A program made the translations under genes and the position numbers. From assembly GCA_024103215.1 (NCBI GenBank), contig JAGFIY010000104.1:1-64000 (forward strand): DNA of 64,000 nt, read 5' to 3'. The first letter of the stretch is position 1, and each line of letters starts with the position of its first letter. Below the pieces are notes generated by a model, which worked only from the letters and a program-made list of their open reading frames with translations, did no database searches and had not been told where the DNA came from. Below, one piece after another: positions 1 to 64,000 of the stretch. This DNA comes from Melioribacteraceae bacterium. GTDB taxonomy: Bacteria > Bacteroidota > Ignavibacteria > Ignavibacteriales > Melioribacteraceae.

Positions 1-1376
1 GGGCGAAACATATTCAGTTCGTTTCCATAACCATTAAAAAAAGAAATGGATGCTTCACGAATAAAACTTGCTTCTGCTGCATCGAGAACCCGAAATATTG
101 CAAACTCCGGTTTGATAAGTTTATTCAAATTCAGAACCGGCTGAAGGAATATAGCATTGTGTGCTCTCCCGGAAATTATCCCGGGCATATCCTTAACCAC
201 AGCCATGCCCTCGCTGAACATTACAACTCCGGGCTTCGCTTTATCTGCAGCTCGTTGAAGTTCATAACTTGATTTTCCGCGTGTATCAAGCGTCACGCCG
301 TCAGCATCTAACTCTGAGATAATTTTTGTCATTCCTTCGTGATGATTTTGATTCCTTGTACTTTGATCCCAAGGATTATAACTAATATAAAAACGTACTC
401 CTTTACTATGGAGGTCGTCAGATATTTTTCTCAATCTCTTCAATCCGCCGGGCAATGATTCATACATCTCCCACTGGTTTCGTTCGTCGAGACCAAGCGT
501 TGGCCAAGTCGGCCATATCGCAAAAATATCATAACCACCCAGATAATATTCGCCTCCTTCTATATATTTTTGATAAGAATATTCACCAAGTTTTCTATCA
601 TAAAATTTTTCGTCCCAAACCATCACATCTAAAAGAAGATATTTATTTCTTACCCATTTCAGATCATCCCTTTCAAAAAGCGAATTATCAAATTCATCGA
701 GATCATACAAATACTTATCGTGAAAGAATAATTTCAATCCGCTCTGCCAAACACCCGAAAATTTGTTCACGTAAACACTATACTTTACTGAACCGCCGGG
801 GAAGAGGCTGGTGCTGTATCTCTTTCTAGCAGCATTATTGTATTCAGATCTTCTTGCGAGGGCACATAACGATGTTTTCTCATTTATTTCAAAGGATGCA
901 TATCCCATTTCCCAGGCATTATCCGGAAGCATCAAACTTACAGGTGAAAGATCAGGACGGAATAATCTTGCTCTTGCTAGTTCCCAAGGACCACTTGCGG
1001 TAATATATGTTGTTTGTTTTGATTTATTAAACGGTACAAAATTCTCAATCACTAAAGTATCTTGCGAAATGTTTATCAACTCTACAGAAAATCTAATATC
1101 ATCGCTTAATTTTTGAAATCCAGCAATCTTAACAACAACTTTATTCTTTATAAACTCTTCTTGCGAACCTTCATCGAAGAAATTTATAAACTTAGTGAAA
1201 GAATGATTTTGCCCATCTATATCAACTGTAAACAATGAACTAACTAAATTCTTACTTGCATTCACATCCAACATTTCTGAAAAAAAATGAATGTAATTGT
1301 TTGAACTCTGCGCAAGAAGTACGAAAAAATTATTTATTAAGACTACAATTACAAACACGATTTTTTTATCAATCAT
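1..1376 (-). CDS. TIM-barrel glycoside-hydrolase-like exported protein, 3' end beyond window start (partial)
   Basis: An uninterrupted frame of 458 codons starts with ATG at 1376 and runs off the left edge, so the C-terminus is missing. The first 23 residues form a signal peptide (lysines, a long hydrophobic run, then LLAQ). Residues about 45-235 look like a beta-rich N-terminal domain. Residues about 240 onward resemble the alternating strand/helix pattern of a (beta/alpha)8 hydrolase: a WPTWPTLGLD segment near 289-298, an FYISYNPWDQ strand near 329-338, an acidic strand end GVTLDT (Asp364) and another at VMFSEG (Glu389). An Asp/Glu pair at strand ends is typical of retaining glycosidases such as clan GH-D, but I cannot assign a family. 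It is divergent from the phosphatase gene at 1581. Short plus-strand frames inside it are shadows. Confident as a gene; the hydrolase role is an inference from fold pattern. Confidence 0.7.
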   Translation of the reverse strand, partial: MIDKKIVFVIVVLINNFFVLLAQSSNNYIHFFSEMLDVNASKNLVSSLFTVDIDGQNHSFTKFINFFDEGSQEEFIKNKVVVKIAGFQKLSDDIRFSVELINISQDTLVIENFVPFNKSKQTTYITASGPWELARARLFRPDLSPVSLMLPDNAWEMGYASFEINEKTSLCALARRSEYNNAARKRYSTSLFPGGSVKYSVYVNKFSGVWQSGLKLFFHDKYLYDLDEFDNSLFERDDLKWVRNKYLLLDVMVWDEKFYDRKLGEYSYQKYIEGGEYYLGGYDIFAIWPTWPTLGLDERNQWEMYESLPGGLKRLRKISDDLHSKGVRFYISYNPWDQSTRNQNHHEGMTKIISELDADGVTLDTRGKSSYELQRAADKAKPGVVMFSEGMAVVKDMPGIISGRAHNAIFLQPVLNLNKLIKPEFAIFRVLDAAEASFIREASISFFNGYGNELNMFR

Positions 1377-1580
1377 TTCAGATGCCGCTTTTAAATTTTA
1401 TAAAATATTGATTGTGAAGGTAACAAAAAACCATAGCGTTTGAGACTGATTTAATTTATCTCAAGATAGATTTTTTTTGAATTAGATGCTCCCGAAAAAA
1501 AAATGCGGAAGCACTGTTGGGTCGAATAATAATTTTAAATTCATTAACTTTGTTCGATTTTAACAAACTCTTGAGGTATT

Positions 1581-2867
1581 ATGAAATATTTACTTAATCT
1601 TTTCATCCTATCCACATTGCTTTTAGGACAGGACATTCAAAAAGGAAATGTTGTATTTATTCATCCCGATGGGACGGGATTAACAAACTGGAACGCGGCT
1701 AGAATATTGTACTACGGACCCGATTCTCAACTCAATTGGGATAAATTATCCCACCTGGCTTTCTATAAAATCCATATGAAAGATTGTCTTACATCCTCTT
1801 CTCATGCCGGCGGAACGGTTCATTCTTATGGAGTAAAAGTAGCTCTGGATTCTTATGGCTTAGATCGCACTGATGAAATAACAGCACGATCGGGCAAACA
1901 AATGAGCATCATGGAAGAAGCTATTGCAGCAGGTTACAGAACCGGATTAGTAAACTCCGGAAGTATAGTCGAACCCGGGTCAAGCGCGTTTGTTGCAAAA
2001 GTTCCATCGAGAAAAATGGATGAAGAAATTGCAAAGCAAGTCGTAAATTCAAATGTTGATCTTCTCTTCAGCGGCGGAGAAGAATGGTTTTTACCCAAAG
2101 GCGAACAAGGTTTTCATTGCACCGGTAAGCGTACTGACGGAATAAATTTAATTGAAGTAGCTAAAGATCTTGGTTACAAAGTAATTTATACGAAAGAAGA
2201 ATTGTTTGATCTTCCGACTGATACAAAAAAAGTTCTTGGAATCTTTTCCGATGGACATACATTCAATTCATATTCTGAAGAGGTTATCAAGGAACTAAAT
2301 TTCGGCGGGAATTATAAACCCGGTACTCCTACTTTAGCCGAGATGACCGAAACAGCGCTGCGAATTCTCTCAAATGACAAAGAGAATCAGTTCTTTCTAG
2401 TTGTTGAAGAAGAAGGCACTGATAATTTTGGAAACAATAATAATGCTTCCGGAACATTTGAAGCATTGAAGAGAGCAGATGATGCAATCGGGGTTGTGCT
2501 TGAATTTCAGAAAAAGAATGATAAAACAATGTTGATCACTGCAGCGGACAGCGAAGCTAGTTCAATGGAATTGATTGGAATTCCATTGGATGAATTTGAA
2601 GAAGGAAGTAAAACTCCTCCTTTTGAAAGCAACGGAGCACCAATTGACGGGGTCGACGGAAGCAAATCGGATTATTTTCTTTCCGCTCCCGATGCAAACG
2701 GAAACAACTTACCGTTCTATATTTGCTGGGGCACGAAAAAGGACGGCTATGGATCGGTTATTGCAAAGACTAACGGATTGAACGCTGAACTATTACCGCA
2801 AATGGTTGATAATACCGATATCTATAGAATAATGTACGCTACGTTATTCGGAGTTTGGTTGGATTAA
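1581..2867 (+). CDS. alkaline phosphatase superfamily protein lacking the zinc-ligand histidines
   Basis: This 428-residue protein has a short hydrophobic signal peptide (about 1-17) and the overall layout of PhoA-type alkaline phosphatases: the first metal-binding strand VVFIHPDG with Asp30, the nucleophile loop TSSSHAGG (Ser near 73), the family hallmark SGGEEWFLP at 164-172, the metal segment VVEEEGTDNFGN (Glu276, Asp281) and TAADSE (Asp323). All acidic ligands align, but the three histidines that bind zinc in E. coli PhoA appear replaced: Asn at about 285, Ser at 324, and no His-Thr-Gly before the C-terminal end (KTNGLN instead). It may use another metal, act on another substrate or be inactive. 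The start has GAGG about 6 bases upstream; TAACTTTG at 1545-1552 matches the Bacteroidota -7 element, weak support for a promoter. Family call is firm, activity is not. Confidence 0.85.
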   Translation: MKYLLNLFILSTLLLGQDIQKGNVVFIHPDGTGLTNWNAARILYYGPDSQLNWDKLSHLAFYKIHMKDCLTSSSHAGGTVHSYGVKVALDSYGLDRTDEITARSGKQMSIMEEAIAAGYRTGLVNSGSIVEPGSSAFVAKVPSRKMDEEIAKQVVNSNVDLLFSGGEEWFLPKGEQGFHCTGKRTDGINLIEVAKDLGYKVIYTKEELFDLPTDTKKVLGIFSDGHTFNSYSEEVIKELNFGGNYKPGTPTLAEMTETALRILSNDKENQFFLVVEEEGTDNFGNNNNASGTFEALKRADDAIGVVLEFQKKNDKTMLITAADSEASSMELIGIPLDEFEEGSKTPPFESNGAPIDGVDGSKSDYFLSAPDANGNNLPFYICWGTKKDGYGSVIAKTNGLNAELLPQMVDNTDIYRIMYATLFGVWLD

Positions 2868-2876
2868 ATTTTTGTG

Positions 2877-2903
2877 TTTGGGGAGAATTTATTTCTCCCC
2901 AAA
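2877..2903. terminator. bidirectional hairpin between convergent genes
   Basis: A perfect 11-bp stem (TTTGGGGAGAA with TTCTCCCCAAA) closes on a five-base loop. It lies ten bases after the phosphatase stop and 34 bases after the stop of the minus-strand hybrid kinase. The A and T runs at the stem base give a modest U-tract in either direction, so it probably ends both transcripts. Confidence 0.75.
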
Positions 2904-2937
2904 ACTGTTTATCGAGTCAGAATTTCTGTCGTAAAAA

Positions 2938-5900
2938 TTACTCGCTTATTGCATGGTTAACTTCAAAGATAACTGTAAACTTCGTTCCTTTACCCTTCTC
3001 ACTTTCCGCTTCAATTCGTGCACCGTTCAAATCACAATATCTTTTTACTAATGCTAAGCCTAATCCGTTGCCTTCAAATTTACGTGTGTAACCTCTATCC
3101 TCTTGAGAAAACGGTTCAAACAAGTTTTCAAGGTATTCTTTTGAGATGCCGATTCCTGTGTCTTCAACTTCAACACGAACATTCTTTCCGTCGTAAGAAT
3201 AATTTATATTAATGTTTCCACTCTTCGTATAAATTATTGCGTTATCGATGAGATGTCTAAAAATTTGAGCCACACTGTACTGATCAACCCAAAGTTTAGG
3301 ATGCTCCGGCCGGAAAGTATAAGTTAAATTTAAATTTTTATTTGCCGCCAGAACACGAAAATCTTTTGTTAAAGGCAGAAGAACTTCTTCATGAATATCC
3401 GTACTCTTTGGATTGTGATCATAATTACCGGTCTGCATTTCAGACATGTTTAGAAGCAGTTCTATTGTCCTTATTATTCTTTTACCGGCACTGTAGATCA
3501 TGCCGAAACTTTCTTGAAGTTCATCGTCAATTTTACCCTTCACTTCTTCTTGAATAAGACTAACGAAGCTTAGCATCGAATTTATTGGGGTTCTTATCTC
3601 GTGCGACATTTGAGCGAGAAACTCGGATTTCATTCTATCCATTTTTTCCGCTTTCTCTTTTGCGCTTATTAAAAACTGTTCTGATAATTTTTTATCGCTA
3701 ATATCTTCTGCAACGCCTTCGTAATACAAAATTGAACCTTCCTCATCATAAACGGCATTTGCGCTTTCTCTAACATCAATAGTTGTTCCATCGGCTTTTT
3801 TCCATTGCGATTCAAATCCGTGAACAATTCCTTCGGATTTCATAATCGATACAAATCTTTCTCTGTACTTTTTATCAGCATAAATTTCGAGAGCATCAAA
3901 ATCCGGGTTAATGTCCGATAATGTTTCATATCCAAGCATATTGAGCAAGGCAGGGTTTGCCAAAATAAATTTTCCGTTGGGGGAAAGCTGGTACATACCG
4001 ATCGTCGAATTTTCGTAAAGACTTCTGAAACGTTTTTCATTTTCGATAATTTTCTTCTCAACTCGTTTACGAATAATAATCTGCCACATTTCATTAAGCA
4101 GCAAAGATCCGGTTAAAATATCATGTTCGGTATAATTCGTTTTTTTATTGCCTAGAACACAAACAGCAATTACCGATTCATCAGACATTAAAGGAAGAGT
4201 TAGTGAAGAATTGACTTCCCAGTTTAACTTTTCCAGATATTTATTCTCGTTTTGATCGATAGAAATCCGAGCTTGTTGATTATTTATTATCAAAGACCAA
4301 TGTTTATCCGCAGATTTATTTATTTCTACGAGGTTTTCATGCACAATGAAACTATCAATTGAACTAGAACACTTATTCTTATCCTTTAAATCAGGTCTGC
4401 CAAAAAAGAAAATTATACCACCTTCGCTATCCGTTAACTCAACAACCTTCTCAAGTGTTATATCAATAATCGAATCCTCGTCGGAAGCATTACTTTTACT
4501 TATTCCGTAAAGTGTTTCAGCAATTTTTCTGTTTCTTTTCTCGATGAATTGAGATCTTTTTCTTTCTGTAATATCTCTAATAACTCCTTGGACCCCGACA
4601 ATTTTACCTTTGTTTGAAATTGCTACATCTACTTTTATCTCAACAGGTATTTTAATTCCATTCTTGTTAGTTATTTTTGACTCAAACACTACAGTTTCAA
4701 AGTCTTTTCTTTTTTTCAAGGAATTGATTAATTGTTTTGCGGCGTTCAGAAAGTCTCGTCTTCTAACATATTTCCAATACGGTATCCCAATCATTTCCTC
4801 GGGAGTGTATCCAAATAAGGCTGCTCCCTTTATGTTTATGTACAATACGTTCAGTTTCTTATCTAATTTCCAAATTACATCGGAAGCGTTTTCGGTAAGC
4901 AGTCTATATTTTTCTTCACTTGCAATTAACTCCCTCTGTGCTCTTTGATTTTGAATTGCAAAACCGAAAAACTCGCCTAGACGATTTAGGATTTCAATTT
5001 CTTTTACCGTGAAATCATCTTTTTTGTTTGCAAGAGCAATTTCGCCTAAAAGCTGATCTTTGCTCAAGATAGGAACCGCGAGAAAATTTTCCAATTTAAT
5101 ATGATCTTTGGGAATACCGGATTTCCACAGATGCTGATCCGGTTCGTTAGTAAAGAAAGCTGCTTTTGTATTTAATGCATGTCCCCAAAGTCCATTGTAT
5201 TTTCCGTTCTCCCCAATTCTAAATCTCAATATTTTTTCATCCGACTCAAAATTCTTTGAAATCATCATATTCGAAAGAGTATGAACTAAAAGATCTTGTG
5301 ATTTCGGATCAACTTCGGCTACAAATCCGTCTGTTGCCCCGGTCAAATTCATTGCCTTATTTAAAATATTTTCTGCTATTGTTAAAATATCTGTATCTGT
5401 TGAAATAATTGTTTTATACAGGTCAGTCAATGATTTCTGTATTTGAAATTCTTTTGTTCTATCACCTTCCGCTTTCAGCCTATCGGTGATATCAGTAATA
5501 ACAGCAATGTAATTTGTAATATTTCCGTGATCATCTTTTACTGGTGTGATTGTCATCTCTTCGAAGTAAAGCGAACCGTCTTTTCTTTTATTTATTACTT
5601 CGTTTCGCCATACTTTACCGGATTTTATTGTACTCCAAAGATCATTATAAAATTCATCACTATGAATGCCTGATCTTAACACATTCGTCTTTTTACCTCT
5701 TACTTCTTCGAGATTATAACCCGTTAATTTTGTGAATGATGGATTAACCCACATAATTTCTGCATCCAGATTTGTAAGCATCATGCCGTTTGCTGCAGAA
5801 TTTACTGCAGTTGTCAATCTCTTTACTTCTAATTGTGACTTTTTGTGATCAGTGATATCGTGAATAATTCCTTCGAGTACATTCTTATTGTTTACAATAT

Positions 5901-7812
5901 CATAAACAACGGAACCTCTTTCCCAAACCCACTTAATCTCACTGTCCTTTGTAACAATTCTGTATTCCATCGTAAATGAAGAATTTGAATCAACTCCATT
6001 CTGAACAGAGCTTTGCACATATTCAAGATCCTCCGGATAGATTATATCAGCATAAGAACAAAGTTCGTTGTTAATCAATTCTGAGGGCTTATAACCTGTA
6101 AGTTCGAAAACACCGTCACTTAAAAAATCCATTGTAAAGTTTTTATCTATTTGGCATCTATATGCAGTGCCCGGAAGATTGCTCATGAGATTTGCTAGTG
6201 TACGTTCGCTTACTTCTCGTTTTTCATCCAAATAAATTGTTTCCAAAGCCAATGCTACATCCTCAGAAATTTCTGTTATAAGGTTTTTTTCCTCCGAGAG
6301 ATCCATATAGGTTTTATTTCTTAATACACAAATCACGCCAAAAACATTATCAAGGTGTTTAAGAGAGGTTATAAACAATTCTTTATCTGATTTATATTCG
6401 AACAAATAGCAGTCTTTATTTTGTGCTTCGCTTGGGATAAAAGTAATTTCGTTCGAGGTAATTACATCTAGAAGACAATTAAAATTCTCTTTGTTAATAT
6501 TTTCTTTTACAATATGTGATTTACTGTTAAATCCGTATTCATAGTAGTCGTTAAAGATTAACTCTTCGTTGCAAAGAGAAATCCAAGCATGCTCATAACC
6601 ACTTTCCTCTACAAAATTCTCACATACTTTTGATAACAATAAACCCTTATCATTTGTTCGTACAATTAGTTGATTGATGTTTTGGATTGTTCTTAAAAGT
6701 CTGTTAAGATTTTCTGTACGCACTTGAGATTCAAATAGTTTTGAAATATCAATAAACACAACTTGAATCGCTCTTCCATTATTATAGCTAAGGGAAGATA
6801 TTTCGCACTCTACCCAGATTATCTCCGAACTTTTTGATAAAATTCTAACTATCGATCTGGCAGAATAATCTTCCTTTTCGTCGGCATGAATTAAATGTGT
6901 CTTGAATAGGTGAAGATCCTCCGGATGAATAATCTTTTTCAATTTTTCAAGATTTACTTCACGTAAAAATTCCTCCTCATAACCTGATATTTTTGATGCA
7001 GCCGGATTTATGTAATTAATCTTTCTGTTCTGAAAAATAACTATTCCTTGCAGCGAGTTTTCAACTATGTGCTTGTATCTAAGCTCACTCTGACGAAGTT
7101 CCGTTATATCGGTGAGTGTATAAATTTTTGCGGGTCTTTTATCCCATATTGCTTCACCGCAAGATACTTTAACAACCCGGTTTCCGCTTTCCTCATTGTA
7201 GATTGTAATTTCCGATACATCATTTTTGGATTCGATTGAATCGAAATTTGATCCTACCAATTTGTCAATATTTTTCCCGAATAATTTTGCACTCGGTTCA
7301 TTTGCATACTTAATCATATTTTGATTGTCGCAAACAACAACAGCATTGGGATTTGATTCAACAAGCATAATTGCTTGAGATTCGCTTTCGTATAATACCT
7401 GTTTGATTTTATTCCGTTCAATTGAATAATCTATAGATTTGTGAAGTAAATCTGAATTTAAATTTTGCTTCATTAAGTAATCTTCAGCCCCTATTGAAAC
7501 AATTTCTGCAGCAAGTTCATCATCGAATAAACCTGTTAAAATTATTATTGGTTTGCGAGGAGCTATTTTTTTTACTTTATTAAAAGTATCAATTCCTTTT
7601 GAATCCGGTAGGTTTAGATCAACTAATAATACATCAAAATCGTCAGCAATCAATCGTTTTTCTAACTCCGCTAGGTTCTCATAAAATTCAATTGTGTAGT
7701 TTTTATTCTTTATGTCGGATAGTAATTCTTTAATAAGTATCACATCACCACGATTATCTTCCAAGAGACATATGTTTATCGTCTTCATAAAATTCATCGC
7801 TTGTTCATTCAT
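2938..7812 (-). CDS. receiver-PAS-GAF hybrid sensor histidine kinase, 1624 aa
   Basis: This soluble kinase has no membrane segment. An N-terminal receiver (about 10-130; acidic pair in LLEDN, phosphoacceptor Asp65 in LLVDLNLPD) is followed by PAS domains at about 145-235 and 245-360, a GAF domain at 365-530, PAS at 545-660 and 665-785, GAF at 790-950, PAS at 955-1075, GAF at 1080-1240 and PAS at 1250-1370. The kinase core has the H-box MSHEIRTPIN with His1404, an N-box near 1524, DTGIG near 1551 and GNGLGL near 1581. A receiver placed before the sensors suggests that it takes phosphate or a signal from another kinase as well as small ligands. It is the last gene of the signalling block, 60 bases after the previous hybrid kinase, and no output regulator follows. 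Internal ATGs at codons 6 and 9 are alternative starts; no start has a strong ribosome site. Confidence 0.95.
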   Translation of the reverse strand: MNEQAMNFMKTINICLLEDNRGDVILIKELLSDIKNKNYTIEFYENLAELEKRLIADDFDVLLVDLNLPDSKGIDTFNKVKKIAPRKPIIILTGLFDDELAAEIVSIGAEDYLMKQNLNSDLLHKSIDYSIERNKIKQVLYESESQAIMLVESNPNAVVVCDNQNMIKYANEPSAKLFGKNIDKLVGSNFDSIESKNDVSEITIYNEESGNRVVKVSCGEAIWDKRPAKIYTLTDITELRQSELRYKHIVENSLQGIVIFQNRKINYINPAASKISGYEEEFLREVNLEKLKKIIHPEDLHLFKTHLIHADEKEDYSARSIVRILSKSSEIIWVECEISSLSYNNGRAIQVVFIDISKLFESQVRTENLNRLLRTIQNINQLIVRTNDKGLLLSKVCENFVEESGYEHAWISLCNEELIFNDYYEYGFNSKSHIVKENINKENFNCLLDVITSNEITFIPSEAQNKDCYLFEYKSDKELFITSLKHLDNVFGVICVLRNKTYMDLSEEKNLITEISEDVALALETIYLDEKREVSERTLANLMSNLPGTAYRCQIDKNFTMDFLSDGVFELTGYKPSELINNELCSYADIIYPEDLEYVQSSVQNGVDSNSSFTMEYRIVTKDSEIKWVWERGSVVYDIVNNKNVLEGIIHDITDHKKSQLEVKRLTTAVNSAANGMMLTNLDAEIMWVNPSFTKLTGYNLEEVRGKKTNVLRSGIHSDEFYNDLWSTIKSGKVWRNEVINKRKDGSLYFEEMTITPVKDDHGNITNYIAVITDITDRLKAEGDRTKEFQIQKSLTDLYKTIISTDTDILTIAENILNKAMNLTGATDGFVAEVDPKSQDLLVHTLSNMMISKNFESDEKILRFRIGENGKYNGLWGHALNTKAAFFTNEPDQHLWKSGIPKDHIKLENFLAVPILSKDQLLGEIALANKKDDFTVKEIEILNRLGEFFGFAIQNQRAQRELIASEEKYRLLTENASDVIWKLDKKLNVLYINIKGAALFGYTPEEMIGIPYWKYVRRRDFLNAAKQLINSLKKRKDFETVVFESKITNKNGIKIPVEIKVDVAISNKGKIVGVQGVIRDITERKRSQFIEKRNRKIAETLYGISKSNASDEDSIIDITLEKVVELTDSEGGIIFFFGRPDLKDKNKCSSSIDSFIVHENLVEINKSADKHWSLIINNQQARISIDQNENKYLEKLNWEVNSSLTLPLMSDESVIAVCVLGNKKTNYTEHDILTGSLLLNEMWQIIIRKRVEKKIIENEKRFRSLYENSTIGMYQLSPNGKFILANPALLNMLGYETLSDINPDFDALEIYADKKYRERFVSIMKSEGIVHGFESQWKKADGTTIDVRESANAVYDEEGSILYYEGVAEDISDKKLSEQFLISAKEKAEKMDRMKSEFLAQMSHEIRTPINSMLSFVSLIQEEVKGKIDDELQESFGMIYSAGKRIIRTIELLLNMSEMQTGNYDHNPKSTDIHEEVLLPLTKDFRVLAANKNLNLTYTFRPEHPKLWVDQYSVAQIFRHLIDNAIIYTKSGNININYSYDGKNVRVEVEDTGIGISKEYLENLFEPFSQEDRGYTRKFEGNGLGLALVKRYCDLNGARIEAESEKGKGTKFTVIFEVNHAISE

Positions 7813-7872
7813 TTTCTATTTACAATCTATTTTATAAAAATTATTACTTATTATTGTTTAGCTATCTATAAA

Positions 7873-8970
7873 TTATTTAATTTGAGTCGGGATGCTGAAT
7901 ATAACCGTAGTACCTTTACTTAATTCCGATTCAATTCTAATTTCTCCACCATGTAATTCGACAAATTCTTTGCTTAATAAAATTCCTAAACCACTTCCTT
8001 TCTCGTTAGAAGTGCCTTCTGTTGATTGATTAGTGTTAATGTTAAAAATTTTCCTTAACCTATCGGGAGTTATTCCCACGCCGTTGTCGGTAATTTGAAA
8101 GATATTACTATGATTTCTATTTGTTACCGAAATTTTAATTTCTCCCCCTTTGTTTGAAAATTTTACTGCATTACTTATCAAATTCCGCAACACTGTTTTC
8201 AGCATTTCTTCATCAGCATAAATATTGTCTACCTCAGAATTAATTGATATACTAATTGCTTTTGATTTTACATGCAGACCGACGAGTTTTACACATTCAT
8301 CAATAACTTTACAAACATTCAATTCTTTAGGTGAAAATTCTATTCTGTTCGATTCGATTCTTGTCCAGTTCAATAAATTATCGACGAGCGAAAACATAGG
8401 ATTCGATACATCTTTAAGATTCAGCAAATATTCCTTTATTTCTTCTTTTGATAATGTTTCAAAATCGTCAATCATAAATTCGAGATAATTCAACAGTGCT
8501 TGAAATGGGGATCTAAGATCATGAGAAATTATTCTGAACAATTTACTCTTAAAAATATTAGTATCCCGGAGCTCACGTTCGAATTCAACACGCAAATATG
8601 CATTTCTGATACATCGTTCGAGATCAGTAGGAGTAAAAGTACCTTTAACCAAGAATTCCTGCACCCCATTCTTTACCGATTCGAACTCCATTACTTCATC
8701 ATAGTTGCTTGAAAGAATTATGACAGGAATCTGTTTTATTGATAAAAACATTTTAGATACGGTTTCACCCTTACTGCTGTCCGGAAGGTTCAAATCAAGA
8801 AGGATTATATTAATCTTTTCTTTCTTCAGTATATCAAATGCTTCTGAAATATATTCCGCATAAAAAAGCCTGTTGATGTTCAGATTTGTTTCACCAAGAA
8901 GTTCTTTAATTAATACTTGATCTCCAGGATTGTCTTCCACAATGAGGATATTTAATTTTTTCATTATCAT
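7873..8970 (-). CDS. receiver-histidine kinase hybrid, 365 aa
   Basis: The protein consists of an N-terminal receiver (about 5-125, phosphoacceptor Asp59 in ILLDLNLPD, Lys near 109) joined by a short helix to a HisKA domain (H-box IISHDLRSPF, His near 150) and an HATPase domain (N-box NLISNAVKF near 262-270, DNGVGI near 294-299, GSGLGI near 324-329). There is no separate sensor domain, so the receiver is probably the input: phosphorylation by another kinase would control this one. The first of two adjacent ATGs is preceded by GGAGAG at a good distance, which supports the start at 8970. The receiver begins like those at 9240 and 2938 (the EDNxGD type related to cyanobacterial Rcp1), suggesting that the three arose from one family. 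It lies 60 bases upstream of the large hybrid kinase and probably belongs to the same transcript. Confidence 0.93.
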   Translation of the reverse strand: MIMKKLNILIVEDNPGDQVLIKELLGETNLNINRLFYAEYISEAFDILKKEKINIILLDLNLPDSSKGETVSKMFLSIKQIPVIILSSNYDEVMEFESVKNGVQEFLVKGTFTPTDLERCIRNAYLRVEFERELRDTNIFKSKLFRIISHDLRSPFQALLNYLEFMIDDFETLSKEEIKEYLLNLKDVSNPMFSLVDNLLNWTRIESNRIEFSPKELNVCKVIDECVKLVGLHVKSKAISISINSEVDNIYADEEMLKTVLRNLISNAVKFSNKGGEIKISVTNRNHSNIFQITDNGVGITPDRLRKIFNINTNQSTEGTSNEKGSGLGILLSKEFVELHGGEIRIESELSKGTTVIFSIPTQIK

Positions 8971-9239
8971 TTATCAACTCTCCACAACACAATATTGTCT
9001 GCAAGTAGAAGTAGTGAATGACTGACATTTTATAAACATCCGGATTAAACCAAATGAATTAAGTGAAAAACTACGGAGAGAAGATATCGGTAATTTATCC
9101 TGCGCGGATTTTTCCTCACGTTTTACGGCAAAGCTAATCTTTTTCTCCCTTTCGATCCTTAAAAAATGTGTTCCTTTTTCCATTACTATTATCGACTTTT
9201 TTTCCCGAAAACTTAACCATTTAAATTCATTTTTCGACC

Positions 9240-9686
9240 TTAAGTTTTTGACGGAAGCTTAACAATCGAAAGCCAAAAATCTTCTATCGATCTTACAACC
9301 TTCATAAACTGATCGAGATCAATTGGTTTTGTTACATAACAATTAGCATGGAGCTTGTAGGATTTCAATATATCTTCTTCTGCTTTTGAAGTAGTCAATA
9401 TTACCACGGGAATCGATCTTAGTTTATCATCATTTTTAATCCGTTGAAGGACCTCTCTACCGTCTAGTTTAGGTAAATTTAAATCGAGCAGAATAAGATC
9501 AGGAGTTACTGCATTTTTATACTCCTTCAATTTATTTAAGTATGCAATTGCCTTTTCACCGTCAGTGATTACATTCAAATGATTTGCTATCTTGCTTTCT
9601 TTCAAAGCTTCCTTCGCAAGCCTAGCATCACCCGGATTATCTTCCACGAGCAATATTTCAATGGGACTTAGTTCACTACTTTTCAT
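9240..9686 (-). CDS. single-domain response regulator, Rcp1-like
   Basis: This 148-residue protein is a receiver domain only: acidic pair in LLVEDNPGD (about 13-20), phosphoacceptor Asp68 in LILLDLNLP, Thr98/Thr99 and the conserved Lys120 in VTKPI. The length and the VEDNPGD start match the family of cyanobacterial Rcp1, the partner of phytochrome-type kinases. Its start lies four bases after the stop of the membrane kinase at 9691, whose HisKA domain ([10 protein letters not shown]) is the phytochrome-like type, so the two are very likely a cognate pair. It has no output domain and would pass phosphate on or act by protein contact. A 269-base gap follows before the next gene. Confidence 0.95.
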
Positions 9687-9690
9687 ATGC

Positions 9691-12600
9691 TTAGATCTCC
9701 GTTAGATTTTTATTTATTGTAAAATTAAACGTGCTTCCGCCTTTATCGTTTGATTCAACCCATATTCTTCCACCGTGTTTTTCGACAATTCTTTTACATA
9801 TTGCTAATCCCATTCCGGAACCTTCGAATTCATTTCTAGTATGAAGTCTTACAAATATTTCAAATATCTTTTCGTTAAATTCTTCCGAAATACCAATTCC
9901 GTTATCGCTCACGCTGAACTGTATTTCATCCCCTTTATCGATTGAGAACAGATCAATAACGGGGGCATTGTCACTCTTATATTTCAATGAATTTGAGATT
10001 AAGTTTTGGAATACACGAGTTATCTGAACTTCATCAACTCTCAAATCGGGTAACTTTTCAAAATTTATTTTTGCTTTTGTTTCTTCAATTTTAGAGGATA
10101 AATTCAATAACACTTTGTTTATTACATCATTAAGATTCGTTAATTCGAAATGACTTCCGCGCGTTGATACTCTAGAATACTGCAGCAAATCGTTTATAAG
10201 TATCTGCATGCGTTTTGCACCATCTACGGCAAAATTTATAAATTCTATTCCATCGGAATCCAGCATACTTTTATACCGGCGTTCGATAAGTTGAACATAA
10301 CTCGAAACCATCCTAAGTGGTTCTTGAAGATCATGAGATGCAACGTAAGCAAATTGTTCTAAATCTTTGTTTGAGCGTTTTAAATCCTCAAGAGTATGCT
10401 CTAATTTTCTCTGCATCTCTGTTATCTCCGTTATATCCAAAATACTTACGATAACTTGATTTGTGTTCGTCTTAAACGATGAAAAGTTTACCTGCATTAT
10501 TACGTTTATTCTTCTTCCAGTTAAAGTCTTTAAATTCATCACAGTTTCGTAAGTTTCTTTACCATCAATAAACGCCTTCAATTCTTCCGCATAAATTTGA
10601 ATCGATTCATCAGAACATATATTTTTTTGCAGCAATTCAACTATATCTTCGTGTTTTTCAGCTTCAAAGATCTTCAGAGTTTTCGAATTTACATCAATAA
10701 CCTCAAGGTTTTGCAAAGCATCACTTACCGTCATATTATTTTTTTCAAAATACTCAAGTAGATTTGTTGTTCCGTTATTACGCAAATGATCTAAGTATTC
10801 AATAACTCCTTTCCAATCCTCTTCCCAGATTGCAACAGGTGAATTATCAAATAAACTTCTATATCTCTTTTCCGCAAATAATCTTTCAGAAATATCAATT
10901 CCGATTACTAATAAAACTGGTTTGTCATCCTTTAATATTTTTATTCCGTTGAAGTAGAACGGAATGTGATTTTTAATCCTAGAAGCAAACTCAGCCTCCA
11001 CAATTACTTCTCCGGAATTAAACGCTTGTTTGAATGCTTGTGTCATCTTCTCCCTATCATGCGGGGCAATCAAATCGAAAAGTTTAACTCCTTGTATCTC
11101 ATTTTCTGACAAACCAGAAAGTTCTTCAAGCTTATTATTCCATTTTATCAAATTTCCCGCTTGATCAGCTAAATAGAAAATACCTGGCATCGCGTTTATT
11201 ACTGATTCAGTAAATTTTTTCTCCTCCAATATCTTCTGCTGGGCTTCTATCCTTTCAGTGATATTTTGTACTGTTGTCAAAAAGAAAAGCTTGTTTCCAT
11301 TGGAATCTTTGTGTATAGAGGTAGTAACATTAGCCCAAACGATGTTGCCGGATTTATGGAGATATCTCTTTTCATAAGTTGCTGTTTCTATCTGCTCATT
11401 AAATAATTCTTGGGTTATTTTTTCACTCTTATTATGATCATCTGGATGTGTTATTTCTTTCCAATGAAGATCGGCAAGTTCACTTTCTGTGTAACCGAGC
11501 ATTTTGCAGAATGCGTTATTAACATTTATTTTACCGTCAAGTGTAGTCATAGATTTTCCGAGCGGAGAATCTTCAAATATTTTTCTGAATTTTTCTTCGC
11601 TTTCTTCCAAAGCCTTTTGCTTTAAATAATTTTCGGTCTGATCTCTAAGGACAAATACTACACCTATTATATCACCATTTTCGTCTTTGATTGGGGATTT
11701 ACTTTCGGAAACAGGAATTCTTTTTCCTTTAGTAGAAACTAGTATAGCCTCCTCGGTCAACGTTGAGGTGACTTTTCCAACCAGAATTTCATCGACAGAG
11801 CTATCAATTCTATCACCGGTTTTTGCATTTTCGAGATGAAAGATTAATTCAAGTCCGATTCCTTCGGCATCTGCTTCGGTCCAACCTGTTAATTTTTCAG
11901 CAGCCGAGTTGATCTGCTGCACGATCCCCTTTTCATCCGTTGTTATTACAGCATCGCCAATACTGTAGAGAATCGTTTTAAATTTCGACTGCGCAGCGAG
12001 CAGTTCTTTATCTACACGGGAAATTTCATACAACAAATCTTTTTGTTTAGAAATATAGAAGTAAGCTAATCCCATTAAAGCAAATGATGTTATCAACAAA
12101 CCGATAATCGAAATTAAAATTGCTCTATAATTTAATTCTTCGAAAATCGTACTCTTATCTAGTTTCGCGACTAAATACCAACTTGTTCCTTCAATATCCT
12201 TAATGTATGAAAGGACTGTTTCCCCCAAATAATCTACACCTTCCCAAATTCCTTGATAACCAAGTATAGCCTGTACCGAAGGGTATTGAGATTCAGTAAT
12301 CGGCACTTTCAATTTTAATGCAGTATTCTTTTTGTATAGGAGTTCATTAAGGAACAATGCATAATCACCTTCTTTTCTTAAAATGAAAGTTTCCCCTTTC
12401 CGGTTTGTATTAGGCCAAGAGGAAATAAGCGGATAGAGATAGCGATTTGGATCGATTCTAAATACTATAACTGCCGTAACTTCGTTATTACGGTTCATCA
12501 GAGGTGCAGTAAAGTCCAAATGAATTCCTCCTCGAAGCGGGCAGATATAAAAGTCCGAAAATTCGACTTTAGAATTCGATATGGATTTTCTAATGGTTTC

Positions 12601-13008
12601 TACAGGAATATTAAGTGTATCGTCAGTTCCCGTCTTGAGAATTATTTTTATTTCTTCTTCAACGTTTGTTATGAAAAGTTCATCATAATCATAATTCGAT
12701 TTAATCAATTCTAACTGATTTTCAATTAACTTCGCAGATCTTTCGGATGGATAATAAATATAATCCGATACGACATCATTGAATAGAGTGGATTCTGAAA
12801 ATACATTTATGTCACTTGTTCTCTCTTTTATCCAATTATTTATTTCGCGCGATTTTAACTCGGCTATGGTTTTAATTTCGTCTTTTCTTTCGTTTAAGAT
12901 TTCTTCGGCTTGATAATTATAATAGAAAAATGCAGCCGAAGTCACCATAATGAAAACTAGTAAGGCAAGTAATACTAAATATCGTTTTCGAATAATTTTA
13001 TGCCGCAT
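9691..13008 (-). CDS. membrane sensor histidine kinase, Cache-like sensor plus four PAS domains, 1105 aa
   Basis: This is the only membrane-anchored kinase of the block. Transmembrane helix 1 spans about 10-30 and helix 2 about 297-319; the roughly 265 residues between them have the pattern of a double Cache ligand-binding domain exposed outside the inner membrane. Four cytoplasmic PAS domains follow at about 342-460, 470-590, 597-712 and 715-850, then a short coiled coil and the kinase. His892 lies in [11 protein letters not shown], the H-box form found in phytochrome-like kinases; the N-box [16 protein letters not shown] and GSGMGL are intact. It is followed after four bases by an Rcp1-like receiver (9240), its probable partner, and preceded by a lone receiver gene 51 bases away. 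The external ligand cannot be told from sequence. Confidence 0.95.
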
Positions 13009-13059
13009 TATTTATTTTGATTTTAAGTTTTTATTATCTTTAATTTTTATCGATATTTT

Positions 13060-13449
13060 TTAATCTACCGTAACCGATTTTTCTCTTTGACCGCCTGAGA
13101 ATTCCGTGACAACGGGTAGTAGTTTCTCAAATTCTTCTACCTTGCTTAAGAATACATCCGCACCTTCCTTTTCTGCCTTTGCTATATATTGTTGATTGTT
13201 ATAATTGCTAAGCATAATCACTTTAGCATTTTTATTTGATTCTTTTACGATCGGAATTAATTCGATGCCGCTGCCACCGGGCATCCGAATATCGAGAATA
13301 GCAATCTCCGGTTTGAACGTCCGGATTTTCTTTTTTGCATCCATCGCATTTACAGCTTCCTCTATTTCGAGAACCGAATTTACCTTTAAAAGCAGATCTC
13401 TTACTCTGTTCCTCAGAAGATGTGAGTCATCTACGATAAGAACTTTCAT
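13060..13449 (-). CDS. stand-alone receiver domain protein, 129 aa
   Basis: A single receiver domain starts MKVLIVDDS, with Asp53 in AILDIRMP as phosphoacceptor, Ser81 in the threonine/serine switch position and Lys103. The N-terminal part resembles NarL/FixJ-type receivers more than the Rcp1 type of the neighbouring genes, but no helix-turn-helix follows; the last 15 residues are polar and look disordered. A very strong ribosome site (GGAGG, seven bases upstream) fixes the start. Its 5' region carries two overlapping inverted repeats (13523-13559), so it is probably the first gene of its own transcript together with the membrane kinase at 9691. Confidence 0.93.
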   Translation of the reverse strand: MKVLIVDDSHLLRNRVRDLLLKVNSVLEIEEAVNAMDAKKKIRTFKPEIAILDIRMPGGSGIELIPIVKESNKNAKVIMLSNYNNQQYIAKAEKEGADVFLSKVEEFEKLLPVVTEFSGGQREKSVTVD

Positions 13450-13522
13450 ATATTTCCTCCAAAAAAAAACATTTGATTAACTAATTAATGATACACGAAT
13501 TGTTTCAGGAAATCTGTCAGGC

Positions 13523-13559
13523 AAACACCTAAATATTTGTAGGTGTTTACCCTACAAAT
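13523..13559 (-). promoter_or_regulatory. two overlapping, mutually exclusive inverted repeats
   Basis: AAACACCTA at 13523-13531 pairs perfectly with TAGGTGTTT at 13540-13548 (loop eight bases). ATTTGTAGG at 13535-13543 pairs perfectly with CCTACAAAT at 13551-13559 (loop seven bases). The two 9-bp stems share bases and cannot form together. The site lies between the stop of the nucleotidyltransferase gene (13589) and the start of the receiver gene (13449), both on the minus strand. It may be a pair of overlapping operators or an attenuator; no long U-tract follows, which argues against a simple terminator. Confidence 0.55.
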
Positions 13560-13588
13560 TTTCTATAATATTTTATGAATAAGGTGTA

Positions 13589-14296
13589 TTAAACGGAGAG
13601 ATTTTTAAGATCTTCAATTTTTCCAACATCGTAAACAAAATCATTATTATGCTCGTAAGCTATGATGTTCAAAAATTGTGCGGCGCGTAAATAAAGATCA
13701 ATTATCGAAAAAATTTTCCATTCCGGGAAATATTGAAACAGTCGTGGATGAATAATCTGAATACCGCTGAAAGAGAGTTCGTTTAATTCATTTTCATCTC
13801 GGGAGAGTATTATCTCACCGGTTTTAATATTTTTCCATCCACAAAGAATTCCCTCATTGTTGAAAAGTAATTTTCGAGAACTCTTTCTGTTTTGAACAGC
13901 CAACAGAGCAGCATACTTATTTTTATCGAACGAATTGATAAATTTACCTAAGTTGATATTAGATATTATATCCACATTATGAATTAGAATCGGTTCGTCA
14001 ATTTGGAATGCGGATGAAACTTTTTTCAATCCTCCACCAGTCTCAAGAAGTTCATTAGTTTCGTCGGATATTGTGATTTTTACACCAAAATTATTTTGCG
14101 ATCTCAAAAATTCCTTAATTTGTCCTGCAAAATGATGAACGTTTATAATTATCTCGTCAATGCCTGCAGATAAAAATTTTTCAATTACAATCTGAAGAAG
14201 AGGTTTGCCGTTTATTTGAACCAAGGCTTTGGGAATTTTTTGTGTGATTGGACTCAGTCTGGTTCCGAGTCCGGCAGCGAAAATCATTCCTTTCAT
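13589..14296 (-). CDS. murU: sugar-1-phosphate nucleotidyltransferase, MurU-like
   Basis: The 235-residue protein starts with the nucleotidyltransferase signature GLGTRL (9-14) and the catalytic lysine of IPKAL (Lys23), followed by LLETGGGL (83-90) and a metal-binding Asp109 in HNVDII. Size and signature fit the MurU/HddC branch, in which MurU makes UDP-MurNAc from MurNAc-1-phosphate in the cell-wall recycling route that bypasses GlmU and fosfomycin-sensitive MurA. The gene overlaps by four bases (ATGA) the AmgK-like kinase upstream, and the AmgK/MurU pair is the known recycling couple, so this assignment rests on both sequence and neighbour. A mannose-1-phosphate guanylyltransferase remains possible. 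Two inverted repeats follow its stop. Confidence 0.78.
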   Translation of the reverse strand: MKGMIFAAGLGTRLSPITQKIPKALVQINGKPLLQIVIEKFLSAGIDEIIINVHHFAGQIKEFLRSQNNFGVKITISDETNELLETGGGLKKVSSAFQIDEPILIHNVDIISNINLGKFINSFDKNKYAALLAVQNRKSSRKLLFNNEGILCGWKNIKTGEIILSRDENELNELSFSGIQIIHPRLFQYFPEWKIFSIIDLYLRAAQFLNIIAYEHNNDFVYDVGKIEDLKNLSV

Positions 14297-15801
14297 ACTT
14301 TACCGGATTTTTCCAATTCGCGATGAATTACTTCCACAGAAATATTAAATTTTTGCCGAATCATTTCTGCAGTTTTTTCAGCGCAATAAACCGAACGATG
14401 CTGCCCCCCGGTGCAGCCAAAATAAATAGCAAGATTTTCGAAATCTCGCTCAAGATAATTTTGGATGGATGGAGTAATTGTTGAATACACATTATCCAAA
14501 AACTCTCTTGCTTCTGACTTCGTTTCCAAAAAGGAAATAACTTCTTTATCCCTTCCCGTTAATGCTTTATATTCTTCGAGCCTTCCAGGATTATTAATTG
14601 ATCTGCAGTCAAAAACAAATCCGCCGCCATTTCCGTTTGTATCCTCGGGAATTCCATCTTTGTATGAAAAGCTCTTAACTGTTACTTTTAATTTACTAGT
14701 CTTAAGCGAAATATTTTTATTATGGATAACAAATCCTTCTCTATGGCTCCGATCCAAACTATCAAACAACACTTTGAGATAATTGAGAGAATTAGGAAAT
14801 CTTTTATCACTTAGGAGTGAATCTATATAATCAACTGCATTTGGAATTTTATTTGAAAAATCTGTCTTTAACTGAATTCCTCCACGAAAACTATATGCTC
14901 CAAGAAGCTGCAAAACACGGAATATTGCATAAAAATAAAATCGTCTTTCGAACTTTTCTATGTCAATTTTAATTTTCCTTGATAACTCGGTCAGATATGT
15001 TTCATATAAGATTTTTCTTTGATCTTCAGTGAATTTTATGCTCCCGCTGAATAGTATTGAGGCAAGATCATACTGCAATGCTCCCATTCTTCCACCTTGA
15101 TAATCGATGAAATAATAATCGTCATTTTTCAACATAATATTTCGTGATTGAAAATCCCTATATACAAAGTAATTGTCATCGTCAGAATCGAGTAGTAATT
15201 TAATGAATTCATCAAATGTATTTTCTAGAACATCCTCCTCAATTTCTTCTATAGCTTGCTTTAGAAAGTAATACTTAAAGTAATTAAAATCCCATTTCAT
15301 GGAGATTTTGTCAAATTTTGGTACCGGATAACACTTCGAAAAATCGAGTCGTTGTGCTCCGTCGATTTGGAATTTAGGAAGAATTGAAACAACCTTTTTG
15401 AAATGATTCACTGCCTCAAAATCAACTTCCGCCCACCCCCAAGGGTTGCGCAAAGTATCATAAAGTGTTTGCTCCCCCAAATCTTCCACTAGATAAATTC
15501 CTAAATCAAGATCATGAGAATATATGGCGGGCACGTTCAGATTATTATCACGGAAAATTTTCGATAAATAAATAAATGCTTCATTTTCTCTACGATTTTT
15601 ATTTTCGCATAAAACTGCTTTTACTCTTCGCCCGAATACTCGATGATATTTTCTGTGTGATCCCGAGGATTTGGAATTTATGCTTTCAATTTTTTCTAAA
15701 TCTTCACCACACCATTTATTAAGCAGCAATTTAGCTTGCTTTTGCAGCTCATCTGTTCTTAATTTTTTATCTTCGTCAAATCCGTACGCGTTTAAACTCA
15801 T
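14293..15801 (-). CDS. AmgK-like amino-sugar kinase fused to a RapZ C-terminal domain
   Basis: Residues about 20-345 form an aminoglycoside-phosphotransferase-type kinase: the catalytic loop FVYRDFQSRNIM with Asp216 and the metal motif FIDYQGGRMG with Asp233 match AmgK, which phosphorylates MurNAc and GlcNAc at the anomeric position. Residues about 370-502 match the C-terminal half of RapZ/YvcJ, including GCTGGQHRS at 462-470 and a closing HRELEK. The N-terminal P-loop ATPase half of RapZ is absent. In E. coli this C-terminal half binds glucosamine-6-phosphate and the GlmZ RNA, so it could make the kinase respond to amino-sugar levels. It overlaps the MurU-like gene by four bases and starts 27 bases after the NarL-type regulator, in the same direction. 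The fusion is seen directly; the regulatory role is inferred. Confidence 0.85.
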   Translation of the reverse strand: MSLNAYGFDEDKKLRTDELQKQAKLLLNKWCGEDLEKIESINSKSSGSHRKYHRVFGRRVKAVLCENKNRRENEAFIYLSKIFRDNNLNVPAIYSHDLDLGIYLVEDLGEQTLYDTLRNPWGWAEVDFEAVNHFKKVVSILPKFQIDGAQRLDFSKCYPVPKFDKISMKWDFNYFKYYFLKQAIEEIEEDVLENTFDEFIKLLLDSDDDNYFVYRDFQSRNIMLKNDDYYFIDYQGGRMGALQYDLASILFSGSIKFTEDQRKILYETYLTELSRKIKIDIEKFERRFYFYAIFRVLQLLGAYSFRGGIQLKTDFSNKIPNAVDYIDSLLSDKRFPNSLNYLKVLFDSLDRSHREGFVIHNKNISLKTSKLKVTVKSFSYKDGIPEDTNGNGGGFVFDCRSINNPGRLEEYKALTGRDKEVISFLETKSEAREFLDNVYSTITPSIQNYLERDFENLAIYFGCTGGQHRSVYCAEKTAEMIRQKFNISVEVIHRELEKSGKV

Positions 15802-15828
15802 AATTAAATTCTCGTGTGGAGGAAATTA

Positions 15829-16461
15829 TTACATTTCTACTAATTTATTCTTTACAGCGTAAGTTGTCAATTCGGCATTGTTTTTTAACATCATTTTATC
15901 AAGAATTCGCTTACGGTAAGTACTTATAGTTTTATCACTTAGAAAGAGTTCCTCAGCAATTTCTTTAACTGTTTTACCGGCTGCAATCAGACATAGAACA
16001 TGAAATTCCCTACCGGATAATTTTTCATGCGGAGCAATAGTATCATGATCGTAAAATTTATCGGCTAAAACGGTAGAAACTTCGGGAGAAATGTATTTCT
16101 TTCCGTTCTTTACAGAATCTATAGCTTTCTCAAGTTCATCAAATGCGCTGTCCTTTGTAATGTAGCCATATGCTCCCGATTTGATAGCCCGTGCTGCAAA
16201 CATTTCCTCTTTATGAACGCTAAGTATCAATATCTTCGTATTCTTCTTTCGGTTGTTAGCGGCTTTCAATACATCTAACCCGCTTTTGTGCGGCATTGAA
16301 ATATCCATAATTACAATATCATAATTGCCGCTGATGATTTTCCGTTCCGCTTCAATTCCATCCGATGCTTCATCAACGGATTCTAAATCGTGAAATCCCT
16401 GAACGATTTTTTTCAAGCCTTCACGAACAATTGTATGATCATCTGCAATTAATATTTTCAT
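15829..16461 (-). CDS. NarL/FixJ-family response regulator with LuxR helix-turn-helix
   Basis: A receiver (1-120; Asp9/Asp8 pair in IADDH, phosphoacceptor Asp53 in IVIMDISMP, Lys near 105) precedes a LuxR-type DNA-binding domain (about 145-205) with the LSGREFHVL start and the recognition region AEELFLSDKTISTYRKRI. It is the only protein in the 25-kb signalling block with a recognisable DNA-binding domain. It follows the nine-PAS kinase by three bases; HisKA_3 kinases normally pair with NarL-type regulators, so partnership is well supported. Such regulators bind short palindromes as dimers; the inverted repeats at 13523-13559 and 27687-27717 are candidate targets, which is speculation. Confidence 0.95.
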   Translation of the reverse strand: MKILIADDHTIVREGLKKIVQGFHDLESVDEASDGIEAERKIISGNYDIVIMDISMPHKSGLDVLKAANNRKKNTKILILSVHKEEMFAARAIKSGAYGYITKDSAFDELEKAIDSVKNGKKYISPEVSTVLADKFYDHDTIAPHEKLSGREFHVLCLIAAGKTVKEIAEELFLSDKTISTYRKRILDKMMLKNNAELTTYAVKNKLVEM

Positions 16462-16464
16462 AAA

Positions 16465-19400
16465 TTAATCTGTCAATGGAATTGTCACAGAAACCCTTGT
16501 TCCCCTGGGTGTTCCAGGCAATATCTTAATAGTTCCACCTATAAGATTTATTCTTTCTCTCATTCCTATTAATCCGAGTGATTTAATTGAATTCAGTTTT
16601 TCTGTTTCTATACCGACACCATCATCCTTAATCGTTAAATTTAATTGATTTTCTTTTAGTTTCAAATTAACCAGAACTTTTTTAGCGTGGGAATGTCTTG
16701 AGATATTTGTTAAAGATTCTTGAAAAACTCTAAATACTGCAGTCGAAATAGATTCGTTTAGGTTAATCTCCTCGGGAGAAACATTCAGTTTTCCTTTCAT
16801 TTTGTTTCTCTTTAAAAATTCATCGAACTGCCATTCAACTGCGGCGGAAAGACCGAGCTCGTCTAATATTCCCGGACGCAGTTCAGTTGATATTTTACGT
16901 ACCGTGTTAATAGTTGTATCAACCAGACTTCGTATCTCATCAATCTTCCCCTTTGGATCATTTAGTTCATCAGGCAAATCACTCTTTAAACTTCCCAAAT
17001 CAATTTTAATTGCGGTCAGCGATTGACCGAGATCATCATGAATTTCTCTCGCAAGCTCTGTCCGTTCGGTTTCGCGCATCTTCTCCAAATTTTGATAAAG
17101 CGACTGAAGTTCCTTTCTTGATCTTTCAATCTCCTTTTGCATTCTCAAACTTTCAGTGATATCTTCAGCTGAACTTAATGTTCCTATAAGTTTTCCTTGT
17201 TCATCTTTAAGTATACTGTTATGCCATCCCAATATTTTTATTTTATTGTAACGACAAAGAACTTCATTTTCCACATAATCGAATTTTTCATATTCGCCTT
17301 TCAACGTTTTTTTCAAAACACGATTAACTCGCTTGCGAGATTTTTCGGGGATAAAATTATCTACCCAGTTTTTACCAATAATATATTTTTTAGAATACCC
17401 TAAAATTTCCGCACCCTTCCGGTTTATCATCATAACCTTACCGTTCTTATCAATTGCAAGCATCATCATAGCGGCAGTTTCCAGATAATTTTCCGCTCGA
17501 TTTCTTTCGAAGATTATTCTTTCTTCGGCTCGCTTTCGATCGGAAATATCTCTAATAATTACTTGAACTCCCATTTCTTTTTCTAAACGGATTGGAACCG
17601 CAGTCACTTCAACATCAATTTCCTTTCCTTTTAGAGTTAAGTATTTCTCCTCAACGGCGACATAAGCAGTATTTTTATTAATAATATTCTTTATTCGGGC
17701 TTTAACCTCATTCAAACAATCCGGGTGAACAATTTTTGTAACATCAAGTCCGATTATGTCATCAAGAGATTTAGCTTGCAGTAATTTTCTGGAAGCAGGA
17801 TTAGCGAATACTAATTTATTGTTTAAGTGAATCGCAATTGCATCAGGCGAACTTTCTACTAGTTTTTTATATCTCAGTTCACTTTCAATTAATTTTTGCT
17901 CCGTCATCCTTCGCTCAGTTATGTTAAGAATTACTTCAATAGCAGCAATTCTTTTTCCACTTTCGTCGTTTATCGGGGCTGCGTGAGAGATTACATATTT
18001 TTCACTTTTATCAACGTTACGTATAATAAATTCTTCTCTTACAATTTCCCCTGTCGAAACAGCACGTGCTAAAGGAACTTCAGATCGTTTATATTCCGTT
18101 CCATCAGTTCGATAAATTTTCAAATTAGAAAGGTAGTTTTTGATTCCAATTTTATTGTATTTGTCGGTGCTTTCAAACCGAATTAGATCCAAAGCAGCTT
18201 TGTTCAAATACTTTAACTTCTGATTCTGAACATCGGCAATGACAATACCGGCTTGACTATTATCAAACGCCGCTTGCAGTAATGCTTCATTCTCTTTAAG
18301 CTTTCGCTCATATTCCTTCTGTGCAGTAACATCTATTACCGTTGAAACCATAATATCTTGATCATAAAGCGGAATATTTTGCGCATTGATTATGTGTTCT
18401 GAACCATCCTGATGAGTTACAACACAACCCTCCCAATGCATTCTTGTAATATCTTTTGATCCGACATCTTCCATTACTCGTTTCATTAACCTATTTCGAT
18501 ACTCCTCTTCCGGATAAACCAAGTTAAAGAAATTACCAACATCAAATAGTTCTTCTTTTGGCCACCCATATATCTCTTCAAATTTCTTATTTATGTAAAA
18601 AGCAAAACCGTCATTTATTCTATTTAATGCAACTCCGATGGGAAGTTCATCCATTACGATTTGAATAAATTCATTTCTTCTTTTCAATTCTTTTTGATAT
18701 TCTATTTGTTCGGTGATATCTATTGCAACTCCTTGAATATAACCCTCTTTTTCAAAAAGTCTCCCGGAATATCTGAACCATCTAACCTCACCGGATTTTA
18801 TAGTGAGAGCCGCTTCATAATTATCGAAATGACCTTTTGCTCTCAAACTATCCAGTATAAATTCCCTTGCTTTCGGATCAACATAATGTTCAGATGTGAT
18901 ATATTTATTAATAGCCTCTTCCACCGAATCATAACCAAACAAAGCAGCCATTTTCTTATTTGCCATGATCAGTTTACCATCCGTTAATCTTGTGCGGTAA
19001 ATGCCAACCTGAACATTATCATAAATACTTCTGTAATTTGATTCGCTTTCTCTAAGCTTAATTTCAGCATCCTTTAATTTTGTTATATCTCTGCCAACAC
19101 CTACAAGACCTATTACTTTTTCCTCCGTGTTGCGTATCGGGGAAAGAACAGTCAAATAAAAAGTTTTGATATTATTAGAAACTATTTCCCATTCGTAAGA
19201 GACAGTTTCACCTTTAAACGCCTTTTGATTATGTGAATGGTGAATATTTCCAATCTCTTCACCAAATATATCCACAGCCGTTTTCCCAATAAATATATCC
19301 GCATTGAAATCCAACTCCTTAGTCCATCTCCCGTATAATCCTGTGTGCTTTTCGTTTAAATCCAATGTGTATATTATATCGTCCATTGAAGTAACGATAG

Positions 19401-21003
19401 TTCTAAATTTCTCCTCACTCTCTTTTAGTTGATTTTCGATCAATTTCCGTTCAGTAACATCAAGAAAACTTGTTGCAAAAAATCCTTTTTTGGGAGAGTA
19501 TGCTACAACACGAAAGTATTTATTTAAATTTTCATCATATCTTTCAAATACTTTTGGAGAACCCGTAAGTGCAACTCCCCCGTAAATATCGATCCAAAAA
19601 ACATCCGAATCTGGCCAAATTTCAAGAAGTGTTTTACCAATAAGCTTTTCTTTGCTGACAATCTGCATAATGCGAAGGAACTCAGGATTAACATCAATAA
19701 ATCTATAATCAACCGGGTTTTTATTTTCATCGAAGATCATTTCGTGATAAGCATACGCTTCAAATTGATTTTCAAAAAGTGAGCGATATTTTTCCTCACT
19801 TTCTTTCAGCATTGCTTCTGCTTTTTTGCGCTGAGTTATATCAATAATCATAGCACTAAAATGAGAAACCTCACCCGATGAGATAATTTGCAGATGGACT
19901 TCTACATTATAATCGGTACCGTCTTTTCTGCGGTGAACAGTTTCAAATATTATTTTTTCCTTCTGATTACTAGTCAATGGTTTTATGATTTCTTCGAATT
20001 CAGATCTACTTATCTCCGGTTTTATATCGAGCGGGGTCAGTTGAATCAGTTCGTCAAAATTATAACCCAGATTATCAAGTGCAGCTTTATTTACATCTAT
20101 AAACTTATATGTGCTGGTATCGAACAGATAAATTTCGTTTAGTGAGTCTTCAACAATTTTACTTAACCTTCTAATCTTTGCCTCGGCTCTCTTTGATTCA
20201 GTTATGTCGATGTGCGTACCAACAATTCGAATCGGAATATCATTTTCATCAAATATAGCTTCAGCGCGGGAAAGAATATTTACCCAATGCCCGTCCCGAT
20301 GTTTCATCCGAAATTCTTGAACAAGTCTGTCGATCTGTTTTTTTTTCAGTTTTTCAATCAAAACCCACGATTTTTTCAGATCATCTTTATCAACCAAGGA
20401 CTCCCAAACGGATAATTCATTTGGAAGTTCATGATCCTCATAACCGAGCATCCTTTTCCATATAGGAGAATAGTAAATTTCATTTGTTACTAAATTCCAA
20501 TCGTACAACCCGTCTCTCCCGGCACGCATCGCCAGAGCAAATCGTTCTTCACTTTCTCTTCTAGCTTTTATTTCTTCTGTTAGATCATCGATCAGGTTTA
20601 AAGTAGCCCTTCTAGCATTCTGCAGTTCTTCAACATTTTTTTCAAGTTCAACTAACCGAGAACCAGCTAATTTTTTATTCTGCTCCAATTCTTGATAAAG
20701 CTCTTTCCGCACTTTTACTCGTTTGAGAGTAGCAGCCAATAAACTTACAGCATCTGTGATTATCTTTAATTCATCATCATTAAATTTTTGCAGAGATTGA
20801 AATTCAATAAAGCCGAAGTTGAATTTATCTATTTGAATAGGGATTAAATTCGAGTTACTTTTCGCTGCAAACTGATGAAACTGAATTTCTCCAATATTAT
20901 CCAGTTTTGATAATTCATTTACGAAATATTTAATTATCTCATTTTCATTTTCGAGATTTAGAATATTGGTGAAAAGATGTAAGATATAATTTGATAAATT
21001 CAT
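16465..21003 (-). CDS. nine-PAS NarX-type sensor histidine kinase, 1512 aa
   Basis: A soluble kinase with an N-terminal GAF-like domain (1-115), a coiled coil (115-150) and nine PAS/PAC units starting near 155, 280, 400, 525, 650, 770, 895, 1025 and 1150. Many begin with the usual ESEEKFR-type linker. A dimerising helix leads to a HisKA_3 domain with REIHDDLGQ (His1322) and a short HATPase domain with ESLTNISRHS and DDGVGI, the NarX/DegS type. None of the PAS domains shows a clear flavin-binding LOV motif or a haem signature by eye, so the ligands are unknown. GGGAGA nine bases upstream supports the start. The cognate NarL-type regulator follows at three bases. It begins 50 bases after the kinase at 21054 and may share its transcript. 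Confidence 0.95.
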   Translation of the reverse strand: MNLSNYILHLFTNILNLENENEIIKYFVNELSKLDNIGEIQFHQFAAKSNSNLIPIQIDKFNFGFIEFQSLQKFNDDELKIITDAVSLLAATLKRVKVRKELYQELEQNKKLAGSRLVELEKNVEELQNARRATLNLIDDLTEEIKARRESEERFALAMRAGRDGLYDWNLVTNEIYYSPIWKRMLGYEDHELPNELSVWESLVDKDDLKKSWVLIEKLKKKQIDRLVQEFRMKHRDGHWVNILSRAEAIFDENDIPIRIVGTHIDITESKRAEAKIRRLSKIVEDSLNEIYLFDTSTYKFIDVNKAALDNLGYNFDELIQLTPLDIKPEISRSEFEEIIKPLTSNQKEKIIFETVHRRKDGTDYNVEVHLQIISSGEVSHFSAMIIDITQRKKAEAMLKESEEKYRSLFENQFEAYAYHEMIFDENKNPVDYRFIDVNPEFLRIMQIVSKEKLIGKTLLEIWPDSDVFWIDIYGGVALTGSPKVFERYDENLNKYFRVVAYSPKKGFFATSFLDVTERKLIENQLKESEEKFRTIVTSMDDIIYTLDLNEKHTGLYGRWTKELDFNADIFIGKTAVDIFGEEIGNIHHSHNQKAFKGETVSYEWEIVSNNIKTFYLTVLSPIRNTEEKVIGLVGVGRDITKLKDAEIKLRESESNYRSIYDNVQVGIYRTRLTDGKLIMANKKMAALFGYDSVEEAINKYITSEHYVDPKAREFILDSLRAKGHFDNYEAALTIKSGEVRWFRYSGRLFEKEGYIQGVAIDITEQIEYQKELKRRNEFIQIVMDELPIGVALNRINDGFAFYINKKFEEIYGWPKEELFDVGNFFNLVYPEEEYRNRLMKRVMEDVGSKDITRMHWEGCVVTHQDGSEHIINAQNIPLYDQDIMVSTVIDVTAQKEYERKLKENEALLQAAFDNSQAGIVIADVQNQKLKYLNKAALDLIRFESTDKYNKIGIKNYLSNLKIYRTDGTEYKRSEVPLARAVSTGEIVREEFIIRNVDKSEKYVISHAAPINDESGKRIAAIEVILNITERRMTEQKLIESELRYKKLVESSPDAIAIHLNNKLVFANPASRKLLQAKSLDDIIGLDVTKIVHPDCLNEVKARIKNIINKNTAYVAVEEKYLTLKGKEIDVEVTAVPIRLEKEMGVQVIIRDISDRKRAEERIIFERNRAENYLETAAMMMLAIDKNGKVMMINRKGAEILGYSKKYIIGKNWVDNFIPEKSRKRVNRVLKKTLKGEYEKFDYVENEVLCRYNKIKILGWHNSILKDEQGKLIGTLSSAEDITESLRMQKEIERSRKELQSLYQNLEKMRETERTELAREIHDDLGQSLTAIKIDLGSLKSDLPDELNDPKGKIDEIRSLVDTTINTVRKISTELRPGILDELGLSAAVEWQFDEFLKRNKMKGKLNVSPEEINLNESISTAVFRVFQESLTNISRHSHAKKVLVNLKLKENQLNLTIKDDGVGIETEKLNSIKSLGLIGMRERINLIGGTIKILPGTPRGTRVSVTIPLTD

Positions 21004-21053
21004 TGGTCTCCCATTTTCATTTACTATCTATGCCCGGATTATATTTTTTTTGA

Positions 21054-22232
21054 TTAATTGATTAGGGGAAGTTGAAAGTAAAAAGTTGAACCTTTGCCGT
21101 AAACGCTTTCAACCCAGATTATTCCTTTATGAGCTTCAATAATTTTTCGTGCTATAAACAGTCCCAATCCCATGCTTTCTTCACCGGCTGTAGATTTCGT
21201 ACTGGTTTTTTGAAAAGGATTAAACACACTTTTAAGTTCATCTTCTTTAATTCCTCTTCCTTGATCTTTCACAGCAATTTTAGCAAAATTCCTTTGGGAG
21301 AATAAATTAATTAAAATAACAGTGTTTGGTTCAGAATACTTTATTGCATTAGTTAAGAGATTGGTGAGAACTTGTTCGATTTTGTATGCATCCGCTTCAA
21401 CAAAAACATTCTCATTCTTACATTGATATTCAATTGTGATGTTTTTTGAATTAGCTATTGGATTCATCATCTTGACAATAGATAGAGTGAATTCATTCAG
21501 ATCAAATTTTTCAGTATCAAGCCTAATGTTTTCGGATTCAATCTCGCTTACATCCAGCAAATCATTTACTAGATCAAGCATAAATTTGCTTCGAGATTTA
21601 ATTAGATTAAGAAATTCAATTTGGTCGGAATTAAAATTAGATGTATCCTCCAGGATGAAATCAGTAAAATTTAGTATTTGTCCTAGGGGATTTCTTAGAT
21701 CATGAGCAGCCATCCCAAGAAAGTTATTCTTAATTTCATTCAACTGTTTCAATTTGATGTTGCTCTGTGCTAGCTGCCTTTTCAAATTTACCAAATCATT
21801 ATTCAGCCTGCTCATCTCATCAAAAGTTGATTCGACATCAGATAGTTCATCCCTTCTTAAAAATTTTTCTTTTAATATTTTCCTAATACTGTTCGACTGT
21901 TCGTTGTTTATTAAAAGAAGTTCTTCATAAAGGAAAGGGACATCATTGTTTGTTTCGAGCGCCAAGATAAAATAATCACCGTTGTTTTTCCCTCCTGAAA
22001 ATTTAAGTGGAAGAATTTCATTCTTAAGAAGAACATTTATTTCCCAATTAAAAACCACGCCGTTGATTTTCAATTCATTTTGAAATAATTCTATTTTTTT
22101 CTTCTCATCACCCACAAATAACTTTTGAAATGGAATTCCGTCTTTAATGAATAAAACTTCATCAAAACCGTTCAACAAAATGTTTTTAATTATAAAATCA
22201 TTATCACATATAAATACAATACCACGTACCAT
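21054..22232 (-). CDS. soluble histidine kinase next to the cobalamin sensor, 392 aa
   Basis: Residues 1-100 form an unassigned alpha/beta domain, possibly a degenerate PAS; about 105-168 is a coiled coil; then come HisKA (H-box GMAAHDLRNPLG, His177) and HATPase domains with the N-box NLLTNAIKY, DQGRGI and MGLGLF motifs. The glycine box SMGLGLFIAR and the ending WVESVYGKGSTFYF are intact, so it should be active. The start codon directly abuts the stop of the cobalamin-binding gene (22233), which implies coupled translation. It has no transmembrane segment and no known sensor of its own, and is the natural candidate to read the state of the cobalamin sensor and of the PAS array encoded just upstream. 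That coupling is inferred from gene order. Confidence 0.93.
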   Translation of the reverse strand: MVRGIVFICDNDFIIKNILLNGFDEVLFIKDGIPFQKLFVGDEKKKIELFQNELKINGVVFNWEINVLLKNEILPLKFSGGKNNGDYFILALETNNDVPFLYEELLLINNEQSNSIRKILKEKFLRRDELSDVESTFDEMSRLNNDLVNLKRQLAQSNIKLKQLNEIKNNFLGMAAHDLRNPLGQILNFTDFILEDTSNFNSDQIEFLNLIKSRSKFMLDLVNDLLDVSEIESENIRLDTEKFDLNEFTLSIVKMMNPIANSKNITIEYQCKNENVFVEADAYKIEQVLTNLLTNAIKYSEPNTVILINLFSQRNFAKIAVKDQGRGIKEDELKSVFNPFQKTSTKSTAGEESMGLGLFIARKIIEAHKGIIWVESVYGKGSTFYFQLPLIN

Positions 22233-23306
22233 CTATCCAACCTTCAATAATCGATTTGCAAGAGTTATTGCTTCGGCTGCATCGACGGCATATCCGTCCG
22301 CGCCTATATTTTGCCATAATTCGGGATTTGAATTAAATGCCTTACCTCCAACTATGATTTTCAAACTAGTTTTATCAAATTCATTTCTTAATTCCGATAT
22401 AAGACTTTTAACCTTAGGGATGTTAAAGGCAATAGTAGCAGAAATAGCAAGAACTTCGCTGCCGGTTTCTTTTATCATTTGGCTAATACTTTTCACCGGT
22501 GTATTTGCCCCGAGATAAAAAGTATTCCAGCCTTCAATCTCAAAAAAATCTGCGACCATTCTAATTCCCAATTCATGAAGTTCACCACTAACACTAGCAG
22601 CTATAAGATTTCGTCCGTTTTTTTTCGTTGTAAAGATATACTCATACAATCTTGACATTATAAATTGAGTTGCTGCCGTACAGTAATGTTCCATTGCAAC
22701 ACTTATTTTATTCATCTGCCAAAGTCTTCCAATTTCCCATTGAACTGGTTGAAAGACGTAAAGATATATTTCTTTTATATTCGCACCAGTTTGCATTTGA
22801 TTCAGTATAATTCTTTCAGCTGAGGTTCTCTCCTTGCGCAGAAGAGAATTCATATATTGCTGTGCAATAATGTTCAACTTATTATTTTCTGAAATGAAAG
22901 AATTTTGTTCGGCTGGCAGTGCATCATATCTTTCAAGCACATAATTAACTATTGACACAAGTTGTTGTTCAAATCTATCCGAAAATAATTCTTCTGCGGT
23001 TTCTTTTATATGTGAAAAGGGAACCTTTTGATAATCGACCGGAAGATTGATGCTCGTGAAAAACATCTTAAGCCAAGCAGCATAATCAAGAAAGAGGTTT
23101 TTATCGTTTAAACAAACTGCTGCTGTTAGATGTTCAAGATGATAATTAAGATCTTCCTTTGTTCTTTCTACACCATTCTTACCATATTTAATTTCAATAT
23201 CCGGGAATGCCTCAAAGGATTTTAAAATTAATTTTTTTAGAAATAACTCTCTATCTTCTTTCAGTTGAGCGCATAAACTGTTATTATCAAAATTTTCTTC
23301 CATCAT
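22233..23306 (-). CDS. cobalamin-binding photosensor-like protein without DNA-binding domain (CarH-type B12 module)
   Basis: The 357-residue protein has three parts: an unassigned helical domain (about 15-130), a four-helix cap of the B12-binding_2 type (about 140-228) and a Rossmann-like B12-binding domain (about 232-355). It carries both signatures of the adenosylcobalamin photoreceptors CarH/LitR. The cap has Trp196, nine residues, then Glu206-His207 (W-x9-EH). The Rossmann domain has ExHxxG at 242-247 (His244 the expected lower cobalt ligand), 41 residues, S289-x-T291, 28 residues, then Gly320-Gly321. CarH has a MerR helix-turn-helix in front; here that is absent. The residue after Trp196 is Gln197, whereas Thermus CarH has the light-state ligand His132 there. 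It sits nine bases after a ten-PAS gene and abuts a kinase gene, so its output is probably protein-protein. Light sensing is inferred from motifs. Confidence 0.88.
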   Translation of the reverse strand: MMEENFDNNSLCAQLKEDRELFLKKLILKSFEAFPDIEIKYGKNGVERTKEDLNYHLEHLTAAVCLNDKNLFLDYAAWLKMFFTSINLPVDYQKVPFSHIKETAEELFSDRFEQQLVSIVNYVLERYDALPAEQNSFISENNKLNIIAQQYMNSLLRKERTSAERIILNQMQTGANIKEIYLYVFQPVQWEIGRLWQMNKISVAMEHYCTAATQFIMSRLYEYIFTTKKNGRNLIAASVSGELHELGIRMVADFFEIEGWNTFYLGANTPVKSISQMIKETGSEVLAISATIAFNIPKVKSLISELRNEFDKTSLKIIVGGKAFNSNPELWQNIGADGYAVDAAEAITLANRLLKVG

Positions 23307-23315
23307 AATCCCGAG

Positions 23316-26300
23316 TTAATTATTTTCATCTTTGGATATAGTGTATTTCGGTCTTTCTCCTAACTTACTGAAGAGCTCATTGATTTCTTTCTTCAATTCA
23401 ACCATTTTAAGTTCGCGTCCTACAAGAAAAGAATTCAACTTTTCCAATTCCTTAACTTTTTCTATCAATTGTTTTTCTGTATCTCTTTTATCAGTAATAT
23501 CAACCCCTGCAGTCAGAAGAGCTTTCTTATTCTCATATTCTATAAGAGCCGAGGAAAAGTCCAGCCACTTAACTTTCTTATCCTTTGTAAATATTTTAAG
23601 TTCGTATCGCGTTTCACTAATCTCATTTTTAATTCTTTTTCCGGCTTGCTCAATCACAATATCTTTCATATCAGGATGTACAACATCAAGGGGACTTATT
23701 GTATCGATATCTGCTTTTGAGTATCCGGTAACTTCCTCCCAATACTTATTTACATACAAGTACTTTGTTACATCCTTTGGATCGATAATCGAGATGGCAA
23801 CAAGTGCGTTTTCAGCTAGTGTTTTAAATTTCTCCTCACTCTTAATTAATTTTTCCTCGAAGATTTTTCTCTCGGTGATATCGCTAATACTTGAAATTAT
23901 CACCGGTTTATTCTTAAGGTTAATCAGTTCTGCCGAATAAAAGCCAAAGTATTCTTTTCCATTTTTGATTCGAAACCTATATTCTCTGCCGCGAACTTTT
24001 ATTCCGTTCATCAAATCGTTAATAACTTCTAATCTATCCTGTTCGTTAACCCACATATTCAGTTCAACCGTAATCTTCCCGATAACTTCTTCCCGTGTAA
24101 ATCCGGACAATTCGACAAAACCATCATTGACATCAATAATCGAGCTGTCCTCCACAGTTGTTAGAACAATAGCATAAGGAGCCGAGATAAAAGCTTTCAT
24201 AAAAGTTTCTTCGCTCTCTTTAAGTTTTTGTTCCGCTTCCATTCTTTCTGAAATATCATTCATCGTGCCTTCATAAACGACTTCGCCTTCGGGATTCAAC
24301 GATGAAACAGCATTAATAGAAAGCCAAAGTTGTTTGCCAGATTTATGATTTGCCTCTATTTCATAATACCTGACAAATCCTTGTTTAGCTAGCCGGTCAA
24401 TCAAAAATTCTCGATCTTTATGATGTTTATATAGTTTTTTAATATTATTCAATTCATCTAGCATCTCTTGAACCGAATCGAAACCAAGCATATTTGCAAG
24501 TGCATCATTAGCCAATTCGATTTTTCCATCGGGATTAGTCCTAAAAATTCCCAGTGCGGAGTTTTCAAAAATCGATCTGAAATTTTCTTCGCTTCTTTCA
24601 AGTTCATCAATAAACTTTTTCCTTTCAGTAATATCACGAACGGCAGTAACTCTAACGCTTCTGCCTTTATAAGCATATATTCGTCCCTCAAATTCAACCC
24701 AAAACTTAGAACCGTCTTTTCTCTTACCGAGCACTTCATAGGGCAGTTCATAATTTGATAGAATATTTTTTTTCACTTTATCTCGATATTCTTCAGAGAC
24801 AACATCAGTACCATTAAGACCGATGAATTCATTGTATTCATACCCAAACAATTCGCATGCGGCTTTATTTGCTTCTATGCAGTATCCATTTTCCGAAAAG
24901 ACCAGACCTTCTTTAGTTGCTTCAGAAAACGCACGGTTTTTCTCCTCACTTTCCTTCAACGCACTTAAAGCATAAGTTTCCTTTGTGACATCCCACGATA
25001 CACCACCAATAAACTTTCTTCCGGTAGGAGATATTATCGGAAAGTACTGAGTTTTAAAATATTTTTTTGAACCATCTTCAAGATTCAGTTCAACGTCGCT
25101 CCTAATAAATTCACCATTTAGAATTCTCTTATCTTCTTCGGCAAATTTATCCGCTATTTCTTTGTCAAAATAATCGTGGGCTGATTTCCCAAGCCAATCC
25201 TTTACATTCAACTCCTCTTCATTAAATCGGTTAACGAACTCATAAATTCCATCCTCGTTTTTGATAAATATTCCTGCGGGGATATGATCCATAAAAATTC
25301 GAAAACGTTCTTCGCTCTCCAAAAGTTTTTTGTTTGCTTCCACTCGCTCAGTAATGTCGCGAGAAACCCCTAATAATTCTTTAGGTTTACCTTCGCTATC
25401 GAACAATGCTTTAACTTTTAATTCAACTTTAACAATGCTTCCATCCTTTTTTGGTTGGTCAACTTCAAAGACTAAATAATCCCCAAACTTTTGAGGTTCT
25501 TGAAGAAATTTAGTTAACTGTTGTTTTAACAAATCTGCATATTCACTCGTAACTGCTTGGTCAATTGTCTGATGGAGTGCTTCATCAACCGTAAATCCTC
25601 TAAGCTTTGTAACTGAAGGAGATATGTATGTAAATTCTCCGTTGATGTTCATTGTCCAAATTACATCATCAATATTTTCAGCGAGAAATTCAACTCTCGA
25701 TTGCGATATAGAAAGCGCCAGTTCGTTCAGTTTTCGCCCTGTTATATCTCTTGTAATTCCAATAATTCTGCTTGGATTTCCTCCGGGGTCACGAATTAAT
25801 GCAGTGTTTAATTCACCGTAAAACGTTGAACCGTCTTTGCGCAGCATCTTATATTCACGAGCTTCGGTTTTACCGGATTGAATTCCTCTCATCATTTGGC
25901 TTATTGCTTTTAATCGCTCGGGTCTGACAATAAGATCAAGCGCGCTCTTTCCAATCAGTTCACGAGAATTATTATAGCCATACATCTCGATTATCCTGGG
26001 CGATACTTCAATAATATTACCATCAAGATCAGTCATTGTTATTCCATCAGGAGAAGTTTCAACAAGAGTGCGGTATAAATCTTCGCTTCGAGTTAGTTTG
26101 ATTTGACTTTCTCTTTGAACGGTAATATCCGAAACTGTAGATAAAAATCCGGTTATTTCACCATAATCGTTAACGAGTATTGTATCGTTCCATTCACACC
26201 ATATCTTTTTTCCGCTTCTTGTTCTGTTTTGAACAACAATCGATGAAAGCTGTTTGCCTTGTCGAAGTTGTTCAATTCTCATTTTTATTTTCTGCAAACT

Positions 26301-27650
26301 GGTTTCTGAGAATATCAGATCATCAAACTTTCTTCCCACAGCTTCAGATTTTTTATAACCGAAAATTGTTTCAGCTCCGTTGTTCCATTCAATTATCTTT
26401 AGATTGCTTTCCCACGCGATAATTCCCAGCGGTGTTGATTCAAAAATTGCTTTATATTTTTTTTGACTCTGAATTAACTCTTCGGAAACTCTTTTCCTGT
26501 CGTCAATGTCAATATGAACCCCAACTGCCCGCAGAGGTTTTCCTTTTTCATCACGCTCTGAAATTTTACCCCAATTAAGCACCCATTTATAATTTCCGGA
26601 TTTTGTTTTAAGTCGATGTTCAATTTTGAAATACGGAATCTCACCGACTTCGTGCAGATCTTTTATTCTTTGTACTTTTTCTATATCATCCGGATGAAGA
26701 AGTTTTTCCCAGAAATTAAGATCGCTATTTATTTCATCTAAAGTATATCCCAGCATCGAAGCCCAATAAGAATTTCGATAAACTTTTCTGGTTTTAAAAT
26801 CCTGATCCCAAAGTCCAAGCTGGGAGCCTTCTATAGCAAGATTTAGCCTCATCTCGCTTTCGTTTAGTGCTTTCTGTGCAATTTTAAGTTCCGTAATGTT
26901 TGAGAAAACAACCAGTATCAAATCATCTTTAAGCGGCGTGACTGTCGATAAGAAAAATTGCTTCGTTTTGGGGAAATATCTTGGGACCTTTATTTCATTT
27001 CTAGTTTTATGTACTTTTTCAAAAATTACTAATATATCTTGGATCTCATCCTTTCCATAAACTTCGCTGGCAAGTTTGCCGACGACATCAGCCGACTTAA
27101 GCTGCATGTACTGTTCATAAGCTTGGTTGACTTCGAGTATTTGCCAGTCAATTAATTTACCTTCTTTGTCTAGTATTAGTCGATCAATAATCACGCCCTC
27201 ACCGAGATTATTTACCAATTCCTTATACCAATAATCCTCATCAATAATACCGGAAGAGGGTAATTGAAGGTTTTTGTTTTTAGCCGAAATAATTCTTTCA
27301 CGCAGAATAATATTACTTAATCGATTTAGTTCTGTTGAGCTTATTACTTCATTAAATCCCATATTAATGAAATATTCGTATTCCACCGAACTGAATTCTT
27401 CATCAATGAGAACAACTATAAAATTTTTATTTACAAATATTTCTTTGATTTTTTCGTCAACTGAACTTATGTTTTTTTCATCCACGATTATAATTTCAGC
27501 TTCCCCGGAATTTATTTTTTCTAATAATTCCGTTTTGGATTGAATTATTTTCGAACTCTCTATTTTCATTTCATTATTCAGTTCAGAAATAATTTTGTCA
27601 GCAAGAAAGTCAGATTTTGTAAAAATGATTAGGTTAGCAATTGATCTCAT
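23316..27650 (-). CDS. ten-PAS protein with pseudo-receiver and no kinase domain, 1444 aa
   Basis: Residues 5-125 have the length and strand pattern of a receiver but are degenerate: the N-terminal acidic pair is missing (IIFTKSD), an aspartate remains at 57 and the conserved lysine is absent. Ten PAS/PAC units follow, starting near 140, 265, 390, 512, 635, 765, 885, 1005, 1130 and 1255. The chain ends in a coiled coil (about 1378-1430) containing VGRELKMVELKKEI, a linker often seen just before a kinase domain, but only a short polar tail follows and the gene stops. No HisKA, HATPase, GGDEF or phosphatase domain is present. The stop is followed nine bases later by the cobalamin sensor and then a separate kinase. 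It probably works as a scaffold or sensor in trans. The start has GGTG a short distance upstream. Confidence 0.92.
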   Translation of the reverse strand: MRSIANLIIFTKSDFLADKIISELNNEMKIESSKIIQSKTELLEKINSGEAEIIIVDEKNISSVDEKIKEIFVNKNFIVVLIDEEFSSVEYEYFINMGFNEVISSTELNRLSNIILRERIISAKNKNLQLPSSGIIDEDYWYKELVNNLGEGVIIDRLILDKEGKLIDWQILEVNQAYEQYMQLKSADVVGKLASEVYGKDEIQDILVIFEKVHKTRNEIKVPRYFPKTKQFFLSTVTPLKDDLILVVFSNITELKIAQKALNESEMRLNLAIEGSQLGLWDQDFKTRKVYRNSYWASMLGYTLDEINSDLNFWEKLLHPDDIEKVQRIKDLHEVGEIPYFKIEHRLKTKSGNYKWVLNWGKISERDEKGKPLRAVGVHIDIDDRKRVSEELIQSQKKYKAIFESTPLGIIAWESNLKIIEWNNGAETIFGYKKSEAVGRKFDDLIFSETSLQKIKMRIEQLRQGKQLSSIVVQNRTRSGKKIWCEWNDTILVNDYGEITGFLSTVSDITVQRESQIKLTRSEDLYRTLVETSPDGITMTDLDGNIIEVSPRIIEMYGYNNSRELIGKSALDLIVRPERLKAISQMMRGIQSGKTEAREYKMLRKDGSTFYGELNTALIRDPGGNPSRIIGITRDITGRKLNELALSISQSRVEFLAENIDDVIWTMNINGEFTYISPSVTKLRGFTVDEALHQTIDQAVTSEYADLLKQQLTKFLQEPQKFGDYLVFEVDQPKKDGSIVKVELKVKALFDSEGKPKELLGVSRDITERVEANKKLLESEERFRIFMDHIPAGIFIKNEDGIYEFVNRFNEEELNVKDWLGKSAHDYFDKEIADKFAEEDKRILNGEFIRSDVELNLEDGSKKYFKTQYFPIISPTGRKFIGGVSWDVTKETYALSALKESEEKNRAFSEATKEGLVFSENGYCIEANKAACELFGYEYNEFIGLNGTDVVSEEYRDKVKKNILSNYELPYEVLGKRKDGSKFWVEFEGRIYAYKGRSVRVTAVRDITERKKFIDELERSEENFRSIFENSALGIFRTNPDGKIELANDALANMLGFDSVQEMLDELNNIKKLYKHHKDREFLIDRLAKQGFVRYYEIEANHKSGKQLWLSINAVSSLNPEGEVVYEGTMNDISERMEAEQKLKESEETFMKAFISAPYAIVLTTVEDSSIIDVNDGFVELSGFTREEVIGKITVELNMWVNEQDRLEVINDLMNGIKVRGREYRFRIKNGKEYFGFYSAELINLKNKPVIISSISDITERKIFEEKLIKSEEKFKTLAENALVAISIIDPKDVTKYLYVNKYWEEVTGYSKADIDTISPLDVVHPDMKDIVIEQAGKRIKNEISETRYELKIFTKDKKVKWLDFSSALIEYENKKALLTAGVDITDKRDTEKQLIEKVKELEKLNSFLVGRELKMVELKKEINELFSKLGERPKYTISKDENN

Positions 27651-27686
27651 TTTTCACCGTGAAAATTTTCATAAATCGTTAAATGT

Positions 27687-27717
27687 TATGGTTATCAATC
27701 CTTTTCGAATAACCATA
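27687..27717. promoter_or_regulatory. 9-bp inverted repeat upstream of the cobalamin-sensor operon
   Basis: TATGGTTAT at 27687-27695 and ATAACCATA at 27709-27717 are perfect inverted copies, 13 bases apart (centre-to-centre 22 bases, two helical turns). The site is 37-67 bases upstream of the ten-PAS gene start on the minus strand and about 170 bases from the divergent alanine racemase start. Two-turn spacing suits a dimeric regulator; there is no U-tract, so a terminator is unlikely. Confidence 0.45.
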
Positions 27718-27889
27718 CGTCAATAAAGAAGCGACACCTATGTACTATTATATAAAATTACTATTATTTATTATAGAAGCAAGATAATTCTTCCAAAAAT
27801 GTTGAGTTAATAAAGAAAGTAGATATCATCGATTTATTTTTGGGCAAAAAAACTTGTATTTTTTGATCAACTAATATAACACGGTTGAA

Positions 27890-29047
27890 ATGAGCAATAT
27901 TCAAAACCATCCTCTGATAAGTATCAGCGAAGAGATTCTCAGACCAACAAGAGTTGAGATTAATCTTAAACATCTTGCTCATAATTTTAAGGTTCTTAAG
28001 CAGAAAACACTTCCTTCCAAAATAATGCCTATACTAAAAGCTAATGCTTATGGTCACGGACTTGTTACGACTGCAAGATTTTTTGAGAAAATCGGCGCTG
28101 ACTATTTGGGTGTTGCAGTTTTGGAAGAGGGTATATTATTGAGGGAAAAAGGGATCTCACTTCCTATTCTTGTCCTCGGGGGAATAATTGGCAACCAAAT
28201 CCCGTTGTTCTTAAAATATAATTTAACGATAACCGCATCATCAATCGAAAAGGTAAAACAGATAGATGAAACTGCGAAAAAACTCAACACAAAAGCCAAA
28301 GTTCATCTAAAAATTGACACCGGGATGGAAAGAATCGGTGTGCATTATTACAATGCGGAAAAGTTCTTGGAAGCCGCACACAGTTTGACAGAGATTTATA
28401 TTGAAGGAATTTATTCTCATTTTGCAAACTCTGATGATGCTGAATCCGAGTACACAAAACTTCAGTTCGAAAGGTTCAAAGAAGTACTAAAATTTTACAA
28501 AAAGAATAAACTTAAAAAGCCGATTTCACACATTGCCAATTCCGGATCAATATTAAATTTCCCGGAGGCAAACCTTGATTTAGTCAGACCAGGTATTCTT
28601 CTTTATGGTGTTTATCCATCATCAAAACTAAAAAAGAATCTAGATGTTAAACCAGTCTTAAGTTGGAAATCTCGAGTCGTGTTCTTCAAAGTTATTAAGC
28701 CTGGACACCCAGTTGGTTATGGTTCTACTTGGCAATCCGAGAAAAATATTAGAGCGGTTACTGTTCCGGTTGGATATGGAGACGGCTACTTAAGAAGTTT
28801 ATCACACAAGACTAAAGTTATAATAAAAGATAAAATTTATCCTGTAATCGGGACAGTATCAATGGATCAGATTGTTGTAAACATTGACCAAGACAGCGTT
28901 TATAACAACGATGAAGTTATACTACTTGGCGAAGATAAAACCAGGTCAATAAGCTGCGAAGAATTATCCGATTGGGCTTCAACTATACCTTATGAAATAC
29001 TTACAAACATCAACACACGTGTTCCAAGGATTTATATTGAGGATTGA
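27890..29047 (+). CDS. alr: alanine racemase
   Basis: Alanine racemase converts L- to D-alanine for peptidoglycan, using pyridoxal phosphate. The 385-residue protein has the cofactor lysine in MPILKANAYGHG (Lys50), the second catalytic base Tyr277 in PVGYGSTW, and the family stretches VHLKIDTGMERIG, RPGILLYG and IGTVSMDQIVV. Length fits the family with an N-terminal extension of about 20 residues. It is transcribed away from the signalling block; TTGTAT and TATAAC at 27854-27880 could be a promoter, although the spacing (15) is short. Its 3' end overlaps the convergent methyltransferase gene by 16 bases. Function is firm. Confidence 0.96.
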   Translation: MSNIQNHPLISISEEILRPTRVEINLKHLAHNFKVLKQKTLPSKIMPILKANAYGHGLVTTARFFEKIGADYLGVAVLEEGILLREKGISLPILVLGGIIGNQIPLFLKYNLTITASSIEKVKQIDETAKKLNTKAKVHLKIDTGMERIGVHYYNAEKFLEAAHSLTEIYIEGIYSHFANSDDAESEYTKLQFERFKEVLKFYKKNKLKKPISHIANSGSILNFPEANLDLVRPGILLYGVYPSSKLKKNLDVKPVLSWKSRVVFFKVIKPGHPVGYGSTWQSEKNIRAVTVPVGYGDGYLRSLSHKTKVIIKDKIYPVIGTVSMDQIVVNIDQDSVYNNDEVILLGEDKTRSISCEELSDWASTIPYEILTNINTRVPRIYIED

Positions 29048-30249
29048 GAAATCCGTTCAGCAATTATGGAAATCAACTGATTTTTATTATTTCTCGTCAA
29101 CACGATAAATACATTACCCCCAGTTTTTATTTTCAGTTTCTTGTACATCTCTTCCGGCTTACATCCAAAATTTTTACAGATTATATTTGCGGATTTAATT
29201 TCGTTCAATTTTAGAAACCTTGTCAATCTCTTTTGATTGTAACCCTCAACATTTTCTATCCGTAAAATCCTTCCTGGAAATTCCGGGTTAAATTCTTTTC
29301 CATGCAGCAGATGAGTGTTGAAAGAAAACCAATCCAATGAGAATTGATTAGCTAATTTACCTGTCAAATCTGCCGCTATAATACTGCAATTAGGAATGTA
29401 GATATAATTACTTTTTATTGCCTCGCTGAAATGCTTGACTGTTTCTTCATCATCACTTTTAGAAAATATTCTCCTTCTGTTATTTGAAATTATTATCGAA
29501 TGAATATTAACCGCAATTGGTTTCAAATTTGAATCAACAATTACCAGCAGTTCTTTGCATTCGTCATCTACCGAAACAATATAAAAATCTGTTATACCTT
29601 TAAATATTTTCTTCGCTTCTTTAGTATCAAATGCTGGAGAAAGTTTTATTAATATTTTCTTTCCCTTTTTTAATAGGAATTCAAAATGTTCAATTAAATT
29701 TGGAGTGCAGTATTTTAAATCGACAGATCTTCTTCCGTCTTTTCTTCTGGAAGGATCGACTAGAATCCAATCGAAGAAATTATCATCAAACTCAGAAAGA
29801 ACTTTTAAACCGTCTTCATTCCGGATTATCGAATTATCACAATTCATTATCCTTGAATTGTGGTCAAATATTTCAGCAAGAACCGTATCTTGTTCGCAAT
29901 AAATAGCGGTTTCAAAATTCTTTGAGATGAAGCAAAAATCGATTCCAAGTCCCCCTGTTATATCGATGAAATTTTTCCCTTGTAATAGAGTTGATTTGAA
30001 AGAAGCCGCAGATTCCGATGATGATTGTTCTAAAGACTGCGTAGTGAAAATCAATTCATCAGTATATATTGTCTTCAACTTTACTGAGGCTTTTTTCTTG
30101 CATTCTATTTGTTCGGCGATTGCTTTTATTGGAAAATCCGAATTCCCGTGATATCTTAAAATTATTTCAGTCGGATCGAGATTTGAAACAGTGCCGATGA
30201 ATTTCTTTACTTCGGCACTTTTTAATTTTGATATGTCTTCCGGAAGCAA
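29032..30249 (-). CDS. class I SAM-dependent methyltransferase with THUMP-like domain
   Basis: This 405-residue protein matches a family common in Bacteroidota: a helical N-terminal part, a Rossmann methyltransferase core with motif I FIDITGGLGIDF (about 95-106) and the catalytic-region motif WILVDPSRRKDGR (about 170-182), and a C-terminal THUMP-like region (from about 300). THUMP links suggest an RNA substrate, but the target is unknown. The start is a TTG at 30249, three bases past the stop of the M14 protease gene; an in-frame TGA lies three codons upstream and the next internal ATG is more than 100 codons in, so TTG is the only reasonable start and translation is probably coupled to the protease. 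The 3' end overlaps alr. Confidence 0.85.
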   Translation of the reverse strand: MLPEDISKLKSAEVKKFIGTVSNLDPTEIILRYHGNSDFPIKAIAEQIECKKKASVKLKTIYTDELIFTTQSLEQSSSESAASFKSTLLQGKNFIDITGGLGIDFCFISKNFETAIYCEQDTVLAEIFDHNSRIMNCDNSIIRNEDGLKVLSEFDDNFFDWILVDPSRRKDGRRSVDLKYCTPNLIEHFEFLLKKGKKILIKLSPAFDTKEAKKIFKGITDFYIVSVDDECKELLVIVDSNLKPIAVNIHSIIISNNRRRIFSKSDDEETVKHFSEAIKSNYIYIPNCSIIAADLTGKLANQFSLDWFSFNTHLLHGKEFNPEFPGRILRIENVEGYNQKRLTRFLKLNEIKSANIICKNFGCKPEEMYKKLKIKTGGNVFIVLTRNNKNQLISIIAERISQSSI

Positions 30250-30250
30250 C

Positions 30251-32236
30251 TTACTTCATTAAAATCATTTTTTTTGAAATAGTTTTAGAGACTGTTTTTA
30301 AAACATAATAATAAATTCCGCTGGATAAACCTTCACCATTAAACTCAAATTCATAATTCCCCGGGAGTAATTTTTGGTTTACAAGCGTTGCAACTTCTCT
30401 TCCGAGTAGGTCATAAACAATTAAGTTAGTCTGCAAGGACAAGTCGTGATTTGTCCCTACGATAGAAACCGTAAATTTTATGTTTGTAGTTGGGTTAAAC
30501 GGATTCGGATAATTTTGATGAAGTGTTATCTCAGAGGCTAAAACTGCGTTAACCGATTCAATATTCGAATATACAAACGTTCCGTCAAAATCTATCTGTT
30601 TCAGTCGATATTGCAATTCTCCGGAAGGAAAAGTTTCATCTATATAAGAATAATTTGTCTTTTCAGAAGTTGTCCCTTTTCCCTCAACAAAAGTAATTTT
30701 AGTCCAGACATCATCGTCAAACCGTTCAACTTCAAATCCGAAATTATTCACTTCGGTTGCTGTCTGCCAATTAAGAAATACTTTATTATCATTTAACTGA
30801 GCTGTGAAGAAGTTCAGTTCAACAGGAACAATTTCCTTATCCAGAGTAACGTTAAGTATGGTTGCGGCACCATCAGAAACCACAACATCATCAATTGTTT
30901 TAGTAACATATCCCGGTGCTGAGAATGTCAATGAATATGTACCTGCTTTAATCAATCTATGATAATTACCCGAACGAGGGTCTGTATAAACTTCTGAATG
31001 ATCTAAATCATGACCTATTATTTCAACTTTCGCTGAAGTGTTTGCCAAAGCTAGAGGAAGAGTTACAATTCCGCTTATGCCGTACAAAGATTGTTCAATG
31101 TAATTAAGCAATGATCTCTTATTATATTCCCAGTGAGCCGGCAACAATGCAGCATTAAGAAGCTTCTGATTTGATAATTCGATTGTTGTTTCCCTTCCGT
31201 ATGCAAAATATGTATAATAATCTTGTCTGCCGCCGTGCACAATATACCAATCAGCGCCGTTAGTTATGCCATCGTCGAAACCTGTCATATAACTATTGCT
31301 GTATGCGTGAACCGTATCGGCATACTCTCTGCAAACCATAACATACCAATCATTATCCGCATGAAGTGTATATTTATGATCCCAAGGATAATTAACCACT
31401 TCCGCACCGCCATGAAAATTAGCAGAAAGAACGAAGCGATTGTTGTCTGCTAAATCCTTCATTATAATTGTTTCCGGCTGCCAGGGACCATTTGGATTTT
31501 GCCCAGCTACAGGATCCGGAAAATTGCGATTAAGATCATATCCATTCCAATTTGTACGAGTTGCACCGGAGAGTGTGTTATCATCACTTCGATATGTTCC
31601 ATCGGGATTAGCAAGCGGATTTATCCAAATCTCAGCACCATTTATTATTTCAGTAATTCTATCATCGTTTCCGTAAGAAGTCAGTAATGAATCAATTAAA
31701 CGAAGCATCAAAACATAACCGGCAGTTTCGTCACCATGCATTGTACTTGAATACATGAATTGAGGTTCGGCTTCCCGTTGTTCAACATTATCTGAAATTA
31801 CAACAAATAAAATTTTTCTATTTAGAACTGTATTACCTGCATCAACGAGCCTGCAGATATCCGGATAATCAGCAGCAAAAGTTTCCATCATTTGGACGTA
31901 GGCACCATATGTTGGATATGCGTCCCATTCGCTGATCTCTTCAATAGAATTAACAACTTTACCGGGATCATCATCTCCGGGATGTGCTTCGATATTTACA
32001 TCAAAATTCATCTTCGAGAATTTTTCAAATTCATTCCTGCTGGCATAAGCATAAATTTTATCGCCAGAAATTTTATCGATAGAAATGATCTTAGTAATTT
32101 CTTCTAGTTCAGCTTTATTAAAAATTGTAAAAGAAAAATAAACTTCTCCTCTGGAATTAAGGTAATCTTCGGCGGTCTGCGCAACAACTAGTGAGCCGAA
32201 CAGAAATAAGAATGATATAAGAATAGCTTGCTTCAT
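30251..32236 (-). CDS. secreted M14 zinc carboxypeptidase with type IX sorting domain
   Basis: A signal peptide (1-20, ending VVAQ) and a propeptide-like region (20-105) precede the M14 peptidase domain (about 105-385). Zinc ligands are His167 and Glu170 in MHGDE and His275 in ANFHGG; the catalytic glutamate is Glu353 in TIELS; WNGYDLNRNF carries the substrate-binding arginine. A carboxypeptidase regulatory-like beta domain (about 390-475), a fibronectin-like module (480-570) and a Por sorting domain (from NYPNPFNP near 585) follow, so the enzyme should be exported by the type IX system and anchored or released outside. The sorting domain carries an unusual insertion encoded by a palindromic repeat (30433-30460). 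Just upstream lies the terminator of the C25 gene, so it has its own promoter. Confidence 0.93.
   Translation of the reverse strand: MKQAILISFLFLFGSLVVAQTAEDYLNSRGEVYFSFTIFNKAELEEITKIISIDKISGDKIYAYASRNEFEKFSKMNFDVNIEAHPGDDDPGKVVNSIEEISEWDAYPTYGAYVQMMETFAADYPDICRLVDAGNTVLNRKILFVVISDNVEQREAEPQFMYSSTMHGDETAGYVLMLRLIDSLLTSYGNDDRITEIINGAEIWINPLANPDGTYRSDDNTLSGATRTNWNGYDLNRNFPDPVAGQNPNGPWQPETIIMKDLADNNRFVLSANFHGGAEVVNYPWDHKYTLHADNDWYVMVCREYADTVHAYSNSYMTGFDDGITNGADWYIVHGGRQDYYTYFAYGRETTIELSNQKLLNAALLPAHWEYNKRSLLNYIEQSLYGISGIVTLPLALANTSAKVEIIGHDLDHSEVYTDPRSGNYHRLIKAGTYSLTFSAPGYVTKTIDDVVVSDGAATILNVTLDKEIVPVELNFFTAQLNDNKVFLNWQTATEVNNFGFEVERFDDDVWTKITFVEGKGTTSEKTNYSYIDETFPSGELQYRLKQIDFDGTFVYSNIESVNAVLASEITLHQNYPNPFNPTTNIKFTVSIVGTNHDLSLQTNLIVYDLLGREVATLVNQKLLPGNYEFEFNGEGLSSGIYYYVLKTVSKTISKKMILMK
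30433..30460. repeat. REP-like palindrome within the M14 protease coding sequence
   Basis: A 28-base imperfect palindrome has the core GGACAA (30437-30442) paired with TTGTCC (30451-30456) and further pairs on both sides, with three imperfect positions. It encodes part of the segment VGTNHDLSLQ in the sorting domain. The equivalent loop in the sister proteases at 32347 and 36008 is about seven residues shorter, as if the palindrome had been inserted in frame. Confidence 0.55.
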
Positions 32237-32277
32237 AATACTTCCATTTTTTCTATTATTTTGAAATATAAAAAAAA

Positions 32278-32302
32278 GGCTGTTATTATAGAAATAACAG
32301 CC
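32278..32302 (-). terminator. Rho-independent terminator of the C25 protease gene
   Basis: A perfect 10-bp stem (GGCTGTTATT with AATAACAGCC) has a five-base loop. Read on the minus strand it is followed at once by seven T residues (32277-32271). It lies 45 bases after the stop of the C25 protease gene and 42 bases before the start of the M14 gene. Confidence 0.88.
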
Positions 32303-32346
32303 GACTTAAAATAAAGAGATTTTACTTACAATTGCTACATTTGTCG

Positions 32347-35300
32347 TTATTTTATCAGCATCATTTTTTTAGCACTGCTGAAATTATTCTCCCCTTCCAC
32401 ACCATTAACCATTAAAGAGTAAATATAAATTCCGGAGGAAAAAGATGTTCCGTCAAATTCGAATTTGTGATATCCTGGTTCAACATCCTTTAGTTCCTGA
32501 TGAAGCAATTTTTGTCCGAGTATATTAAAAACTGTTAAAACGACGTTTCCTTTTACTGGAATTGAATATTCAATAACTGTTGTTGGATTGAACGGATTTG
32601 GGTAATTCTGTTCAAGTGAAAAACTGAGTGGAACAAGTTCAACCTCAATTTCATCGCTGTATTTGAATGATCCATCAAGATCAATTTGCTTAATTCTATA
32701 AGATACATTTGTTGTCTTGACATTGCTAAGATTATCTATAAATTGATAATTGGTCGGCATCAGCTTCGTCCCCGAGCCTTCAATAAAACCAATACGTTCC
32801 CATGCTTTTTCTGATTTTCTTTCAATCTCAAATCCTCTATTATTTGTTTCGGTGGCTGTAGACCAGTTCAGCTTGACCGATTTTCCTAAAGAGAACGCCG
32901 TAAAATTTGTGAGTTCAACAGGGACAATACCGTCATTCATTAAATAGCAGATTGAATTTTCCAGCAAACACTGCCAATCATCTGTCGAAGTTAAAGCAAG
33001 GAGATTGAATGAAAAATAAATTATATGAGAATAAGGATTATTACTTTCATATTTATCAACTACAATAACACCGGGATCACCGACTTCGTTTGTCCAATCG
33101 AAAACACATTCGGCATTTTCATTACAGACTACAGCATCCCTATCGAAATAATTATAATTTGGGTTCAGAGGAAGGATCGAGTTTATGATGTTCGGTTCGA
33201 TAGATATTAAGTGATCAGAATGATTTATATGCAAGTTGCCGGCATTGTCAGAAATCCAACCTGTTATATTTAATACATTGTCCCTGAACGATTGATCTTT
33301 CGAATCACGGTAATCATAACCTGTTTCACCACCTTCGATAAGAAGCTTTCCACCCTCTCCAACGAAATTTACTACTTCTTGCCTGAACGTTAAATTATCA
33401 ACAGGGTTTGCATTGTTACCTGATGAAATAATAATTAAATCATAGTCATTCCAATTAGTAGGATTTGTTGTTGAGATAGTTTCGAGATCAACCGCATAAT
33501 TTTTAGAAAATAAAAATGTTTGAATCTCAGTCGCTGATTTTGAATCACTCCCAACAATGTTGGTACCTTTCTCGTCATTCACCAAAGCACCTTTTGATGG
33601 TGTATCATCTATCACCAAAATAAACCCTGCAACATCCACAATCTCAAAACTGAAGAAACCGGTTGACGGAAGTCTTGAAGTATTAGTGTTGATCGCGAGA
33701 TCTTCGGCTTCTATGTAATAACTTATTTCATCACCAATGTTCAATTCACTAATATCAATTGGGAATTCTGAAGAATAAATATCTCCACCCTCATTAACAA
33801 GATCAAAACTTTCTAACGATCCTTCATTAACCTTGAAGTATGTCTTAACCGAACTAACTCCCAGATTATCAGTTACTTCTGCTGTAACGTCGGGAGCCCA
33901 ATAAACATAAGCGATATCTTCGAGAGGAGTATGATTGATTACCGGATTTGTGATGTCAGTTGCCGCAGTAAATGAATGATATTGAACTGGAGCTCCTCCC
34001 GGAGAATATGAATAGTTCCCAGCAATATCAGCCGCCGAAATGTAGTAGTTGTATGTTGCAGTACTCCCGTTCCCCGGGATGTCAGCAAAATAAACACCGT
34101 TATCCCCCGAAACTTTCGTCATTAAAACTGAATTTGTTGGGTTGCTATTTCTTCCATAATAAAGTTTAATTTCATCCTCATCAAGCGGATCAGCAGTAGG
34201 AGTAATTTCTGCTTCTACTCTATACGGTCCGTCCAAATCTTCAGTGTTCGGAAGAGGGGTATGATTGATAATTGGAAGTGCCTTTTTTGTATCGAGCGAA
34301 GGATCGCCCATCAAGTTGTACATTTCCAAATATCTAATCATTGTCGAAGTCATACTACCAAAATGATTTACAAGATAAATTTTTCCAAGATCGAACATCG
34401 GGGTAATTTGAGTTATTTCATCAACGAACATTACTTCAAATATTTTTCTTTCCAATACATCATCTTCATCCCAATAAGAATTAACCGATGAACCATAAAA
34501 AGCAGAACCACCGTTGTCCGTCCTTATCCAAGTTTCGCCAAAACATTCTGCATATTCGTATTGACCTGTAATACAAGCGAAAGAATAAACAAATGGGAAT
34601 ACAGTATTTGTCAAATCATTCACCTGCGATTGGCTGAGAGGAGGCCCGTCCGCCCAGCTAGTTGTACCTCCGTGACCAGAATATATCGCAAAAATTTTAT
34701 TATCGTTCAGGGCATCGATCAATTGCTGTGTAGTTGCATTGTAGGTGTCGGTATAAAGTTTAAGATTATCATATCCGTCTGGCTCAAAAAAATTATCGAT
34801 TACATAATTGTGGGTTCCTTCGGTTATGTAGGAATTATCTGTAGACGCCATGAAAACGTTATTCTTTTCTAAAGAACCAATATTATTTTCCATAAAAATT
34901 GTTTTTGTAATAATGTTTTCAAGCTGAGTAGAGTTTGTAACCGAGAAACGTCCAATCGATAAATCAGCGTAATAATCCGTACCATCAAGCAAAGCATAAT
35001 GTAAATCTGTATTTGGTGAGCCTTCCCCGTCGCCAGTCCAGCCGGGGATATCTCCTACATCGCCGACTAAAAGGACATATGACGGGCGCGTGGCTATATT
35101 ATCATAAAGATTTTGAATGTATGATTTAATTGCAGTAGTTGTAGTACCCGTAGCGTTTGTGTTTACGATAGAAACATTATAACCTCTCGATGTTTTATGA
35201 GCAGCGAAAGCAGCAAGATCAGCTTCGAACTGGGGATCCGTTATTATCAAATAGTTATTGCCGTCCAATCTTGCATTTCCTTGATAATTTACGAAAGCGT

Positions 35301-35925
35301 TTAAAAAAAGTTCATGATAATTTCTGTTGCAAGTGATATTCTTTGCGGCTGATGTGGAGCTTTGTAATTCAATTTCGAATCTTTCTACTATAGTAAGTTT
35401 ATCAGCTGAAGGATTGTATTTAAAAGGATTTAGTGTAATCCTAACTGCTGTAACTCCACGAACAATAAATGGTTCCGAAATATTAATCAACGACTCTTTT
35501 TCGTTTCCATCTGATAAATAATAATCCCTGTTGATTGTAAATTTTCTCTCCTCTTTTGGTATGTTTTTTGGCCAAGGTTCTTGAAAGGGATAAACTTTTG
35601 CGTCTAATGTTCTTTCATTAATTGATTTTTCAACGAAGGATAATACTTTAGGTAGGTTATGCTTATCAATAATAAGATTAAAAGTCAACTGTGGCAATTG
35701 TGGTAATCCGATTTCGGATTTGATTCCATAACCATCAACGGAGAATAAAACATAATTTTCATCTTCTTCCGAAACGATATTAGTTTGGAATGAAGGGACC
35801 TCAACAATAAATTTGTAAAAGTTGTTTCCTTCTTCAATTTGTAATCCATTAATTTTAGACTGTCCGAAAATAAACGCAGCTGAAATTGAAATTAAAATAA
35901 AAGTTTTAATAAAAAATGATTTCAT
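32347..35925 (-). CDS. gingipain-like C25 cysteine protease with type IX sorting domain
   Basis: The 1192-residue protein has a signal peptide (1-22), an N-terminal propeptide domain (about 25-215) and a C25 caspase-fold domain (about 222-560). The catalytic dyad is visible as His418 in IYSGHGG and Cys451 in YSFACITGQ. The middle (about 560-960) contains Ig-like beta domains and a region with DLIIISSGNN that resembles a flavodoxin-like fold. Then come a fibronectin-like module with TATETNNRGFEIER and the Por domain with NYPNPFNPTT. Gingipains of Porphyromonas are the best known members; here it most likely degrades extracellular protein or matures other type IX cargo. The gene stands alone between two terminators and has GGGA before its ATG and TATAAT on the minus strand at 35948-35943. 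Confidence 0.93.
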   Translation of the reverse strand: MKSFFIKTFILISISAAFIFGQSKINGLQIEEGNNFYKFIVEVPSFQTNIVSEEDENYVLFSVDGYGIKSEIGLPQLPQLTFNLIIDKHNLPKVLSFVEKSINERTLDAKVYPFQEPWPKNIPKEERKFTINRDYYLSDGNEKESLINISEPFIVRGVTAVRITLNPFKYNPSADKLTIVERFEIELQSSTSAAKNITCNRNYHELFLNAFVNYQGNARLDGNNYLIITDPQFEADLAAFAAHKTSRGYNVSIVNTNATGTTTTAIKSYIQNLYDNIATRPSYVLLVGDVGDIPGWTGDGEGSPNTDLHYALLDGTDYYADLSIGRFSVTNSTQLENIITKTIFMENNIGSLEKNNVFMASTDNSYITEGTHNYVIDNFFEPDGYDNLKLYTDTYNATTQQLIDALNDNKIFAIYSGHGGTTSWADGPPLSQSQVNDLTNTVFPFVYSFACITGQYEYAECFGETWIRTDNGGSAFYGSSVNSYWDEDDVLERKIFEVMFVDEITQITPMFDLGKIYLVNHFGSMTSTMIRYLEMYNLMGDPSLDTKKALPIINHTPLPNTEDLDGPYRVEAEITPTADPLDEDEIKLYYGRNSNPTNSVLMTKVSGDNGVYFADIPGNGSTATYNYYISAADIAGNYSYSPGGAPVQYHSFTAATDITNPVINHTPLEDIAYVYWAPDVTAEVTDNLGVSSVKTYFKVNEGSLESFDLVNEGGDIYSSEFPIDISELNIGDEISYYIEAEDLAINTNTSRLPSTGFFSFEIVDVAGFILVIDDTPSKGALVNDEKGTNIVGSDSKSATEIQTFLFSKNYAVDLETISTTNPTNWNDYDLIIISSGNNANPVDNLTFRQEVVNFVGEGGKLLIEGGETGYDYRDSKDQSFRDNVLNITGWISDNAGNLHINHSDHLISIEPNIINSILPLNPNYNYFDRDAVVCNENAECVFDWTNEVGDPGVIVVDKYESNNPYSHIIYFSFNLLALTSTDDWQCLLENSICYLMNDGIVPVELTNFTAFSLGKSVKLNWSTATETNNRGFEIERKSEKAWERIGFIEGSGTKLMPTNYQFIDNLSNVKTTNVSYRIKQIDLDGSFKYSDEIEVELVPLSFSLEQNYPNPFNPTTVIEYSIPVKGNVVLTVFNILGQKLLHQELKDVEPGYHKFEFDGTSFSSGIYIYSLMVNGVEGENNFSSAKKMMLIK

Positions 35926-35977
35926 AACGATCCCGGGTTATTATTATAGGATATTGTAGTCTTATATATTCACAAAA

Positions 35978-36002
35978 GAAAGGGTGACAAAATCACCCTT
36001 TC
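35978..36002 (-). terminator. terminator of the S1 protease gene
   Basis: A perfect 10-bp stem (GAAAGGGTGA with TCACCCTTTC) has a five-base loop and begins five bases after the stop of the trypsin-like protease gene. On the minus strand TTTTGTG follows, a short U-tract. Confidence 0.8.
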
Positions 36003-36007
36003 AAAAA

Positions 36008-39000
36008 TTACTTAATAAGAACCATCTTCTTCAAATCTCTGAATCCACCGGATCCATCAACAGGAGAAGCTTCCAATACATAAATATACAAACCTGAAGA
36101 CAAACTTTCAGCATTCCAATTTTGTTCGTAATACCCCGGTTCAAGCATTTGGTTTACGAGGGTCGCAATATTTCTGCCAAGAACATCATAAACTTTTAAC
36201 ATAACTTCGCTCGCTGCCGGAATCGAAAATTCGATTTTTGTAGATGGGTTGAAAGGATTCGGATAATTCTGCATCAAAGAAAAATTAGCCGGTGTCAATT
36301 CGAGTTCAACAATATTCGAATAACTATAAGTTCCATCGAAATCTATTTGCTTCAGTCTATAAGATACATTCGTGATTCCTTGAATCGATTTATCTTCGAA
36401 TGTATAATCAGTACTCGAAGCTTTAGTTCCCATTCCTTGAACAAATGAAATTGTTTGCCACTCATTTTTACCGGAAGTTTTTCTTTCGATTTCAAATCCG
36501 CGGTTGTTTGTTTCAGTTGCAGTCGTCCAATACAACCTTACCTCACCTTTATTCTGTTCAGCACTAAAGGCAGTTAATTCGACCGGGACTACTCCATCAA
36601 TCGTGAGCGAAACCGGGACAATAATTTGACTTTTATCCGGAATATTTGTCGTAAAGACCATATCCGCCTCATAAACTCCGTCAGTTAAGTCTTCGGTTTC
36701 AAAGACTAACTCAACATCCACTGAGTTACCGTCATAAATTGTACCCGACCCGGCTTCCGTCGAAACCCAATCCGGCTTTACCCAAATCTGAACTGCAAAT
36801 TGATTGCTCGGGGGATAATTAGCATTGTGAGAAATTTGCAGTCCGTCGGTACCTGTAATATTTTCGATACCAACGGTTGCTTGATTAAGTGTGCCAACCA
36901 TTTCATCGTAATATAAAAGAATTTTACCGTTGGAATGAATTACTATCTGGAAGTTATAGTCACCCGTTGAGCCACCTGATACCCATTTTTTCCAATTTGT
37001 GAACTGAACGGTAAATTTATCCTGATCAGCCTTATAATAAACACTGCCCTGACCATCATCACCATCAAGATCATCCCAGAATGCAGCGATAAAATTGTTC
37101 GGAACACCGGTGTCTGGTATTGAATTATTTAATCTGTAGCTGGTTGTCAAAGGAGTGAAGCTTAAAACACCGTTAGTCGAAACGGAAACCGAACTATATG
37201 TGTTTTCATAAAAATCAAAATTGAATCCAAGGCTTAGCGATGTGCTGTAACCGTCATCATCTCCTCCTGTAAAGGAAAGTTGAGTACCGCTTGCAGAAAT
37301 ATCATTCCAAACGAAAGCCGGACCATTAGGATCGTCACTGTCAATCCATTGATATCCGAAATCATCTGGCCCGCCAGCGCCCTCAATTAATTGACCGAAG
37401 CCGTAAAAATCGTCGCCTTTTGCTCCGGATGCTTCTACTAAATTGGCAGTTTCAACAGGTTTTAATCTCATCAAGACAGCACCTGTAGGAAAAGATATAT
37501 TTTCTATTGATGCAAGATAATCGAGAGTTGAGTTGTGTGCAGAAGTATTAGCTAGATTAACAGTAGATACCCAGCTCGAGCCTGCAGGAACTGTAAATGT
37601 TAATGATGTTGGATTTACTTCAGCTTCTGGAATTCCCCAAGTTGTTTCAGTCGGCACATTAGAAATTGCCGACACGTTATCCCAAAAATCTCGTGATTTA
37701 ATTGCAAAATAATAATCAGTTGAAAAATCTAAGTCCTCTACTATCAACATTTCTGTTTCACCGGCTTCTTTTGGTGCAGTGAAAGGAATATCCATAGCTG
37801 CATCGAAGTTACCTTCATTTATTGGTGATTCTGAATACTTAATATAATATTCCATCGTACCTTGGTATGATGTATCGAGAGGAGCCGTCCAAGTAAGCGT
37901 CATGCTGTTAGATGTAACATCAGTGATTGTGAGATCGGTAATAGTTGTTGGTGGAACAGCATCGGGATCACCTACTGTTGGATCCCATCCGTCCAAGAAT
38001 AGAGCTCCAGTATTACCCGGATCTAACCAATCTTTCAATCTAGTAGACGGTGTAGTCCCTCTATCCCAAGACATTGAAACTTTTCCATACCAGTCACCTC
38101 TTAAATCTGTACAGGATGCATAACCTCCATGCAACTGACCTACGATTTGATGGTTGTAATTGAATATCGGAGAACCTGAGGAGCCAGGTTCGGTGGTGCC
38201 ATCATCCCAAGAAGTTACCCACCAGTGAGAATCAGGAACACCTGATGTTCCTAAATATTGATCTGAAACCACCGGATCCCATTCAAAGCTGATTTTTTTT
38301 ATGTCGCCAGATGGGTGATGGATAGCGACAACCGAATCGGCTGCAATATCTCTCCTATCCCAACCAGCCCAATGCACTTGATAGCTCTCGGGAATTTCTT
38401 CTGTAATTCTTACCAACCCGAAATCACTATCTGCATTACTTGCAAGAAGTGTAGATCCTTGAACAGTAAAGTTTGTTGGTCCGTCAATATTTGCACAAGT
38501 CGGACTTTCATAGTTGAACATAAAAATCCATGTGTTGCTTGAACCCAGACAGTGGTTAGCGGTTAGGAACAATTGATCCATATCCACATTTGTATTGTTA
38601 ATCAGCGAACCTGAACACCATCTTGTACCTCCACTTAGAAGAACCATGGCTATCGATCGTTTAGTATCCTGCCAATCGGCTCCCTCGGGACAGTTAACGT
38701 TGTTGTTGCAAGAACCGGAACTTCCAAAACCTTCAACGTCGAATGTATTTAACAAATCCCTGTAACCGTGAACCACTCGCGAAATACTAATAATACCCGG
38801 GTAGTTTACGTTTGAAGGTTCATAATACTCTAATGTCACCGCATCGCCTCTTGTTAAGCCGGTTGCAAATTCACCGTGTTCTTTATTGTTTTTATGTGTA
38901 AAGGCGCCTATAATATCTGTTCTATCATCATTGTATAAAAATAATTTTGCACCCTCAGGAAGCCAGAAATCATTGTATAAAAGATTTAATGTATATGCAC

Positions 39001-39316
39001 CTGGAGAATAAATTCTTAACTTCCAAAGTTTATCACCGTTTGGAAGCGAAATCCATTCGCCTGAGTTTTTAATTGTAAGTTCAACATCGTGCGGAGCACC
39101 GAACCTGAAGGGAATATTTTTAGTCTGTGCATCAATCTCGTCCTCCAATAAATAAGCCTCAACATCAACCTCAGGCATTTGAATGGTTGGTGTAGTGCTG
39201 ACAATTGATCTTTGGAAACTATATGGTGTTCCCCCTTCACTAACTTGGCCAAACAATTGATTATTGAAGAAAACAGCCAGTATAAAAACCGGAAAGAATT
39301 TAAAAAAATGTTTCAT
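36008..39316 (-). CDS. trypsin-like (lysyl endopeptidase-like) secreted protease with type IX sorting domain
   Basis: A signal peptide (1-23) and an N-terminal domain (about 50-190) precede an S1-fold protease (about 200-440) with the triad His255 in TANHCLG, Asp298 in DSDFGLVRI and Ser380 in PGSSGSP. The cysteine pattern and layout resemble lysyl endopeptidase (Achromobacter protease I), so cleavage after lysine is plausible but unproven. A fibronectin type III domain (about 455-560), a beta domain resembling those of bacterial pre-peptidase/Nidogen-like repeats (about 600-850), an Ig-like segment, the TATETNNRGFEIER module and the Por domain NYPNPFNPST complete the chain. It is the first of three adjacent exported proteases on this strand and divergent from a glycosyltransferase. 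Confidence 0.93.
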   Translation of the reverse strand: MKHFFKFFPVFILAVFFNNQLFGQVSEGGTPYSFQRSIVSTTPTIQMPEVDVEAYLLEDEIDAQTKNIPFRFGAPHDVELTIKNSGEWISLPNGDKLWKLRIYSPGAYTLNLLYNDFWLPEGAKLFLYNDDRTDIIGAFTHKNNKEHGEFATGLTRGDAVTLEYYEPSNVNYPGIISISRVVHGYRDLLNTFDVEGFGSSGSCNNNVNCPEGADWQDTKRSIAMVLLSGGTRWCSGSLINNTNVDMDQLFLTANHCLGSSNTWIFMFNYESPTCANIDGPTNFTVQGSTLLASNADSDFGLVRITEEIPESYQVHWAGWDRRDIAADSVVAIHHPSGDIKKISFEWDPVVSDQYLGTSGVPDSHWWVTSWDDGTTEPGSSGSPIFNYNHQIVGQLHGGYASCTDLRGDWYGKVSMSWDRGTTPSTRLKDWLDPGNTGALFLDGWDPTVGDPDAVPPTTITDLTITDVTSNSMTLTWTAPLDTSYQGTMEYYIKYSESPINEGNFDAAMDIPFTAPKEAGETEMLIVEDLDFSTDYYFAIKSRDFWDNVSAISNVPTETTWGIPEAEVNPTSLTFTVPAGSSWVSTVNLANTSAHNSTLDYLASIENISFPTGAVLMRLKPVETANLVEASGAKGDDFYGFGQLIEGAGGPDDFGYQWIDSDDPNGPAFVWNDISASGTQLSFTGGDDDGYSTSLSLGFNFDFYENTYSSVSVSTNGVLSFTPLTTSYRLNNSIPDTGVPNNFIAAFWDDLDGDDGQGSVYYKADQDKFTVQFTNWKKWVSGGSTGDYNFQIVIHSNGKILLYYDEMVGTLNQATVGIENITGTDGLQISHNANYPPSNQFAVQIWVKPDWVSTEAGSGTIYDGNSVDVELVFETEDLTDGVYEADMVFTTNIPDKSQIIVPVSLTIDGVVPVELTAFSAEQNKGEVRLYWTTATETNNRGFEIERKTSGKNEWQTISFVQGMGTKASSTDYTFEDKSIQGITNVSYRLKQIDFDGTYSYSNIVELELTPANFSLMQNYPNPFNPSTKIEFSIPAASEVMLKVYDVLGRNIATLVNQMLEPGYYEQNWNAESLSSGLYIYVLEASPVDGSGGFRDLKKMVLIK

Positions 39317-39414
39317 AACTTATGTTCCGTTTGTTATAATGAATAAATTATTTATAAAATTACTTATTTTAATATATAATATCGATTCATACTCAAAGCA
39401 TATTTTAGGGAAAC

Positions 39415-40443
39415 GTGCAGTTGGATGAAACTACAAATAATGCGGTTAATTCCGTAAGTCCGAAATCTGATATTGAAATTTCTATTTTAATACCGGTAAA
39501 AAATGAAGAAAACAATCTTGTCCGTTTGTTTGAATCTTTGCAAAATATCGACTATCCGCCCGATCAATTCGAACTGATTTTTATCGATGATAATTCAGAT
39601 GATAAATCGTCTGATTTAATCAAAAAATTTACAGAAGGTAAATACAATTTCAAATTGATAAATGCAAGAAGCAAAACCATAAAAGGGAAAAAAGGGGTCC
39701 TTGATATCGGAATTAAAGATTCACGATTTGATTTTATTTTACAGACGGACGCCGACTGTATAGTTCCACCAGATTGGTTGAAAATTTACGCAAAATATTT
39801 TGACGCGGGTTATGATCTAATTTTCGGTCTAGCTCCGGTCATCCAATCTTCAGGATTGCTTAATAATTTTATCTGCTTTGAAAATTGTAGAACTCAACTT
39901 TTAGTGAACTCATTTGCAAAAATCGGATTACCATATTCCGGTGCAGCAAGGAATATGGGTTATAAGAAGCAAACATTGCTGAAATTAGGTGGATTTGCAA
40001 AAACAGCTGAAACACTAAGCGGAGATGATGATCTATTAATCCGTGAAGCAATAAAGAATAAAGTGAGTATAAAATTCATAACCGAAAAGAAAGCAATGGT
40101 AAAAACTGTTTCTGCTGAAACAATTAGCCAGTTCCTAAACCAGAAAGCAAGACACGTTTCAACATCCCATAAATACTTAATTATTCATAAAATGATGCTA
40201 TCTAAATGGCACATTCTTAATTTAATTTTGCTTTTTTCTATATTTTTATCGCCGATCAATTCGTTGTTCATTATCCCTTTTTTGATAAAAATTCTATTCG
40301 ATACGTTATTAGTAAAATCATATGAAAAAATACTTGATTATAAATTCAATGTAATTGTTGTACCATTTTATCAGATTCTTTATGAATGTTTGTTGATTAT
40401 AACTTTTTTTCGTTCATTTAGATTCAAAAATAGATGGAAATAA
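39415..40443 (+). CDS. family 2 glycosyltransferase, membrane-associated
   Basis: The GT2 domain (about 20-235) has ISILIPVKNEENN, the nucleotide-binding DDNSDD and the metal-binding LQTDADC (DxD), and an SGDDDLLIREA segment in the acceptor region (ED/DD catalytic acid). Two to three hydrophobic helices lie at about 262-330, so it is anchored in the inner membrane, facing the cytoplasm. It resembles poly-glycosyl or glycolipid transferases of the type with C-terminal helices; donor and acceptor are unknown. The frame opens with GTG at 39415, four bases after AGGG; a TTG two codons later is the alternative. It may be co-transcribed with cdd, 50 bases downstream. Confidence 0.88.
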   Translation: MQLDETTNNAVNSVSPKSDIEISILIPVKNEENNLVRLFESLQNIDYPPDQFELIFIDDNSDDKSSDLIKKFTEGKYNFKLINARSKTIKGKKGVLDIGIKDSRFDFILQTDADCIVPPDWLKIYAKYFDAGYDLIFGLAPVIQSSGLLNNFICFENCRTQLLVNSFAKIGLPYSGAARNMGYKKQTLLKLGGFAKTAETLSGDDDLLIREAIKNKVSIKFITEKKAMVKTVSAETISQFLNQKARHVSTSHKYLIIHKMMLSKWHILNLILLFSIFLSPINSLFIIPFLIKILFDTLLVKSYEKILDYKFNVIVVPFYQILYECLLIITFFRSFRFKNRWK

Positions 40444-40493
40444 CATTTTTGTATGACTATCTTGTAATGTATTTTTGAGGGAGACTTAAGTTT

Positions 40494-40892
40494 ATGGAAT
40501 ATGAAAACCTGCTGAAACTAGCAAAAGAAGCAACGGCAAAATCAATATCCCCTTATTCAAATTTTAAAGTCGGTGCAGCATTAGAAACAAACGATGGTAA
40601 AATTTACAAAGGTGCAAATATCGAATCTTCTTCTTATTCATTGACAATTTGTGCCGAAAGAACTGCTTTGTTTACTGCACTTATTGAAGGAGAAAAGCAT
40701 TTCAAATCAATTGCAGTGGTAAGCAGTTCGGAAGATTATTGCCCACCTTGCGGAGCTTGCAGACAAGTATTGCTTGATTTTTGCGGACCAGATCTTGAGG
40801 TTGTTTTGAACAACTCTAAAAACGAATTGAAAGTTATTAAATTATCTGAACTTATTCCTTTTTCATTCAACGGAGATTACCTTAACAAATGA
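40494..40892 (+). CDS. cdd: cytidine deaminase
   Basis: Cytidine deaminase converts cytidine and deoxycytidine to uridine and deoxyuridine. The 132-residue protein has the zinc-site motif ICAERTA (Cys53, catalytic Glu55) and PPCGACRQ (Cys86, Cys89), giving the three-cysteine zinc site of the homotetrameric class. Length is typical. A ribosome site GAGGGAGA lies about ten bases upstream. It overlaps thymidine kinase by four bases (ATGA) and opens a nucleoside-salvage run with a transporter and a phosphorylase. Confidence 0.96.
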
Positions 40893-41467
40893 ATCAATTT
40901 GTCCCTCACGACACGCCCAAAAACACCGGTTGGATTGAAGTCATAGCCGGATGTATGTTCAGTGGTAAAACCGAAGAACTTATAAGAAGACTTCGCAGAG
41001 CTGAAATAGCAAAACAGAAAGTAGTGATTTTCAAACCCGATATTGATTTGCGTTTTTCCGAAGATAAAATTGTTTCGCACAGCGAACAAACGCTCCCCAG
41101 TAAAAGAGTAAAAACATCGCAAGAAATTTTTGAAAACAGCAGCGAAGCACAGGTAGTTGGTATTGACGAAGCACAGTTTTTTGATGAGAAGATTGTGGAT
41201 ATTGTGAACGAACTTGCTAATAATGGAAAGAGAGTGATAATTGCAGGTCTTGATCAAGATTACACCGGAAAACCATTCTCACCCATGCCGGAATTACTTG
41301 CGATTGCTGAATATATAACAAAAACTTTAGCAATTTGTGTGGTTTGTGGAAATCCGGCTGATAAAACACAGAGAAAAATTTCAAGCAACGAAAGAGTTCT
41401 TATCGGCGCTTCTGATAGTTATGAAGCAAGATGCAGAAAGTGTCATTATATCCCTTCTGAAAAATAG
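40889..41467 (+). CDS. tdk: thymidine kinase
   Basis: This type II thymidine kinase (192 residues) makes dTMP from thymidine. It has the P-loop [12 protein letters not shown] near 27-38, the Asp in [11 protein letters not shown], the lasso-domain cysteines CVVCG and CRKCHY that bind structural zinc, and the YEARCR substrate segment. It overlaps cdd by four bases and is followed nine bases later by the nucleoside transporter, consistent with uptake and phosphorylation of nucleosides in one operon. Confidence 0.96.
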
Positions 41468-41476
41468 GATTTGTAT

Positions 41477-42829
41477 ATGGATCTTGTTGGTTTACTTAGA
41501 GGTATCGGCGGAATAATTCTTTTATTGGGAATTGCTTTCCTTTTATCAAACAATAGAGCAAAAGTAAATTGGAAGCTAGTTCGCAACGGATTAATTCTTC
41601 AAATTATTTTTGCAATTCTGATTATTAAGGGTGATGCTTTAAGCTCATTCTTTGCTCCTTTAGGCTGGCCTAAACTTTTCTTTAGCTGGATAAGCAGTTT
41701 TTTTGTGTTAATATTAAACTTCACAACTGAAGGTGCTGCTTTTGTTTTTGGTGCACTTGCACAGAATCCTGGACATCCGGAAAGTCTCGGTTCGTTTTTT
41801 GCATTTCAAGTACTTCCAACCATAATATTTTTTGCAAGTTTGATGGCAATTCTTTATCACATTGGTGTTATGCAAAAAGTCGTGCAAGGTATGGCATGGA
41901 TAATGGCAAAGTTTATGGGAACAAGCGGTGCCGAATCTTTATCATGCACAGCAAACATTTTTGTGGGGCAAACAGAAGCTCCGTTGATGATTAAGCCTTT
42001 TCTAAAAGGAATGACTAAGAGCGAACTGTTGACAATTATGACGGGAGGAATGGCAACGATTGCCGGCGGCGTGATGGCAGCATATATTCAAATTCTCGGC
42101 AACTCAATGGCTGAATCAATGGGAGTTCCGTTGATTGAAGCACAATTAACATTTGCAACTCATCTGCTTGGCGCCAGTGTAATGGCTGCTCCCGCTGCAT
42201 TGGTAATTTCAAAAATTATCTTTCCCGAAACAAAAGAACCGGAAACAAAAGGGACTGTTAAAATTAATGTGGAAAAATCTTATTCAAATGTGATAGAATC
42301 GGCAGCCGGCGGTGCAGGTGAAGGACTTAAACTCGCATTGAACGTTGGAGCAATGCTGATCGCCTTTATCGCATTGATTGCATTGATAAACTATATTCTA
42401 CAAGAACTTGGATTGCTTTTCAGTATAAACGATTATATGGTGAATACATTCGGCAAACCGCTTAGTTTGGAACTTATTTTCGGTTTAGTGCTTCAATTTT
42501 TAGCATTCGGAATCGGTGTGCCGTGGGAAGCAGCAATGGAATTCGGCAGTCTTTTCGGTACAAAAATTGTCCTTAATGAATTTGTTGCATACCTTAATTT
42601 GGGTCAAATGATTGAAACAAAAGAATTGTTCAACGAGAAAGCAATATTGATGGCAACATATGCACTTTGCGGATTTGCTAATTTCAGCTCAATCGCCATT
42701 CAGATCGGAGGTATCTCTCCCCTTGCACCCGAGCGGAGGCCCGATCTCGCAAAACTTGGAATCAAAGCGGTTATCGGTGGGTCATTAGCAACACTAATGA
42801 CAGCAACTCTTGCGGGAATACTCTTTTAA
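41477..42829 (+). CDS. nupC: concentrative nucleoside transporter, NupC/CNT family
   Basis: A polytopic inner-membrane protein of 450 residues that imports nucleosides with protons or sodium. It shows the CNT layout: three N-terminal helices, the re-entrant hairpin with FVGQTEAPLMIKPFL, MTGGMATIAGGVMAAYI, ASVMAAPAALVISKI and the C-terminal CGFANFSSIAIQIGG. A frame extension to a TTG six bases upstream exists, but AGGAT at 41466-41470 fits the ATG at 41477 better. The stop codon overlaps the ATG of the purine nucleoside phosphorylase by one base, so the genes are translationally coupled. Confidence 0.95.
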   Translation: MDLVGLLRGIGGIILLLGIAFLLSNNRAKVNWKLVRNGLILQIIFAILIIKGDALSSFFAPLGWPKLFFSWISSFFVLILNFTTEGAAFVFGALAQNPGHPESLGSFFAFQVLPTIIFFASLMAILYHIGVMQKVVQGMAWIMAKFMGTSGAESLSCTANIFVGQTEAPLMIKPFLKGMTKSELLTIMTGGMATIAGGVMAAYIQILGNSMAESMGVPLIEAQLTFATHLLGASVMAAPAALVISKIIFPETKEPETKGTVKINVEKSYSNVIESAAGGAGEGLKLALNVGAMLIAFIALIALINYILQELGLLFSINDYMVNTFGKPLSLELIFGLVLQFLAFGIGVPWEAAMEFGSLFGTKIVLNEFVAYLNLGQMIETKELFNEKAILMATYALCGFANFSSIAIQIGGISPLAPERRPDLAKLGIKAVIGGSLATLMTATLAGILF

Positions 42830-43650
42830 TGGTCGACTTAAATTTTAAATACAAGAATCTTATTGAAAAACTGAGAGCCGAAATAAATGTCTCGCCGGAT
42901 TTATCTATTGTTCTCGGAAGCGGATTGGGAGATTTTGCTAACGGTGTTGACTTAAAAGTTTCAATCCCAACATCAGAATTACCGGATTATCCGAAATCAA
43001 CCGTCAGCGGCCACGAAGGATTTATTCATTTAGCCGAACTTCATAGCAAGAATATTTTATTATTTCAAGGAAGAATTCATTTCTACGAAGGATACAAATT
43101 ATCGGAGTGTATTTTACCGGCATTCGTTTCTCATGTTCTTAATTCACCCAAATTACTCCTAACTAATGCAGCCGGCGGAATTAACAAGACTTTTAAGCCG
43201 GGTGATCTTATGCTTGCCAAATCTTTCAACTCTTTTAAAATATGGAAAGAATTAACAGAAATATTTGGAGTGCCAACTTTAGAGCAGAAAAATCTATCAT
43301 TAAATATTCCCTCAGCAAGTTTTAACAGACAAATTAAAGCTGCTGCCGAAAAGGAAAATATTGAATTAAAGGATGGTGTTTACTGGATTAACAAAGGACC
43401 GATGTACGAAACTCCAGCCGAAATCAGAATGTATGAAAAATTAGGTAATGATGCAGTTGGAATGTCAACAGTTCACGAGGCAATCTTTGCTGGTGTTCAC
43501 GGAATTGATGTCGCATCGATTTCGTGTATTACAAACATGGCTGCCGGAATTTTAAATCAGAAACTCTCTCATACCGAGGTTATTGAAACTGCGGATCTTG
43601 TAAAAGAAAAATTTGAGAGTCTTGTAAAAAGAATTATCAAGGAAATCTAA
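42829..43650 (+). CDS. punA: purine nucleoside phosphorylase
   Basis: The enzyme splits purine nucleosides with phosphate into base and ribose-1-phosphate. The 273-residue protein belongs to the trimeric PNP/MTAP family: IVLGSGLGDF (phosphate loop), STVSGHEG, FQGRIHFYEGY, LLTNAAGGI (the family signature) and VGMSTVHEAI. It shares one base with the transporter stop and completes the nucleoside-salvage run. Its stop overlaps that of the convergent rsmE by four bases (CTAA), so no terminator fits between them. Confidence 0.94.
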   Translation: MVDLNFKYKNLIEKLRAEINVSPDLSIVLGSGLGDFANGVDLKVSIPTSELPDYPKSTVSGHEGFIHLAELHSKNILLFQGRIHFYEGYKLSECILPAFVSHVLNSPKLLLTNAAGGINKTFKPGDLMLAKSFNSFKIWKELTEIFGVPTLEQKNLSLNIPSASFNRQIKAAAEKENIELKDGVYWINKGPMYETPAEIRMYEKLGNDAVGMSTVHEAIFAGVHGIDVASISCITNMAAGILNQKLSHTEVIETADLVKEKFESLVKRIIKEI

Positions 43651-44363
43651 ACGGCTGCAGCCGAAATCAAAGCTGCAAAATATATAACCGCTGTTTCACT
43701 TCTGAGCCTGTTTCTTGTCAGTCTCAGCAGCTGAGATTTCTTAAACAATTCCAATTCACCTTCATCAAAACCACCTTCAGGACCGAAAAGGAAATAGTAT
43801 TCGCGTGATTTATCTAATTCAGTTATTGTTTTCTGAACACTTTGTTCTGCATTTTGGTCAAACAAAAATATGCTGCCTTGATGTGCAACTATTTGATCTA
43901 CGTTTTCTAAATATTGTAATTTTGGAATAAATGATCTTAGAGATTGCTTCATTGCAGAAATTGCTACTTTTTCCCATCTATCAACTTTAGGACTTTTTTT
44001 CAAGGTTCTTTTACTTTGATAGAATATAAAATTTGTGATACCCAATTCGACACATTTTTCAAGTGCAAATTCAAGACGATCAAAATTTTTCAAAATCGGT
44101 AAGCAGAAAGTGATATTCTTAAAAGCATTATTATAAATTAAATTTTTTTCCGGAAAAACCGAGACTGAATTTTTTGTTAACGATATAATTTTACATTTAA
44201 AGATATTCCCCTTCCCGTTTGTTATATACACTATATCACCAGGTTTATGACGCATCACTTGAATAATATGCTTTGCTTCATTAACAGTTATTTCAGCTTT
44301 CTCCTCCGCTTTAATTGAAGGATGATAATACAACTCAACGTTAGAAAGAAAATCCTGTACCAA
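43647..44363 (-). CDS. rsmE: 16S rRNA (uracil-1498-N3)-methyltransferase
   Basis: RsmE methylates U1498 in the ribosomal decoding region. The 238-residue protein shows the N-terminal PUA-like part (ELYYHPSI, HIIQVMRHKPGD) and the SPOUT knot with YFLFGPEGGFDEGEL and RNRLRSETAVIYFAAL. The start is a TTG at 44363: GGAG sits seven bases upstream (44374-44371), a strong ribosome site, so translation begins inside the last 23 bases of the outer-membrane protein gene. A later in-frame TTG gives a shorter protein but has no comparable site. Confidence 0.94.
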   Translation of the reverse strand: MVQDFLSNVELYYHPSIKAEEKAEITVNEAKHIIQVMRHKPGDIVYITNGKGNIFKCKIISLTKNSVSVFPEKNLIYNNAFKNITFCLPILKNFDRLEFALEKCVELGITNFIFYQSKRTLKKSPKVDRWEKVAISAMKQSLRSFIPKLQYLENVDQIVAHQGSIFLFDQNAEQSVQKTITELDKSREYYFLFGPEGGFDEGELELFKKSQLLRLTRNRLRSETAVIYFAALISAAAV

Positions 44364-45663
44364 ATAAAAGCTCCGTTTTTCCTAATTCATTAAAACCATA
44401 CTCAACTCGAAAAGCGTTGAATGGCAAAACCAGTAATGTCAAACCGACACCATAACCGGAATCAAGTTTATCAATATTTATCCTATCATCTCGATTGTAT
44501 ACCATTCCTGTTTCGGCAAATACAGATATAAAAACAGAAATGTTGGCTGAAGTTAATTTCTGAGGAAGAAACCAAATTTTATAACTTAAACTCATGTCTT
44601 CGATGATTGGGAAATTCAATTCGAAAGATGCAAGTGCAAGATTATGGGCTTCACGGTGTTTATTCTTATGACCTCTCACATAAATCTGCTCCCCAAGATA
44701 TGAATAATCATAATAAGGAATTTTTTCACCGAAAAGATTTCTTGTATATAATCTCCAACGAGCAGTAAGATCCCAAAACAACGAACGATACTCACGAAAA
44801 TCAACAGTTAAGATGTTATAGTTTATGCCAGAAACTCCAAATCCTTTATGCTGCCAGGTTCCGTTCAACAACACTCCCGTCTTTGAAAACTGTTTAAGAT
44901 CTCTCGAGTCAAACTGATAACTTAAGCTTGCGAAAGGGATTCTATCAATTCTTTGATTGGAACCAGTCAACATACTTACTTCCTTGGGTGCTTCCATATA
45001 TTGAAAACCCAAACCAAAAAATGCCTCATTTTTAAGATTAAATCTTTTCCCAAGTGCGGCACTTATTGTAAATGAATTATAGTCAAACTCGGAACCAACA
45101 TTTTCGAAAGCACCTAAATGAAGATTCGTAATTGATTGTTTCGTTAGACCTACTGAAATGCTTATATCTTCATCTTCAACCATTAATGGGTTATAATAAC
45201 TAATGCCATATGATGGATTATATCCCAAAGTTATAAAACCTCGTATGTCTTCATTTCTACCTCGAAAATTTTTATACACGAGAAATAAACCATAACTCGA
45301 TTTTGAGAGATCATTATTTTGAATTTTTAAAAACGGCAACGGATAAATATACCAGCTTTCTTTAACATCTATGAGTATAATGTTTTTTTTGTTCTCGATT
45401 ACCGGGATAATTTCGACTGAGTAAAATAGATTTAGGCTAAATATTCGTTCCTTACTAAAACTAAGATCATCCGAGTTTATTCGATCCCCAACCGAAAAAT
45501 TTGCTTCTCGCAAAATGATGAACTCTTCGGTAATCTCATTGCCGGAAACTATTATTGAATCAACTAAAAAGTTTGTGACGGAATTTACAGAAAGTGTATC
45601 CCCATTTGAAGCACAGATACTACTGAACGATAACAAGAATAAAATTGGAATGAGTCTTAGCAT
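44341..45663 (-). CDS. BamA/TamA-like outer-membrane beta-barrel protein
   Basis: A signal peptide (1-19) is followed by one POTRA-like domain (about 33-105; VDSIIVSGNEITEEFIILRE is the typical start) and a 16-strand-type barrel region (about 115-440). The chain ends GTGFSF with the C-terminal phenylalanine expected of outer-membrane proteins inserted by Bam. At 440 residues with a single POTRA it is shorter than BamA and resembles the small Omp85 proteins of the surface-antigen family. Its role could be transport or surface assembly; the substrate is unknown. It overlaps rsmE downstream. Confidence 0.82.
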   Translation of the reverse strand: MLRLIPILFLLSFSSICASNGDTLSVNSVTNFLVDSIIVSGNEITEEFIILREANFSVGDRINSDDLSFSKERIFSLNLFYSVEIIPVIENKKNIILIDVKESWYIYPLPFLKIQNNDLSKSSYGLFLVYKNFRGRNEDIRGFITLGYNPSYGISYYNPLMVEDEDISISVGLTKQSITNLHLGAFENVGSEFDYNSFTISAALGKRFNLKNEAFFGLGFQYMEAPKEVSMLTGSNQRIDRIPFASLSYQFDSRDLKQFSKTGVLLNGTWQHKGFGVSGINYNILTVDFREYRSLFWDLTARWRLYTRNLFGEKIPYYDYSYLGEQIYVRGHKNKHREAHNLALASFELNFPIIEDMSLSYKIWFLPQKLTSANISVFISVFAETGMVYNRDDRINIDKLDSGYGVGLTLLVLPFNAFRVEYGFNELGKTELLFGTGFSF

Positions 45664-45694
45664 TGATGAAGAGAATAAGTTATAAAATTAATTA

Positions 45695-46087
45695 TCAGTA
45701 ACAATGCAGATATTCTATTTTGATACACTTGTTTTGTACAACTATGATTCCGTTTTCAATGAGAGGTTTTACTGCTTTATTGTTTTGAATTCCAAGCTGT
45801 AGCCAAAAACAATTTGGATTCACTTCTAAAACATCGGGAATAAGTTCTGGGATGTCTTCTGATTTTCTAAAAACATCAACAATATCAATTTTAAAAGGAA
45901 TATCTTTCAAAGATTTGTAAACCGGGATCCCGGGAATTTTTGGCATTCCCGGGTTTACACCCACAACTTCATATCCTCGCATTACCAAAAAATCAGCAAT
46001 AGATCTGCTCGTTCGGCCGTTATTTCTCGAAATTCCGACAACAGCAATTTTTTTTGATTTTTCAAGTAAGTTGCACAGATCAGTCAT
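45695..46087 (-). CDS. CoA-binding domain protein, YccU-like
   Basis: The 130-residue protein is a single Rossmann-like CoA-binding domain: IAVVGISRNNGRTS near the N-terminus, VVGVNPGMP, VDIVDVFRKSEDI and FWLQLGI. These match the YccU/CoA_binding_2 family, whose exact role is not known. It starts three bases after... the gcvP stop in the same direction and is likely co-transcribed with gcvP. Confidence 0.88.
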   Translation of the reverse strand: MTDLCNLLEKSKKIAVVGISRNNGRTSRSIADFLVMRGYEVVGVNPGMPKIPGIPVYKSLKDIPFKIDIVDVFRKSEDIPELIPDVLEVNPNCFWLQLGIQNNKAVKPLIENGIIVVQNKCIKIEYLHCY

Positions 46088-46090
46088 TGA

Positions 46091-48961
46091 TTAACTCTCA
46101 TATTCACTTATTGGAAGACAGGAACAAACCAAATTTCTATCACCATAAGCATTATTAACACGACTGACAGCTGGCCAAAATTTGTTCTGCTTCAGCCACT
46201 CAAGCGGAAAGGCTGCCTCCTCGCGTGAATATTTATGCTGCCAATTATCAGAAGTAACATCCTCAGCAGTATGCGGTGAATTTTTAATTGGGTTATCTTC
46301 TTTGTCAAACTCACCGGAAGCGATTTTTTCAATCTCCCTTTTAATAGAAGTCATAGCCTCGCAGAATCTATCTAGTTCTGCTTTTGATTCGCTCTCAGTA
46401 GGTTCAACCATCAATGTGCCTGGAACAGGAAAAGAAACAGTCGGAGCGTGGAAACCATAATCCATTAATCTTTTAGCGATATCTTCAACTTCGATGTTTG
46501 CAGATTGCTTGAATTCACGCATATCAAAAATTAATTCATGAGCAACGCGATTTTTCGAACCGGAATACAATACTTTAAATTCCTTTTCCAATCTTGATTT
46601 TATATAATTAGCATTAAGGATAGCAAATTCAGTTGCACGTTTTAAACCTTCAGTACCCATCATCCTGCAGTAAGCATACGAAATTGGAAGTATGCTTGCA
46701 CTTCCAAAAGGAGCGGAGCTGACAGCAGTCATAGATTTATTAGTACCGATTTCGATCATTGAATGTGTTGGAAGATATTGAACCAAATGTTCCGCAACTC
46801 CGATTGGACCAACTCCCGGTCCTCCTCCTCCATGAGGAATCGCAAAAGTTTTGTGAAGATTGAGATGACAAACATCAGCACCGATTTCATGAGGATTTGT
46901 GTAACCGATTTGAGCGTTCATATTGGCGCCGTCCATGTAAACTTGTCCTCCGTTATCATGAACGATTTTACATATTTCTTTTATCTCTTCTTCAAAAACA
47001 CCGTGTGTTGAAGGATAAGTAATCATCAGTGCCGAAAGATTTTCCTTATTCGTTTCTGCTTTCTCTTTCAAGTCATTGACGTCAATATTACCATGATCAT
47101 CGCACTTAACCACAACAACTTTTCCTCCGGACATTACAGCACTTGCAGGATTGGTACCGTGAGCAGACGAAGGTATTAACACAACATTTCTGTTTTCTTG
47201 ACCAATATCCTCCTGATATCTTCTGATAACCATCAAGCCTGCATATTCTCCTTGTGCTCCCGAGTTTGGTTGAAAAGAAATTGCCGAAAACCCGGTTATT
47301 TTACATAGTATTTTCTCAAAATCTTTGACTAAAAATTCATAACCGGAGGTTTGCTCATTAGGAACAAATGGATGAATTCTCGCAAACTTTGACCACGATA
47401 CCGGGAGCAGCTCGGTTGCTGCATTCAATTTCATCGTACAAGAACCTAGGGGAATCATAGATCGAGTAAGCGAAAGGTCTTTATTTTCAAGTGATTTTAT
47501 ATATCTCATCAATTCGGTTTCGGAATGATAAGAGTTGAAAACAGGATGAGTAAGAATCTCATCGCTTCTCAAATAATCATCGGCAATCGGAGATGCTAAA
47601 TTAATCTTTGTAGATAAATTATTTTTTGTGCCGTTTAATTCAGCGAAAACTTCAACAATCTCATCTAAGTTTTTTTCTGTCGTTACTTCATTCAGAGAAA
47701 TCGTGACATAATTATTCTGATAACCAAAATTCATTTTCCACTTCTCAGATAATTCTTTCAACTTTGTGATATCATTTTCGTTGACTTTAAACCGAAGTGT
47801 ATCGAAATATTTTGTATTAATTTGATCATATCCCGATACTCTTAGTCTTTCTGCTAAATATATTGCCTTATAATGAATTGAATCAGCAATCTTCCTTAAT
47901 CCCTTTGGCCCATGATAAACCGCATACATCGAAGCCATAATAGCAAGCAGCACTTGAGCAGTACAAATATTACTGGTCGCCTTCTCTCTTTTAATGTGTT
48001 GCTCCCTTGTTTGAAGCGCCATTCTTAGTGCCGGTCTTTCATTTGTATCAATTGAAACTCCGATGATTCGACCGGGAATGTTTCGCTTAAACTCATCTTT
48101 AGTTGCGAAATAACCTGCATGCGGACCACCGTATCCCATTGGGACACCAAATCTTTGCGTCGAACCAACCGCACAATCTACACCTAATTCACCTGGAGAT
48201 ATTAAAAGGACAAGACTCATAATGTCGGCAGCGAAGCAAGTAAAAATATTATTTTCTTTTGCCTGTGCTATAATATCTTGATACTGATTAATTTGCCCAT
48301 ATTTGTCCGGATATTGAACAAGCAATCCAAAAAAATCACCAGATAATTTCACATTACTATACGAATCGATGATCAGTTCAATCCCGAAAGGTTTCGCCCT
48401 AGTTTTCAAAACATCGATTGTTTGCGGAAAGACATTTTCCTCGACAAAAAATTTAAGTGAGTTCTGTTTTTCTTTTTTCCTTAAGGAATAAAACATAAGC
48501 ATAGCTTCTGCAGCGGCAGTTCCTTCGTCAAGCAAGGATGCATTTGCTAGTGGAAGTCCCGTCAAATCGCAAACCATTGTCTGAAAATTTAATAGCGCTT
48601 CCAACCTCCCTTGAGAAATTTCGGCTTGATAAGGCGTATATTGCGTGTACCAACCCGGATTTTCAAAAACATTCCTTTGAATGGCTGCAGGTGTAATAGT
48701 CGGGTTATAACCAAGTCCGATATAAGAATCGAACAGTTTATTTTTTGATGCAACATCGCGCAGATAATCAAGCATTTCATACTCTGATAACGGGTCACAG
48801 ACTTCAAAACCTTCAGTCAATCTGATTCCTTTTGGTATTGCTTCTTCCATCAAATCATCAATGCTGTTTACATTCATTACCTGCAGCATCTCATTCAAAT
48901 CGTCTTGAGAAATTCCAATGTGACGATTAACAAATCGATCATAATGCTTTAAGTTTTCCAT
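46091..48961 (-). CDS. gcvP: glycine dehydrogenase (decarboxylating), P protein of the glycine cleavage system
   Basis: GcvP is the pyridoxal-phosphate enzyme that decarboxylates glycine and passes the aminomethyl group to the lipoyl H protein. At 956 residues it is the single-chain form with fused halves. The N-terminal half starts with [13 protein letters not shown] and has [11 protein letters not shown]; the catalytic half has [20 protein letters not shown] and the cofactor lysine in [15 protein letters not shown] (about residue 705). The other glycine cleavage genes are not in this window. TATAAT on the minus strand at 48998-48993 is a possible -10 box; no glycine riboswitch is visible in the 119-base leader. 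Confidence 0.97.
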
Positions 48962-49080
48962 TAATTCTTCTCTTTTTATCCTAAAATTGGCAATTATAAA
49001 AATTATTATAAGAATGAAATATAATTAAATTAGATGACCTAAAGAAAATTGTAGTTTCGAAATGATTAGCAAATTTGAGG

Positions 49081-49848
49081 TTAATCGTTTTTTAGTTTTA
49101 TTAACTGATGAATTGCAGCTTCCGCAGATTTCTGTTCAGCATTTTTTTTACTTTTCCCATCACCTGTACCGAACACTTCGCCGCCTATAACAACCTCCAC
49201 AGTAAATTCTTTATTATGTTCAGGTCCTCTTTCTTCCTTCACAACATATCTCGGATTTTCCATTTTAAGACTATGAGTCAACTCAAGAAGTTGTCCTTTA
49301 AAATTTGTATCCTCTTTATAAAATTCTGATTTACTCAAAGGAAGCAAAATGTATTTTTTAACGAAACGTCTTGCTTCTTCTATCCCGCAATCAAGATAGA
49401 TAGCGCCGATTAAAGCCTCCAAGGAATCAGCACATACTTTTTCCACACTGTTATTTCCGGATAAAAAATTTCCGTTGGCGAGAATAAATCGTTTTAATTT
49501 CAATTTTTGTGCAATTGAGATCAATGATTTTGTACTTACAATTTGTGCTCTCGATTTGGTTAAGAAACCTTCATCAGCTTCAGGGAACTCATTGAACAAA
49601 TAATCCGCCGTAAGCAAACCGAGAACGCTGTCTCCTAAAAATTCGAGTCTTTCATAGGATTTAAAACCTTCTAAATTTTCTTCACGGAGGGAACGATGAG
49701 AAAAGGCTTTGTTGTATATATCTGTATTGGAAATTTTGAATCCAATAACAGATTCCAATTCTTTTAATTGTTTCGGAGATAAAACGTGTTTGCTAAGACT
49801 TGCTGATCTCTTATAAAGTAACTTATCTTTTAACCATCTAAAAAACAT
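49081..49848 (-). CDS. rnc: ribonuclease III
   Basis: RNase III cuts double-stranded RNA, including rRNA precursors. The catalytic domain (about 25-175) has the signature ERLEFLGDS at 66-74 and the later acidic pair in CADSLEALIGAIYLD; a double-stranded RNA-binding domain (about 183-250) ends with KKNAEQKSAEAAI. Length 255 is typical. It follows fabF by eleven bases as the last gene of the fatty-acid operon, an order found in many bacteria. Confidence 0.97.
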   Translation of the reverse strand: MFFRWLKDKLLYKRSASLSKHVLSPKQLKELESVIGFKISNTDIYNKAFSHRSLREENLEGFKSYERLEFLGDSVLGLLTADYLFNEFPEADEGFLTKSRAQIVSTKSLISIAQKLKLKRFILANGNFLSGNNSVEKVCADSLEALIGAIYLDCGIEEARRFVKKYILLPLSKSEFYKEDTNFKGQLLELTHSLKMENPRYVVKEERGPEHNKEFTVEVVIGGEVFGTGDGKSKKNAEQKSAEAAIHQLIKLKND

Positions 49849-49859
49849 TTAAGCAAAAA

Positions 49860-51104
49860 TTATTCTTCAAATTTTTTAAAAAGGATTGAAGCATTGTGTC
49901 CTCCGAATCCAAAAGTGTTGCTTAATGCATATTTTATATCTTTGTTAACTGCTTTTTTCGGGGTATAGTTCAAGTCTAACTCAGGTTCAGATTCATCAAG
50001 ATTGATGGTTGGAGGAATTATTCCCTCTCTGATTGAGAGTATTGTGGCGATAGCTTCCAGTGCTCCCGCAGCGCCGAGTAAATGGCCTGTCATTGATTTA
50101 GTTGAACTTATCGCAAGCTTATAAGCGTGATTGCCGAAAAGATTTTTTATTGCTTGAGTTTCATGAAGATCATTAAGTTCAGTGGATGTACCATGGGCAT
50201 TTATGTAGTCAACTTCTTCTTTTTCAATTCCGGCATCTTTAATTGCTTCCAACATAGAACGTCTTGCACCATCCCCTTCAGGAGCCGGGGCAGTTAAATG
50301 AAAAGCGTCCGCGGTTAAACCAACGCCCACGATTTCACCGTAAATTTTCGCACCTCGATTTACTGCATGCTCTAATTCTTCTAGCACAAGAGTTCCCGAG
50401 CCTTCACCCATCACAAATCCGTTACGATCTTTATCAAATGGTCTTGAAGCTTCAAGATATCTATCGTTCCAAGTGGAAAGTGCTCTTGCAGCATTGAAAC
50501 CGCCAATTGCCATGGGCACAATTGCCGCTTCGGAACCACCGCTGAAAATTATATCAGCAGATCCTCGTTGAATGAGAATAAACGCATCGGCAATTGCGTG
50601 AGAACTTGTTGCGCAAGCAGAGGTTGTTGCATAATTGGGACCTTTAAAACCATAATGGATTGAAATCTGCCCGGCAGCAATATCAGAAATCATCATTGGC
50701 ACAAAGAACGGACTGATTTTACGTGGTCCTCCTTCATAAAAAGCTCTATGTTGAGCCTCGAAAGTCTCCATACCACCTATACCGCTTCCGAATATTACAC
50801 CAATTCTTTCCAAATCCGATTTTTCTAAATTCAGTTGGGAATCTTCAAAAGCCATAATAGAAGTAGAAAGTGCATATTGTGTATATGGATCCATTCTCTT
50901 GAGAGCTTTTTTGTCAAGGTAAGTTTCGGGATCAAAATTTTTAACTTCGCACGCAAATTTTGTAGTAAAATCTGAAGTATCAAACCTGGTGATTAAGCCT
51001 GAACCGTTTTTCCCTTCTTTCAGACCTGACCAGTATTCATTTAGATTATTACCTATCGGCGATAATGCTCCCATACCGGTTACAACAACTCTTCTTTTGC
51101 TCAT
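49860..51104 (-). CDS. fabF: 3-oxoacyl-ACP synthase II
   Basis: FabF elongates acyl-ACP with malonyl-ACP. The 414-residue protein has the Cys-His-His triad: Cys164 in SACATSS, His304 in NAHGTS and His341 in TGHLLGAAG, and the family start RRVVVTGMGALSPIG. A ribosome site (AAAGGAA) lies just upstream. It is separated from acpP by a hairpin that could reduce its transcription relative to acpP. Confidence 0.97.
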   Translation of the reverse strand: MSKRRVVVTGMGALSPIGNNLNEYWSGLKEGKNGSGLITRFDTSDFTTKFACEVKNFDPETYLDKKALKRMDPYTQYALSTSIMAFEDSQLNLEKSDLERIGVIFGSGIGGMETFEAQHRAFYEGGPRKISPFFVPMMISDIAAGQISIHYGFKGPNYATTSACATSSHAIADAFILIQRGSADIIFSGGSEAAIVPMAIGGFNAARALSTWNDRYLEASRPFDKDRNGFVMGEGSGTLVLEELEHAVNRGAKIYGEIVGVGLTADAFHLTAPAPEGDGARRSMLEAIKDAGIEKEEVDYINAHGTSTELNDLHETQAIKNLFGNHAYKLAISSTKSMTGHLLGAAGALEAIATILSIREGIIPPTINLDESEPELDLNYTPKKAVNKDIKYALSNTFGFGGHNASILFKKFEE

Positions 51105-51132
51105 AATATTCCTTTATGAATTAGAAAAAGAG

Positions 51133-51153
51133 AGCCACGGAAATGCCGTGGCT
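51133..51153 (-). terminator. attenuating hairpin between acpP and fabF
   Basis: A perfect 8-bp GC-rich stem (AGCCACGG with CCGTGGCT) has a five-base loop. On the minus strand CTCTTTTTCTAA follows. It lies nine bases after the acpP stop and 29 bases before fabF, which has no obvious promoter of its own, so partial termination is the likely role. Confidence 0.75.
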
Positions 51154-51161
51154 TAATTAAA

Positions 51162-51398
51162 TTACCCACCTACTTTTTCACTTAAATATCTAACTGCATC
51201 ACCGACTGTTGAAATCTTCTCGGCATCTTCGTCTGGAATTGAAATATCAAATTCTGATTCAAAACCCATAACGAGTTCAACTATATCAAGTGAATCTGCT
51301 CCAAGATCGTTAGTGAAAGATGCCTCAGGTGTTATTTGAGAATCTTCAACACCTAGCTTGTCGATGATTATTTCTTTTACTTTAGCTTCTATATCCAT
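51162..51398 (-). CDS. acpP: acyl carrier protein
   Basis: The 78-residue acidic protein carries acyl chains on a phosphopantetheine attached to Ser36 in [12 protein letters not shown]. Size and helix pattern are standard. It lies between fabG and fabF, with a good ribosome site (AGGAG) upstream and a hairpin just after the stop that would favour high acpP message over fabF. Confidence 0.98.
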
Positions 51399-51439
51399 TT
51401 TACTCTCCTAAATATATTGTTGAGATATTGTGTTAAATC

Positions 51440-52204
51440 TTACATTGTCATTCCGCCGTCAACAGCAATCACTTGACCGGTAATATAATCTGCATCGGCT
51501 GAAGTCAAAAATCTTACCACCTTTGCAACATCCTCGGGTAAACCGGGACGTCCAAGCGGTATGTTTTTAATCATTAATTCTCTTTGAGTTTCATTTAAAT
51601 TTTTTGTCATATCAGTTTCTATAAAACCGGGAGCAACAGCATTTACATTAATATTTCGTGAGGATAACTCTCTTGCCATTGATTTTGTAAATCCAAGTAC
51701 ACCTGCTTTTGATGCGACATAATTAGTTTGTCCTGGATTTCCGATTAGAGCTACAACAGAAGATACGTTTATTATTCTTCCGTAGCGCTGCTTTATCATA
51801 TAAGGTGTAACTGCTTTTGAAAAATTAAAAACACTCTTAAGGTTTGCTGCAATAACATCGTCAAAATCATTTTCCGACATCCTCAGTAGTAAATTATCTC
51901 TTGTGATGCCTGCATTATTAACTAAAATATCAACACCACCCAACTTATCTATAACATCATCTACTACATTTTTTGCATCAGTAAAAGAAGAAACGTCAGC
52001 TTTGTATGCTACAACTTTCAAATTTTCTCTGGTTAATTCGGAAATCAGCTCTTGAGCAAATTCGTCTGAACTGTTGTAAACAAATGCGACATCCGAATAA
52101 ATTTCGTTCTTAGAACCGCATACAGCTAGTTCCTTAACGATTGCCCTTCCAATTCCCCTTGTGCCGCCTGTAACTATTGCGCGTTTATTTTTTTTTGGTT
52201 CCAT
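51440..52204 (-). CDS. fabG: 3-oxoacyl-ACP reductase
   Basis: FabG is the NADPH-dependent reductase of fatty-acid elongation. The 254-residue short-chain dehydrogenase has the cofactor loop VTGGTRGIGRAI, NNAGITRD, the catalytic serine in INVSSV (about 148), Tyr162 and Lys166 in NYVASKAG, and the C-terminal ITGQVIAVDGGM. An N-terminal PKKNKR stretch and an insert near residues 27-36 make it slightly longer than E. coli FabG. Its start overlaps the DUF3109 gene by 20 bases. Confidence 0.96.
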   Translation of the reverse strand: MEPKKNKRAIVTGGTRGIGRAIVKELAVCGSKNEIYSDVAFVYNSSDEFAQELISELTRENLKVVAYKADVSSFTDAKNVVDDVIDKLGGVDILVNNAGITRDNLLLRMSENDFDDVIAANLKSVFNFSKAVTPYMIKQRYGRIINVSSVVALIGNPGQTNYVASKAGVLGFTKSMARELSSRNINVNAVAPGFIETDMTKNLNETQRELMIKNIPLGRPGLPEDVAKVVRFLTSADADYITGQVIAVDGGMTM

Positions 52205-52802
52205 TCGGTTTATTCTTTTCAGAAAGCGAAATTAAGTATTCTTCACGATAACCACACAATTCTTTGTAACCGTCCTTACCTAAAAGATACTCCAACTCTT
52301 CGGTGCAGCTGTCGAAAATAGTCGAATCTTGATTTTCAGGTTTGTTGCAATAATGCATACGATCAAGATGTTCGTCGTCTATGGTTATAGCCCCCTCATA
52401 AATAACGAGCGGAAATAATATACAATATAATGGTTTATATTTCCACTTGAATTCACCGTCTTCCATAGCAATTTTTTGAAGTGTACAAAAGCCTTGTCTG
52501 TCTAGAAAAACACATTTCCCGTTATGCAATTCAGTTCCGACTGCAATTCCGGATTCAAAATCTTCGTCTTCTTCCGGTTGTTCAAACCACTTATTTGTAT
52601 CGGTTGTTTGGGAGTGATCCATCGATTTTATAACACGATCTTTCATTTTCATGATGAGATCATGTTCTTTTAAGTCAGTGTAAACACCGTAATAGCAACA
52701 TTCTCCCGAACAGATGCACACATCACAAGCTTTTACAAACTTGAATGTGAAAATTGCCGGGTCTATAAAATAACCGTTTATTTTTTTATCGAATTTCGAC
52801 AA
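52185..52802 (-). CDS. DUF3109 family cysteine-rich protein
   Basis: This 205-residue protein matches the DUF3109 family: ACDVCICSGECCYYGVY near the N-terminus, CVFLDRQGFCTLQ in the middle, YCILFPLVI and a later CNKP, cysteines that could bind a metal or an iron-sulfur cluster as in the related YkgJ-type proteins. Function is unknown. It is embedded in the fatty-acid operon, four bases after fabD and overlapping fabG by 20 bases, so its expression is tied to lipid synthesis. Whether it has a role there cannot be told. Confidence 0.85.
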   Translation of the reverse strand: MSKFDKKINGYFIDPAIFTFKFVKACDVCICSGECCYYGVYTDLKEHDLIMKMKDRVIKSMDHSQTTDTNKWFEQPEEDEDFESGIAVGTELHNGKCVFLDRQGFCTLQKIAMEDGEFKWKYKPLYCILFPLVIYEGAITIDDEHLDRMHYCNKPENQDSTIFDSCTEELEYLLGKDGYKELCGYREEYLISLSEKNKPNGTKKK

Positions 52803-52806
52803 TGTT

Positions 52807-53715
52807 TTACAGTCTTTCTAAATCTTCATACTTATCAATACCGGTTATTTTGACATCCGGATTTATTCTTTTAACCAAACCTTGAAGCACTTTGCCGGGA
52901 CCAATTTCGATAAATTCTTCGGCTCCGTCATCAATCATATTGCTAATAATTTCCTCCCATCTTACTGGAAAGGTCAATTGATCTATTAAAAAATTTTTGA
53001 TCTCGATACTATTAATTGTCGGAGAAGCGGTAACATTTGTATATACCGGCTTTTGGGCATCTCTGATTTCAACAGTTTCAAGTGTGATTTGCAATTTTTC
53101 TTCCGCCGATTCCATTAATGGAGAGTGAAATGCTCCGGATACAATTAGTTCTTTGGTCAATTTTGCGCCAGCTTCTTTGCATAAAAACATCGCTTTTTTC
53201 ACACCTTCTACCGTTCCACTGATTACAACTTGTCCGGGTGAGTTCAGATTAGCACACTGAACAATTCCCTCCATTGATGCTTCGGCGCAACAGTCGTTAA
53301 TTTTTTCAACATCCAAACCAATTATTGCAGCCATTGTTCCCGGCTTTTCGATCCCGGCTTGATACATTGCCTCGCCGCGCTTGCGTACTAATCTTAATGC
53401 CTCTTCAAAGTCAATTGCGTCAGCAGCGACTAAAGCTGAATACTCACCAAGCGAATGACCTGCAACCATATCGAAATTTAAATTTAATTTTTGTAAAGCA
53501 ACAATGCTGTGAAGAAAAATTGCCGGCTGAGTTATGCTTGTTTCTTTCAAATTATCTTCCGGACCAAAGAACATTGTTTCTGATAATTTGAATCCAAGTA
53601 TCTCATCGGCAAAATCTATTATTTTTTTACTGTCTGAATCTTTGTCATAAAAATCCTTTGCCATACCAACGTATTGTGAACCTTGTCCTGGAAAAATAAA
53701 TGCTCTTTTACTCAT
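52807..53715 (-). CDS. fabD: malonyl-CoA:ACP transacylase
   Basis: FabD loads malonyl groups onto ACP. From the ATG at 53715 the protein has 302 residues with FIFPGQGSQ at the N-terminus, the nucleophile Ser88 in GHSLGEYSA and His197 in SGAFHSPLM. A longer frame begins 12 codons upstream inside fabH, but the ATG at 53715 forms the coupled TAATG with the fabH stop and gives the canonical N-terminus, so I use it. Confidence 0.96.
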   Translation of the reverse strand: MSKRAFIFPGQGSQYVGMAKDFYDKDSDSKKIIDFADEILGFKLSETMFFGPEDNLKETSITQPAIFLHSIVALQKLNLNFDMVAGHSLGEYSALVAADAIDFEEALRLVRKRGEAMYQAGIEKPGTMAAIIGLDVEKINDCCAEASMEGIVQCANLNSPGQVVISGTVEGVKKAMFLCKEAGAKLTKELIVSGAFHSPLMESAEEKLQITLETVEIRDAQKPVYTNVTASPTINSIEIKNFLIDQLTFPVRWEEIISNMIDDGAEEFIEIGPGKVLQGLVKRINPDVKITGIDKYEDLERL

Positions 53716-54722
53716 TAGTCCATACTCCATACGAGATGAGAAGCTCCCCAAGTGAAGCCCGCACCAAAGGCAGACAATATCAAGTTATCACCTTTTTTTA
53801 ATTTTCCGTCACGATAATATTCGGTGATGCATGAAGGAATTGTAGCTGCTGTTGTGTTACCATATTTATGGATGTTAATCATAACTTTTTCGCGCGGTAA
53901 TCCCATTCTATCACCGGTTGCCGTAATGATACGCTTATTTGCCTGATGCGGAACAAGGAAAGCAACATCTTCCGAAGTAAGATTTGATTTTTCCATCATC
54001 TCAACAGATACGTCAGCCATACCTTTCACTGCAAATTTAAAGACAGTTTTTCCGTCTTGGTAAATGTAGTGCATTTTTTTATCTACAGTTTCGTGAGTTG
54101 CTGGATTTAAGCTTCCGCCACCCAGCATATACAGACTATCTTTACCAACACCATCAATTCGCAAAATTGAATCTTGCAGGCCTATGGAGAGATCAGTTGT
54201 GGGTTCAAGAAGAAATGCTGCTGCACCATCGCCGAAAAGAATACAAGTATTCCTGTCAGTATAATCCGCAATCGAACTCATTTTATCGGCACCTACGACT
54301 ATAACTTTATTATAACCACCACTCTCAATTAAAGCAGCTCCGCTTTTTAGCGCAAACAAAAACCCTGAACAAGCCGCTGAAAGATCAAATCCCCAAGCGT
54401 TTGTAGCACCGATTTTTTCCTGCACTAAACATGCTGTTGCAGGGAATAACATATCAGGCGTAACTGTTGCGACAATTATCACGTCAATTTCTTCCGGTTT
54501 AAGACCGCTTGATTTCATTAAATCTTTTATTGCATTTGCAGCCAAATCACTTGTAGCACCATTGCGTAGAATTCTTCTTTCCAAAATTCCGGTTCTTGTT
54601 CTTATCCACTCATCGGTAGTATCAACTATTTTCTCAAAATATTTGTTGTCAAGTACCTCATCCGGAAAGAATTGCCCAACAGCAGTAACTGCTGCATTAA
54701 ACTTTCTATTTATATTTTCCAT
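53715..54722 (-). CDS. fabH: 3-oxoacyl-ACP synthase III
   Basis: FabH starts fatty-acid synthesis by condensing an acyl-CoA primer with malonyl-ACP. The 335-residue protein has Cys118 in SAACSGF, His259 in VPHQANKRI and Asn289 in HKYGNTTAA. It lies one base after plsX and shares a base with the fabD start. Length and motifs are standard. Confidence 0.97.
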   Translation of the reverse strand: MENINRKFNAAVTAVGQFFPDEVLDNKYFEKIVDTTDEWIRTRTGILERRILRNGATSDLAANAIKDLMKSSGLKPEEIDVIIVATVTPDMLFPATACLVQEKIGATNAWGFDLSAACSGFLFALKSGAALIESGGYNKVIVVGADKMSSIADYTDRNTCILFGDGAAAFLLEPTTDLSIGLQDSILRIDGVGKDSLYMLGGGSLNPATHETVDKKMHYIYQDGKTVFKFAVKGMADVSVEMMEKSNLTSEDVAFLVPHQANKRIITATGDRMGLPREKVMINIHKYGNTTAATIPSCITEYYRDGKLKKGDNLILSAFGAGFTWGASHLVWSMD

Positions 54723-54723
54723 T

Positions 54724-55737
54724 CTAACCTAATATTTCAGTAATTTTTTCAACCAATTTTTTATCGTGCATTTCTTTTGCTTTAAGCACCATGTTCTTTA
54801 TTGCAAGTCTTGAACTTGAACCATGTCCAATGATGCTAATTCCATTAATTCCCAAAAGCGGAAGCCCTCCGTACAATTCGTAGTTGACATTTTTCAACGC
54901 ACCTTTCAATGCACCTTTTGCAAAACCTGCTTGAATTTTATTAGCAATACTTTCTTTAGAGTAACTACGAACTGTGTCTTTAAGGAAAGGGATAAAACTC
55001 TCTGCAAATTTCAATAAGATGTTGCCGATAAAACCATCACAGATCACAATATCCGTTTTCCCTTTTAAAATATCTTTTCCCTCTACATTGCCAAAGAAAT
55101 TCAAGTTTGAATTTCTCAATAAAGTGCTTGTTTCGGATGTAAGTTTATAGCCTTTTTCATCTTCCTCACCGACATTAAGCAATCCGATAGAAGGATTATT
55201 TATTTCATACATCACTTCCACAAATTTTGACGACAGCCGAGCGAATCCAAACAAATGACTCGGTTTTGAATCAACAAATGCACCGGCATCGGACAAAAAT
55301 GTAAATGTGTTTTTGCTGTTCGGAAACGGAGCAGTTATGGTTGGTCTTTCAACTCCTTTAATCCTGCCAATCTCAAAAACGGCAGCAACACTAACAGCAC
55401 CTGTGTTTCCCGCACTTACAAATGCATGCGCTTGGTTTTCTTTCACAAGTTTCGAACCGATTACAATTGATGAATTTCTTTTTTTTCTTATTGCGCCAGA
55501 TGGAGATTCGGACATTGTAATATTATCTGTTGTGTGGATGATTTGATCTACGGGAAAAGATTTATTTTCAGCATTTAATACATTTTTAATCTTTTCTTTA
55601 TCACCTAACAGAAGTAAAGTGAAACTCTCAGTTTCAAGAGCATCAATTGCGCCTAGCACAGTGTTTTGAGGGGCAAAATCGCCCCCCATCGCATCGACTG
55701 CAATAACACAATTTGAATTACTTTTTTGAGAATTCAT
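54724..55737 (-). CDS. plsX: phosphate acyltransferase
   Basis: PlsX makes acyl-phosphate from acyl-ACP for phospholipid synthesis. From the ATG at 55737 it has 337 residues with VIAVDAMGGDFAP, FVSAGNTGAV, ICDGFIGNILLK and GIVIIGHGSS-like GISIIGHGSS. The frame stays open for 23 more codons upstream, but that part overlaps the rpmF gene and is not family-like, so I start at 55737, 14 bases after rpmF. The rpmF-plsX-fabH order is widely conserved. Confidence 0.95.
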   Translation of the reverse strand: MNSQKSNSNCVIAVDAMGGDFAPQNTVLGAIDALETESFTLLLLGDKEKIKNVLNAENKSFPVDQIIHTTDNITMSESPSGAIRKKRNSSIVIGSKLVKENQAHAFVSAGNTGAVSVAAVFEIGRIKGVERPTITAPFPNSKNTFTFLSDAGAFVDSKPSHLFGFARLSSKFVEVMYEINNPSIGLLNVGEEDEKGYKLTSETSTLLRNSNLNFFGNVEGKDILKGKTDIVICDGFIGNILLKFAESFIPFLKDTVRSYSKESIANKIQAGFAKGALKGALKNVNYELYGGLPLLGINGISIIGHGSSSRLAIKNMVLKAKEMHDKKLVEKITEILG

Positions 55738-55751
55738 AAACAGAATTGAAC

Positions 55752-55931
55752 TTACGATTCCGGTACAAACATCGAACGGCCATTGTAATAACCGCAGTTT
55801 GGGCAAGCTCTGTGGCTTAATTTTAACTCACCGCAGTTTGAACACGCAGATAAGCTTGGAGCAGTTGCCTTATAGTGTGTACGTCTTTTATCTCTTCTGC
55901 TCTTCGAGATTTTTCTTTTAGGATGTGCCAT
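55752..55931 (-). CDS. rpmF: 50S ribosomal protein L32
   Basis: A 59-codon gene starts [17 protein letters not shown] and has two CxxC pairs (CSNCG and CPNCG) forming the zinc ribbon of the zinc-binding type of L32. GGGA lies ahead of the ATG. It is located between the DUF177 gene (20 bases) and plsX (14 bases), the standard order in this operon. Length and sequence are typical. Confidence 0.96.
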
Positions 55932-55951
55932 TTATTATCCCTTTATTTTGA

Positions 55952-56455
55952 TCATTTATTTTCTTTTAATTTTAGTAACTCGTTCCAAACTGGATTAATT
56001 TCATCTTTTGTACAATTGCACTGTTCATAATTAAGATTTTTTCCGCAAGTCGGGCAGATCCCATTACATTCGCTGCTACATACATTTTTCATTGGAACCG
56101 CAAGTCTTAAATATTCCTTTGTATCTTTGGTAATATCAATCGTGTTTTCATCGCGTCTAAGAAAATAGCAATTCACATCATCAATTCCGCAAGATGCTTC
56201 ATCAAACACATAAACAAGAAGAAAATTCGTGCTGACTTTCGATTCAAATTTTTCGGTGCAACGATCGCATTCAAACTCGGCGGATACTTCTGCTTCGCAT
56301 TTCAAAACAATTTGATGAGAGGATTTATCCATTATTACATCTAATGCAACATCACCAAAAAAATTAGAGCCTAAGTCTAACTTATTCGAATCAGCTAAAA
56401 ATGTAAGTTCGTGAATTCCATCAGGAAAATCACTGAACTTGAATTTAATCGGCAT
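55952..56455 (-). CDS. yceD: DUF177 (YceD) family protein
   Basis: This protein of about 167 residues belongs to the YceD family, which occurs directly upstream of rpmF and is linked to 23S rRNA accumulation. It has ECDRCTEKFES in the middle and a cysteine-rich CNGICPTCGKNLNYEQCNC near the C-terminus. The frame opens at 56476, but the ATG at 56455 (MPIKFKFSDFP) matches the family start and has GAGCGG ahead. It is probably the first gene of the fatty-acid operon. Confidence 0.9.
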   Translation of the reverse strand: MPIKFKFSDFPDGIHELTFLADSNKLDLGSNFFGDVALDVIMDKSSHQIVLKCEAEVSAEFECDRCTEKFESKVSTNFLLVYVFDEASCGIDDVNCYFLRRDENTIDITKDTKEYLRLAVPMKNVCSSECNGICPTCGKNLNYEQCNCTKDEINPVWNELLKLKENK

Positions 56456-56638
56456 AATCCGCTCAAAAGTAAACATTAAATATAACCATTGATACCAGCA
56501 GAATCAAGAATTTGTAATCTATTAAGTTTACTTGTTTTGGTGAAGGAGAGTACAATAAAAATCATTTTTCCCACAAAAATCACAAAGTTTGTTGATTTTA
56601 TGAAATAAAGTGAACAAATTGAATGGTTAATAAGTTTC

Positions 56639-57616
56639 ATGAACTCCCTAATGATTTTGCTAACAACGGAAGAAATCGAAAATATGCCTATTCTATTTTC
56701 TCTGCTCGCCGCAATAATCCCAATGGTTTTATATTTGATAATTCTTTGGCGTATGGATAAGTATGAGAAAGAACCAATAATATTACTAATTAAACATTTT
56801 TTCTGGGGTGCTTTTGGTGCTGTTTTCCTCGGTATATTAGGAAGTTTGATACTTACTTACCCGATTAATTCAATTATTTACGATGCGAGAGTACAAGGTC
56901 TTATAGCTGCAATCATTGTTGCTCCTTTTGTTGAAGAAATTACCAAAGGAATTTACCTAGTTAAGACTGTTAAAAACAAAAATTTTGATAACATTACCGA
57001 CGGAATTATTTATGGCGGAGCAATTGGTCTTGGCTTCGGGATGACCGAAAATTTTCTATACTTTATTGCTTTTGGAACTGATATCGAAAGTTGGATGAGT
57101 ATTGTTCTAATCCGCTCTATTTTTTCTGCCGTAATGCATTGTATCTCTACTGCAATCTTTGGAGCATTTCTTTCTTTAGCAAAATTCCGAAGGAACCGAT
57201 TTAAAGGATTGATAATTTTTTCTGGACTATTTATTTCAATGATTTTGCACAGTGCGTGGAATGCCAGTGTAAGTTTTCCAACGTCTTACTTTTGGGGATT
57301 GCTGGTTATGTTATTTATAATAATCTCATTTCTACTAATCTTAAAACTTTTTGTAAATCAAGAATTGAGAGTAATAAGAGACGGACTTAGTGATGAAGGT
57401 CTAAGCAGTAATTATATCAATATTCTTTCCTCAAATAAAAGATTTACCTATGGATGGATTGAGGAAGATCTAAGGAAAGAATTAATTGACATAGCAACAA
57501 AACTCGCATTTAGAAAAAACCAACTTAAAAATTGTCATGATAATTTGACTGAAGAGTATTCAAAGGATATTGTTAATTTACGTTCTCGATTAAGAAAATT
57601 TATAGAAAACAATTGA
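56639..57616 (+). CDS. PrsW-family intramembrane metalloprotease
   Basis: A polytopic membrane protein of 325 residues with about seven helices between residues 18 and 235. The PrsW motifs are present: Glu99-Glu100 in APFVEEITKG, Glu137 in GFGMTENFLYF, His167 in VMHCISTA and His204 in ILHSAWNA. The family includes B. subtilis PrsW, which cleaves the anti-sigma factor RsiW. A soluble helical tail (about 240-325) is extra. The substrate is unknown and no anti-sigma factor is nearby. Its stop lies eight bases before nadD. Confidence 0.9.
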   Translation: MNSLMILLTTEEIENMPILFSLLAAIIPMVLYLIILWRMDKYEKEPIILLIKHFFWGAFGAVFLGILGSLILTYPINSIIYDARVQGLIAAIIVAPFVEEITKGIYLVKTVKNKNFDNITDGIIYGGAIGLGFGMTENFLYFIAFGTDIESWMSIVLIRSIFSAVMHCISTAIFGAFLSLAKFRRNRFKGLIIFSGLFISMILHSAWNASVSFPTSYFWGLLVMLFIIISFLLILKLFVNQELRVIRDGLSDEGLSSNYINILSSNKRFTYGWIEEDLRKELIDIATKLAFRKNQLKNCHDNLTEEYSKDIVNLRSRLRKFIENN

Positions 57617-57624
57617 TTAATAAA

Positions 57625-58215
57625 ATGTCAAAAATTGCTGTATATGGAGGAACGTTCGATCCCGTTCATAACGGGCATTTAATAACTGCTTTGTATCTTC
57701 TTGAAACCAGAGAATTAGATAAAATAATTTTCATCCCTAGTTTTATTTCTCCTCATAAAATTGAACAAAATTCAAGTAATTCAGTTCACCGATTGAATAT
57801 GGTTAATCTTGCCCTTCAAGATTATCCAAAATTCGAGTATTCCGATTTTGAAATCATTCAAGGCGAAATATCCTATACATATAAAACACTACAAGAACTA
57901 AGAAAACAATATGAAAATATCGAATTGGTAATTGGCTTCGATAATTTGGTAACATTCACCGAATGGAAATATCCAGAAAAAATAGTTGGACTAGCTAAAT
58001 TAGTCGTGTTGAAAAGAGAAATTGATGAGAAGCATTATAAAACGAATAAATTTTTCCCTTATGCGGAAATTGTCAACTCACCTATAATTGAAATCTCATC
58101 GACACAAATAAGAGAAAGAGTTGCCACCGGCAAAAACATAAGTCCGCTTGTCCCTCAAAAAGTAAAAGAATATATTTATAAAGAAGAATTATATAAGCAA
58201 AAGGATCTTTTATGA
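57625..58215 (+). CDS. nadD: nicotinate-nucleotide adenylyltransferase
   Basis: NadD makes deamido-NAD from nicotinate mononucleotide and ATP. From ATG 57625 it has 196 residues with the nucleotidyltransferase motif GGTFDPVHNGHL at 8-19 and the ISSTQIRERV motif near the end. A TTG four codons upstream inside the previous stop region is less likely. It overlaps the following GTPase gene by four bases (ATGA). Confidence 0.94.
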   Translation: MSKIAVYGGTFDPVHNGHLITALYLLETRELDKIIFIPSFISPHKIEQNSSNSVHRLNMVNLALQDYPKFEYSDFEIIQGEISYTYKTLQELRKQYENIELVIGFDNLVTFTEWKYPEKIVGLAKLVVLKREIDEKHYKTNKFFPYAEIVNSPIIEISSTQIRERVATGKNISPLVPQKVKEYIYKEELYKQKDLL

Positions 58216-59168
58216 TCTCAAATTCACTAGTAGAAAAGCTCTTTTCCGGAGATAAAAGATCAATCTCAAAAGCTATAACCATTGTTGAAAATAGTCTTAC
58301 CGAATCAATTGAACTGCTGAATACTATTCATTCAAATACGGGAAATGCTTTTAGAATTGGAATTACAGGTCCTCCGGGTGCAGGTAAATCTACATTAACG
58401 AATCAACTTACAAAACTTTACAGAAAGCAAGGAAAGAAAATCGGAATTATTGCCGTTGATCCTACAAGTCCTTTTACTGGCGGTGCACTTTTAGGTGATA
58501 GGGTGAGAATGAACGAAATTGGTCAGGACGAAAATGTTTTTATAAGAAGTATGGCAACGCGTGGAAGTTTAGGAGGCTTAAGCAAAAAAGCGATTGATGC
58601 AGCAGATATAATCGATGCAGCTGGTTTTGATCTTATCTTGTTCGAAACAGTAGGCGTGGGTCAATCCGAGCTTGATATCGCGAAAGCAGCAGATACAACA
58701 ATCGTCGTACTAGTTCCCGAAAGCGGAGATTCAGTTCAGGCAATGAAAGCCGGATTGATGGAAATAGCGGATTTTTTTGTGCTTAATAAATGTGATCGCC
58801 CAGGAGCTGAACAAGCAGCTGCAGCACTGCAGTCGATAATTTCACTCCGTTCTCACGACGAATCTAGCTGGCTGCCCCCAATTGTTAGAACAGTTGCCTC
58901 CGAAAACAAAGGATTGGATGAGATAATAGAAAAGATTGAATCACACAAATTATTCCTGTCTAAAAATGATCGTTTTCAAAATCGTCGTGAAGAAAATTCA
59001 AAATCGAGAATTCAAGAAATAATCAAACAATTGATATTCGCTGAAATATGGAACAACGAACGCACCGAATTGCTGAACAAAGCAAGTCAAGATGTTGTAA
59101 ACGGAAGTTTATCCCCTTACGAAATTGCCGAAAAGATAATAGAAAACTTCAAATCAAAAAGTGTATAA
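58212..59168 (+). CDS. meaB: MeaB/ArgK-type GTPase, methylmalonyl-CoA mutase chaperone family
   Basis: MeaB protects and loads adenosylcobalamin-dependent acyl-CoA mutases. The 318-residue protein has a Walker A motif GPPGAGKST (53-61), the DPTSPFTGGALLGDR switch region, ETVGVGQSE (Walker B) and the guanine motif NKCDRPG. No mutase gene is in the window, but acyl-CoA metabolism genes follow. The gene sits between nadD (four-base overlap) and an acyl-CoA carboxylase beta subunit (one-base gap). Its presence shows that the organism uses adenosylcobalamin, in line with the B12 sensor at 22233. Confidence 0.94.
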   Translation: MISNSLVEKLFSGDKRSISKAITIVENSLTESIELLNTIHSNTGNAFRIGITGPPGAGKSTLTNQLTKLYRKQGKKIGIIAVDPTSPFTGGALLGDRVRMNEIGQDENVFIRSMATRGSLGGLSKKAIDAADIIDAAGFDLILFETVGVGQSELDIAKAADTTIVVLVPESGDSVQAMKAGLMEIADFFVLNKCDRPGAEQAAAALQSIISLRSHDESSWLPPIVRTVASENKGLDEIIEKIESHKLFLSKNDRFQNRREENSKSRIQEIIKQLIFAEIWNNERTELLNKASQDVVNGSLSPYEIAEKIIENFKSKSV

Positions 59169-59169
59169 A

Positions 59170-60819
59170 ATGAAAAAAAAAGATCTGAATAAGAATGAGG
59201 AATTTTATAAAAGAGAAGATTTTTATAAAAATCTTGTCAGAAAACAGAACGCAATAAAAGAACAAATAAAGTTGGGCGGCGGTCAAAAAGCAATCGATCG
59301 CCAGCATGGAAAAGGCAAACTTACAGCTCGTGAAAGAATTGCGAAATTGATTGATGAAGGAAGCAGCTTTTTCGAATTGAATACTTTTTGTGCTCACGAT
59401 ATGTACGCCGAATACGGTGGAGCGCCTTCTGCCGGCACGGTTATGGGCATCGGGAAAATTTCCGGACGAAATTTTATGATAGTTGCAAACGATGCCACAG
59501 TAAAAGCCGGAGCTTGGTTTCCAATAACTGCAAAAAAGAATTTAAGGGCTCAGGAGATAGTATTAGAAAACAGACTTCCGGTAATCTATCTTGTCGATAG
59601 TGCAGGAGTATTTCTTCCACTTCAGGAAGATATTTTTCCCGACAAAGAACACTTCGGAAGAATATTCAGAAACAACGCACAAATTTCGGCAAAAGGTATC
59701 CCGCAGCTCTCAGCAATTATGGGCCCTTGCGTTGCCGGCGGCGCCTATCTCCCCATTATGAGCGATGAAGCTCTAATTGTTGAGGGAGAAGGTTCAGTTT
59801 TTTTAGCAGGCTCACACTTAGTAAAAGCTGCGATTGGAGAAAATATTGACAACGAAAGTTTAGGCGGTGCACGAGTTCAATCCAATATTTCCGGAGTAAC
59901 CGATTACCTAATGAAAGACGATGATGAGTGCATCAGCAAAATAAGAAGTCTCTCAAATAAATTTGGTGAAAATTCGAAGGCAGGATTTAATAGAACAGAT
60001 TCCCAACCTCCAAAGGAAGATCCAAATGAAATTTATGGGATTCTTCCCGATGATACTATTAAGCAGTATGATATGTATCAGTTAATTGCTAGGATAGTCG
60101 ATAATTCTGAGCTAGATGAATACAAAGCCGGTTTCGGGAAAACTATCATAACTGCTTACGCAAGAATTGACGGTTGGGCTGTTGGAATTGTTGCAAACCA
60201 AAGAACAATTGTAAAATCTGAAAACGGGGAAATGCAGATCGGGGGGGTGATATATTCTGACAGTGCTGATAAAGCTACTAGGTTTATAATGAACTGCAAC
60301 CAGAAGAAAATTCCGTTATTGTTTCTACAAGACGTTACAGGATTTATGGTCGGAAGCAAAGCCGAACACGGAGGAATCATTAAGGATGGGGCAAAAATGG
60401 TTAACGCAGTCGCTAATTCAGTTGTTCCGAAAATAACTATAATTGTCGGCAACAGCTTCGGAGCCGGCAATTATGCGATGTGCGGAAAAGCTTATGACCC
60501 AAGATTTATTTTTGCTTACCCTAATGCAAAAATTTCAGTGATGGGTGGGGCGCAAGCCGGAAATGTTTTGCTTGATATTAAACTAAAACAGATGAAATCC
60601 CAGGGCAAGGATTTTTCGGAAGAAGATAAACACAAACTATTAAAAGAAATTATAGATTCTTACGAACAAAAGAGCACCGCTCTCTATGCTGCTGCACGGT
60701 TATGGGTGGATGAGATTATTGACCCGATAAAAACGCGTGAGTATGTCTCGATGGCAATAAATGTTGCAAACGGAAACCCGGAGATCCCAAAATTTAATGT
60801 TGGCGTAATTCAGACTTAA
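59170..60819 (+). CDS. acyl-CoA carboxylase beta subunit (carboxyltransferase), MccB-like
   Basis: This 549-residue carboxyltransferase moves carboxyl from biotin to an acyl-CoA. The N-terminal RQHGKGKLTARERI is common to the family; the stretch SAGVFLPLQEDIFPD with HFGRIF and the GSVFLAGSHLVKAA segment resemble methylcrotonyl-CoA carboxylase beta more than propionyl-CoA carboxylase. Both oxyanion loops are present (GPCVAGGAY, GNSFGAGNYAMCG). No biotin carboxylase subunit is adjacent. A GTG nine bases upstream overlaps meaB; the ATG at 59170 is preferred. The 3' end shares the bases TTAA with the convergent acyl-CoA dehydrogenase. Confidence 0.9.
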   Translation: MKKKDLNKNEEFYKREDFYKNLVRKQNAIKEQIKLGGGQKAIDRQHGKGKLTARERIAKLIDEGSSFFELNTFCAHDMYAEYGGAPSAGTVMGIGKISGRNFMIVANDATVKAGAWFPITAKKNLRAQEIVLENRLPVIYLVDSAGVFLPLQEDIFPDKEHFGRIFRNNAQISAKGIPQLSAIMGPCVAGGAYLPIMSDEALIVEGEGSVFLAGSHLVKAAIGENIDNESLGGARVQSNISGVTDYLMKDDDECISKIRSLSNKFGENSKAGFNRTDSQPPKEDPNEIYGILPDDTIKQYDMYQLIARIVDNSELDEYKAGFGKTIITAYARIDGWAVGIVANQRTIVKSENGEMQIGGVIYSDSADKATRFIMNCNQKKIPLLFLQDVTGFMVGSKAEHGGIIKDGAKMVNAVANSVVPKITIIVGNSFGAGNYAMCGKAYDPRFIFAYPNAKISVMGGAQAGNVLLDIKLKQMKSQGKDFSEEDKHKLLKEIIDSYEQKSTALYAAARLWVDEIIDPIKTREYVSMAINVANGNPEIPKFNVGVIQT

Positions 60820-61961
60820 CAGCCAATGTAGCGCGAAATGACAAGTCTCTGGATTTCTGAGGTTCCTTCTCCAATTTGAAGTAATCGTTGATCACGATAA
60901 AATCGTTCGACATCAAATTCTTTCATTAAGCCATAACCACCATGAATTTGAACCGCAGCATCGGCGACTTCTTTTGCGATTTCAGAACAGTAAAGTTTTG
61001 ACATAGCAGCTTCCTTAGCAAATGGTTTATCGTTATCCTTTAGCCAGCAAGCTTTGTAAAGCAGATTTCTTGCTAATTCAATTTTTGTAGCCATATCTGC
61101 TAACTTAAAGGAAATTGCCTGAAATTTAGTAATCGGTCTCCCAAATTGTTCACGCTGCTTTGCATATTCTAATGCAGCCTCATAGGCTCCCTGAGCGCAG
61201 CCTAATCCCATTGCGGCAATCGAAAGCCGTCCATTATCCAAAGTATGAAGCATAATTCTTGAACCGTGTCCTCTTTCCCCGAGTAAATTTTCTTCAGGTA
61301 CTGTGCAGTTATCAAAAAATAATTCTGCTGTGTTACTCGCACGCCACATCATTTTTCCATGCATTTCGATGGCTTTGAATCCTTCAGTTTCCTGAGCAAC
61401 GATTATGGTTGAGTATTCTTTTTTTCCGTCAACAACTCCAGTTACAGCTTGAACTGTTGCACCAAGTGTTATTTCTGTAGCTCCGTTAGTAATAAAGATT
61501 TTTGAACCATTTATTACCCAATTCCCTTCTTTAAGTTCAGCAGAGGTTTTTGTCCCTCTCGAATCAGAACCCGCATTAGGTTCAGTAAGACCAAACGCCC
61601 AAAGTCCCTGACCTGTACAAAGTTTAGGTAAAATTTCTTTCTTCTGTTCTTCAGTCCCGTAATAATAAATTGGTCCTATTCCAAGCGAATTATGAGCAGC
61701 CAAAGTTGCGGCATGTGAACCATCGATTCGAGCGATTTCTTCCACAGCAATGATGTATGAAAGAGTATCCATACCTTGTCCGCCGTAATCTGGAGAAATG
61801 TTCATACCGAATAATCCAAGTTCACCCATTCGTGAGGTCAATTCATAAGAAAATTCAGCTTTTTCATCAAGTTCTTTGGCTACCGGTTTAATTTCCTTTT
61901 CAGCAAATTCTCTTACAGTCTCTCGAATTAAATTCTGTTCCTCTGTGTGATTAAAATCCAT
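60816..61961 (-). CDS. acyl-CoA dehydrogenase
   Basis: A flavoenzyme that oxidises acyl-CoA to enoyl-CoA and passes electrons to ETF. The 381-residue protein has LTEPNAGSDSRGTKT, WVINGSKIFITNG, YAKQREQFGRPI and the C-terminal QIGEGTSEIQRLVISR with catalytic Glu365, the position used by short- and medium-chain enzymes. The ending RYIGC is usual for the butyryl-type group. Substrate could be a short straight or branched chain; the MccB-like neighbour would fit isovaleryl-CoA. Confidence 0.95.
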   Translation of the reverse strand: MDFNHTEEQNLIRETVREFAEKEIKPVAKELDEKAEFSYELTSRMGELGLFGMNISPDYGGQGMDTLSYIIAVEEIARIDGSHAATLAAHNSLGIGPIYYYGTEEQKKEILPKLCTGQGLWAFGLTEPNAGSDSRGTKTSAELKEGNWVINGSKIFITNGATEITLGATVQAVTGVVDGKKEYSTIIVAQETEGFKAIEMHGKMMWRASNTAELFFDNCTVPEENLLGERGHGSRIMLHTLDNGRLSIAAMGLGCAQGAYEAALEYAKQREQFGRPITKFQAISFKLADMATKIELARNLLYKACWLKDNDKPFAKEAAMSKLYCSEIAKEVADAAVQIHGGYGLMKEFDVERFYRDQRLLQIGEGTSEIQRLVISRYIGC

Positions 61962-62041
61962 AATTTATGCTCTACATTAGTTAAAAAATATTTGTACTCT
62001 TTATGTAGTATTTTATTTTAGTTAATTAAAATCAAATTTCT

Positions 62042-62722
62042 ATGAAAGTATATTCAAAGCGAAAGATAATTATTTTCTGGTTAGCTATGTTAATATTTTT
62101 GCCTTTAATTAAACAAATCAAAGCGCAAAATTCAACAGATTTATCAGATGCTGTTTATTCACTTAGCGAATATATTGCAGCCGCTAAGTATCTACCACAC
62201 GATAATAATAGTATATATGGAATTGATTCGATTTTTTTAAAAGCAAAATCCATTTCTAATAATGATATTTCGGAAGCATTGCTTTCAACAACTTTTGCTA
62301 CATTGCCTTTTAATCATATTCCTCTAATGATCCCGGTTATAAACATAAAAGTTGATATTCCTCTACCTGCGGTAGAAGATAATTTATTCAATCACAAAAA
62401 TGAAAATCTCCCCTCAGGCTTCTTAATTGACAGTAAAAATCCAAATGGAGATAAAGATAAAATTGCGCATTTTTTTGGGAACGCGTTTATTGCACATTCA
62501 GTTTCGTTTATAAATTTAAGCGACTTTCTCGGACTTTTAATCGAATTATTTGAGAACACTTTTTATGTCGAAGGAAGTATTGATGCGCGCGACATTATCA
62601 TAAATAGGTTAGGGCAAAAGTTTGGGGAGGATCTGAAAAATGATTCCTCCATCCTCCCCTCGCAATACTTTTCTGTTTACAATTCGCTTTATCTTTTAAT
62701 AGATACTACATCAAGGCTTTAG
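62042..62722 (+). CDS. hypothetical exported protein
   Basis: I do not recognise this 226-residue protein. It has a signal peptide (about 1-28, ending KIKAQ-like IKAQ) and no later membrane helix. A segment near 138-151 reads DKIAHFFGNAFIAH, and another near 177-200 reads VEGSIDARDIIINRLGQKF; the DK-x-x-H pattern recalls the DUF2279/VanZ-like proteins with a conserved DK...H, but the match is too short to assign. It stands between divergent and convergent neighbours and has its own promoter region. The stop overlaps that of the hydroxyacyl-CoA dehydrogenase gene (TTAG). Confidence 0.75.
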   Translation: MKVYSKRKIIIFWLAMLIFLPLIKQIKAQNSTDLSDAVYSLSEYIAAAKYLPHDNNSIYGIDSIFLKAKSISNNDISEALLSTTFATLPFNHIPLMIPVINIKVDIPLPAVEDNLFNHKNENLPSGFLIDSKNPNGDKDKIAHFFGNAFIAHSVSFINLSDFLGLLIELFENTFYVEGSIDARDIIINRLGQKFGEDLKNDSSILPSQYFSVYNSLYLLIDTTSRL

Positions 62723-63570
62723 TTGTACTTATAAAAACCTTCACCTGTTTTACGTCCAAGTTTTTTAGCAGCAACCATTTTTTTCAGCAAAGGACAAGGT
62801 CTGTACTTTGTATCGTTAAAACCGTTATAAAGTACGTTCATAATATCCAGACAAACATCTAAACCAATAAAGTCAGCAAGAGTAAGCGGACCCATTGGAT
62901 GATTCATCCCCAATTTCATAACTGTATCAATAGATTCAACAGTAGCCACTCCCTCATACAATGCAAATATGGCTTCGTTTATCATAGGCATCAAAACGCG
63001 GTTTGATATAAACCCTGGATAATCGTGAACTTCAACCGGGGTTTTCCCAAGCTTTTCCGACAACGATTTTATCAAATTATATGTTTCATCACTTGTGGAA
63101 TAACCTCTTATAACTTCTATTAATTTCATAACAGGGACGGGGTTCATAAAATGCATACCAATAAATCTGTCCGCTCTGCAAACCGCAGAAAGTTCGGTTA
63201 TTGAAATTGAAGATGTATTTGATGCAAAGATTGCTTCGGGTTTTATTTTTCCCTCGAGTGTTTTGAAAATTTCTTGTTTAACATTTTTGTTCTCAAAGAC
63301 CGCTTCAACTACTAGATCAGTATCTGATTCAATATTTTCAATTCCTACAACAGAAATTATATTTCCTAGAATATTTTTCTTATCATCTTCGGAAATTATT
63401 TCTTTTTTAATTTGACGGTCAAGATTTTTAGAAATTGTATTAATTGCATTGTCGCAAAATTCTTTGCTTGTTTCAGTCAATTGAACTTTGAAACCGTTCA
63501 TTGCAAAAACATGAGCAATTCCGTTTCCCATTGTTCCGCCGCCGATTACAGCTACTTTTTTTACTTCCAT
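62719..63570 (-). CDS. hbd: 3-hydroxybutyryl-CoA dehydrogenase
   Basis: The 283-residue NAD-binding enzyme interconverts 3-hydroxyacyl-CoA and acetoacetyl-CoA. It has the Rossmann start VAVIGGGTMGNGIAHVFA, FASNTSSISI, the catalytic His and Asn region RFIGMHFMNPVPVM and the C-terminal GPLTLADFIGLDVC. It is the short stand-alone form of butyrate and short-chain beta-oxidation pathways. The thiolase gene ends one base upstream, and the AGGTG ribosome site overlaps the thiolase stop, so the two are coupled. Confidence 0.96.
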   Translation of the reverse strand: MEVKKVAVIGGGTMGNGIAHVFAMNGFKVQLTETSKEFCDNAINTISKNLDRQIKKEIISEDDKKNILGNIISVVGIENIESDTDLVVEAVFENKNVKQEIFKTLEGKIKPEAIFASNTSSISITELSAVCRADRFIGMHFMNPVPVMKLIEVIRGYSTSDETYNLIKSLSEKLGKTPVEVHDYPGFISNRVLMPMINEAIFALYEGVATVESIDTVMKLGMNHPMGPLTLADFIGLDVCLDIMNVLYNGFNDTKYRPCPLLKKMVAAKKLGRKTGEGFYKYN

Positions 63571-63571
63571 T

Positions 63572-64000
63572 TTACACCTCGTAATTCTTTACAATTAACG
63601 CTGAAGCCTCTCCACCGCCGATGCACAAACTTGCTAATCCGAATTTAGCTTTATTCTTTAACATCGAATGAATCAGAGTAACCAAAATTCTTGCTCCACT
63701 TGCTCCAATCGGGTGACCGAGCGCAACCGCACCACCGTTTATATTAACTTTTGTAGGATCAAGATTCAATAATTGATTTACCGCCAAAGACACTACAGCA
63801 AATGCTTCGTTGATTTCAAAGAGATCGATATCATCCTTTTTCATTCCTGCTTTCTTAAGCACCTTGTTGATGGCATCTGCAGGAGCTGTCGTAAATTCAA
63901 TTGGAGCTTTTGCAAACGAACTTTGCGCAACAATTTCTACAAGCGGATTCAGACCGAGCGCTTTTGCTTTTGCCTCCGACATTACAAGTAAAGCAGCGGC
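63572..64000 (-). CDS. acetyl-CoA acetyltransferase (thiolase), C-terminal part only
   Basis: The frame is open to the window edge; the N-terminal half with the nucleophilic cysteine lies outside. The visible 142 residues have INEAFA, the catalytic histidine in GGAVALGHPIGASGAR and the second cysteine in LCIGGGEASAL. An internal ATG at 63982 is not the start: the codons before it (AAALLV) continue the family sequence. It forms an operon with hbd; together they interconvert acetyl-CoA and 3-hydroxybutyryl-CoA. Confidence 0.95.
   Translation of the reverse strand, partial: AAALLVMSEAKAKALGLNPLVEIVAQSSFAKAPIEFTTAPADAINKVLKKAGMKKDDIDLFEINEAFAVVSLAVNQLLNLDPTKVNINGGAVALGHPIGASGARILVTLIHSMLKNKAKFGLASLCIGGGEASALIVKNYEV

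Follow-up and report, generated by a model that had tools for sequence, protein, structure and literature searches.

The window, a continuous stretch of 64,000 nucleotides from a Melioribacteraceae bacterium, encodes on its minus strand a B12-binding protein of 357 residues, here assigned to the photocobilins, and, starting directly behind it, a histidine kinase. The features of this pair and of the gene upstream of it are the following.

23316-27650, minus strand: PAS array upstream of the photocobilin, with no kinase domain
22233..23306, minus strand: putative photocobilin, 357 aa, ATG start, N-terminal photoglobin and C-terminal light-type B12 domain
22887..23285, minus strand: photoglobin domain, residues ~8-140, a phycobiliprotein-like globin by profile
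22647..22862, minus strand: four-helix cap, Pfam B12-binding_2, residues 149-220 (8.8e-10), carrying W196-x9-E206-H207
22266..22607, minus strand: Rossmann B12-binding domain, residues 234-347 (Pfam 1.4e-18), predicted lower ligand H244
21054..22232, minus strand: partner histidine kinase, 392 aa, ATG directly after the photocobilin TAG; H177 phospho-acceptor, N and G boxes intact
21897..22232, minus strand: partner domain, kinase residues 1-112 (~110 aa), no Pfam family, PAS-like
21531..21731, minus strand: HisKA dimerisation/phospho-acceptor domain of the partner kinase (Pfam 3.8e-13)
21063..21392, minus strand: HATPase_c domain of the partner kinase (Pfam 6.6e-25)

The surrounding minus-strand run of signalling genes (2938-27650) also includes two multi-PAS kinases, a 1624-aa REC-PAS-GAF kinase, small receivers and a NarL-type regulator (15829-16461). 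Beside these signalling genes, 14293-15801 on the same strand joins an APH-like phosphotransferase domain and a RapZ C-terminal domain (Pfam 1.4e-34) in one protein.

An initial annotation, made from the DNA letters, had picked out the minus-strand reading frame 22233-23306 for its Trp196-x9-Glu206-His207 and Rossmann motifs, and all the residues it quoted are present (W196, E206, H207, E242, H244, G247, S289, T291, G320 and G321); in 73 sequences from many phyla the B12 signature residues are invariant or almost so, far beyond chance. The B12 domain contains W-x9-EH, an E/DxH lower ligand and GxxW/GxxxP, the motifs of photocobilins (PMC10979010, PMC11796333), and all four elements of the SignatureFinder light signature, defined as GxxW, EH, GxxH and GxxxP (PMC11796333), which read GRLW, EH, GELH and GANTP in the window protein. 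Among related genomes, proteins of the photocobilin, short B12-only and MerR types share W-x9-EH, which none of 14 rows of the corrinoid-carrier type (13 short carriers and MetH) has. In a PDB sequence search the photocobilin entries 8J2X/8J2W rank first (2.4e-22), and the AF2 model (mean pLDDT 90.2, pTM 0.85) retrieves almost exclusively B12-domain structures in whole-model fold searches. The best VIA-align superpositions of its B12 part are on photocobilins (Z 26.2 and 26.0; for the cap and Rossmann domains on SasPcob, Z 26.2 and rmsd 1.8 over 208 residues), and the overlay on Thermus CarH that had been proposed as a check gives a good but lower score (Z about 20.8). No relatives were detected among the viral contigs searched.

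The N-terminal 148 residues, which the initial annotation had called an unassigned helical domain, do lack any Pfam domain and are all-helical in the AF2 model, but a profile of relatives gives them a name. In the PDB search with the whole protein, residues 31-80 also align faintly with SasPcob's C-terminal globin. The globin sequence searched by itself reaches an E-value of only about 0.5 in the PDB, so that a profile of 58 rows was required. This A3 profile, built from 58 domains of relatives, matches SasPcob (3.5e-8), AbPcob (3.8e-5) and allophycocyanin (3.3e-8), together with a long list of further allophycocyanins and phycocyanins, the phycobiliproteins at about 3e-8. By profile, then, the region is a photoglobin rather than an unassigned replacement for a MerR domain, and the absence of a DNA-binding domain that had been claimed is borne out, the Pfam scan finding neither an HTH nor a MerR DNA-binding domain in the protein. 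In the profile alignment, D52 and W78 correspond to Asp270 and Trp296 of SasPcob (PDB chain positions + 5, anchored on Trp61 of PMC10979010), which hold biliverdin and contact the corrin (PMC10979010); both are identical in 73/73 sequences and are the sole invariant columns of the globin domain. The pocket is thus of the SasPcob style, with Asp and Trp and no covalent Cys, and T49-K-E51-D52 occupies the place of the phycobiliprotein CxRD site without its cysteine. A photoglobin with these biliverdin-pocket residues suggests that the window protein probably carries two chromophore sites, not one. Elsewhere in the family, 22 of the 73 photoglobins (the window protein not included) have a Cys at position 49, the CxRD attachment site, and covalent bilin attachment may therefore exist in part of it; a link between Cys49 and the presence of heme oxygenase was considered and rejected, the two being unrelated (p 0.63). 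Photocobilin groups in which the B12 domain comes first and others in which it comes last have been mentioned before (PMC10979010), and the N-terminal position of the globin is therefore not new in itself.

A tree of 62 B12 domains, arbitrarily rooted and with SasPcob attached by a long branch at only 91/58, places the window protein inside the photocobilin clade (98/93), whose sister is a group of short B12-only proteins (98/87), with corrinoid carriers (100/93) and MerR-CarH proteins (100/99) on separate branches. Membership among methyltransferase-type B12 carriers, which the initial annotation had named as grounds for abandoning its reading, is thus not what the tree gives. Its term "CarH-type" holds for the light-signature B12 domain, which is CarH-like, and fails for the protein as a whole: a CarH/LitR derivative was rejected in favour of a photocobilin, given the missing MerR domain, the separate branch and the photoglobin at the N-terminus, and the NCBIfam CarH model scores it at 70 bits against a cut-off of 400. 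Q197 of the window protein stands in the place of H132 of Thermus CarH, the residue following W131, and is Q in 65 of 73 sequences. SasPcob likewise has Gln there in the PDB alignment, and its light state is water/hydroxide-ligated (PMC10979010); with Q197 instead of H132, such a water-ligated light state, rather than a bis-His one, would be expected in the window protein. Other light-type B12 proteins were met along the way. The same genome encodes a MerR-type CarH elsewhere (L005); B12-only proteins of ~215 aa with the full light signature are common in the order (L018-L033, L047-L051) and form one tight clade (100/100) that has neither globin nor partner domain and varies in its neighbours; and genome G226 holds a divergent 365-aa photocobilin with the light signature (L149), a possible outgroup of the paired clade. 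Taken together, the window protein is almost certainly a photocobilin, whose family and domain order were both known already, and by analogy with its characterised relatives it is likely to be a photoreceptor, expected to bind AdoCbl and perhaps biliverdin, and to respond to green and possibly to red light.

The link to the kinase is both stronger and narrower than the initial annotation could show. In the ten nearest relatives, all of the same order, the next gene is a homologous histidine kinase (10/10), homologous from its first residues in nine, a frameshifted case in genome G044 counted. The PAS array upstream and the genes beyond the kinase differ between these relatives, and no conserved response regulator lies beside the kinase. 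In G044 a frameshift or stop separates the globin from the B12 domain (L046, 8839-9902), which are intact in the same genus (G051), and this may be either decay or a sequencing error. The tenth relative (L041, 8133-9708) has a B12 protein without globin next to a kinase without its first ~97 residues, the two still adjacent; a tRNA-like sequence lies upstream of that pair. One scan of 84,980 species genomes then yielded 80 relatives, picked by photocobilin alignment alone, under more than a dozen phylum labels, many of them on metagenome bins and some perhaps wrong: Ignavibacteriota, Bacteroidota, Chloroflexota, Desulfobacterota, Pseudomonadota, Acidobacteriota, Verrucomicrobiota, Gemmatimonadota, Spirochaetota, Bacillota (Heliobacterium, Paenibacillus), Lokiarchaeota and Methanomicrobiales, among others. 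At 74 of these 80 loci the gene directly downstream opens with a homologue of residues 1-112 of the window kinase, at a median gap of 14 bp (at one of them, L072, an extra small ORF may intervene). The remaining six comprise a contig end (L053), two fusions of photocobilin and histidine kinase in a single chain, both without the partner domain (L085, L100), a hybrid kinase without the domain (L122) and two further loci without it (L082, L088). The conserved unit is the photocobilin and the directly downstream gene only, PAS arrays excluded, so that of the operon with PAS array and kinase proposed initially the kinase stands and the array falls away. Very probably, to judge from this gene arrangement, the photocobilin controls the adjacent kinase.

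The partner domain itself has so far been found solely beside photocobilin-type B12 proteins. Among 247 genomes of the phylum it occurs 13 times, in 13/13 cases on the same contig and strand and directly beside the photocobilin, and the globin turns up in one genome more, 14 in all, owing to a weak, partial match in G226, which has no partner-domain match; the co-occurrence has a Fisher value of 9e-21, which is only a guide since related genomes are not independent. In 301 genomes of the phylum of a Chloroflexi relative it was found twice, both times beside a photocobilin-type B12 protein. No convincing Pfam match was obtained in 31 partner-domain members (PAS matches 0/31) and no match in the PDB, and against a four-row set of the window's PAS domains the hhalign probability is 1.6%, a value that is not decisive for so small a set. 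The AF2 model, of moderate confidence, has strands and a helix in the order strand-strand-helix-strand-strand-strand, PAS/LOV kinases are among the matches spanning kinase residues 1-392, and one divergent member matches PAS_4 (3.8e-6); from the model, these whole-length matches and the PAS_4 match, the domain is probably a divergent PAS.

The part behind the domain is variable. A Pfam scan of 17 domain-bearing partner proteins gave 15 histidine kinases, some hybrid and some with extra PAS domains, one GGDEF protein and one bare domain; these 17 were picked for unusual length, and plain kinases should be even commoner overall. One Chloroflexi genome (G395) has two versions (L159 and L160): in one the output behind the partner domain is STAS, and a light-type B12 protein without globin follows; in the other a second photocobilin, its gene running into the start of the next one, precedes a protein that by eye is PAS-like at its N-terminus and GGDEF-like at its C-terminus, which repeats the plan of the other pairs. 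The output thus changes, among histidine kinase, hybrid kinase, PAS-kinase, GGDEF and STAS, and the pairing stays. Varied outputs, together with the absence of the domain from the L100 and L085 fusions, indicate that it behaves as the receiver of the photocobilin signal, though not an indispensable one, since in L041 the B12-kinase pair persists without globin and domain. L041 possibly reflects a joint loss of the two, which prompted the idea of a globin docked on the partner domain; L130 and G395, pairs that lack the globin and keep the domain, contradict joint loss as a rule and weaken the docking idea.

The observed domains and residues, the conservation of the gene pair, the existence of a dedicated partner domain and the natural fusions are best accounted for, we think probably, by a light switch split over two polypeptides, in which the photocobilin regulates the kinase in trans. 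By analogy with SasPcob, AbDPcob and CarH, from which we infer the photochemical and signal-transfer steps, AdoCbl would be bound in the dark via H244, its adenosyl group gripped by W196 and E206-H207, in what is probably a head-to-tail dimer, and the globin may hold a linear tetrapyrrole next to D52 and W78. Illumination, with green light or, via the bilin, with red, would cleave the Co-C bond; loss of the adenosyl group would shift the E206/H207 helix and rearrange the dimer; and the altered photocobilin would engage the kinase's PAS-like N-terminal domain differently, switching autophosphorylation. In this scheme the cofactors, the photochemistry, the physical contact, the sign of the effect and the response regulator that would receive the phosphate are all inferred. 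There is direct precedent for action in trans, since a diguanylate cyclase on its own chain responds when standalone photocobilin domains are added (PMC10979010).

The chief doubt concerns the bilin. The genome of the window encodes a PduO-type cobalamin adenosyltransferase (2.0e-62), and canonical heme oxygenase (PF01126) has no match in it or in the genomes of the order (0/58); AdoCbl is therefore to be expected and the bilin is uncertain. Across phyla PF01126 is missing from 44/50 photocobilin genomes and present in 6/50, and HutW, for anaerobic ring opening, gives sub-threshold matches only, as it does in most control genomes. Biliverdin supply is a feature of the host and does not define the family, but with canonical heme oxygenase missing from the order and from 44/50 genomes, several of which carry the names of strict anaerobes, there may be no bilin, or a different one. 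The same switch may thus have a bilin-free globin that serves as a docking or stabilising domain, with green/blue sensing by B12 alone, a sub-case of the split light switch whose likelihood overlaps with it and which we hold to be a real possibility, short of the expected one. It agrees with AbDPcob, a weak biliverdin binder that is nonetheless green-light responsive (PMC10979010), and with the loss of the globin from some pairs (L130, G395); yet a scaffold would hardly need both W78 and D52, whose SasPcob counterpart holds three coplanar pyrroles, in 73/73 sequences, and HutW is the only tetrapyrrole-opening enzyme covered besides PF01126, leaving room for other heme-opening families or a bilin from outside.

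Nor does the pair seem to be one part of something larger. Nearly all minus-strand genes from 2938 to 27650 are signalling proteins and relatives too often sit in kinase clusters, so the real unit might be the entire island, with its PAS arrays, its HisKA_3 kinase and its NarL-type regulator, and the photocobilin might be one input of several; among relatives, however, conservation is limited to the photocobilin and the gene after it, and the flanks change, which makes this unlikely. Rather improbable, too, is a sensor of cobalamin status, a pair that signals AdoCbl availability to the kinase with light incidental. Its hosts are often dark-habitat anaerobes by name (Desulfobacterota, Methanomicrobiales, Lokiarchaeota), and the output of AbDPcob differs already between apo and AdoCbl forms (PMC10979010), but the adenosyl-gripping W-x9-EH is invariant here and missing from non-photoreceptor carriers, the B12 domain groups with photocobilins, and phototrophs, the Heliobacteria, are among the hosts. 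A corrinoid methyl-transfer carrier next to a kinase by chance shares the same two Pfam B12 domains and weak NCBIfam matches to MtgC/MtbC, and can practically be discounted, as carriers form their own branch (100/93) without W-x9-EH, no methyltransferase adjoins the photocobilin in the window, and kinase pairing is almost universal.

The split light switch, if correct, bears on a young family for which one enzyme output has been demonstrated experimentally: the tight pairing names a likely physiological target for an entire branch of photocobilins, and offers a testable two-component system under light control, its sensor and its kinase being distinct polypeptides, whose swappable parts would be useful for optogenetics. 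The receiver-like domain without a Pfam entry would merit one, and the missing heme oxygenase raises a testable question, namely which bilin, if any, hosts place in the pocket. A broader proposal is tentative and, as a whole, doubtful: a widespread prokaryotic two-gene module in which a photocobilin acts in trans on a PAS-like receiver with varied outputs (histidine kinase, diguanylate cyclase, STAS) and in which the globin, where the host lacks heme oxygenase, as some strict anaerobes and archaea do, would hold a linear tetrapyrrole not made by the known oxygen-dependent route.

B12 sensors without a DNA-binding domain are already known, from photoglobins in 2022 and photocobilins in 2024. 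No description of a photocobilin paired with a dedicated-domain kinase was found in the photocobilin/BBAG-2 literature, a comparison that left aside the photoglobin study of Schneider et al. 2022, which reportedly discusses gene neighbourhoods. Among known systems the closest is SasPcob of Saccharothrix syringae (PDB 8J2W/8J2X; PMC10979010), also a standalone light-type B12 domain with a photoglobin and no DNA-binding domain, which shares W-x9-EH, the lower His, the Q beside the Trp and the Asp and Trp of the biliverdin pocket; its globin is C-terminal, whereas that of the window protein is N-terminal, and the window adds a dedicated kinase gene downstream in a genome without canonical heme oxygenase. 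AbDPcob of Acidimicrobiaceae (PDB 8J2Y), whose activity rises >10-fold when illuminated (PMC10979010), is likewise a photocobilin in control of a signalling enzyme, as the window protein probably is, but it has GGDEF fused in one chain where the window has a separate kinase as output, and His in place of the biliverdin Asp that the window protein keeps. CarH/LitR of Thermus thermophilus (PDB 5C8D) has the same set of AdoCbl-binding residues and B12-domain fold, and the window protein differs from it in having no MerR domain and no counterpart of H132 and in standing on a separate branch. The photoglobins (Schneider et al. 2022) and the BBAG-2 globins (PMC10151467) provide the remaining likeness, a globin of the bilin-binding type linked to a B12 domain in signalling systems.
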